DNA from: Pseudomonadota bacterium
Lineage (GTDB): Bacteria; Pseudomonadota; Gammaproteobacteria; Burkholderiales; Ferrovaceae
Length of the DNA: 38,503 bases
Direction: 5' to 3'
Assembly: GCA_021826025.1 (NCBI GenBank)
Contig: JAKBBG010000005.1
Location: forward strand, 1-38,503
Shown: positions 1-38,503 of the stretch, one piece after another
Layout of the letters: every line of letters starts with the position of its first letter
Position numbering within the stretch: the first letter of the stretch is position 1
The notes under the pieces: model-generated
Databases searched by the model: none
The model's input: the letters and a program-made list of their open reading frames with translations, nothing else
What the model was told of the DNA's origin: nothing
Translations under genes and position numbers: made by a program

Positions 1-41
1 GAAACGCTGCCGCCTGCCCAGCCGGTTCGCATGTAGCGCAC

Positions 42-533
42 ATGGTTCAGGGTTTTCAATCGCCCGAATTCGAGCGAAAAATCGCTTCACCCGGCCAGTG
101 GCTTGAACGGATCCGCCAATTGCCGCGTCCCCTGGTTTTCACCAACGGCGTTTTCGACATCCTGCACCGTGGCCACGTGACCTATCTCGCGCAGGCGCGG
201 GCGCTGGGGGCCGCACTGGTCGTGGCCCTCAATTCGGACGAATCGGTCAGGCGTCTTGGAAAGGGGGCGGAACGCCCGATCAATGCCCTGAACGACCGCA
301 TGGCGGTGGTCGCCGCATTGGGCAGCGTCGATGCCGTGACCTGGTTTGAGGATGACACCCCGCTGCAACGCATTCTGGAATGCCATCCGGACGTTCTCGT
401 GAAGGGGGGGGATTGGCCTGTGGACAGGATCGTCGGTGCGCAGGACGTTCTGGCACGCGGTGGCAGGGTGTTTTCCATCCCGTTCGAACATCAGCGCTCG
501 ACTACGGCCTTGCTGGAACGCATCCGGACCTAG
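42..533 (+). CDS. rfaE2: D-glycero-beta-D-manno-heptose 1-phosphate adenylyltransferase
   Basis: 163 residues. The protein transfers AMP from ATP to heptose 1-phosphate, giving ADP-heptose for the LPS inner core; it is cytosolic. The nucleotidyltransferase signature is clear: FTNGVFDILHRGH at residues 33-45, with the HxGH pair at H42 and H45, and the KGGDW segment near residue 121. It corresponds to the C-terminal half of E. coli HldE, so the kinase half must be a separate gene, a common split arrangement. The ATG at 42 is the first possible start after an in-frame TAG at 36, and no strong ribosome binding site precedes it. The 3' end overlaps the convergent coaX by 32 bp. The assignment is secure from the motifs and length. 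Confidence 0.93.
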   Translation: MVQGFQSPEFERKIASPGQWLERIRQLPRPLVFTNGVFDILHRGHVTYLAQARALGAALVVALNSDESVRRLGKGAERPINALNDRMAVVAALGSVDAVTWFEDDTPLQRILECHPDVLVKGGDWPVDRIVGAQDVLARGGRVFSIPFEHQRSTTALLERIRT

Positions 534-1263
534 TCTGGTCTTCTTCCATCAGATGGGCAATTCCTTCGAGCACCAGATGGGGAACCAGGGTGACCGGGCT
601 GCCCAGGTGCTCGCGCAACATGTCCGCATGACCGCCGCTGAGAAGGATGCGCACCTCACTTGATTCCAGGGCCTGGAGATTTCGCAGTGCGCGTTCAACG
701 GCGCCTGCAGTGGCAGCGATGGCGCCCGTGACGATGGCGTCGGCCGTATTCCGCGGGAGGGGTGAAAAGCGTCCTGCGGGGGATGCCGGCAAGGCGGCGG
801 TTCCCTGGTGCAGTACCTGTTGCATCAGGGTAAGGCCGGGCAGGATCATTCCTCCCAAAAATTCTCCGGTCGAACCCAGGGCATCGACCGTGGTCGCCGT
901 CCCGGCATTGACGACGACGGCCGGCGCGGCAGCCGTGGCGCGGGCGCCCACCAGGGCTGCCCAGCGGTCCGCTCCCAGCTGTTTCGGATTCTCGTAGCGG
1001 TTGGTGACGCCGCCTGCAGACAACTCCGCCTCAATCCAGTGCAGCGGGACCCCGGCGGAAGCGCAACATCCGGCGATGCCGGAAGCAACCGCCGGGCCGG
1101 CCACCTGGCAGGCCCAGACCTCCGTCACGCTCTGGCGTTCCTCCAGCAAACCGCCCAGCCCGTCCCAGTGCGCCGTCGGCAGCGTGCCATGTTCAATCCA
1201 TTGGTGCTGCTGACGCAGGCCCCATTTGATGCGGCTGTTGCCGATGTCGAGCGCCAGTCGCAT
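502..1263 (-). CDS. coaX: Type III pantothenate kinase
   Basis: 253 residues. It catalyses the first step of coenzyme A synthesis, phosphorylation of pantothenate, in the cytosol. The N-terminus shows the ASKHA-fold phosphate loop (DIGNSRIKWG, residues 6-15). The family segments GADRWAAL and VVNAGTATTVDA follow in order, and the second contains the conserved Thr-rich loop. Length is typical of CoaX. The ATG overlaps the birA stop by one base (TGATG), which suggests translational coupling, a pairing seen in many betaproteobacteria. With coaE and coaD also in this window, three CoA-pathway genes are present. The C-terminus overlaps the convergent rfaE2. Confidence 0.93.
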   Translation of the reverse strand: MRLALDIGNSRIKWGLRQQHQWIEHGTLPTAHWDGLGGLLEERQSVTEVWACQVAGPAVASGIAGCCASAGVPLHWIEAELSAGGVTNRYENPKQLGADRWAALVGARATAAAPAVVVNAGTATTVDALGSTGEFLGGMILPGLTLMQQVLHQGTAALPASPAGRFSPLPRNTADAIVTGAIAATAGAVERALRNLQALESSEVRILLSGGHADMLREHLGSPVTLVPHLVLEGIAHLMEEDQTRSGCVPARP

Positions 1264-2057
1264 CAGGTCAGGCGCAAGGATACGTCACCCGTGAGAAAGG
1301 GGGTCACGCGTTCCCCCTGCCGCAGCAGCAGGGCCCCCTCACGGGTCAGGCCCACGCAGATCCCGATTTCCACTTTGTGGTTGGGCAGCGCGAGACGAAT
1401 GCGGCGCTCATGGTGCGCACTGCGTGCCAGCCATTCGGCCTGAAAAGGGGGGAATCCCTCCTTTGCAAACTGCCTGAGGGCAGGGAACAGATCGAGCAGG
1501 ATGGCGGCCAGCACATCGCCGCGCGCGGGAGTATGTCCTTGGGCATCCCGCAAGTCGAATGCCGGGTTGGGCAGGTTGTCGGAGAGCGCGTCGTCCAGGC
1601 TCACGTTCAGGCCGATGCCGATGACCGCGCTGATGTCGTCCCCGGAAGTTTCCGCAAGCTCGACCAGTATGCCGGCGACCTTGCGGCCGTGACGCAGCAG
1701 ATCGTTGGGCCATTTCAGGGCGAGACCGTCAATGCCGAGGGATTCCAGTGCCCGGCACACGGCCAGCGCGACGACCAGCGTGAGTCCGCTCAGCTGCTGG
1801 GCGGATTTGCGGTCGAAACGCCAGAGCAAGGAGAAGGTCAGGGATCCGCTGCTGTCCGACAGCCAGCGTCGTCCGCGCCGTCCGCGCCCTGCGGTCTGGT
1901 TCAGGGCCACGAGGCAATATCCGCCCGGCGTGCCCTCGGCCGCCAGGCGGATCAGGCGTTCGTTGGTCGAGTCGACCGATTCCGCCACCACAAGGCGGAC
2001 GGCGCTCCTTTCGGGGCCCAAGCGTGCGAGTACGGCATCAGGGTCGAGGTCGGACAC
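1263..2057 (-). CDS. birA: Biotin--[acetyl-CoA-carboxylase] ligase, monofunctional
   Basis: 264 residues. It activates biotin to biotinyl-AMP and attaches it to the carrier lysine of acetyl-CoA carboxylase. Seen in the sequence: the biotin/ATP loop GRGRRGRRW near residue 57, KWPNDLL near residue 114, and a C-terminal SH3-like segment. The protein begins directly with the ligase domain (ESVDSTNERL near residue 26), so it lacks the N-terminal winged helix of E. coli BirA and should not act as the bio repressor. The start is GTG at 2057, preceded by GGAG at eight-base spacing. Two bases separate it from the upstream phosphatase gene, and its stop overlaps coaX. Confidence 0.92.
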   Translation of the reverse strand: MSDLDPDAVLARLGPERSAVRLVVAESVDSTNERLIRLAAEGTPGGYCLVALNQTAGRGRRGRRWLSDSSGSLTFSLLWRFDRKSAQQLSGLTLVVALAVCRALESLGIDGLALKWPNDLLRHGRKVAGILVELAETSGDDISAVIGIGLNVSLDDALSDNLPNPAFDLRDAQGHTPARGDVLAAILLDLFPALRQFAKEGFPPFQAEWLARSAHHERRIRLALPNHKVEIGICVGLTREGALLLRQGERVTPFLTGDVSLRLT

Positions 2058-2059
2058 GT

Positions 2060-2938
2060 TCAGCGCTCCAGACGATGTTCGGCCCTGCAGGCGGCGACTT
2101 CCTGGCGGTATGCCATGTCGGCGATGATGGCATCCAGCAGAAGCTTCACCCGGGAAGTCAACCGGCTGTCGGCACTGTAGTCGGCAGGTGCGATGAAGTC
2201 CACGCGGTTGGCTGAAAGCAGTTTGACGCAGGTTTCCCGGTCACGCCGGTTGCGCGCCGGATAGACGGCGATGGTATGGCCCCCGTTCTTTTTCGTGAGC
2301 GCCATGCTGGGAACGTCGGTCATGCCGTCACCGATATAAATGATGTTCTGGAAAGGGATCGGCCGTTCATGTTCCGGCATGTGTTCGTTGATGGACTCGC
2401 CGAGCGCCTCCTTGCCCTTGTTCACCCTGAACAGGTACTGGGTTTTGGTCGTGTCGGTGATGAGCAGTTTGGGAAACGTGGCGATACCCTGAAAGTTGAA
2501 ATGGTATTCCGACGCATAAATTTGCCGGAAATGGGGACGGATGGAAATGCCTTCCAGGATTTCCTTCATCCCTGCGGACACGATGTAGTGCCGAACGTTG
2601 CATTGGCCGCCCCCCCGCTTTTTGACGTACGCGTTGATGCGCGGAAACCAGCCTTCAACGCCGGGAAAGTAGGGAATGTGTTTTCCCATGGCCTGGAAAT
2701 CGCTGCGGCTGATGTTGACTTTGCGTGCATGGGCCTCTTCCAGCAGCAGGCGCATGTACACCAGCATCTTTTCGGAAATGGTCTCTTCCGATTCCCGTTC
2801 CACCTGGTTCCAGAAATCCCGGGGGCGGATGCCCAGCTTGGGCAGGACGGTGTATTCCTGCATCGGTTGCGGGGACAGGGTTCCGTCGAAATCGTAGACG
2901 ATGGCGACGGTGTTCTGGAAAAAGGATGCTTTGGCCAT
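2060..2938 (-). CDS. HAD-superfamily phosphatase
   Basis: 292 residues from the chosen ATG at 2938. Cytosolic hydrolase of the haloacid dehalogenase fold. Motif I is YDFDGTLS (nucleophile Asp, residues 14-21), motif II is the Ser in HYIVSAGM, motif III is the Lys in the VNKGKEAL region, and motif IV is GDGMTDVP. The overall pattern resembles phosphoserine phosphatase-like HAD enzymes, but the substrate cannot be read from sequence. An in-frame extension reaches to 3295, but it would run antisense through the glnS start and has no protein-like features, so I reject it. The gene heads a leftward group with birA and coaX and is divergent from glnS. Confidence 0.85.
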   Translation of the reverse strand: MAKASFFQNTVAIVYDFDGTLSPQPMQEYTVLPKLGIRPRDFWNQVERESEETISEKMLVYMRLLLEEAHARKVNISRSDFQAMGKHIPYFPGVEGWFPRINAYVKKRGGGQCNVRHYIVSAGMKEILEGISIRPHFRQIYASEYHFNFQGIATFPKLLITDTTKTQYLFRVNKGKEALGESINEHMPEHERPIPFQNIIYIGDGMTDVPSMALTKKNGGHTIAVYPARNRRDRETCVKLLSANRVDFIAPADYSADSRLTSRVKLLLDAIIADMAYRQEVAACRAEHRLER

Positions 2939-2977
2939 ATGCAGGATTTCCAAAGGGCTTTCCGGCATTTTAACGGA

Positions 2978-3006
2978 TTGGCGACAACCCCTGCTTGATG
3001 TAGAGT
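2978..3006 (+). promoter_or_regulatory. Candidate sigma-70 promoter for glnS
   Basis: TTGGCG (2978-2983), a 17-base spacer and TAGAGT (3001-3006) lie about 39 bases before the glnS ATG. Each hexamer matches consensus at four of six positions. It is placed in the divergent gap between the HAD phosphatase and glnS. Inference from spacing and position only. Confidence 0.35.
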
Positions 3007-3044
3007 GTCCGCTATTGGAAGTTCCATCACAAATTTGCCGTCCC

Positions 3045-4724
3045 ATGTCCACGTCAACGCCTGCATCCGCCACCAATTTCATCCGCAACATCGTGTCCGA
3101 GGATCTTTCCAGCGGCAAAACCGGGGGGCGGATCGCCACCCGGTTTCCGCCGGAGCCCAACGGGTACCTGCACATCGGCCATGCCAAGTCCATCTGCCTC
3201 AATTTCGGCATTGCCCGGGATTTCGGCGGGGTATGCCACATGCGCTTCGACGATACGAACCCGGCCAAGGAAGACACCGAATATGCCGATTCCATCCTGG
3301 ATACCGTGCACTGGCTTGGTTTCGACTGGGGGCCCCACCTGTACTATGCTTCCGACTATTTCGAGCGCTGCTATCAGTATGCCGAAGCGCTTATCAACGC
3401 CGGAAAGGCGTATGTGGACGGCTTGAAGGCCGAGGAGATCAGGGCCTACCGCGGCACGCTTACCGAGGCCGGGAAAAACAGCCCCTGGCGCGACCGGCCT
3501 GCCGAAGAAAGCTTGAACCTGTTTCGCCGCATGCGGGCCGGGGAGTTTCCGGACGGGGCTTATGTGTTGCGCCTCAAGATCGACATGGCATCCCCGAATC
3601 TGAACTTGCGGGACCCGGCGATCTACCGCATCCGGCACGTGCCCCATTGGCGGACCGGCACCACCTGGTGCATTTACCCCATGTACGATTACGCACATGC
3701 CATTTCCGACGCGGAAGAGCGCATCACCCATTCCATTTGCACGCTCGAGTTCGAAGATCATCGGCCGCTGTACGACTGGGTGGTGGAAAACACCCCTGTT
3801 CCCGGCCGGCCGCACCAGTACGAATTTGCGCGGCTCAACCTCACGTATACGGTGATGAGCAAACGCAAGTTGCTTGAACTGGTGGAAGAAGGGCATGTGA
3901 GCGGCTGGGATGACCCGCGCATGCCGACGCTGGTGGGCCTGCGACGCCGGGGATACACCCCGGATGCGATCCGCCTGTTCTGTGACCGTATCGGCGTGTC
4001 GAAGGCGGACAGCCTGATTGACGTGAGCGTGCTGGAAGATTGCCTGCGAACCGATCTCAACGAGCGGGCAGCCCGACGCATCGCCGTGCTCGATCCGGTG
4101 CGCCTCGTGATCGAAAACTATCCGGAAGGACAGTCAGAAAACTGCGAAGTGCCCAACCACCCCCAAAAGCCGGAGTGGGGCAGCCGCCCGATTCCCTTTT
4201 CGCGCGAACTCGTCATCGAACGGGAAGATTTCATGGCCCAGCCGGCCAAAGGGTTTTTCCGGCTCTCGCCCGGCGCGGAAGTCCGGTTGCGGTATGCCTA
4301 TGTGGTCAAATGCACCGGATTCACCGCAGACCCGGACACCGGGGCCGTGACGGAAGTGCGGTGCACCCATTATCCAGACAGCCGAAGCGGCACGGCCGGG
4401 GCCGATGCGTACAAGGTGAAGGGGAACATCCACTGGTTGTCGCTGGAACATTCCGCCGAAGCGGAAGTCCGCCTGTACGATCGCCTGTTCAGCGACCCGA
4501 ATCCCGGGGGGGCGGACGATTACCGGCCATTGCTCAATCCGCATTCCATCGTGCCGCGTCCGGACTGCAGAATCGAAACCGCATTGGCTCAGGCCCGGGA
4601 CGGCGAGAAATTCCAGTTCGAACGCAACGGCTACTTTTCGATGGACGCAGCCGCCTCCAAGCCGGGGCGCCCGCTGTTCAACCGGGCGGTGACGTTGCGC
4701 GATTCCTGGGCCAAGCCGCGCTGA
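3045..4724 (+). CDS. glnS: Glutaminyl-tRNA synthetase
   Basis: 559 residues, close to E. coli GlnRS (554). It charges tRNA-Gln with glutamine in the cytosol. Class I motifs are present: FPPEPNGYLHIGH, with HIGH at 43-46, and MSKR at 271-274 as the KMSKS-type loop. The C-terminal anticodon-binding beta-barrels follow. The ATG at 3045 was chosen because the protein then begins like GlnRS (NFIRNIVSEDL shortly after the start); the frame is open further upstream but without family-like sequence. Its stop abuts the stop of folE2 (convergent, no gap). A gene for tRNA-Gln(UUG), its substrate, lies at 29875. Presence of GlnRS implies direct glutaminylation. Confidence 0.97.
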   Translation: MSTSTPASATNFIRNIVSEDLSSGKTGGRIATRFPPEPNGYLHIGHAKSICLNFGIARDFGGVCHMRFDDTNPAKEDTEYADSILDTVHWLGFDWGPHLYYASDYFERCYQYAEALINAGKAYVDGLKAEEIRAYRGTLTEAGKNSPWRDRPAEESLNLFRRMRAGEFPDGAYVLRLKIDMASPNLNLRDPAIYRIRHVPHWRTGTTWCIYPMYDYAHAISDAEERITHSICTLEFEDHRPLYDWVVENTPVPGRPHQYEFARLNLTYTVMSKRKLLELVEEGHVSGWDDPRMPTLVGLRRRGYTPDAIRLFCDRIGVSKADSLIDVSVLEDCLRTDLNERAARRIAVLDPVRLVIENYPEGQSENCEVPNHPQKPEWGSRPIPFSRELVIEREDFMAQPAKGFFRLSPGAEVRLRYAYVVKCTGFTADPDTGAVTEVRCTHYPDSRSGTAGADAYKVKGNIHWLSLEHSAEAEVRLYDRLFSDPNPGGADDYRPLLNPHSIVPRPDCRIETALAQARDGEKFQFERNGYFSMDAAASKPGRPLFNRAVTLRDSWAKPR

Positions 4725-5540
4725 TCAGCGGGCCGGGGATCGGCGCTTGTCCCTTTCGATCAGGGCATACGCCGAATGGTTGTGAATGGATTCGAAATTC
4801 TCCGATTCCACCACGTAGGCATCAATGCGCGCATCCTGGTCGAGGCGGTGTGCCACGTCGCGCACGATGTCTTCCACGAATTTCGGGTTGTCGTAGGCGC
4901 GTTCGGTCACCCACTTCTCGTCCGGGCGCTTGAGCAGCCCGAACAGTTCGCAGGAGGCGGACTCTTCGGCAATCCGGATGACTTCCTCGACCCAGACGAA
5001 CGCGTTGATGCGGGCTGTGATGGTCACGTGGGAACGCTGGTTATGGGCTCCGTAGTCCGAAATTTCCTTGGAACAGGGGCATAGGCTGGTGACCGGAATG
5101 ACCACTTTCATCGTAAAGGACTGCTTGCCGCCGGAAATTTCCCCGATGAACGTGACGTCGTAATCGATCAGGGACTTCACGCCCGACACCGGGGCGGCCT
5201 TGTTGATGAAATAGGGGAAACTCATTTCGATGTGGCCAGCGGGCGCTTCCAGCCGTTCCACCATCTCACGCAGGATCGCCCCGAATGACTGGACGGAGAT
5301 TTCCCTTTCCTCGCGGTTGAGGATCTCCACGAAGCGGGACATGTGCGTGCCCTTGAAATGCTGGGGAAGATGCACGTACATGTTGAACGTGGCAATGGTG
5401 CTTTGGGCGTCACCGAGTTCCCGGTCGGTGATGCGGACCGGGTGGCGTATGCCCTTGATGCCGACCCTGTCGATGGCGATCTGGCGGGTGTCCGGCGTGG
5501 ACTGGATGTCTGGTATCGGGTTGGGGTCGCGCGCGTTCAT
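4725..5540 (-). CDS. folE2: GTP cyclohydrolase FolE2 (type IB)
   Basis: 271 residues. It converts GTP to 7,8-dihydroneopterin triphosphate, the first step of tetrahydrofolate synthesis. Family segments: [10 protein letters not shown] near residue 65, [10 protein letters not shown] with C154 and C156 (metal/catalytic cysteine region), and NQRSHVTI just after. FolE2 is the metal-promiscuous alternative to zinc-dependent FolE. No second FolE is visible here. The ATG at 5540 has AGGAG eight bases upstream. The open frame continues upstream to 5681, but that part overlaps dxs and looks random. It lies 50 bp after the dxs stop on the same strand and may be cotranscribed. FolB, a later folate enzyme, is encoded at 20.8 kb. 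Confidence 0.95.
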
Positions 5541-5590
5541 GCAGTGCACTCCTGAAATTGAAATCGGAATTCGCGAGGAGGCTGTCCGGG

Positions 5591-7477
<1,887 letters not shown>

Positions 7478-7491
7478 GGACGATATGCCCT

Positions 7492-8391
7492 TCAACTGCG
7501 GCGGTTAACGATGAAATCAGCCAGTTCTTCCAGGCGTCGTCGGCGCGGACCGAACAATTCAAGGGATTCTCGGGCCGTTCTGAGCAGTTCTCTTGAAAAA
7601 TCTTTGGCTTGCTTTGTTCCCATTATACCCGCATAGGTGGCTTTATTGGCGGCTGCGTCCTTTCCGGCCGTTTTTCCCAGGGTCGCGGTATCCATTTCGG
7701 CATCCAGAACGTCGTCGACCACCTGGTATGCAAGGCCCAGGGCGTTGGCGCAACCCGCGAGGTGGCGCTCTTCCTCGCTCGAAAGGGGGGGGCCGCAGCT
7801 GGCGCCGAGCAGAATGGCGGTGCGGATGAGCGCCCCCGTTTTTTTGAGGTGCATGGCCTCCAGTTCAGGCAGGGACAGCAGGCTGCCGGTACTTTCCAGG
7901 TCTATGGCCTGGCCGCCGCCCATGCCGCGCGAGCCGCTGGCCACGGCGAGCTGGCGAATCATGGCAAGTTGCCGGGCCGGGTCCGGGTGCAGGGGAAATT
8001 CCGACAGCCACTGGAAGGCCAGCGATTGAAGGGTGTCCCCGGCCAGCAGTGCGTGGGCTTCTCCAAACCGGACGTGACACGTGGGTTTGCCGCGCCTGAG
8101 GACATCATTGTCCATGGCGGGCAGGTCATCGTGCGCCAGCGAGTAGGCGTGAATGAGTTCCACGCTGGCCGCAACGACTTGCAGCGCATCGCGCGGGGCG
8201 CCGGACAGCTCTCCGGCAGCGAACACAAGCAGGGGGCGCACGCGCTTGCCTCCGTCCAGCACCGCGTAGCGCATGGCCTCGTGCAGGCGCCTGGGGGCGA
8301 TGCTGGGGGAGGGGAGATGGCGGTGCAGGAAATCTTCGAGGGTTTGCGTAATTTCCTGGGACCAGCGCAGGAAGTCATCGGGCGGGTTCAT
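7492..8391 (-). CDS. ispA: Polyprenyl (farnesyl) diphosphate synthase
   Basis: 299 residues. It makes geranyl and farnesyl diphosphate from IPP and DMAPP for quinones, undecaprenol and related products. Both aspartate-rich motifs are present: DDLPAMD at residues 88-94 (first, with the insertion typical of bacterial short-chain enzymes) and a second DDVLD near residue 229. GGKRVRP at 47-53 binds the diphosphate. The ATG at 8391 lies 17 bases inside the 3' end of xseB, indicating coupling. The frame stays open to 8559, but that extension is out-of-frame xseB sequence. Dxs, 14 bp downstream, supplies the same pathway. Confidence 0.95.
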
Positions 8392-8614
8392 TGCCCTGAA
8401 AATCCTGAAGCGTTTCGCCTTCCAGCACTTTGATGCGCTGTTCCGCGTCGGCGAGTTGCGACTGGCAATATCCCAACAGGAAAGCGCCGCGGCGATAGGC
8501 TTCGATGGATTGCTCCAAGGGCAGCTGCCCGCTTTCCAGGCTGGCCAGCAGGCCTTCAAGTTCGTGCAATGCCGACTCGAAGCTTTCAGGGGACTTTACG
8601 GAAGGTTTCGCCAT
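8375..8614 (-). CDS. xseB: Exodeoxyribonuclease VII small subunit
   Basis: 79 residues. Small subunit of ExoVII, which degrades single-stranded DNA from both ends together with XseA (not in this window). The sequence has the family pattern: an N-terminal SFESALHELE helix, LESGQLPLEQSIEAYRRG, then a second helix ending in ADAEQRIKVLEG. The two helices form a coiled-coil hairpin in known structures. It heads the xseB-ispA-dxs group, a conserved proteobacterial arrangement. GAGG precedes the ATG at five bases, and a good promoter lies immediately upstream. Confidence 0.93.
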   Translation of the reverse strand: MAKPSVKSPESFESALHELEGLLASLESGQLPLEQSIEAYRRGAFLLGYCQSQLADAEQRIKVLEGETLQDFQGNEPAR

Positions 8615-8625
8615 GGCAGCCTCAC

Positions 8626-8653
8626 ATTATCCCAGGGTTGGCCGCACGGTCAA
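8626..8653 (-). promoter_or_regulatory. Sigma-70 promoter for xseB-ispA-dxs
   Basis: Read leftward: TTGACC (8653-8648), a 16-base spacer and GATAAT (8631-8626). Each hexamer matches consensus at five of six positions. Transcription would begin around 8620, giving a leader of only a few bases before the xseB ATG at 8614. Inferred from sequence alone. Confidence 0.55.
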
Positions 8654-8682
8654 ATCGCTCCCGAAAAAGTCTTATAAATCAC

Positions 8683-8712
8683 TTGTTTCCAGCGGGTGTC
8701 CCGCGGTAGAAT
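8683..8712 (+). promoter_or_regulatory. Candidate sigma-70 promoter for the Rieske oxygenase gene
   Basis: TTGTTT (8683-8688), an 18-base spacer and TAGAAT (8707-8712), about 84 bases before the ATG at 8796. It lies back to back with the xseB promoter in the 181-bp divergent gap. Matches are four of six (-35) and five of six (-10). Confidence 0.45.
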
Positions 8713-8795
8713 CCCCCTCTTGTCCATCGGGTTTGCGAATCAGCCCATTCATTATCAGTCTCCTGCATTCTTTGCTCCCCGGAGGGTGTGGAATT

Positions 8796-9908
8796 ATGTC
8801 AACAATGGGATCGTTTGAAGAGCTGGCCACGTTGACGGCTCAGCTCCCAATCCGTTGGTACTTTGATCCGGCAATTGCAACACTGGAACAGCAATCCCTG
8901 TTTGCCCGCGGCCCCCGCTACGCGGGGCACGAACTCATGGTTCCCAACGCGGGCGACTATTTTTCCCTGCCCTGGAAAGACCATGGGCAAGCGCTGGTCA
9001 ACAACGGCCAGAGCGTCGAACTGCTGTCCAACGTCTGCCGCCATCGCCAGGCCATCATGCTTGAAGGCCGCGGGAACGCCCAGAATATCGTGTGCCCGCT
9101 GCACCGGTGGACTTACGACCTCAAGGGGGAGCTTGCCGGCGCGCCACATTTCCCCGGGAAACCCTGCCTTAACCTGGACCAGGCCCCGTTGACGCGCTGG
9201 AACGGGTTGCTGTTCGAAGGTGCCTGGGACGTGGCTTCCGAGCTGAGCCGATGCGGCGCTGCGCGCGACCTGGATTTCAGCGGCTACATGCTGGACACGG
9301 TGAAAACGGCGCGGCACCACTTCAACTGGAAGACGTTCATCGAAGTCTATCTCGAGGATTACCACGTCGTGCCGTTCCATCCGGGTTTGTCCGGGTTCGT
9401 GGACTGCAACGCCTTGCGTTGGGAATACGGCGAGTGGCACAGCGTGCAGACCGTGGGAGTCAAGGATCATTTGCAGCGCCCCGGGTCCGAGGTTTACCGG
9501 CAGTGGCACGACGTCGTGCGCCGTTACAACCGGGGTGTGGACCCCAGCTATGGGGCGATCTGGATGGTGCTCTACCCCAACATCATGGTCGAGTGGTATC
9601 CCCACGTCCTGGTGGTCAGCACCGTATGGCCCGACGGGCCGGAACGGTGCACCAACGTGATCGAATTCTACTATCCTGAAGAAATCGTCCTTTTTGAACG
9701 GGAATTCGTGGAAGCGCAGCAGCAGGCCTACTTCGAAACGGCGGTGGAAGACGACGAAATCTGCGAACGGATGGCGCGCGGCCGCCGGGCCCTGATTGCC
9801 CGGGGCCTTGAAGACGGGGGGCCGTATCAATCGCCCATGGAAGACGGGATGCTTCACTTTCACGAGTTCGTGCGGCGACAAATCTCGCCCCTGATCCCGC
9901 GCGGTTGA
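8796..9908 (+). CDS. Rieske non-heme iron oxygenase, alpha-subunit type
   Basis: 370 residues. An N-terminal Rieske [2Fe-2S] domain (C81, H83, C100, H103 in a C-x-H...C-x2-H pattern) is followed by a catalytic SRPBCC domain. That domain carries the mononuclear iron site EDYHVVPFH (H190, H195) and a late acidic segment (VEDDEICERM) that probably supplies the Asp ligand. This is the architecture of aromatic-ring hydroxylases and choline-monooxygenase-like enzymes. The substrate is unknown. No beta subunit, ferredoxin or reductase gene is adjacent, so electrons must come from elsewhere. The ATG at 8796 has GGAGGG nine bases upstream. The downstream EamA transporter gene follows within a few bases and may be cotranscribed. 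Confidence 0.88.
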   Translation: MSTMGSFEELATLTAQLPIRWYFDPAIATLEQQSLFARGPRYAGHELMVPNAGDYFSLPWKDHGQALVNNGQSVELLSNVCRHRQAIMLEGRGNAQNIVCPLHRWTYDLKGELAGAPHFPGKPCLNLDQAPLTRWNGLLFEGAWDVASELSRCGAARDLDFSGYMLDTVKTARHHFNWKTFIEVYLEDYHVVPFHPGLSGFVDCNALRWEYGEWHSVQTVGVKDHLQRPGSEVYRQWHDVVRRYNRGVDPSYGAIWMVLYPNIMVEWYPHVLVVSTVWPDGPERCTNVIEFYYPEEIVLFEREFVEAQQQAYFETAVEDDEICERMARGRRALIARGLEDGGPYQSPMEDGMLHFHEFVRRQISPLIPRG

Positions 9909-9913
9909 GCGTC

Positions 9914-10801
9914 ATGCCCCGGCTTCCCGCGCTCAAATCGGGCTGGATGCTGGTGGCGGGCTTCAGTTTTGCCGTCATGGGGCTTTTTGTGAAGCTAGGC
10001 GCCCCGGAATTTTCTCCAGCGGAACTGGTGTTCTACCGTTCCTTCTTCGGACTGATCCCGATCGTGCTGTTTGCGCTGCGCCAGGGCCAGCCCGTCACCA
10101 CGGTGCATTGGCGGCTGCATTTGTTTCGCAGCATGGCAGGGCTGGTTTCCCTCTGGCTCTACTTTTTTGCCCTGACCCAACTGCCGCTGGCGACAGCCGT
10201 GACGCTCAATTATACGTCGCCCCTGTTTCTGGCCATGCTGGTGACGGTGCTTTCCCGGGAAAAACTGCACCGGCCGCTGCTGCTCACGCTGGTGTCCGGT
10301 TTCATGGGCATCCTGCTGGTGTTGCGCCCGCATCTGGGGCCGGACCAATGGTTTCCCAGCCTTCTGGGGTTGCTTTCGGGGTTCGGCGCCGGCGTCGCCT
10401 ACCTCAACGTGCGGACGATGGGAGAGCTGGGGGAGCCGGAATGGCGCATCGTCCTCTACTTCAGCGGGTTGTCCACCATCGTGCTGGGAATCTATCTCCT
10501 GTTTGCCCCCAGGCACCCCCTCACCTGGGCGAACCTGTGGGTGCTTCTGGCTTTGGGTGGCACGGCGACCGTGGGGCAGCTTGCCATGACGCGGGCCTAT
10601 CGCACGGGCTCCACCTGGCTGGTAGCCAATTTTGCGTACAGCGCCATCGTGTTTTCCAGCTTTCTGGGCATCCTGTTTTTCAGGGAATGGCTATCCTGGT
10701 CCGGCTGGCTGGGCGTGACCATCGTCATCATCGCCGGCATCGCGGCCAGTCGCGAAGTACGCCGCAACACCCTGATCCGCCCCAAGGAGGTTTCCTCATG
10801 A
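9914..10801 (+). CDS. EamA/DMT-family inner-membrane transporter
   Basis: About 295 residues with roughly ten hydrophobic segments in two EamA repeats (the first ends near residue 140). The first helix, GWMLVAGFSFAVMGLFVKLG, is typical of drug/metabolite exporters. The substrate is not predictable. The ATG at 9914 was preferred; a TTG at 9905 that overlaps the Rieske stop would add three residues and cannot be excluded. The stop overlaps the next gene's ATG by four bases (ATGA), so it is coupled to the sulfurtransferase gene. Confidence 0.85.
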   Translation: MPRLPALKSGWMLVAGFSFAVMGLFVKLGAPEFSPAELVFYRSFFGLIPIVLFALRQGQPVTTVHWRLHLFRSMAGLVSLWLYFFALTQLPLATAVTLNYTSPLFLAMLVTVLSREKLHRPLLLTLVSGFMGILLVLRPHLGPDQWFPSLLGLLSGFGAGVAYLNVRTMGELGEPEWRIVLYFSGLSTIVLGIYLLFAPRHPLTWANLWVLLALGGTATVGQLAMTRAYRTGSTWLVANFAYSAIVFSSFLGILFFREWLSWSGWLGVTIVIIAGIAASREVRRNTLIRPKEVSS

Positions 10802-11640
10802 ACGGTCCCATTGTTTCCGTTGAGCTGTTGGAGCAGCATCTGGGCGATTGGGTGATTGCCGACTGTCGCCACAACCTGCAGGACGTTGACGCGGGAAAGC
10901 GGGCATTTGAGGCCGGCCATATTCCGGGGGCGATATTTTTTCATCTGGACCGTGACCTGTCCGGGCCTGCTGGCGGGGATCGGGGGCGACATCCGTTGCC
11001 CCCCGTCGATCAATGGGTGAATACCCTGGAACGGGCTGGCGTGGGTTCGGAACAGATGGTGGTAGCCTACGATGACCGGGAAGGCATGTTTGCGGCCCGT
11101 CTGTGGTGGATGTTGAGATGGCTCGGACATGAACGGGTGGCGGTGCTGGATGGCGGTTGGGCCCGCTGGTGCCAGGAAGGGAAGCCTGTTTCGGCGATGC
11201 CAGCGCCGCCGCGCCGGGCGGTTTTCCATGCCCGGGTACGGCCGGGGGAGTGCGTCGACACGGCAACCGTCCTGGAGCATCTGCATGATCCAGCCCTGAT
11301 GCTGGTGGATGCGCGTGCGGCCGACCGTTTCCGGGGCGAAAACGAAACCCTCGACCCCGTGGGCGGACATATTCCGGGAGCCCGCAACCGTCCGTTTCGA
11401 GACAATCTCCTGGCCGATGGCCGGTTCAAGCCGCCGGCCATTTTGAAAGCCGAATTCGAGGCCCTCCTGGGCGGGTTGCCGCCAGAGCGGTCCATACACC
11501 AGTGCGGCTCCGGGGTGACCGCTTGCCACAATCTGCTGGCCATGGAATATGCCGGACTGAAGGGCGGCCGTTTGTATCCCGGATCCTGGAGCGCGTGGTG
11601 CGCCGACCGGTCCCGGCCAGTGGCCGTAGGAACTCCTTGA
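10798..11640 (+). CDS. sseA: Thiosulfate/3-mercaptopyruvate sulfurtransferase
   Basis: 280 residues with two rhodanese domains. It transfers sulfur from 3-mercaptopyruvate or thiosulfate to an acceptor through a cysteine persulfide. The C-terminal catalytic loop is CGSGVT (C236-T241). The CGSGV form favours 3-mercaptopyruvate sulfurtransferase over thiosulfate rhodanese (usually CRKGV). The N-terminal domain has the non-catalytic loop with D92 in place of Cys (YDDREGM). AAGGAGG at seven-base spacing fixes the ATG at 10798, which overlaps the transporter stop. The gene ends where the rpsP promoter begins. Confidence 0.92.
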   Translation: MNGPIVSVELLEQHLGDWVIADCRHNLQDVDAGKRAFEAGHIPGAIFFHLDRDLSGPAGGDRGRHPLPPVDQWVNTLERAGVGSEQMVVAYDDREGMFAARLWWMLRWLGHERVAVLDGGWARWCQEGKPVSAMPAPPRRAVFHARVRPGECVDTATVLEHLHDPALMLVDARAADRFRGENETLDPVGGHIPGARNRPFRDNLLADGRFKPPAILKAEFEALLGGLPPERSIHQCGSGVTACHNLLAMEYAGLKGGRLYPGSWSAWCADRSRPVAVGTP

Positions 11641-11665
11641 TTTTTTGATTCAAATTTCTTACAAT
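11637..11665 (+). promoter_or_regulatory. Sigma-70 promoter for rpsP-rimM-trmD-rplS
   Basis: TTGATT (11637-11642), a 17-base spacer and TACAAT (11660-11665). The -35 box overlaps the sseA stop codon. The predicted start near 11672 leaves a leader of about 54 bases before rpsP. One of the best promoter matches in the window. Confidence 0.65.
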
Positions 11666-11725
11666 ATCGGGCTTTTTCGGGTTCGGGATTTCCCCGAGGC
11701 CCAGTCGACATAAGGTTGAGTCATC

Positions 11726-11986
11726 ATGGTAGTGATCCGATTGTCCCGTGGCGGTGCCCGCAACCGTCCTTTCTACAATGTGGTGGTTGCCGATTCGCGC
11801 AATCGCCGCGATGGCCGTTTCATCGAGCGTCTCGGGTTCTATAACCCCCTGCGCGCAGACGGACCGGATGGACTGCGTCTGGACCTGGCTCGCGTGGAAT
11901 TCTGGAAAAGCCGTGGCGCCCAGGCGTCCGATGCGGTGGAAAAGCTGATCAAGCGGGCGCCCAAGGCCGGAGCTGTCGCTGCCTAA
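11726..11986 (+). CDS. rpsP: 30S ribosomal protein S16
   Basis: 86 residues. Binds 16S rRNA during early 30S assembly. The N-terminus [21 protein letters not shown] and the later [10 protein letters not shown] are diagnostic of S16. AAGG precedes the ATG by ten bases. First gene of the conserved rpsP-rimM-trmD-rplS operon, with its own promoter upstream. Confidence 0.97.
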
Positions 11987-11990
11987 GTGG

Positions 11991-12479
11991 GTGGTCATGG
12001 GGCGGGTTTCCGCTCCTTACGGGATTCGTGGCTGGTTTCGCATCCAGAGTTATACCGGGTCGCTGGACGGATTGGCGGCTTATCCCCGCTGGTGGCTCGG
12101 CAGCGGCTCCGGATTTCGAGAATATGAAGTGGCGGAATGGCGCGTGCATGGCGGCGCGCTCGTGGCCAGGCTGGACGGAGTGACGGATCGCTCGCAGGCC
12201 GAGTCGCTGAAAGGACAGGAAATTGCCGTTCCGCGGGACCAGTTGCCGCCTGCCGGAAAAGACGAATATTACTGGGCCGACCTTGTCGGCTTGAAGGTGA
12301 ACACCCTGTCAGGCGAGTCGCTGGGTGAAGTGGTCGAGATGCTGGGTACCGGTGCAAACGATGTGCTGGTTGTCCAGCAAGGCGAGCGCCGGCGGTTGAT
12401 TCCCTTCGTGGACGACGTGGTGCGCGATGTGCGCCTTGCAGAAGGCGTGATGGTGGTGGACTGGGGGGCGGATTACTGA
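11991..12479 (+). CDS. rimM: 16S rRNA processing/maturation factor RimM
   Basis: 162 residues from the GTG at 11991 (an ATG two codons later is also possible). RimM helps assemble the 30S head near S19. The N-terminal barrel ([13 protein letters not shown]) and the C-terminal PRC-barrel ([11 protein letters not shown] ... LIPFVDDVV) are both recognisable. It starts four bases after the rpsP stop, and its stop overlaps the trmD ATG by one base (TGATG), so translation is probably coupled along the operon. Confidence 0.95.
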
Positions 12480-13243
12480 TGGCCTACGCCTTCGACGTGA
12501 TTTCCCTGTTCCCGCCCGTGTTTGAAGCGCTGACGGCCCACGGTGTCACCCGCCGCGCGCTGGAACAGGGTTTGTGGAGCTTCCGGGCATGGAATCCCAG
12601 GGACTTCACTGTGGACAATTACCGGACCGTGGACGATCGCCCCTACGGAGGCGGGCCCGGCATGGTGTTGCTGGCCAGGCCTTTGGCGCAGGCGATTGAC
12701 GCAGCCAAGGCAAGACAACGCGCCATGGGCATTGCGGCGCCGAAAGTGGTTTATCTCAGCCCGCAGGGACCCGTTTTGACGCATGAACGCGTCATGCGCT
12801 ATGCCGGTGAAGAAGGGCTGGTTCTTCTGGCCGGCCGTTACGAAGGCGTTGACGAGCGTCTGCTGATGCAGTGTGTGGATGAAGAGGTGTCGATCGGCGA
12901 CTATGTCCTGTCCGGCGGCGAATTGCCGGCCATGGTGCTGATGGACGCCGTGCTGAGGCAGTTGCCCGGCGTCCTGGGGGATGCGCAGTCCGTGCAACAG
13001 GAGTCCTTCGTGCACGGATTGCTCGACACGCCGCACTTTACGCGGCCTGAAGTGTATGAAGGAATGGCAGTGCCAGCGGTGCTGATGTCCGGCAACCATG
13101 CGGAAATCGAACGCTGGCGGCGCAAGCAGGCCATAGGCAGGACCTGGCAAAAACGCCCGGATATGTTGGCACTCCAACCGCTTTCCGGGGAAGATCAAAA
13201 ACTGTTGGAAGAGTTCAAAGCAGAACTCGAAATGAAGGAGTAG
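12479..13243 (+). CDS. trmD: tRNA (guanine-37-N1)-methyltransferase
   Basis: 254 residues. Methylates G37 next to the anticodon, using SAM, which prevents frameshifting. The trefoil-knot SPOUT motifs are clear: YGGGPGMVL near residue 57, YLSPQGP near 93, [10 protein letters not shown] near 119, and [15 protein letters not shown] near 138, which forms the knot and SAM pocket. Length agrees with E. coli TrmD (255). Overlaps rimM by one base and precedes rplS by four bases. Confidence 0.97.
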
Positions 13244-13247
13244 TCCC

Positions 13248-13640
13248 ATGGATGTCATCAAGCAGCTGGAACAGGAAGAAATGGCCCGCCTGGGCAAAAC
13301 GATCCCCGAGTTCGCACCCGGAGATACCGTGGTCGTGAACGTGAACGTAGTGGAAGGCGAACGCAAACGCGTCCAGGCTTTCGAAGGGGTGGTGATTGCC
13401 AAGCGCAACCGGGGGCTCAATTCCTCGTTCATCGTGCGCAAAATCTCCTCAGGTGAAGGCGTCGAACGGACTTTCCAGACCTGGTCCCCCCTGATTGCCA
13501 GCATCGAAGTCAAGCGGCGCGGCGATGTCCGGCGTGCCAAGCTTTACTATTTGCGCAACCGTTCGGGCAAGTCTGCCCGTATCCGCGAGAAGCTCGAAAC
13601 GCGCAACACGGGCACAAGCGGGAAATCTTCGGCCAGCTAA
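13248..13640 (+). CDS. rplS: 50S ribosomal protein L19
   Basis: 130 residues. Sits at the 30S-50S interface. The family segments [32 protein letters not shown] and [15 protein letters not shown] are all present. GGAG precedes the ATG. The C-terminus carries a short Thr/Ser/Gly-rich tail. The TAA stop (13638-13640) is three bases before the probable ATC start of xerD. Confidence 0.97.
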
Positions 13641-13643
13641 GCG

Positions 13644-14549
13644 ATCGACCCGCTGCAGCAGGAAATTCTCGACCGATTTTGCGACAGCCTGTGGCTGGAA
13701 GATGGGCTGTCGCAAAATACCCTTGAAAGCTATCGCCGCGATCTGAGGCAGTTCCTCAACTGGCTCGAAACACGTCACCCCGGGATCGGACTGTACCAAG
13801 CAGAGCCTGTGCATGTGCAGGGCTGGCTTGCAGACCTTTACGCCGTCCGTCACGCCAAGAGTCGCACCGCCAGTCGCGCCATTTCCGCGCTCCGGCGGTT
13901 TTACCGCTGGGCCTTGCGCGACGGGAGGACGAGTGCCGACCCCACGCTGCGCATCGCGTCGCCGCGCTTGCCCCGTGCCCTGCCCAAGTCGATTTCAGAG
14001 GCGGAAGTCGAACGGCTGCTCACGGCGCCGGACCCCGAAGCGGCCCTGGGACTGAGAGACCGGGCCATGCTGGAAGTTCTCTATGCGAGCGGCTTGCGCG
14101 TATCGGAGTTGGTGTCCCTGCCGCTGGCAGGGCTGTCGCTGGACAGCGGCGTGGTCCGGGTGACCGGGAAAGGCGGGAAGGAACGTCTGGTTCCGCTGGG
14201 GGAGCAAGCCCTGGAATGGGTGCAGCGCTACCTCGGCAGCGCCCGTCCCACCCTCCTTTCAGGAAACCCGCACGAGTCGCTGTTCGTGACACAGCGCGGC
14301 CAGCCCATGTCACGCCAAGCCTTCTGGTATCTCGTCAAACGGTACGCGGCCAAAGCCGGAATCGGGGTGACGCTGTCCCCGCACACCCTCCGGCACGCCT
14401 TCGCAACCCACCTCGTCAACCATGGGGCGGACTTGCGCGTGGTGCAGCTGCTGCTTGGCCATGCAGACATTTCCACGACGCAGATCTATACCCATGTGGC
14501 GCGCGAGCGCTTGCGCCAGCTGCACGAAAAGCATCATCCTCGCGGCTGA
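13644..14549 (+). CDS. xerD: Site-specific tyrosine recombinase XerD (apparently non-canonical start)
   Basis: Resolves chromosome dimers at dif with XerC and FtsK. Counted from the ATC at 13644 the protein has 301 residues, with the catalytic set R152, K176, H247, R250, H273 and Y282, each three or four positions after its E. coli counterpart (R148 to Y279). The SAM-like N-terminal core-binding domain (DRFCDSLWLEDGL, then SYRRDLRQFLNWL) is fully coded between 13641 and 13808. That stretch contains no ATG, GTG or TTG: the first is the GTG at 13809, which would delete about 55 residues. The frame is bounded upstream by the rplS TAA. ATC at 13644 gives a near-normal length; CTG at 13653 is an alternative. 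No ribosome binding site is seen, so coupling to rplS termination is likely. A sequence error is possible. Confidence 0.88.
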   Translation: MDPLQQEILDRFCDSLWLEDGLSQNTLESYRRDLRQFLNWLETRHPGIGLYQAEPVHVQGWLADLYAVRHAKSRTASRAISALRRFYRWALRDGRTSADPTLRIASPRLPRALPKSISEAEVERLLTAPDPEAALGLRDRAMLEVLYASGLRVSELVSLPLAGLSLDSGVVRVTGKGGKERLVPLGEQALEWVQRYLGSARPTLLSGNPHESLFVTQRGQPMSRQAFWYLVKRYAAKAGIGVTLSPHTLRHAFATHLVNHGADLRVVQLLLGHADISTTQIYTHVARERLRQLHEKHHPRG

Positions 14550-14568
14550 ACCCTCTATACTTGCGCCC

Positions 14569-15177
14569 ATGACGAGTCTGATGCTGATTGCTGTCGCCGC
14601 TTACCTGGTGGGATCTCTTTCCTTTGCCGTGATCGTGAGCCGGCTCATGAAACTTCCTGACCCGCGAACCTTTGGCTCGCGCAATCCCGGGGCCACCAAC
14701 ATGCTGCGAGGCGGCAGCCGTCTGGCCGCCGCCTGGGTTTTGCTGGGAGATGCGTTCAAGGGATGGGTCGCCGTCTGGCTGGTTGCCCACGTGGCCATAC
14801 CCCTGGGCGCCGATCACCGCGCCTTGGCCGCCGCTGCGGTCGCCGTGTTCCTGGGCCACGGGTATCCGGTATTTTTCGGGTTCCGCGGCGGAAAGGGCGT
14901 GGCCACGGCCCTGGGCGTACTGCTTGCCCTGCAGCCATCGCTCGGGCTTGCCACCCTGGTCGTCTGGCTGTCTGTCATGGCAGTGACACGGGTTTCCTCG
15001 ATTTCCGCCTTATGCGCGTCGTTCGCCGCCCCCCTGCTCGGGCTCCTGTTTCTGCAGGATGGATGGGAGCGCGCCACGGTGCTGGTGCTGGCGCTGTTGC
15101 TGATCGCACACCATCACAGCAACATTCGCAGGCTGCTCAAGGGCGAAGAAATGGTTTTCAGAAAGAAAGCTCAATGA
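14569..15177 (+). CDS. plsY: Acyl-phosphate:glycerol-3-phosphate acyltransferase
   Basis: 202 residues, a polytopic inner-membrane protein. It acylates glycerol 3-phosphate from acyl-phosphate made by PlsX, the first committed phospholipid step. Diagnostic loops: GSRNPGATNMLR near residue 42, FLGHGYPVFFGFRGGKGVAT near residue 97, and HHHSNIRRLLKGEE near the C-terminus. The ATG at 14569 has no ribosome binding site; TATACT lies eight bases before it, so a leaderless or very short-leader transcript is conceivable. The 3' end overlaps the convergent ffh by seven bases. Confidence 0.94.
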   Translation: MTSLMLIAVAAYLVGSLSFAVIVSRLMKLPDPRTFGSRNPGATNMLRGGSRLAAAWVLLGDAFKGWVAVWLVAHVAIPLGADHRALAAAAVAVFLGHGYPVFFGFRGGKGVATALGVLLALQPSLGLATLVVWLSVMAVTRVSSISALCASFAAPLLGLLFLQDGWERATVLVLALLLIAHHHSNIRRLLKGEEMVFRKKAQ

Positions 15178-16523
15178 AGGCCTGGCATGAGTCCCTTCAT
15201 GCCGCGCATCAACTTGCCAACGCCGCCGCGTGAGATCATTTTCATCATTTTTTGCATCTGCTCAAACTGGGCCAGCAGCCGGTTGACTTCCTGCACCTGA
15301 ACTCCGGCGCCCGTCGCCACGCGCCGTTTTCTGGAAGCTTTGAGCAGATCGGGGTTGCGTCGTTCGGCAGGCGTCATGGCATTGATGATGCCTTCGATGC
15401 GGGCAAGGGAACGATCGTCCACGGAAGGGTTCGCCTGCAATCCTCGCGTCAGCTGGGCCGGCAGCTTGTCCATCATGGCGCCAAGGCCGCCGGCCTTTTT
15501 CATTTGTGCAATTTGGGCCTTGAAGTCCTCCAGGTCAAAGCCTTGCCCCTTTTTGATCTTGTGGGCCAGCTTTTCAGCTTCGGCCTGGTCCACCGTGCGG
15601 TGAGCCTCTTCGATCAGGGACAGCACGTCTCCCATGCCCAGGATACGGGATGCCAGGCGTTCCGGATGGAACGCCTCGAGCCCGTTCAGCTTTTCTCCCA
15701 CCCCGATGAATTTGATGGGCTTGCCGGTGATGCGCCGTACGGACAATGCTGCGCCGCCACGGGCGTCGCCGTCCAGCTTGGTCAGAACGATGCCGGTCAG
15801 CGGGAGGGCTTCCCCGAAGGCACGGGCCGTATTCACGGCGTCCTGGCCCTGCATCGCATCGACGACGAAAAGCGTTTCGACCGGATTGAGCGTGCGATGG
15901 AGATTCTGGATTTCGCGCATCATGTCGTCGTCGATGGCGAGGCGGCCGGCCGTGTCCACGATGAGCACGTCGTGGAAGTGGCGTTTCGCATGGTCCAGCG
16001 CCTTGGCCGCGATCGATTCCGGAGATTGTCCGGTGGCTGAAGGGAACCAGTCGACGCCCAGAGACTGAGCGAGTACGTGCAGTTGCTCGATGGCGGCAGG
16101 GCGGTACACGTCACAACTGACCAGCAGGACCTTTTTCTTCTGCTGCTCTTTCAGGAGCTTGGCCAGCTTGCCGGTGGAAGTGGTTTTTCCGGAGCCCTGC
16201 AGCCCTGCCATCAGAATGACCGCCGGTGGCTGGACGGCCAGGTTCAGGCCGCTGCCCTGCTCGCCCATGAGTTTGGTGAGGGACTGGTGCACAACCCCGA
16301 TCAGGGCCTGTCCCGGAGTGAGGCTCGCCAGCACGGCCTGCCCCAGGGCCTGGTCGCGGACCTCCTGGATGAAATCCTTCACAACCGGCAGGGCAACGTC
16401 GGCTTCCAGCAGGGCTAGGCGCACTTCGCGCAAGGCATCCTGCATGTTGGATTCGGTCAGGCGGGCTTGCCCGCGCAGGGTTTTGAGGACTCCTGAAAGT
16501 CGCTCGGTGAGATTGTCCAGCAT
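15171..16523 (-). CDS. ffh: Signal recognition particle protein Ffh
   Basis: 450 residues (E. coli 453). SRP54-type GTPase that binds 4.5S RNA and signal sequences and delivers ribosomes to FtsY. Order seen: N domain beginning LDNLTERLSGVLKTLRG, P-loop GLQGSGKTT near residue 105, DVYRPAAIEQL, DTAGRL, TKLDGDARGG, then the Met-rich M domain with RRNPDLLKASRKRR and MQKMMKMISRGG. The ATG at 16523 is chosen because it gives the standard N-terminus; an in-frame start at 16565 would overlap the divergent gene. Its receptor FtsY is encoded at 24.4 kb. Confidence 0.97.
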   Translation of the reverse strand: MLDNLTERLSGVLKTLRGQARLTESNMQDALREVRLALLEADVALPVVKDFIQEVRDQALGQAVLASLTPGQALIGVVHQSLTKLMGEQGSGLNLAVQPPAVILMAGLQGSGKTTSTGKLAKLLKEQQKKKVLLVSCDVYRPAAIEQLHVLAQSLGVDWFPSATGQSPESIAAKALDHAKRHFHDVLIVDTAGRLAIDDDMMREIQNLHRTLNPVETLFVVDAMQGQDAVNTARAFGEALPLTGIVLTKLDGDARGGAALSVRRITGKPIKFIGVGEKLNGLEAFHPERLASRILGMGDVLSLIEEAHRTVDQAEAEKLAHKIKKGQGFDLEDFKAQIAQMKKAGGLGAMMDKLPAQLTRGLQANPSVDDRSLARIEGIINAMTPAERRNPDLLKASRKRRVATGAGVQVQEVNRLLAQFEQMQKMMKMISRGGVGKLMRGMKGLMPGLH

Positions 16524-16565
16524 GGATAAAACAGTCCTCGCCTCATGGAATGGTAAACTAGGCAC

Positions 16566-17399
16566 ATGATGGCCGATGCCGAGCTTTATTTTATCACTGC
16601 CGCCCTCTATCTACTGCTGGCCGCCCGCGTTTGGGTGGCTCAGCGTGCGGACGCCGGCCATTCCGAAACCCATGTGGGCAAAGGCGGGCTTTCCCGGCTG
16701 CTGGTTCTCGGAGCGCTGATCGTGCATGCGGCCGTGTTGCACAGGGCCCTGTTTTCGGAAGCAAACCTCGACCTTTCTCTGGGCCACAGCCTGTCCCTGA
16801 TCGCATGGGTCACGGTGGCAATGTACTGGATTGTGAGTTTCCGGTACAGGATGGGGGTGCTGCAACCCCTGGTCCTGGCCCTTGCGGCCGGCATGGTGCT
16901 GTCACCTTTGGTGCTGCCTGCGGACAAGCAGGTTCCCTACAGCGGGCTGCTCGCGTTCAAGGTGCATTTCGTGGTGTCGTTGATGGCCTACGGGCTGTTT
17001 GCCATTGCCGCGCTCCATGCCATTTTGATGGGCGTCATGGAACAGCGGTTGCACAGTCATGACAAACGCCTGTCCCGGCTGGGAGTGTTGCCCTCCCTGG
17101 TCGCGATGGATTCGCTGCTGTTTCAAATGATACTCGTGGGATTCCTGCTGCTGACAGCCACCCTCGCGAGCGGTGTGTTCTTTTCCGAAGCGCTTTTCGG
17201 AAAGCCGCTGCCGTTCAATCACAAAGTGGTGTTTTCCTTCATTTCCTGGCTGATCTACGCAGGGCTCCTGGCCGGCCGGCAACTGTGGGGGGTGCGGGGG
17301 CGACGCGCCGCGCGCTGGACGCTGGCAGGCTTTGTCATGCTGCTGGTGGCCTACGTGGGCAGCAAGTTCGTTCTGGAAATCATCCTTCATCGTGGATGA
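16566..17399 (+). CDS. Cytochrome c assembly (CcsA/YpjD-like) membrane protein
   Basis: 277 residues with about eight transmembrane segments. The C-terminal two thirds match the CcsA/HemX-like fold: HSLSLIAWVTVAMYW, KVHFVVSLMAYGLFAIAALHAILMG, and a late FNHKVVFSFISWLIYAGLLAGRQLWG. Conserved histidines sit in or near the membrane, as in haem-handling relatives. The WWD motif of true CcsA/CcmC is absent, so a role in haem delivery is inference only. Two adjacent ATGs (16566 and 16569) are possible. Divergent from ffh, with a 42-bp gap, and overlaps the next gene by eight bases. This gene next to ffh is common in proteobacteria. Confidence 0.82.
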   Translation: MMADAELYFITAALYLLLAARVWVAQRADAGHSETHVGKGGLSRLLVLGALIVHAAVLHRALFSEANLDLSLGHSLSLIAWVTVAMYWIVSFRYRMGVLQPLVLALAAGMVLSPLVLPADKQVPYSGLLAFKVHFVVSLMAYGLFAIAALHAILMGVMEQRLHSHDKRLSRLGVLPSLVAMDSLLFQMILVGFLLLTATLASGVFFSEALFGKPLPFNHKVVFSFISWLIYAGLLAGRQLWGVRGRRAARWTLAGFVMLLVAYVGSKFVLEIILHRG

Positions 17400-18663
17400 C
17401 ACTCCGGCCGCCATCCTGATCGGTGTGTTGGCGGTGCTGCTGGTCCTGTCCGGATTCTTTTCCATGGCGGAAACCAGCATGATGGCCCTCAACCGCTATC
17501 GCCTCAAACATCTGGTGGCCCAAGGCCATCGCGGCGCCCAAAAGGTTTCCCAGTTGCTTTCCCAGACAGACCGCCTTCTGGGAGTCCTCCTGCTTGGGAA
17601 CAATTTCATCAATGCAGCGTCCGCTTCCATCGTCACCATCCTGGTGGTCCGATTCATCGGAAAAGGCGAAATGGCGATCACGCTGGGCACCGTGCTGGTC
17701 ACTTTCGCCATCCTCGTCTTTTCGGAAATCACGCCAAAAATCATCGGGGCCACCTACCCTGAAAAAATCGCGTTGCGCGTCAGCTATGTGCTGGTTCCGC
17801 TGCTCAGGCTTTGCGCGCCCATCATCTGGTTCGTCAACCTGTTTGTGCGCGGGCTGTTGCGCGCGGGTGGCCTCCGGACAAGGCCCGATGCGTCAGGGGC
17901 CGCCCTGGGCCTTGAAGAGTTGCGCATTCTCGTCCTGGAAGGCGGGCATTTCATACCCCAGAAGCACCAGCATATCCTGCTCAACCTGCTGGGGCTGCAG
18001 GACATTACCGTGGATGATGTGATGACGCCGCGCAGCCAGATCGAAGGGATCGACCTCGAATCGCCCATCGAAGACATCCGGAACCAGCTGGCAACGTCCA
18101 ACCACACCCTCCAGCTGCTCTACCGCGGAACGCCGGATGACGTGGTGGGGGTGGTTCACGTGAGGAAAGTGTTCAACCAGGCCCATTCCGGTGAATTGAC
18201 CCGCGAGAACCTCGAAGCGATCATGCAGCCCGCCTATTTCATTCCGTCGGGAACGGCCTTGTTGACGCAATTGCAAAACTTCCAGGAAACCCGGCGGAAG
18301 GCGGGGTTGGTGGTCGACGAATACGGGGAACTCGAAGGGCTCGTGACCGTGGAAGACATCCTGGAGGAAATCGTGGGAGAGTTCAGCGGCCAGGTTCCCC
18401 ATCACCAGGACTACTTCACCCGGGAGAAGGACGGCAGCGTTCTGGTGGAAGGGGTTTGTCCCCTCCGCGACTTGAACCGGAAGCTCGGGACCCATTTCCG
18501 CCTTGAAGGTCCGAGAACGCTGAACGGACTGATTCTCGAAACGCTGGAAGACATCCCGCAGCCGGGTACCGCGCTGAAAATCGACGGTCATCCGGTGGAA
18601 ATCGTGCAAACCCAGGACCGGATGGTTCGCGTGGCACGCATCGTTCTGGAAGAGCCGAAGTGA
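17392..18663 (+). CDS. HlyC/CorC-family (CNNM-like) transporter with CBS domains
   Basis: 423 residues from the GTG at 17392. Domains in order: a DUF21/CNNM membrane domain with three or four helices (to about residue 165), a CBS pair (DVMTPRSQIEGID near 206; GLVVDEYGELEGLVTVEDILEE near 305), and a C-terminal CorC_HlyC domain (about 340-415). Relatives bind ATP or Mg2+ in the CBS pair and take part in magnesium or cobalt efflux; the specific ion is not readable here. The start overlaps the preceding gene by eight bases, and its TGA overlaps the GTG of the prepilin peptidase gene, so all three are probably coupled. Confidence 0.88.
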   Translation: MDDTPAAILIGVLAVLLVLSGFFSMAETSMMALNRYRLKHLVAQGHRGAQKVSQLLSQTDRLLGVLLLGNNFINAASASIVTILVVRFIGKGEMAITLGTVLVTFAILVFSEITPKIIGATYPEKIALRVSYVLVPLLRLCAPIIWFVNLFVRGLLRAGGLRTRPDASGAALGLEELRILVLEGGHFIPQKHQHILLNLLGLQDITVDDVMTPRSQIEGIDLESPIEDIRNQLATSNHTLQLLYRGTPDDVVGVVHVRKVFNQAHSGELTRENLEAIMQPAYFIPSGTALLTQLQNFQETRRKAGLVVDEYGELEGLVTVEDILEEIVGEFSGQVPHHQDYFTREKDGSVLVEGVCPLRDLNRKLGTHFRLEGPRTLNGLILETLEDIPQPGTALKIDGHPVEIVQTQDRMVRVARIVLEEPK

Positions 18664-19355
18664 TCGGAAACTGGGAGACCCTGCCTGGGACACGTGAATC
18701 CTGGGTGGCCGGAGCAGCCGTTCTGTCGTTCGTCGCAGGCTTTGGGGTGGAGCAGGCCGTGAAACGCATTCCGCGCAGACTGACGCAGGATGGCAGCCTG
18801 CCGGACGGTTCGGGCCGGCTGGCGCGCTGGTATCGGTTCCTGCCGTTTCTATGCGGCGCACTGGCGGCGCTGGCAGCATGGCGTTTCGGCCCCGGACTGC
18901 CTGCTCTCTGCGTGTTGCTGTTCCTGTGGATGCTTCTGGCCCTGGTGTTCATCGATCTGGAAACGTATTTGCTGCCCGACATGCTCACGTTGCCGCTCTT
19001 GTGGGGAGGATTGCTGGCCAACTCCTGGGGGCTGATCACCGATCTGCATGCAGCCATTTGGGGGGCGGCGGAAGGGTACCTCCTGTTGTGGGGCGTCTAT
19101 TGGCTGTACCGTTTTCTCGCCCGTCGGGAAGGGATAGGCCGGGGGGATTTCAAGTTGCTGGCAGCCCTGGGTGCGTGGATGGGATGGGAGTCCCTGCCCC
19201 TGATCCTTCTGGGTGCTTCGCTGGCCGGGGTGGTGGTCGGCGGCATCTGGCTGAGGCGCGGGGGACATTCCCGAAACACGCCGATACCGTTCGGGCCTTT
19301 TCTTGCGGTGGCAGGATATGGTGTTATGCTTTGGGGTAAAGGAGGGATACCGTGA
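18660..19355 (+). CDS. pilD: Prepilin peptidase (A24 family), lacking the N-terminal methylase/zinc domain
   Basis: 231 residues, an integral membrane aspartyl protease that removes the leader of type IV pilin-like proteins. Both catalytic aspartates are present: D99 in FIDLETYLLPDMLTLPLLW and D163 in GIGRGDFKLLAALGAWMGW. Family members are usually 260-290 residues and carry a cytosolic loop with two CxxC zinc pairs after the first helix, needed for N-methylation. Here the region between the first helix (SFVAGFGVEQAVKRIP) and the second is only about 20 residues and has no cysteine pair. The enzyme may cleave but not methylate. pilB and pilC are not adjacent, although coaE and zapD follow as in typical pil loci. 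Starts at a GTG overlapping the previous stop. Confidence 0.87.
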   Translation: MIGNWETLPGTRESWVAGAAVLSFVAGFGVEQAVKRIPRRLTQDGSLPDGSGRLARWYRFLPFLCGALAALAAWRFGPGLPALCVLLFLWMLLALVFIDLETYLLPDMLTLPLLWGGLLANSWGLITDLHAAIWGAAEGYLLLWGVYWLYRFLARREGIGRGDFKLLAALGAWMGWESLPLILLGASLAGVVVGGIWLRRGGHSRNTPIPFGPFLAVAGYGVMLWGKGGIP

Positions 19356-19963
19356 GCAAATTCATCGTTGGGGTGACCGGGGGAATCGGTTCCGGCAAAT
19401 CAACAGTGGCCGAACTGTTTGCCAAGCTGGGGGCGGGCGTGGTGGACACGGACGCCATTTCCCGGCAGTTGACTGCGCCCGGAGGGGCGGCAATCCCTGC
19501 CATTCGTGACAAATTCGGGGAGGCGTTCATCAACGAGGATGGCAGCCTTAACCGTACGATCATGCGCGATTATGTGTTCAACCACCCGCAGGCCCGCAAG
19601 CAACTGGAAAACATCATGCATGGCAGGATCAGGGATGCCGTGCACGCCGCCCTCGAGGCAGCAACGCAGCCTTACGTGCTGCTGGTAGTTCCCCTCCTCA
19701 TTGAAGTGGGCAGTTACAGACCCCTCTTGTCCCGTGTTCTGGTGGTGGATTGCGAAGAAGAACTGCAGGTTCAGCGCGCATCGGCGCGGCCCGACATGTC
19801 GCCGGAAGCCGTAAAGGCGATCATGGCGGCTCAAACGGATCGCAAAACCCGGTTGCGGGTGGCGGATGACGTGATTGAAAACAACGGGGATCTCACAAGT
19901 CTTGAATCGGTCGTCCGTTCGCTGGATCGCCAGTACCGTGCAATGGCGTCCGGATCGCAGTAA
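19352..19963 (+). CDS. coaE: Dephospho-CoA kinase
   Basis: 203 residues. Last step of CoA synthesis, phosphorylating the ribose 3'-hydroxyl of dephospho-CoA. P-loop GVTGGIGSGKST at residues 7-18, then DTDAISRQL near residue 34, and the lid segment RASARPDMSPEAVKAIMAAQ near residue 146. The GTG at 19352 has AAGGAGG six bases upstream and overlaps the prepilin peptidase TGA by four bases, so expression is coupled. Confidence 0.95.
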   Translation: MSKFIVGVTGGIGSGKSTVAELFAKLGAGVVDTDAISRQLTAPGGAAIPAIRDKFGEAFINEDGSLNRTIMRDYVFNHPQARKQLENIMHGRIRDAVHAALEAATQPYVLLVVPLLIEVGSYRPLLSRVLVVDCEEELQVQRASARPDMSPEAVKAIMAAQTDRKTRLRVADDVIENNGDLTSLESVVRSLDRQYRAMASGSQ

Positions 19964-19978
19964 ACCATTTGATTTTCA

Positions 19979-20013
19979 TATAATTGGCGCGGCCAGGGAT
20001 TGCGTTCCCGGCC
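19979..20013 (+). promoter_or_regulatory. Consensus -10 box and 5' leader hairpin before zapD
   Basis: TATAAT at 19979-19984 is a perfect -10 hexamer, though no good -35 is placed before it. Transcription would begin near 19991, exactly where a short hairpin starts (GGCC A GGGA ... TCCC GGCC, 19991-20013). No U-run follows, so it is not an obvious terminator. It could stabilise the 5' end of the zapD mRNA. Confidence 0.4.
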
Positions 20014-20053
20014 GATTTGGGCCACACTTGGGCGGTTTCCGGGGCCGCCTTCG

Positions 20054-20809
20054 GTGATCATCTACGATTATCCGCTCAACGAGCAGATCCGAATCTTCCT
20101 GCGCTTGAAGGCGCTTTTCAGGCGTGCCTTCTATTTCATAGAACGGGAAGAAGCCTGGGATCACCATGCCGCGCTGATGACGGTATTCGAGATTCTCGAC
20201 GTCACGGCGCGCGCTGACGTCAAATCAGACCTGCTTCAATCCCTGGAACGACAGAGGCTGGCGCTCACGCCGCTGAGGAACAATCCCAACGTATCCCAGG
20301 AATCCCTTGAGAAAGCGCTTTCCGACCTCGAAACGGCGGCTTACGATCTGCATGGCAGCAAAGGAAAGTTCGGCGAACAGTTGCGGAACCACGAATGGCT
20401 GATGGCCATCAAGCAGCGCTCGGGCATACCGGGGGGCATGTGCGATTTCGACTTGCCGGCTTACCATTATTGGCTGTCGCTCGGCCGGGAGGCGCGGCGC
20501 AGCCAGCTCAACGAATGGGTGGCGCCCATGTTGTCCACCTACCGGGCGTTGCGGGTCCATGTGACACTGCTGCTCGAAAGCGGTAAGGCCCAGGAGTTTC
20601 AGGCGACACGCGGACTGTTCCAGCAAACCAAAGTCGGCCCCGACGTGCGTTTGCTGCGCGTCGCCCTCGACTCGGGTCGGGCCTGCGTGCCGGAAATCAG
20701 CGCCAACAAGTACCTGCTGAACATCCGTTTTCTGGAGGCAGGTGAAACGGCGCGCTTCAAGGTGTGCGCCGAAGACATTCCGTTTACCCTGATTTTCTGT
20801 TCGCTTTAG
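20054..20809 (+). CDS. zapD: Cell division protein ZapD (Z-ring-associated)
   Basis: 251 residues from the GTG at 20054 (E. coli ZapD 247). Cytosolic protein that bundles FtsZ filaments. The N-terminus VIIYDYPLNEQIRIFLRL is the family signature, followed by FRRAFYFIE and a mostly helical domain, then the C-terminal beta domain (SANKYLLNIRFL). An in-frame start at 20000 would add 18 residues without family features, so I chose the GTG. It follows coaE as in many proteobacteria, but the usual third member yacG is missing and the gene converges on folB with four bases between stops. Confidence 0.92.
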   Translation: MIIYDYPLNEQIRIFLRLKALFRRAFYFIEREEAWDHHAALMTVFEILDVTARADVKSDLLQSLERQRLALTPLRNNPNVSQESLEKALSDLETAAYDLHGSKGKFGEQLRNHEWLMAIKQRSGIPGGMCDFDLPAYHYWLSLGREARRSQLNEWVAPMLSTYRALRVHVTLLLESGKAQEFQATRGLFQQTKVGPDVRLLRVALDSGRACVPEISANKYLLNIRFLEAGETARFKVCAEDIPFTLIFCSL

Positions 20810-20813
20810 AACC

Positions 20814-21203
20814 CTATTCCCGGCGTGCCCTCAGGGAGTTCCAGTCCTGCCGGGATGTGGCGATGCCCACGCCGATTTCCTGCACCTCTTCGAAAATCGT
20901 GGTCTTTCGGATGGTGGCTTCCACGTGGTCCACGCGCGGGTCATCGAAACAATGGGTGACCAGCTCGTCAAGCAAATCCTCGATCAGCGCGACATGGGGG
21001 CGTTCTGCCCAGCTTTGAATGAAATTGCGCAACGGTTCGTAATCGACCGTGTCGCCGATATGGCGGATGCGGCGCAGCGCCGAAAAAGGAAAGGAAAGGG
21101 TGACCGAAACCAGGATATCCTGAGGGCCTGTTTTTTCGAAATCATGAATCCCGAGGCGCACGGAACAGTGCGCATTCTGGATGATGCAGTAGTACCGGCT
21201 CAT
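20814..21203 (-). CDS. folB: Dihydroneopterin aldolase
   Basis: 129 residues. Cleaves dihydroneopterin to 6-hydroxymethyl-dihydropterin and glycolaldehyde in folate synthesis (FolX-type epimerase activity cannot be excluded). Recognisable segments: AHCSVRLGIHDFEKTGPQDILVSV (shown in part), DTVDYEPLRNF and ALIEDLLDEL, where the Glu lies in the pterin-binding region, plus the late Lys in ATIRKTTIF. The ATG overlaps the rpoH stop by four bases (ATGA), so it is translated from the rpoH message. Such a pairing could tie a folate enzyme to heat-shock control. FolE2 at 4.7 kb acts earlier in the same pathway. Confidence 0.88.
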   Translation of the reverse strand: MSRYYCIIQNAHCSVRLGIHDFEKTGPQDILVSVTLSFPFSALRRIRHIGDTVDYEPLRNFIQSWAERPHVALIEDLLDELVTHCFDDPRVDHVEATIRKTTIFEEVQEIGVGIATSRQDWNSLRARRE

Positions 21204-22060
21204 GCCACCGGTTCGAGGGCGGCACGCAGTTTCTGGAGAGCCCGGGCTTCGATCTGGCGAACGCGTTCTGCGGAAATGCCCATCTCTCCCGCCAGATCCT
21301 GCAAAGTCGCCGCCGGCTTTTCTCCCTGGAGCCAACGGGCGGAGACGATGCGCTGGCTGCGCTCGTCCAATCTGGCCAGAGCCTGGTGCAGGCCTTCGTG
21401 GCGCAGGGAATTCTGCTCCCGGGTTTCCAACAGTTCCACGGGGCCGGCCGACTCGTCGGCCAGGTAGGCGATCGGACTGACCCAGTGTTCATCGTCGTCG
21501 GGGCCGGGGTCCAGGGAAATGTCCTGTCCCGACAGGCGGACTTCCATTTCACTCACGTCTTCCGGGCGGACGCCCAGCTGACGTGCCACTTCCTGGGTTT
21601 CGCGACGGGATAGCGAGCCAAAGCCGGGTTTGAGGCTGCGCAGGCCGAAAAACAGCTTGCGCTGGGCCTTGGTGGTCGCGATTTTAACGAGACGCCAGTT
21701 GCGCAGGATGTATTCGTGGATTTCGGCCTTGATCCAGTGAACCGCGAAAGAAACGAGGCGGACGCCGCGTTCGGGGTCGAAACGGCGCACGGCTTTCATG
21801 AGGCCCACATTCCCTTCCTGGATGAGGTCGGCCTGGGGCAGGCCATAGCCGCTGTACTGGCGGGCAGTGGAAACGACCAAGCGCAGGTGGGAGAGAATAA
21901 GACGCTGGGCGGCCTGCAGGTCATTGTGGTCGCGCAACCGACGGCCCAGATCGACTTCCTCCTCCGCGCTCAGCAGGGGGATACGGGATACTGCCTGAAT
22001 GTATTGCTCCAAGCTTCCGCTCAGGGACGGAACCGGTGCTGGCAATGTCATTTCACGCAT
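21200..22060 (-). CDS. rpoH: RNA polymerase sigma factor RpoH (sigma-32)
   Basis: 286 residues. Heat-shock sigma factor. The RpoH box QRKLFFGLR at residues 133-141 distinguishes it from other group 2 sigma factors. Region 2 (LIQEGNVGLMKAVRRFDPERG, shown in part) and the region 4 helix-turn-helix (GISAERVRQIEARALQKLR) are present. The ATG at 22060 has GGAGG 11 bases upstream; an internal ATG three codons later is possible. A perfect CIRCE operator lies 33 bases upstream. In E. coli rpoH follows ftsX directly; here a lipoprotein gene and a probable terminator separate them. Confidence 0.97.
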   Translation of the reverse strand: MREMTLPAPVPSLSGSLEQYIQAVSRIPLLSAEEEVDLGRRLRDHNDLQAAQRLILSHLRLVVSTARQYSGYGLPQADLIQEGNVGLMKAVRRFDPERGVRLVSFAVHWIKAEIHEYILRNWRLVKIATTKAQRKLFFGLRSLKPGFGSLSRRETQEVARQLGVRPEDVSEMEVRLSGQDISLDPGPDDDEHWVSPIAYLADESAGPVELLETREQNSLRHEGLHQALARLDERSQRIVSARWLQGEKPAATLQDLAGEMGISAERVRQIEARALQKLRAALEPVA

Positions 22061-22092
22061 GGATCGGTCAACCTCCGTGTTCTGCGGTTATT

Positions 22093-22119
22093 TTAGCACT
22101 CTTGCGATTGGAGTGCTAA
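22093..22119 (-). promoter_or_regulatory. CIRCE operator (HrcA-binding site) upstream of rpoH
   Basis: A perfect inverted repeat TTAGCACTC-N9-GAGTGCTAA, identical to the CIRCE consensus recognised by the heat-shock repressor HrcA. It lies 33 bases before the rpoH ATG. Read leftward, TTAGCA and TAAAAT within and just after the operator are 18 bases apart and could be the promoter itself, so HrcA binding would block initiation. hrcA is not in the window. Confidence 0.92.
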
Positions 22120-22154
22120 AAATGGCAGAGGTTCCGGCTTTTGCCTTCATCGGT

Positions 22155-22193
22155 ATTAAAATAAATTTAATAATATCAATATGTTATGATATT
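22155..22193. repeat. AT-rich island with two inverted repeats upstream of rpoH
   Basis: TTAAA-N5-TTTAA (22155-22169) and AATATCA-N8-TGATATT (22172-22193) lie in a strikingly AT-rich tract of about 50 bases in an otherwise GC-rich window. It sits 36-74 bases upstream of the CIRCE operator. It could be an UP element, a second operator or a curved-DNA site. No family of regulator is recognised. Confidence 0.4.
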
Positions 22194-22230
22194 TTTTGGC
22201 TGGGGGCTTTCCCGCGAAAATCCTGCGACC

Positions 22231-22269
22231 AAAATTCTCCGGAAATCCACCCCCGACAGGGGTCCGGAG
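22231..22269 (-). terminator. Probable Rho-independent terminator of the BON lipoprotein gene
   Basis: Read leftward, a stem with CTCCGGA/TCCGGAG outer arms and inner CCCC/GGGG arms (22269-22237) is followed by AATTTT. It begins 24 bases after the lipoprotein stop and isolates rpoH from the ftsYEX side. The U-run is short, so efficiency is uncertain. Confidence 0.5.
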
Positions 22270-22293
22270 ACGCCTGCTGGGGATGCGACACCG

Positions 22294-22617
22294 TCATTCA
22301 ACTTTTCCGTGCCCATCGTTGTCGATTTCGATGTCATTGATGACTTTCTTCACTCCGGCAACTTTGGCGGTAATGTGAACGGCCCGAACCATCTGGTAAT
22401 CGTCGGTCACGATCCCCGAAAGCCGTACCTCCCCGTTATCTGCCTTGATGTCCAGGTGGTTGCCGTACAAGTCCGTGGCCTGGTCCAGTGCTGACCGCAC
22501 GGCCTGCTCCAGACGATGGTTTGCAGCGATTTCAGCCGGGGTTTTTTCGGGGAGTGCAGCGCAGGAAACCAGGCAGGTCGAACAGGCTAACATCAACGAA
22601 AGGAAAAAAATTTTCAT
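22294..22617 (-). CDS. BON-domain lipoprotein
   Basis: 107 residues. The signal peptide ends in lipobox LVSC (Cys20), so the mature protein is a lipid-anchored envelope protein. After a short linker there is one BON domain: helix LEQAVRSALDQ, then a beta segment DIKADNGEVRLSGIV, then AVHITAKVAGVKKVINDIEI. BON domains are thought to bind membranes or phospholipid, as in OsmY and DolP, which usually have two. The function of this single-domain form is unknown. The ATG at 22617 has AAAGGAG seven bases upstream; an in-frame extension to 22698 is rejected. It is leftward between ftsX and rpoH, with a CATAAT -10-like box at 22697-22702 and a terminator after it, so it may be its own transcript. Confidence 0.83.
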   Translation of the reverse strand: MKIFFLSLMLACSTCLVSCAALPEKTPAEIAANHRLEQAVRSALDQATDLYGNHLDIKADNGEVRLSGIVTDDYQMVRAVHITAKVAGVKKVINDIEIDNDGHGKVE

Positions 22618-22771
22618 GGCGATACTCCTTTCAATCGGGCATGCAAACCAATACGCCATCACCGAGTGGCTGTTCCGTTCGTCATGCCCACCTTTCATTA
22701 TGCCTCAACGGCGCTGAACGGGTGTTTTCGGAGCAGGTCCGGATTCGGCAGGCCGATTGGAGGGGGGAGGC

Positions 22772-23683
22772 TCAACGCTTTGCGGAAAGGCGTCGCAATG
22801 TCAGGCTCACGGAAAGGTAAGAACTGGCCCAGCTTAATCCCGCAGAGGTCAGGCACAGCAGCATGCCTTCCCGCAGCGAAAATCCGGCCAGCGAGAGATT
22901 GACGGCAAAAAGATCGCTCAAAGGCTGGATGGCATCGTTGTACCAGCGCCTGCCCAGCCAGAGCAGCAGCCAGGCGGCCATGGCACCCAGGATCCCTTCC
23001 AGCACGCCGAAATAGAGGAATGGGCGCCTGATGTAACCCGCTGTCGCGCCGATCAGATGAGTGACTTCGATTTCGCCGCGCGCCGCAAGTACCTGCTGCC
23101 GAACGGTACTGAACACCGTAAAGGCCAAAGCGACGGTCAGCAGGGCGGTAAGGCCGCCGGTGCCGCGACGGGCAAACTGAAGCAGTGCGTCCAGACGTTT
23201 GGCCCAGGCGCTGTCCACCTGGACACGCTCAACTTTGTTCCAGCGGGCCAGCGTTGCGCGCAGCGACTCGAGGGCTTGGGGAGCGGTGTTGCGTGCGCGG
23301 ATGACAAAAGCGTGGGGCAGGGGGTTGCGGTCCAGGGTGCCGATTGCTTCAGCCAGGCCCGGGGTCGCTTTCAGTTCGGCCAAGGCCTGCGTGCTGGAAA
23401 TGTAGCGAAACTCGCGCACGTCGGTGCGTGCGGCGAGGCCGTCCCATACGGAGCGGACGGCCGCATCGTCCGCGTCCAGGGACATGAACAGGGTGAGGTG
23501 AGGTTCGTGCAGCGTGCCTTCGCTCAGGAATGCCGCCTGATTGATCAGGCGCAGGATGCCTGCTGGGAGGCTCAGGGAGAAGGCAATGACCAGTACGCCG
23601 ATCAGGTTTGCGAAAGGGTTCCGTCCAAACTGGGACAGGGCTTGGCGCAATGCAGTCAGGTGCTGATGAAACCATCCGAGCAT
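22772..23683 (-). CDS. ftsX: Cell division protein FtsX
   Basis: 303 residues, an inner-membrane permease-like subunit of FtsEX, which controls periplasmic murein hydrolases at the division site. Seen: a cytosolic N-terminus (FHQHLTALRQALSQFGRNP), a first membrane helix (LIGVLVIAFSLSLPAGI), a periplasmic domain of about 130 residues, and three C-terminal helices with the VTHLIGATAGYIRRPF coupling loop and GVLEGILGAMAAWLLLWLG. The ATG overlaps the ftsE stop by one base (TGATG). An in-frame extension to 23755 lies within ftsE and is rejected. Confidence 0.93.
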   Translation of the reverse strand: MLGWFHQHLTALRQALSQFGRNPFANLIGVLVIAFSLSLPAGILRLINQAAFLSEGTLHEPHLTLFMSLDADDAAVRSVWDGLAARTDVREFRYISSTQALAELKATPGLAEAIGTLDRNPLPHAFVIRARNTAPQALESLRATLARWNKVERVQVDSAWAKRLDALLQFARRGTGGLTALLTVALAFTVFSTVRQQVLAARGEIEVTHLIGATAGYIRRPFLYFGVLEGILGAMAAWLLLWLGRRWYNDAIQPLSDLFAVNLSLAGFSLREGMLLCLTSAGLSWASSYLSVSLTLRRLSAKR

Positions 23684-24366
23684 CAGAGCGCCTCCGAAGA
23701 CGCTGTTTCGGTGTCGCCGCTCAGGAGGCCGTCTTCCAGGCGCAGGATGCGACACGGGGACGATGTCTCAAATGCTGCGTCGTGCATGGCAATGATGACC
23801 GTGACGCCCGTCTCGTTGAATGACCTGAATATGTCCAGAATGACGCTGGCGTAGCCCTGGTCCAGGTGCCCGGTCGGCTCGTCAGCAATCACCAGGCGAG
23901 GCCGATTGACGATGGCCCTGGCGATGCACAGGCGCTGACGCTCTCCTCCTGAAAGGGCAAGCGGCGAAGTGCGGGCCTGATTCTCAAGCCCGACTTTTTC
24001 GAGCGCGGTCGCCACGCGGCGTTTGGCCTCCCTGCCGTACAGGCCGGCAATGTGCAGGGGCAGGGCGGCATTTTCTTCGACGCTGCGATCCATAAGGAGA
24101 AAATGGTCCTGGAATACCAGGCCGATATTTCGGCGCAAACGGGCCCGGGCAGCGTTGCTGAGGCGGGTGATTTCCTGGCGGTGTATGGCAAGTGACCCGC
24201 TGGTTGGGCGCTCGATGCCTGACATCAGCCTCAGGAGAGTGCTTTTCCCGGCGCCAGAACGACCTGTGACGAGCACCATTTCTCCGTCTTCAATGTCCAG
24301 AGTGACTCCGCGGAGTGCCTCATGGCCGTCCGGATATCGCTTGGCAACGGTGTTCAGGGTGATCAT
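23683..24366 (-). CDS. ftsE: Cell division ATP-binding protein FtsE
   Basis: 227 residues. ABC ATPase partner of FtsX. Walker A GRSGAGKST near residue 36, Q-loop in VFQDHFLL, signature LSGGERQR, Walker B RLVIADEPTGHLD and switch His in IIAMHD. FtsE-type features include the ITLNTVAKRYPDG start. Its ATG overlaps the ftsY stop by four bases (ATGA), and its stop overlaps the ftsX ATG, giving a tightly coupled ftsY-ftsE-ftsX operon as in E. coli. Confidence 0.96.
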   Translation of the reverse strand: MITLNTVAKRYPDGHEALRGVTLDIEDGEMVLVTGRSGAGKSTLLRLMSGIERPTSGSLAIHRQEITRLSNAARARLRRNIGLVFQDHFLLMDRSVEENAALPLHIAGLYGREAKRRVATALEKVGLENQARTSPLALSGGERQRLCIARAIVNRPRLVIADEPTGHLDQGYASVILDIFRSFNETGVTVIIAMHDAAFETSSPCRILRLEDGLLSGDTETASSEAL

Positions 24367-25328
24367 TCGATCAGGGCATCCACAAACTCTCGGGCATTGA
24401 ATGGGTGCAGGTCTTCGAGCGCCTCGCCGACGCCGATGAACCTGATCGGAATCGGGCGCTCTCCTGCGATGGCTGCCACGACTCCGCCACGGGCCGTGCC
24501 GTCCAGCTTGGTGACGATAAGCCCGGTCAACTGCAGGGCATCGTCAAATGCCCGGACCTGGGCCAGCGCATTCTGTCCGGTGTTGGCATCCAGCACCAGC
24601 AGGATTTCGTGGGGGGCTGACGGATCTGCCTTGGCCACAACACGCTTGACCTTGCGGATTTCCTCCATCAGGTGAAGCTGGGTGGGCAGGCGGCCTGCCG
24701 TATCGGCCAGCACGACGTCGATGCCCCTTGCTTTGGCAGCCCGGATCGCGTCAAAAATAACTGCGGCAGAATCCCCCTTTTCCTGCATGATGACAGGGAC
24801 CCGGTTACGTTCCCCCCAAGCCGCCAGCTGGGCAACGGCTGCGGCGCGAAACGTGTCTCCTGCCGCCAGAAGCACGGAATGGCCCTGCTGAATCAGATGC
24901 TGCGCCAGTTTTCCGATTGTCGTGGTTTTTCCTGCTCCGTTCACGCCCACGAACAGAATGATGTAGGGTCGATGCTCTCCGCTTTCCGTCAGGGAAGCCT
25001 CCAGAGGCTCAAGCAGGCGAAGCAGGGCGGACTTGAGCAGCGGTTTCAAGGCTTCAGGCGAGTCCACCTGTTCGCGGCGGGCGTCCTGGCGCAGCTGGGC
25101 AATCAGCTTCCCGCTGGTGGACGTGCCCACGTCGGCACTGATCAAGGCTTCTTCAAGGGTGTCAAACCAGGCGTCGTCGAGGCGTCCTGCGAAAAGCCCT
25201 CCCAAGCCTTCCTGCAGCTTTTGCCGGCTGTTGCGCAACCCCGAGCGCAGCCGGGCCATCCAGCCGGGGGGGGGCGAGGGCTCTGAGGCCGCTGCTGGAG
25301 CAGGGGATTTCTTGAATAAGCCAAACAT
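24363..25328 (-). CDS. ftsY: SRP receptor GTPase FtsY
   Basis: 321 residues. Membrane-associated receptor for Ffh-ribosome complexes. Seen: a short Ala/Pro-rich A region (about 25 residues, against about 195 in E. coli), the N domain, then the G domain with P-loop GVNGAGKTTT, GDTFRAAAVAQL, DTAGRLPTQ, TKLDGTARGG and the C-terminal GVGEALEDLHPF. The very short A domain is common outside enterobacteria. First gene of the leftward ftsYEX operon, divergent from rsmD across 51 bp. Confidence 0.96.
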   Translation of the reverse strand: MFGLFKKSPAPAAASEPSPPPGWMARLRSGLRNSRQKLQEGLGGLFAGRLDDAWFDTLEEALISADVGTSTSGKLIAQLRQDARREQVDSPEALKPLLKSALLRLLEPLEASLTESGEHRPYIILFVGVNGAGKTTTIGKLAQHLIQQGHSVLLAAGDTFRAAAVAQLAAWGERNRVPVIMQEKGDSAAVIFDAIRAAKARGIDVVLADTAGRLPTQLHLMEEIRKVKRVVAKADPSAPHEILLVLDANTGQNALAQVRAFDDALQLTGLIVTKLDGTARGGVVAAIAGERPIPIRFIGVGEALEDLHPFNAREFVDALIE

Positions 25329-25379
25329 CGGACAATAGGGGTTTTTCAGAGCGTGTTTTCCGCAACGATTCTACCTTAA

Positions 25380-28431
<3,052 letters not shown>

Positions 28432-28434
28432 CCC

Positions 28435-29034
28435 ATGTTGCATTCGAAGGGCCTGCTGGCCGGCCTTTTGCTGTTGCTGGCCGGTTGCGCCAGCCTGACT
28501 CCCCACCCTTCGCCGGTTGACCAGGTAGTTGGTCGGGGAACCCTTCAAGGGTTCCGGTTTTCCGGTCGGCTTGCCGTACAACAGCCCGCTGGCTCCGACA
28601 GCGGGAAAATCGAATGGTCCAGCCATGGCGAACAGGCGCACGTGGAACTGCTTTCCCCCCTGGGTTCCACTGTCGCCGAATTGGACCGGACGCCGCAGCA
28701 AGTGCATCTCGTGTTGTCCGACCACAGCGAGTACGTGGCCCCGAACGCGGAGCAACTGACCCAGTCAGTCCTGGGGTATGCGCTGCCACTGGAAGGTTTG
28801 CCCTGGTGGGTCCGTGGCCGTGCCGCTCCCGACGAGGGGGCTGTCCGGTTTGTCAGCGGTCCGGACGGGCATCCTGAATTGTTGGCCCAGGGAGGCTGGA
28901 TCGTCCATTACGGCGCCTGGCGCGACGTGGGGGGGGAGTCCTTGCCGACCGTCCTGTCCATGGAACGGGATTCTTTGACCATTCGCTTGCACATCGACCA
29001 GTGGGTCCTGGAGCGGGGCAAGAGTGAGCGCTGA
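28435..29034 (+). CDS. lolB: Outer-membrane lipoprotein LolB
   Basis: 199 residues. Lipobox LAGC (Cys18) after a hydrophobic signal peptide. The mature part has the Lol beta-barrel pattern: FRFSGRLAVQ, GKIEWSSHGEQAHVELLSPLGS (shown in part), and LPWWVRGR. LolB accepts lipoproteins from LolA and inserts them in the outer membrane. The gene precedes ispE with an 11-bp overlap, the standard order in proteobacteria. Starts four bases after the TPR gene. Confidence 0.93.
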   Translation: MLHSKGLLAGLLLLLAGCASLTPHPSPVDQVVGRGTLQGFRFSGRLAVQQPAGSDSGKIEWSSHGEQAHVELLSPLGSTVAELDRTPQQVHLVLSDHSEYVAPNAEQLTQSVLGYALPLEGLPWWVRGRAAPDEGAVRFVSGPDGHPELLAQGGWIVHYGAWRDVGGESLPTVLSMERDSLTIRLHIDQWVLERGKSER

Positions 29035-29863
29035 CTATATCCAGGTTCCCGCCCCGGCGAAGCTTAATCTGTTTCTGCATGTGACGGGGCGCAGGCCGGA
29101 CGGCTATCACACGTTGCAGACGCTGTTCACGTTCATCGATTTTGGGGATCTCCTGGACTTCCTGCCGGCCCCGGAGGGGGTCGTGGAACGGATCGGACCG
29201 GTCGAGAACGTACCGGAACAGGAAGACTTGTGCCTCAAGGCAGCATGGCTGCTTTTGCTGAAAAGCGGTGTCCGCGCAGGGGTGCGCATCCGTTTGGACA
29301 AGCGAATTCCGGTCGGCGGAGGGCTTGGCGGGGGCAGTTCGGATGCCGCAACCACCCTGATCGCCTTGAATCGCCTGTGGGGAGTGGGATGGGAGCGCTC
29401 GCGGCTTGCCGCATTGGGCCTTCAGCTGGGTGCCGATGTCCCTGTTTTTATCCAAGGGCAGAGCGCGTTCGCCGAAGGCGTGGGCGAACGCCTGACGCCG
29501 TGCACTGTTCAGGAGCGGTGGTACCTGGTGGCTTGTCCCCGGATTGCGGTTTCCACCCGGGAAATCTTTGCCGCGCCTGAATTGACAAGGAATTCGATCC
29601 CGGTCAAAATGTGCGACTTTTCGGCGGGATTTGGGCGCAACGACCTCCAGCCCGTCGTCATGCAACGCTACCCCCAGGTCGCCAAGTTGCTCGAATGGCT
29701 TGGCAGTTGGGGGGATCCCAGAATGACCGGCTCCGGATCCTGCTGCTTCGTGTCTTTTCCGGGGGCAGCGGAAGCTCGGGAAGCGTTGCGACGGATGCCG
29801 CCGGAATACACGGGATTCGTGGCCCGCGGGATGAACCAACATCCCTTGCGGGACTGGTTGTAG
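29024..29863 (+). CDS. ispE: 4-diphosphocytidyl-2-C-methyl-D-erythritol kinase
   Basis: 279 residues. ATP-dependent kinase of the MEP isoprenoid pathway, the same pathway as dxs and ispA in this window. GHMP features: PAPAKLNLFLHVTGRRPDGYH near residue 10 (shown in part), the ATP loop PVGGGLGGGSSDAA near residue 95, and the C-terminal TGSGSCCF. The GTG at 29024 lies inside the lolB end. The stop is 11 bases before the tRNA-Gln gene, so both are probably on one transcript. Confidence 0.95.
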   Translation: MSADYIQVPAPAKLNLFLHVTGRRPDGYHTLQTLFTFIDFGDLLDFLPAPEGVVERIGPVENVPEQEDLCLKAAWLLLLKSGVRAGVRIRLDKRIPVGGGLGGGSSDAATTLIALNRLWGVGWERSRLAALGLQLGADVPVFIQGQSAFAEGVGERLTPCTVQERWYLVACPRIAVSTREIFAAPELTRNSIPVKMCDFSAGFGRNDLQPVVMQRYPQVAKLLEWLGSWGDPRMTGSGSCCFVSFPGAAEAREALRRMPPEYTGFVARGMNQHPLRDWL

Positions 29864-29874
29864 AGCAGTACTGC

Positions 29875-29949
29875 AGGGGAGTCGCCAAGTGGTAAGGCAC
29901 CGGATTTTGATTCCGGCATTCGTAGGTTCGATCCCTACCTCCCCTGCCA
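29875..29949 (+). tRNA. tRNA-Gln (anticodon UUG)
   Basis: 75 nt including an encoded CCA. Acceptor stem AGGGGAG/CTCCCCT, discriminator G, anticodon stem CCGGA/TCCGG with a seven-base loop holding TTG, and T stem GTAGG/CCTAC with loop TTCGATC. It lies between ispE and prs and is probably cut from their shared transcript, an arrangement found in many proteobacteria. Confidence 0.97.
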
Positions 29950-29983
29950 TGCAGGCATCACATCACTTCATGCCAGGAGCGCC

Positions 29984-30934
29984 ATGTCTTCAGCCAACCT
30001 GATGGTGTTTACCGGCACCGCCAATCCGAAATTGGCCAGCGAAGTGGCCGCCCACCTGAACATTTCGGTGGGCAGGGCCACGGTGGGCCGTTTCAGCGAC
30101 GGGGAAGTGATGGTTGAGATTCTGGAGAACGTGCGGGGGCGGGACTGTTTCATCCTGCAATCCACCTGCGCACCCACCAACGACCATTTGATGGAAGTCA
30201 TGGTGATGTGTGACGCGCTGCGTCGGTCTTCCGCAGCCAGGATCACGGCGGCGATTCCCTATTTCGGGTACGCCCGCCAGGATCGCAGACCGCGCTCGGC
30301 GCGCGTGGCCATTTCCGCAAAAGTGGTCGCCAACATGCTGCAGGGCGCCGGGGTGGACCGGGTGCTGACCATGGACCTCCATTCAGACCAGATCCAGGGC
30401 TTTTTTGACATCCCCGTGGACAATGTCTATTCGACGCCGGTTCTGCTGGGAGATGTCTGGCGATCCGGTTACCAGAACCTGACTGTGGTCTCCCCGGACG
30501 TTGGCGGTGTGGTTCGCGCCAGAGCCATGGCCAAGCGGCTGGAAGCCGACCTGGTCATTATTGACAAACGGCGGCCGAAACCCAACGTGGCGCAGGTGAT
30601 GAACGTCATCGGCGACGTGGCAGGGCGCGTCTGCCTGATCATGGATGACATGGTGGACACGGCCAACACCCTGTGCGAGGCTGCCGCCGCCCTGAAAAAG
30701 CACGGGGCTGCCAAAGTGCTGGCTTATATCACCCATCCGGTCCTTTCAGGCGGTGCCGTGGATCGGATTGCGCAGTCGTCGCTGGATGAACTGGTGGTCA
30801 CCGACACCATTCCGCTGTCGGAACAGGCTGCCGCATGCCGGCGCATTCGGCAGCTGGGGATCGCCGGTTTGCTGGCAGAGACCATGCGCCGCATCAGCGA
30901 CGAGGACTCGGTCAGTTCGTTGTTCATGGAATGA
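29984..30934 (+). CDS. prs: Ribose-phosphate pyrophosphokinase
   Basis: 316 residues. Makes PRPP from ribose 5-phosphate and ATP for nucleotides, His and Trp. Seen: [16 protein letters not shown] near residue 38, the flexible-loop region [35 protein letters not shown], and the PRPP loop [14 protein letters not shown]. Length as expected. AGGAG precedes the ATG. Followed by a strong terminator-like hairpin before rplY. Confidence 0.97.
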
Positions 30935-30940
30935 TTCACC

Positions 30941-30970
30941 CCGCTGTCTGGTCGCGGACAGCGGTTTTTA
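30941..30970 (+). terminator. Rho-independent terminator or attenuator after prs
   Basis: Perfect 8-bp stem CCGCTGTC/GACAGCGG (30941-30948 and 30957-30964) with an 8-base loop, followed by TTTTTA. It starts six bases after the prs stop and ends 28 bases before rplY. No clear promoter follows, so partial read-through into rplY is likely. Confidence 0.75.
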
Positions 30971-30997
30971 CCAACGGGAAACACAAGGAACCACATC

Positions 30998-31669
30998 ATG
31001 GAAATCGAAGTCACCCAAAGAACAGTGCAGGGCACCGGAGCGAGCCGCCGCCTGCGCCGTAACGGACGCGTGCCGGGCATCCTTTACGGTGCCGGCAAAG
31101 ACGCACTCGCCATCGAGCTCGACCACAACGACCTTTATCACAAGCTGCGCCAGGAAGCGTTCCACTCTTCCGTGCTGACCATCAAGCTCAACGGAGAGGG
31201 TCAGCCTGCGTTGCTGCGCGACGTGCAAATGCACCCCTTCAGGCAGCTCGTTTTGCACGTGGACTTCCAGCGCGTGGATGCCAACCGCAAAATCCACATG
31301 AAAGTGCCATTCCATTTCATCAATGGCGACATTTGCCCGGGGGTCAAGCTTTCCGGTGCCATCATCAGCCATATCCTGAATGAAGTGGAAGTGCTCTGTT
31401 TGCCGGGGGACCTGCCCGAGTTCATCGAAGTGGACCTCAAGGACCTGACCGTGGGCCATTCCATCCATCTTTCGGACCTCAAAGTCTCCCAGGGGATCGA
31501 ATTTGCAGCATTGGCGAAAGGAGAAAACGCTGCCGTAGCCGCCGCCGTCCTGCCCAGGGCTGCACGTGCCGAAGAGGAGGCAGCTCCCGCTGTCGCCGTT
31601 GCCGATGTTCCGGCGGCCAACCAGAAGGCCCCGGCTGCAGAAGCCGGAAAAGAAGCTGGCAAGAAGTGA
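30998..31669 (+). CDS. rplY: 50S ribosomal protein L25/general stress protein Ctc
   Basis: 223 residues, the long two-domain form. The N-terminal L25 domain binds 5S rRNA (GTGASRRLRRNGRVPGILYG near residue 12, and HPFRQLVLHVDFQRV). A TL5/Ctc C-terminal beta domain follows to about residue 180, then an Ala/Glu/Lys-rich tail. The short E. coli L25 lacks the last two parts. AAGGA precedes the ATG. It lies in the conserved prs-rplY-pth-ychF order. Confidence 0.95.
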   Translation: MEIEVTQRTVQGTGASRRLRRNGRVPGILYGAGKDALAIELDHNDLYHKLRQEAFHSSVLTIKLNGEGQPALLRDVQMHPFRQLVLHVDFQRVDANRKIHMKVPFHFINGDICPGVKLSGAIISHILNEVEVLCLPGDLPEFIEVDLKDLTVGHSIHLSDLKVSQGIEFAALAKGENAAVAAAVLPRAARAEEEAAPAVAVADVPAANQKAPAAEAGKEAGKK

Positions 31670-31676
31670 TCCGGTT

Positions 31677-31703
31677 TCTCCCGGCGCCTTGGGCGCCGGG
31701 AGA
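31677..31703 (+). promoter_or_regulatory. Long GC-rich hairpin between rplY and pth
   Basis: Perfect 12-bp inverted repeat (arms 31677-31688 and 31692-31703) with a TTG loop. No U-run follows on either strand, so it is not a normal intrinsic terminator. Its 3' arm contains GGGAG, the only ribosome-binding-like sequence before pth, so it may hold that site closed or protect the 3' end of the rplY mRNA. Confidence 0.6.
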
Positions 31704-31715
31704 TGATGCCATCCC

Positions 31716-32327
31716 TTGTCCGCCAATCCTTTGCAACTGATCGTCGGCCTCGGCAATCCCGGTCCGGAATACCAGGATACCCGGCACAATGCCGGGTTTT
31801 GGTTCGTGGACCGGGTGGCTCGGCTTGCAGGCAGCGCGTTCAGGCCAGAATCCCGTTTTCACGGCGAAGTGGCCAAAGTCCGCCTGGACGGCCGAGACCT
31901 TTGGTTGCTCAAGCCGGCGACGTACATGAATGCGAGCGGCCGTGCCGCTGCTGCATTGGCGCATTTTTACAAGCTCCTGCCGGAACAGCTGCTCGTGGTG
32001 CACGACGAGCTCGACCTGTCTCCGGGGAGCGCCAAACTCAAGAAGGGCGGTGGCGCTGCTGGGCACAACGGGCTCAAGGACCTGATCGCGGCGTTGGGCA
32101 GCCCCGAATTTTGGCGATTACGCATCGGGATCGGGCATCCCGGGCAGCGGGGCGAAGTGGTCGATTACGTGCTTCACCGTCCTTCCCGCAGCGAGCAGGA
32201 GGCTATCGAGGGTTCCCTGACGCGTGCCCTGGACGTGCTCCCGCTTCTGGTTGCAGGAAACGTATCGGCCGCGATGACGAATCTCCACGCCAATCCAAAA
32301 AAGGATTCGGTGGTGGACAAAGGTTGA
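31716..32327 (+). CDS. pth: Peptidyl-tRNA hydrolase
   Basis: 203 residues from the TTG at 31716. Releases peptides from stalled peptidyl-tRNA. Motifs: [20 protein letters not shown] with catalytic His24, the Asn region [21 protein letters not shown], and [13 protein letters not shown]. No ATG or GTG is available: an in-frame TGA lies at 31704-31706, so the start is the TTG at 31716 or at 31731. GGGAG lies 13 bases before the first, within the hairpin. ychF follows after four bases. Confidence 0.95.
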
Positions 32328-32331
32328 AACC

Positions 32332-33423
32332 ATGAGTCTCAAATGCGGTATCGTGGGGCTTCCCAACGTGGGGAAGTCCACACTTTTCAATGCGCTCACC
32401 AAGGCGGGCATCGCCGCGGAAAACTACCCCTTCTGCACCATCGAGCCGAACGTCGGTGTCGTGGAAGTGCCGGATCCCCGTCTGGGCGCCCTGGCTGAGA
32501 TCGTGCATCCTGAACGGGTCGTACCTGCAGTGACGGAATTCGTGGACATTGCGGGACTCGTGGCCGGAGCGTCAAAAGGCGAAGGCCTGGGCAACCAGTT
32601 CCTCGCCAACATCCGGGAAACCGATGCCATTGCCCATGTGGTGCGCTGCTTCGAGGATCCCAACGTGGTTCACGTGGCGGGGCGGGTTCAGCCCCTGGAC
32701 GACATTGAAACCATTCATACCGAGCTCGCGTTGGCTGACCTGGCCACGGCGGAAAAAGCCCTGGGCAGAGCCCAGAAGTCGGCCAAATCTGGCGACAAGG
32801 AGGCCCTGAAGCTGACAGGCCTGTTGGAACAGGTGCTGGCCCAGCTCAACCAGGGGCGGCCGGTGAGGACTCTGGGGCTGGATGCAGAAGCGACAGCCTT
32901 GCTTCGCCCGCTTTGCCTGATCACGGCCAAGCCCACGCTGTACGTGGCCAATGTTCTGGAAAACGGATTTCAAGGCAATTCCCTGCTGGAGCAGGTCCAG
33001 GCATTCGGGCAAAAAGAAGGGGCGCCGGTCGTGCCCATTTGCGCTGCCTTGGAAGCCCAAATGGCCGACCTGAGCGAGGCGGACCAGACCTTGTTCCTGG
33101 CGGACATGGGATTGTCAGAGCCCGGGCTGAACCGCCTGATCCGGGCGGCTTACCGGCTGCTCGGGCTGGAGACCTATTTTACTGCGGGCGTCAAGGAAGT
33201 CAGGGCCTGGACGATCCATGCCGGCGACACGGCGCCCCAGGCGGCAGGCGTCATTCACAACGATTTCGAGCGGGGCTTTATCAGGGCAGAAGTCATTTCC
33301 TACGAGGATTTCGTGGCCTGCCACGGCGAACAGGGCGCCAAAGAGGCGGGGAAAATGCGACTGGAAGGCAAGGAGTATCGGGTAAAAGACGGGGATGTGA
33401 TGCATTTCCGCTTCAATGTCTGA
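32332..33423 (+). CDS. ychF: Redox-regulated ATPase/GTPase YchF
   Basis: 363 residues (the usual length). Obg-family P-loop protein that prefers ATP and associates with ribosomes. G1 GLPNVGKST at residues 9-17, G3 DIAGL, the altered G4 NVLE in place of NKxD (hallmark of YchF), a helical insertion, and the C-terminal TGS domain ([19 protein letters not shown]...VMHFRFNV). Follows pth as in E. coli. Confidence 0.97.
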
Positions 33424-33482
33424 ACTTTGCCCTGGTTAAATTGCCTGACGGAACGGATTGGGTCGGATGTTTAAAAATCCCA

Positions 33483-33488
33483 TATAAT
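33483..33488 (+). promoter_or_regulatory. Candidate -10 box for the hydrolase-ACP-ketosynthase operon
   Basis: Perfect TATAAT at 33483-33488 in the 140-bp gap after ychF. The best upstream -35 candidate is TTGGGT (33458-33463) at a long 19-base spacing. Transcription from here would give a leader of about 70 bases, rich in A and T, before the AGGAG at 33550. Confidence 0.45.
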
Positions 33489-33563
33489 TCGTTCCGTTGC
33501 CCAAGATGTAACAAATTATTCCATGCAATGGGTTGTCTAATATTTAGTCAGGAGTGACCAGTC

Positions 33564-34412
33564 ATCGACACGATTCACTTGGCGGGAAAAGGGCGGGGCG
33601 CAGTCTTGCTGCTGCACGGGCTCTACGGAACCCCGCAACAGCTGCAGTACATCGGGCGCAAATTGAACGTGGCTGGCGGATACGATGTTCGCATTCCCAA
33701 CATCCAGGGATATTCGGTTTTCGACGAGCCCGTTCCCAGCAAAACGACGAACTGGGAACACTGGATGGAGCAAGTGGAGGCCCAGTTTGAAGACTTGAAG
33801 CAAGAGCACGGTCAAGTCAGCGTTGCGGGGCTTTGCATCGGCGCCGACTTGTGCATGGAGCTTGCCATTCGTCGCAGCGCGGATCTCCACGCACTTTGCC
33901 TTTATTCGGCACCGCTGCAGTATGACGGCTGGAACGTAACCTGGATGCGCTGGTTTAAATTTCTGGGTTACTACACTCCAGCCCGTTTCATGGTGTCCCT
34001 CACGGAACGGCCTCCCTACGGACTCAAGGATGAGCGCATCCGCCAGTGGGTGGCAACCCAGATGGCCAAACGAGGCACCTCGGCGCTGGGTTCTTCTCAA
34101 TCGCCGCTGACCGGCGTTTACCAGTCGGAACGCCTGATGAAGACGGTACGGCGGAATTTGCATAAAATCACCGTTCCGACGCTTGTTATGCACGCGGTGG
34201 AGGACGACCTGGCCAGCCCGCGCAACGCCGATATTATCGCCCGCAGCGTCTCCTCAAGCGAAGTTAAAAAAGTGCTGCTGGAAAACTGCTATCACATCAT
34301 CACCATGGATTTTGAAAAGGAGCGCGTGGCCCAGGAAACCTTGGAGTTTGTAAGCCGGCAGTCCTTGCGGATGCTGGATACGGACCAAACCAGGCTCCGG
34401 TTGGTAGGCTGA
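33564..34412 (+). CDS. Alpha/beta-hydrolase with Cys nucleophile (apparently ATC start)
   Basis: 282 residues counted from the ATC at 33564. Fold features: VLLLHGLYGTP (oxyanion loop, residues 15-24), nucleophile elbow GLCIG with Cys91 where most relatives have Ser, acid residue D214 or D215 in HAVEDDLASP, and His244 in NCYHIITMD. A GxCxG elbow is known in dienelactone hydrolases and PHA synthases. AGGAG at 33550-33554 stands nine bases before ATC. The in-frame upstream stop is at 33555-33557, and the first usual start is the TTG at 33579, 24 bases from the AGGAG. The ACP and ketosynthase genes follow closely, so the substrate may be a carrier-bound acyl chain (inference). Confidence 0.82.
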   Translation: MDTIHLAGKGRGAVLLLHGLYGTPQQLQYIGRKLNVAGGYDVRIPNIQGYSVFDEPVPSKTTNWEHWMEQVEAQFEDLKQEHGQVSVAGLCIGADLCMELAIRRSADLHALCLYSAPLQYDGWNVTWMRWFKFLGYYTPARFMVSLTERPPYGLKDERIRQWVATQMAKRGTSALGSSQSPLTGVYQSERLMKTVRRNLHKITVPTLVMHAVEDDLASPRNADIIARSVSSSEVKKVLLENCYHIITMDFEKERVAQETLEFVSRQSLRMLDTDQTRLRLVG

Positions 34413-34422
34413 CGCTGAACAT

Positions 34423-34689
34423 ATGAGTTCATTGCCCGTAATACAAAAAATGCTGGTGGAAGAATTTGGTTTGACTCCGGAACAGGTGCATGCCGAATCC
34501 CGGTTGGACGAGCTTGGAGTCGATTCGCTCGCCACGGTGGAATTCATGTTCATGCTGGAAGACAAGTTCAAGCTGAAAATGACCGGCGAACCCGTCCCCA
34601 TCAAAACGGTGGGCGACATCGCACGGGAAGTCGACGCCATGGTCGCAAAACAGGGCATTGTGCTGGATGCCGGGGGCCAGGCGTCCTGA
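34423..34689 (+). CDS. Acyl carrier protein
   Basis: 88 residues. Four-helix carrier with the phosphopantetheine attachment motif LGVDSL (Ser35), then ATVEFMFMLEDKF, the acidic helix II that partner enzymes bind. It starts 10 bases after the hydrolase stop and ends two bases before the ketosynthase ATG. It is less acidic in its C-terminal part than housekeeping AcpP and is not next to fabD/fabG, so it is probably a specialised ACP dedicated to the neighbouring ketosynthase (inference). The primary acpP must lie elsewhere. Confidence 0.92.
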   Translation: MSSLPVIQKMLVEEFGLTPEQVHAESRLDELGVDSLATVEFMFMLEDKFKLKMTGEPVPIKTVGDIAREVDAMVAKQGIVLDAGGQAS

Positions 34690-34691
34690 CC

Positions 34692-35927
34692 ATGCAACGC
34701 GTGGTCGTGACTGGCGTGGGCGCCATAACGCCGCTCGGTGAAAACGCCGATACGCTGGTACAAGCGCTGAATCAGGGCATTTCCGGCGTGCGTGCGCTCG
34801 ATGCACCCTGGACGGCGCAGCTGGCCTCCCCCTTGGCGGCGCCGGTCACGGTGCCGGTCGAAACCCATTTTCCGAAATTGCGCCGGCTGGTGCTCGACCG
34901 GGTGGCACAGCTGTCGCTATTGGCCAGTCGCGAGGCGCTCTCCCAGTCCGGGCTGGATTTTCACGGCGATGCTGGGCTGGAGTGCGGCATTTTCTGGGGA
35001 ACCGGCATGGGCGGTGCCACCACGCTCGAGCAGGCTTACGTCGAATCATTGCTCAACAAGGCGACCCGGCCCCGGCCTTCGACGATCGTCATGTTCATGG
35101 CAAACTCAGCAGCGGGACAGATCGGCATCGAATACAAAATCCGGGGGCCCAGTTTCACATACAGCTCGGCCTGCTCTTCCTCCGCGGTCGCCATCGGGGA
35201 AGCGTTCACTGCCATTCGTGAAGGCCGGATCCGTTACGCCGTGGCTGGCGGCGGAGAGGCCCTGCTGACGCTGGGGGTCATGAAGGCCTGGGAGTCGCTG
35301 CAGACCCTGGCAAAACCCGATCCTCTGCATCCTGAAGCCTCCTGCAAGCCATTTTCGAAGGACCGCAGCGGATTCATCCTGGGTGAAGGTGCAGCAGCCC
35401 TGATCCTTGAGAGCGCCGCTTCGGCAGAAGCGCGCGGGGCCGGGATCCTGGCAGAAATCATCGGGTACGGCAACACCACGGACGCCAGCCACATTACCCA
35501 GCCCGATGCGGGAGGGCAGGCGCGAGCCATGTGCGCAGCGCTTTCCCAGGCTGGGGTCGGCCCGAATGAGATCCACCACATCAATGCCCATGGAACAGGC
35601 ACCCTGGTGGGTGACGTATCGGAAACCCAGGCCATCAAGCAGGCCTTCGGCGAAGCGGCGCGCCGCATTCCCATCAGTGCCACCAAAGCACTGCACGGCC
35701 ACCTGATGGGGGCGACAGGGGCGGTGGAAATGGTGGCTGCGCTCGGCGCGCTGCAAACCCGGACGGTACCCCCGACAGCGCATCTGGACCATCCTGACCC
35801 CGAATGCGATCTTGACTATGTGCCCGAAGGGGCCAGGACATTGGCCGTGCTGGACACGGTCATGAGCAATTCCTTTGGTTTTGGCGGCAACAACGCCGTG
35901 CTGATTGCTCGGCGCTACTCTTCCTGA
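34692..35927 (+). CDS. Beta-ketoacyl-ACP synthase II-type enzyme (FabF-like)
   Basis: 411 residues. Decarboxylative Claisen condensation of acyl and malonyl-ACP. The catalytic residues are Cys161 (YSSACSSSA), His300 (NAHGTGT) and His337, with Lys332 (TKALHGHLMGATG), matching E. coli FabF C163/H303/H340/K335. The C-terminal loop is GFGGNN rather than the usual GFGGTN. Full length and apparently active. Because it sits with its own ACP and a hydrolase instead of a fab cluster, a specialised acyl product is likely, not bulk fatty acid synthesis. It converges on the TPR-glycosyltransferase gene. Confidence 0.92.
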   Translation: MQRVVVTGVGAITPLGENADTLVQALNQGISGVRALDAPWTAQLASPLAAPVTVPVETHFPKLRRLVLDRVAQLSLLASREALSQSGLDFHGDAGLECGIFWGTGMGGATTLEQAYVESLLNKATRPRPSTIVMFMANSAAGQIGIEYKIRGPSFTYSSACSSSAVAIGEAFTAIREGRIRYAVAGGGEALLTLGVMKAWESLQTLAKPDPLHPEASCKPFSKDRSGFILGEGAAALILESAASAEARGAGILAEIIGYGNTTDASHITQPDAGGQARAMCAALSQAGVGPNEIHHINAHGTGTLVGDVSETQAIKQAFGEAARRIPISATKALHGHLMGATGAVEMVAALGALQTRTVPPTAHLDHPDPECDLDYVPEGARTLAVLDTVMSNSFGFGGNNAVLIARRYSS

Positions 35928-35944
35928 CGAACTCTCTCCTTCTG

Positions 35945-35968
35945 CGGCGTGCCAGGCCCGGCACGCCG
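35945..35968. terminator. Hairpin between convergent ketosynthase and glycosyltransferase genes
   Basis: Perfect 9-bp stem CGGCGTGCC/GGCACGCCG with a six-base loop, in the 42-bp gap between two converging stops. Position suits a shared terminator, but neither strand has a U-run, so mechanism and efficiency are uncertain. Confidence 0.35.
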
Positions 35969-35969
35969 G

Positions 35970-37619
35970 TCAGAACGTGCCAAGAATCCCGCGTACACGC
36001 TGGATGACGCCTGCCCAGTCGCCAGCCTTTGACTGTCGGAACAGTCTTGCCGACGGATACCAGGGAGAGTCTTCACGATCCAGCATCCAGCGGTAGTCGG
36101 GGGCATGCGGCAGCAGGATCCAGACGGGCTTTCCCAATGCGCCCGCAAGATGGGCGGTGCTCGTGTCCACGCTGATGACGAGGTCAAGGCATTCGATCAA
36201 TGCCGCAGCGTCCGAGAAGTCGGTGAGATCGTCTTGGTGCTGCCGAATTTCAGGGTGTGCTTCCAGGATTTCCAGATCGGGCTGGCGGTATTCCTTCTGC
36301 AGCGAGTGCCATTCAATCGGAAGGTCCGTCAGCGGCAGCAATTCCTTCAGCCAGATGCTGCGATTTAGATCGTTCTTGTGGTCCCTGCTGCCGGACCAGG
36401 TGAGACCGACCCTTAGCCGCGCTGGCCCAAGTTTTTCCTGCCATACCTTCACTTTTTCCTTGTCGCTGAAAAGGTAGGGGACTTCAGCCGGGATGGTTCC
36501 AACCGTCGTCTTGAACACGTAGGGAAGGCTCATGATCGGACAATACGCGTCAACCTCCGGCAACACATCACCTTTGGCAACCACGGTCATCGGGCAATTC
36601 AGGGTTGAGACGAGAGGCACCAGGGGTTGCTGAACCTCAAGAATGATGTCGGCCCCCAGGGCGCGGACTTGGGGCAGGTAGCGGCAAAACTGGATGACGT
36701 CGCCGTATCCCTGTTCACCATGAATCAAGAGCTTGCGTCCACGGATATCCGCCTGACCACGCCAGGGGGGCTTCGGGAAGGGGGGGTAGTTGTGTTTGAG
36801 CGGGTCATACTTGAAACGCCATTCAAACAGTTCCCATCCCTCAAGATATTGCCCCATCAATATCAAGAGCAGGGATTTATTCCAATAGGCTTCGACATGG
36901 TCCGGCTTGAGTGCCAGGGCCTGATCGTAACTGGCCAGCGCTTCATTCAGTCGTTGTGTCTCCCGAAGTGCATTGCCGCGATTGCTATGCGCTTCAGCAA
37001 AGTCAGGTTTGAGTGCCAGCGCCCTGTCGTAACTGGCCAGCGCTTCATCCAGTCGTTGGGTCTCTCGAAGCGCATTGCCGCGATTACCATGCGCTTCAGC
37101 AAAGTCGGGTTTGAGCGCCAGCGCCCTGTCGTAACTGGCCAGCGCTTCATCCAGTCGTTTGAGATCCTTAAGGGCATTCCCCCGATTGAAATGCGCCTCG
37201 GCATGGCTTGGCATGTATGACAGGGCCTTGTCATAACTGGCTATCGCATCTGCTGGGCGATGTAAATCTCGCAGGGCATTGCCTTGGTTGCTATAGGCCT
37301 CAGCAAAGTCGGGTTTGAGAGCGAGCGCCCTATCGTAATTGGCAAGAGCTTCTGCCGGCTGTTTGAGGTCTCGATGTGCCAATCCTAGATTATTGAATGC
37401 AAATGGGTTATTTGGAGATATCCTGGCAGATCTGCGCAAATGGTCTACGCATAACCTGAGCTGGCCGATCTGCAAATAGGCGGTTCCAAGCAAGTACAAC
37501 AGTTGTGCGTTGTTCTGCTGTTTTGCCAGAACTTTCGCGTACAGCTTAATTGCGTCCTCTATCTTTCCTGATTGATGCAGCTGAAACGCTTCACTGATGA
37601 ATTTTTGGACATTGATCAT
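35970..37619 (-). CDS. TPR-repeat glycosyltransferase (copy 1)
   Basis: 549 residues. The N-terminal half (about 5-276) is eight TPR units of 34 residues, with the consensus YDRALALKPDFAEAHSNRGN repeated almost unchanged. The C-terminal half (about 285-549) is a GT9/GT41-like glycosyltransferase domain with GEQGYGDVIQFCRYLPQV, GLTWSGSRDHKND and SVDTSTAHLAGALGKPVWILLP. Such fusions are often annotated as O-GlcNAc-transferase-like or heptosyltransferase-like; donor and acceptor are unknown. No ribosome binding site is evident before the ATG at 37619. This part of the window looks richer in A and T than the rest, especially 37240-37620. Residues from LLIHGEQGY to AGVIQ are identical to copy 2, but the last eight differ (RVRGILGTF against SVKEQVCQKF). 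Confidence 0.85.
   Translation of the reverse strand: MINVQKFISEAFQLHQSGKIEDAIKLYAKVLAKQQNNAQLLYLLGTAYLQIGQLRLCVDHLRRSARISPNNPFAFNNLGLAHRDLKQPAEALANYDRALALKPDFAEAYSNQGNALRDLHRPADAIASYDKALSYMPSHAEAHFNRGNALKDLKRLDEALASYDRALALKPDFAEAHGNRGNALRETQRLDEALASYDRALALKPDFAEAHSNRGNALRETQRLNEALASYDQALALKPDHVEAYWNKSLLLILMGQYLEGWELFEWRFKYDPLKHNYPPFPKPPWRGQADIRGRKLLIHGEQGYGDVIQFCRYLPQVRALGADIILEVQQPLVPLVSTLNCPMTVVAKGDVLPEVDAYCPIMSLPYVFKTTVGTIPAEVPYLFSDKEKVKVWQEKLGPARLRVGLTWSGSRDHKNDLNRSIWLKELLPLTDLPIEWHSLQKEYRQPDLEILEAHPEIRQHQDDLTDFSDAAALIECLDLVISVDTSTAHLAGALGKPVWILLPHAPDYRWMLDREDSPWYPSARLFRQSKAGDWAGVIQRVRGILGTF
36000..36786 (-). repeat. Long direct repeat, copy A
   Basis: At least 787 bp repeated at 37717-38503 (offset 1717 bp). 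One difference was found, G at 36018 against A at 37735, which is a synonymous change in an Asp codon. It covers the glycosyltransferase domain, ends abruptly 30 bp inside the 3' end of the gene, and continues at the other side beyond what the window shows of copy B. Confidence 0.92.
36927..37436 (-). repeat. 102-bp tandem repeats coding for TPR units
   Basis: Five units with a strict 102-bp period (phase marks at 36927, 37029, 37131, 37233 and 37335). The three nearest the glycosyltransferase domain are nearly identical in DNA as well as protein, which suggests recent expansion by slippage or recombination. Confidence 0.8.
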
Positions 37620-37683
37620 AGCGAGACAGGGAATGCTCAGGCCGGGTTGCCGATGAACCGGAAGTCAGCACGCTCAGGCCCCG

Positions 37684-38503
37684 TCAGAATTTCTGGCATA
37701 CCTGTTCCTTCACTGACTGGATGACGCCTGCCCAATCGCCAGCCTTTGACTGTCGGAACAGTCTTGCCGACGGATACCAGGGAGAGTCTTCACGATCCAG
37801 CATCCAGCGGTAGTCGGGGGCATGCGGCAGCAGGATCCAGACGGGCTTTCCCAATGCGCCCGCAAGATGGGCGGTGCTCGTGTCCACGCTGATGACGAGG
37901 TCAAGGCATTCGATCAATGCCGCAGCGTCCGAGAAGTCGGTGAGATCGTCTTGGTGCTGCCGAATTTCAGGGTGTGCTTCCAGGATTTCCAGATCGGGCT
38001 GGCGGTATTCCTTCTGCAGCGAGTGCCATTCAATCGGAAGGTCCGTCAGCGGCAGCAATTCCTTCAGCCAGATGCTGCGATTTAGATCGTTCTTGTGGTC
38101 CCTGCTGCCGGACCAGGTGAGACCGACCCTTAGCCGCGCTGGCCCAAGTTTTTCCTGCCATACCTTCACTTTTTCCTTGTCGCTGAAAAGGTAGGGGACT
38201 TCAGCCGGGATGGTTCCAACCGTCGTCTTGAACACGTAGGGAAGGCTCATGATCGGACAATACGCGTCAACCTCCGGCAACACATCACCTTTGGCAACCA
38301 CGGTCATCGGGCAATTCAGGGTTGAGACGAGAGGCACCAGGGGTTGCTGAACCTCAAGAATGATGTCGGCCCCCAGGGCGCGGACTTGGGGCAGGTAGCG
38401 GCAAAACTGGATGACGTCGCCGTATCCCTGTTCACCATGAATCAAGAGCTTGCGTCCACGGATATCCGCCTGACCACGCCAGGGGGGCTTCGGGAAGGGG
38501 GGG
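37684..38503 (-). CDS. TPR-repeat glycosyltransferase (copy 2), partial
   Basis: Only the C-terminal 273 codons are in the window; the N-terminus lies beyond 38503. The visible part is the whole glycosyltransferase domain, identical in protein to copy 1 except for the last residues (SVKEQVCQKF after GVIQ). The reading frame is open to the window edge, so the ATG at 38445 is internal and not the true start. The gap to copy 1 is 64 bp. Both copies point the same way, consistent with tandem duplication of a unit of about 1.7 kb, or gene conversion between older paralogues. Confidence 0.85.
   Translation of the reverse strand, partial: PPFPKPPWRGQADIRGRKLLIHGEQGYGDVIQFCRYLPQVRALGADIILEVQQPLVPLVSTLNCPMTVVAKGDVLPEVDAYCPIMSLPYVFKTTVGTIPAEVPYLFSDKEKVKVWQEKLGPARLRVGLTWSGSRDHKNDLNRSIWLKELLPLTDLPIEWHSLQKEYRQPDLEILEAHPEIRQHQDDLTDFSDAAALIECLDLVISVDTSTAHLAGALGKPVWILLPHAPDYRWMLDREDSPWYPSARLFRQSKAGDWAGVIQSVKEQVCQKF
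37717..38503 (-). repeat. Long direct repeat, copy B
   Basis: Partner of 36000-36786, matching up to the last base of the window, so its true length is not known. See copy A for the single difference. Confidence 0.92.

Follow-up and report, generated by a model that had tools for sequence, protein, structure and literature searches.

The window analysed here, a stretch of 38,503 nucleotides from contig JAKBBG010000005.1 of a Ferrovaceae bacterium (GenBank assembly GCA_021826025.1), carries three tightly packed genes which encode an alpha/beta-hydrolase, an acyl carrier protein (ACP) and a beta-ketoacyl-ACP synthase (KS) (Table 1). As the original prediction held, all three open reading frames are present and closely spaced: 10 bp separate the hydrolase stop at 34412 from the ACP ATG at 34423, and 2 bp separate the ACP stop at 34689 from the KS ATG at 34692. 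The residues that it named (Cys91 in a GLCIG elbow, Ser35 of the ACP, and Cys161, His300 and His337 of the KS) were found at those positions in the sequence. All Pfam matches are above cut-off (Hydrolase_4, 67.9 bits; PP-binding, 37.7 bits; ketoacyl-synt N and C, 150 and 110.9 bits). In the ORF list, the neighbours of the trio read by eye as ychF and TPR genes; the list has no reductase or dehydratase gene in the unit, and fabD, fabG or a phosphopantetheinyl transferase gene were not recognised by eye in the ORF lists of the window. An Rfam scan of 33300-36100 returned no RNA elements, RNA folding of 33520-33620 was no better than that of shuffled sequences (z 1.02), and the promoter and terminator scan gave matches not above chance.

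Table 1. Features of the hydrolase-ACP-KS locus (positions in the window)
Feature	Position	Strand	Basis or remark
Shine-Dalgarno-like AGGAG	33550-33554	+	9 nt upstream of ATC at 33564
Putative non-AUG start codon ATC	33564-33566	+	Comparative coding signal, homologue starts, infC parallel
Hydrolase gene, first of the trio: alpha/beta-hydrolase, bacterial monoacylglycerol-lipase-like, nucleophile Cys91	33564-34412	+	PF12146, 67.9 bits; AF2 model
Cys91 codon (TGC) in GLCIG elbow	33834-33836	+	Sequence, alignments
Asp214 codon, likely catalytic acid	34203-34205	+	Invariant in 73 rows; aligns with Asp of MGL sequences
His244 codon, likely catalytic base	34293-34295	+	Invariant in 73 rows; aligns with His of MGL sequences
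Acyl carrier protein gene (ACP)	34423-34689	+	PF00550, 37.7 bits
Phosphopantetheine attachment Ser35 codon of ACP	34525-34527	+	Sequence
Beta-ketoacyl-ACP synthase gene (KS), trio type, Cys161-His300-His337	34692-35927	+	PF00109, PF02801

Twenty-one Ferrovaceae loci were examined, of which 19 were uncut and the other two stop at a contig edge. Hydrolase-ACP-KS order and spacing are kept in all 19 uncut loci, and Cys91 is present in all 21. We also compared 80 named loci, taken as the best 80 among 576 confirmed stretches and therefore biased towards the kin of the window; 14 (L066-L079) coincide with loci in the Ferrovaceae set of 21, and L079 was removed from the reference list. In these best 80 of 576, a KS lies within 3 kb of the hydrolase in 64 loci and an ACP in 65, the nucleophile is Cys in 73, and a nearby KS is missing in 16, five of them near a contig end. 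That the three genes form a unit, as the original prediction held, is borne out. A KS of the trio type (71-87% identity) occurs in 22 of 26 other Ferrovaceae genomes outside the genus designated g7. Class-wide searches of 274 genomes, own genome included, found the hydrolase in 3 (E 1e-40) and the KS in 8 (E 1e-90), and at E 1e-80, a threshold that lets in FabF as well, the KS search matched 52 of 120 relatives. Gene order is not fixed beyond the window's kin: the order is ACP-KS-hydrolase in L121, L129 and L134, and in L058 the KS and ACP are on the opposite strand to the hydrolase. Trio-type ACP-KS pairs without an adjacent hydrolase occur at L159-L164 and L170-L172, and many trios stand alone. 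We conclude that the hydrolase, ACP and KS are a genuine conserved gene unit with intact catalytic residues. No description of the trio or its contexts was found in the literature searched, in which subscription journals were thinly covered; one article listed (PMC12323585) concerns fabY and colistin, and fabY is a different ketosynthase gene.

The hydrolase start given in the original prediction, 33564, is an ATC codon, and the first conventional start is TTG at 33579. Comparative data favour 33564 as the start of the gene: codons 1-5 evolve as coding sequence and the preceding codons do not, every one of the 21 Ferrovaceae loci has a Shine-Dalgarno-like 4-mer beginning 9-16 nt upstream of this codon, and 4 of the 11 more distant homologues displayed have ATG at, or one codon from, the equivalent position. 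By our own reading, infC of the same genome has an ATC start too, with the same Shine-Dalgarno spacing. The start of the hydrolase seems from these comparisons to be a conserved non-AUG codon, as for infC in this genome, and this would be a rare case outside infC for studies of start-codon control.

The ACP exceeds the PF00550 cut-off of 20.8 bits and has the DSL serine, and so belongs to that family; it scores 39.2 bits against the housekeeping ACP model TIGR00517 (cut-off 70.45) and reaches the cut-off of none of the listed NCBIfam models for ACPs. The KS belongs to the beta-ketoacyl synthase superfamily by its PF00109 and PF02801 matches above cut-off and its Cys-His-His residues, and C161, H300, H337 and K332 are intact at the expected positions. 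It resembles FabF in these Cys-His-His and Lys residues, in length and in overall sequence (39% identity to FabF of its own genome), and it passes the broader subfamily model PRK07314 (394.1 against 387 bits). It differs from FabF in scoring 411 bits, below the cut-off of 493.75, against the housekeeping FabF equivalog TIGR03150, in lying on the opposite side of both KS trees, and in having its own ACP and hydrolase.

All three trees, two for the KS and one for the hydrolase, are quick reconstructions supported by SH-aLRT only, and several rows are long-branched. In the first KS tree (97 rows, after 3 identical rows of 100 were removed) the KS is separate from FabF and FabB with a support of 100. 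The second comprises 54 of those 97 KS rows and two aryl polyene KSs of E. coli CFT073, which we take to be ApeR and ApeO; here the support for separation is 94, and the aryl polyene rows are long-branched. FabF of the same genome and of the family cluster with E. coli FabF (99) in these quick trees, and the trio KSs are separate. Housekeeping FabF was rejected as the identity of the KS on the TIGR03150 score and both trees, and a grouping with the aryl polyene KSs was rejected on the quick tree. The original prediction had named a firm placement within housekeeping FabF as evidence against it, and the KS stood outside FabF, FabB and the aryl polyene KSs alike. The aryl polyene cluster of CFT073 is similar in that its KSs have their own ACPs, but these KSs are 36% and 30% identical to that of the window and separate in the tree. 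The trio-type ACP-KS pair of L171 heads a set with AMP ligase, Lip_A_acyltrans, LolA_3 and MMPL genes which resembles the aryl polyene cluster genes of CFT073. A third ketosynthase in the genome, suggested by a Pfam match on contig C50, reads by eye as a thiolase.

The AF2 model of the hydrolase (pLDDT 85.9, pTM 0.87) has the predicted fold of a bacterial monoacylglycerol lipase (MGL). It matches the MGLs of Bacillus sp. H257 (3rm3, Z 32.7) and Geobacillus (5xks, Z 33.2) and the Est30 carboxylesterase along nearly the whole chain, and against MGL-type structures the rmsd is 1.8 at 26-28% identity. The elbow, acid and base positions of MGL sequences align with those of the trio hydrolase; fold, acid and base therefore agree with a bacterial MGL, whereas the nucleophile, Ser in MGL, is Cys91. 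In a 73-row alignment (the window and 72 of the 80 named loci) Cys91 is conserved in at least 90%, and the motifs DGW and E..P.G.K are invariant. Unlike bacterial MGL and Est30, the trio hydrolase has these invariant motifs and its gene is coupled to those of an ACP and a KS. PHA synthases and dienelactone hydrolases have a Cys nucleophile within the alpha/beta-hydrolase fold, and the original prediction likened the enzyme to them. That likeness did not hold: kinship to both was rejected, at 12.3 bits against a cut-off of 365.3 for class III PHA synthase (TIGR01836) and 14.4 against 21 for dienelactone hydrolase (PF01738). Identity with the OlsI O-acyltransferase (NF052614) was also rejected (20.7 bits against a cut-off of 385).

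The hydrolase tree (the 73-row alignment minus 10 near-duplicates, plus 14 other loci) requires four changes between Ser and Cys, so the Cys is not decisive. Ser homologues lie beside ACP/KS genes in Halothiobacillus and genus g7, and within 6 kb of them on a plasmid of X. sacchari; for those on plasmids of Paraburkholderia, Aureimonas and Caballeronia, an incomplete gene table lists no ACP/KS nearby. Cys homologues without a KS make up 12 loci, four near a contig end, in the best 80 of 576, and occur also in Rhizobium and Agrobacterium. Judging from these distributions, the Cys does not strictly go together with the KS, nor is it specific to ACP chemistry. Ser homologues apart from ACP genes, which had been named as evidence against the association, are found in distant branches, subject to the incomplete gene table, and none is found in the clade of the window itself.

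We favour, with moderate confidence, the reading that the trio is a dedicated module for acyl building and off-loading, in which a Cys acyl-enzyme would unload the chain by hydrolysis or transfer. The KS (Cys161) would accept an acyl chain that general fatty acid synthesis provides and condense it with malonyl carried on Ser35 of the trio's own ACP, with malonyl transfer, any reduction and phosphopantetheine supplied by general enzymes. Cys91, aided by His244 and Asp214, would then attack the ACP thioester, and the resulting acyl-enzyme would hand the chain either to water or to an acceptor, which may be a lipid or an amine. The hydrolase shares its predicted fold with enzymes that cleave long-chain acyl esters, which we count in favour of this module, and the MGL-type fold and the Cys are no less compatible with transfer than with hydrolysis. 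Counting against the module are the ACP-KS pairs that lack an adjacent hydrolase, the 16 loci with no nearby KS and the varied gene order beyond the window's kin. We infer the substrate, reaction direction, acceptor and envelope destination of the module. In one close relative (genome G082, 84% complete; hydrolase orthologue not found, best E 6.1e-4) a PF07993 thioester-reductase-like protein (94.5 bits, cut-off 20.1) is encoded directly before the ACP-KS pair, and its KS falls in the Ferrovaceae/Sulfuricella group with a support of 100 in the quick trees; this protein in the position of the hydrolase fits a chain release step, in a single case. Unloading, as originally predicted, is the most economical role of the hydrolase, but the envelope acceptor in the same prediction is suggested only by lineage-specific neighbours. 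These are EamA, FemAB/GNAT or MipA genes, which join the ACP, KS and hydrolase in clusters of Nitrospirota, genus g7 and X. sacchari. Response regulators, used as a control, are not enriched close to the hydrolase, and this counts against the envelope link.

The same neighbours, in several lineages, point to a retained product, and this argues against the hydrolase being a plain thioesterase without a dedicated acceptor, which would release ACP-bound chains as 3-keto or fatty acids, giving rise to methyl ketones or a diffusible signal, or clear stalled chains. Since the unit has no reductase or dehydratase genes, 3-ketoacyl-ACP would be the immediate product of the KS, which suits such an enzyme, as do the pairing of both Ser and Cys forms with KS/ACP and the titles of structures of this fold, by which its Ser enzymes are known hydrolases; the predominance of Cys (73 of the best 80 of 576 loci) speaks against it, and we consider it rather doubtful. 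It is unlikely that the KS and ACP are a second set, in a FabF2 role, which tunes membrane or lipid A chains while the hydrolase edits or recycles acyl groups as an MGL or lysolipid lipase. Among named models the KS still matches FabF best, one further KS of this type was found in the genome on contig C24, and the predicted MGL fold would agree; however, the 39% identity of the KS to its own FabF and its separation in the trees disagree, and the linkage of the hydrolase to ACP and KS genes points to a substrate bound to an ACP.

The trio could also belong to a larger pathway for envelope amino-lipids (HAD phosphatase, class III aminotransferase, arginase-like protein, EamA pair, FemAB/GNAT, MipA), with only the acyl part retained in Ferrovaceae. 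The Nitrospirota loci L129 and L134 have the order HAD-AT-SMR-ACP-KS-HYD-GNAT, the X. sacchari plasmid holds nearly all genes of the set with TolC/ABC/HlyD, and clusters of Rhizobium and Agrobacterium combine the set with the hydrolase, with no ACP/KS listed. Against this, many trios stand alone, and the class III aminotransferase (E 1e-90) was found in only 5 of 120 relatives and in no Ferrovaceae outside g7; it was rejected as an obligatory partner, and we regard this larger pathway as quite improbable. In L135, L136 and L143 the gene that follows the KS is 49-51% identical to a Rieske oxygenase gene at 8757-9908 of the window. The Rieske gene, however, is present in 108 of 120 relatives, against 52 for the KS search; its occurrence therefore says nothing for a partnership, and it was rejected as a partner. 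General two-component linkage of the hydrolase was likewise rejected, as the density of response regulators, from one query and with Duganella genes partly in the outer band, was 10.7 per Mb within 5 kb and 17.1 per Mb at 5-10 kb. Close two-component adjacency is seen in some lineages only.

Going beyond the acyl-building and off-loading module, we propose tentatively, as possible rather than probable, that an undescribed pathway for an envelope lipid has the trio as its core: a private KS/ACP pair would build a special acyl chain, and a Cys MGL-type acyl-ACP transferase would load it on a membrane or lipid-amine acceptor, the Ferrovaceae unit being gated by a conserved AUC/AUU/AUA start against which IF3 would discriminate, as with infC. 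An enzyme of lipase-type fold with a Cys nucleophile, coupled genetically to a private ACP and KS, would be a new kind of acyl-chain release or transfer enzyme. Ferrovaceae, whose genomes are small (1.1-2.7 Mb), retain the trio, and it is found again in other Betaproteobacteria and in Nitrospirota; its product is therefore probably useful to many environmental bacteria.

The hydrolase, acyl carrier protein (ACP) and ketosynthase (KS) genes of the window lie tightly packed, with 10 bp between hydrolase and ACP and 2 bp between ACP and KS, and the unit is confirmed as originally predicted. The residues named in that prediction, C91 of the hydrolase, S35 of the ACP and C161-H300-H337 of the KS, are correct by sequence and alignments. 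The genome is a 1.74 Mb draft, 92.7% complete. Among the matches listed, the closest named hydrolase is that of an unclassified Betaproteobacteria MAG (86% identity), followed by that of a Ferrovaceae MAG (81%); the Ferrovum myxofaciens P3G enzyme stands at 74%, and the family (f1) is called Ferrovaceae here on the strength of these matches. A KS domain search of the genome returned three places, the trio KS, the FabF on contig C24 and a thiolase-like gene, and the last was rejected as a ketosynthase because its sequence reads by eye as a thiolase. Downstream of the trio, two TPR genes on the opposite strand (window 35970-38502) share long identical protein stretches, which points either to a recent duplication in tandem or to an artefact of assembly; undetermined bases of the contig sit near the second.

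Genes of the trio, with coordinates in the window
Gene	Coordinates	Strand	Domains and residues
Hydrolase (HYD)	33564-34412	+	Pfam domain over cut-off; C91, D214, H244
ACP	34423-34689	+	Pfam domain over cut-off; S35
Ketosynthase (KS)	34692-35927	+	Pfam domains over cut-off; C161-H300-H337, also K332

A neighbourhood survey, proposed with the original prediction, recovered the order HYD-ACP-KS in all 19 uncut hydrolase loci among the 21 examined in Ferrovaceae, and the Cys nucleophile in all 21 (window included); one further partial match, in genome G018, lies outside these loci. Setting aside g7, a genus of the family, a trio-type KS with 71-87% identity occurs in 22 of 26 other family genomes, and the four that lack it have completeness values of 57-85%. 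In the best 80 of 576 confirmed hydrolase stretches, the nucleophile is Cys in 73 and Ser in 7, and a KS (64 loci) or an ACP (65 loci) is found within 3 kb; five of the 16 KS-less loci have a contig edge close by. Matches at E 0.001, weak ones counted, occur in 50 of 120 relatives, and the hydrolase is rare across the class (3 of 274 genomes at E 1e-40, own genome included).

The hydrolase start assigned in the original prediction is an ATC codon. Among the 21 Ferrovaceae loci, codon 1 is ATC in 15, ATT in 3, and ATA, GTC and GTT in one each, the GTT being immediately preceded by an ATG. Most of the variation in codons 2-5 from this position falls on the third base (pairwise differences of 0.29, 0.07 and 0.56 for codon positions 1, 2 and 3), a pattern that is absent from codons -5 to -1 (0.62, 0.63 and 0.49). 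In 13 loci no ATG, GTG or TTG comes between codon 1 and the stop upstream of it, and in eight one does. A Shine-Dalgarno-like sequence stands at the proper distance in window 33550-33581 and at the same site of the other loci (L005-L024). From these sequence comparisons, a conserved non-AUG codon seems to serve as the start of the gene; in 19 of 21 loci it is ATC, ATT or ATA. A second start at codon 6 is possible, since that codon is ATG or TTG in every one of the 21. Among 11 distant homologues printed, four have ATG at, or one codon off, the start place (L090, L102, L116, L117) and two a few codons further on (L088, L142); L109 has TTG; L082 has GTG just before the start place; ATA or ATT/ATC occupies the place in L080 and L081, whose frames, however, are open further upstream; and in L083 a clear start was not seen. 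The gene infC, known for control via a rare start codon, also reads in this genome as starting with ATC at the same 9-nt spacing from GGAG.

The trio KS scores 411 bits against the FabF model (cut-off 493.75), passes the looser PRK07314 model (394.1 versus 387) and is 39% identical to the FabF on C24. In a quick tree of 97 rows, a branch with support of 100 separates 89 trio-type KSs from FabF, FabB and a single other KS. The separation holds, with support of 94, in a 56-row quick tree to which the two KSs of the E. coli CFT073 aryl polyene cluster were added; both trees have SH-aLRT values only and some long branches. The tree comparison suggested earlier sets the trio KS apart from FabF, FabB and aryl polyene KSs. 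Trio-type KSs were also found beside an ACP without an adjoining hydrolase.

The AlphaFold model of the hydrolase (pLDDT 85.9, pTM 0.87) is structurally closest to bacterial monoacylglycerol lipases (5xks, Z 33.2; 3rm3, Z 32.7), with Foldseek in agreement; a profile search agrees, the Cys of the hydrolase lining up with the Ser of these lipases. The DGW and E..P.G.K motifs are invariant in a 73-row alignment. On the hydrolase tree the Cys and Ser states need four changes, three forced by starred branches. Ser hydrolases adjoin ACP and KS in Halothiobacillus (L135, L136, L143) and in g7, and one on a Xanthomonas sacchari plasmid has them within 6 kb; none are listed near the Ser hydrolases of Paraburkholderia, Aureimonas and Caballeronia plasmids, nor with the Cys hydrolases of Rhizobium and Agrobacterium clusters. 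The original interpretation is supported in part: the unit and the separation from FabF stand, but Cys is not strictly tied to ACP and KS, as Ser forms also occur beside them.

In the trio the hydrolase lies directly 5' of the ACP. In genome G082 a PF07993 thioester-reductase-like gene (L158 10177-11388, 94.5 bits) takes that place before a trio-type ACP-KS whose KS falls in the Ferrovaceae/Sulfuricella group (support 100), and a hydrolase orthologue was not found in this 84% complete genome. Because a reductase replaces the hydrolase there, this single case suggests that the slot may serve chain release. Three Nitrospirota loci have the order ACP-KS-HYD.

Neighbour sets in several lineages hint at an envelope product. 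In Duganella, HYD, ACP and KS come after genes for an RND pump and its outer-membrane factor, a small protein and MipA (PF06629 in L107), several of the genes overlapping and part of them assigned by eye; g7 has HAD, aminotransferase, HYD, ACP, KS and MipA; and Nitrospirota L129 and L134 have HAD phosphatase, class III aminotransferase, ArnE-like EamA, ACP, KS, HYD and FemAB/GNAT. The X. sacchari plasmid carries two-component genes, TolC/ABC/HlyD, hydrolase, two EamA and DegT, then arginase family, GNAT, ACP, KS, class III aminotransferase and HAD. Differing subsets of a recurrent cluster surround the hydrolase family in Xanthomonas, Aureimonas, rhizobia and Nitrospirota (L181, L182, L184, L186, L129); its genes encode HAD-IB phosphatase, class III aminotransferase, an arginase-like protein, EamA proteins and FemAB/GNAT, often with two-component genes and MipA, and by its content the cluster resembles a pathway to an envelope amino-lipid. 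In L171 (1645-10140) a trio-type ACP-KS pair stands first in a group of genes that includes AMP ligase, Lip_A_acyltrans, LolA_3 and MMPL and resembles that of aryl polyene clusters. Halothiobacillus L135 has AMP ligase, haem-oxygenase-like, TPR, SDR, HYD, ACP, KS, Rieske and type I PKS genes. A Rieske oxygenase at window 8757-9908 is 49-51% identical to those following the KS in L135, L136 and L143, and occurs in 108 of 120 relatives. In a Hydrogenophilales MAG (L138) a response regulator lies 2 bp past the KS; response-regulator density close to the hydrolase is not raised. At E 1e-90 the aminotransferase is absent from the family outside g7, the window's own trio is a stand-alone unit, and the envelope link is a lead only.

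A description of the trio was not found in the open-licence literature searched. Its enzymes belong to known kinds, of which the trio forms a conserved variant. The most likely role of the trio, predicted with about an even chance of being right, is that of a dedicated KS/ACP pair served by a cysteine enzyme for off-loading or transfer.
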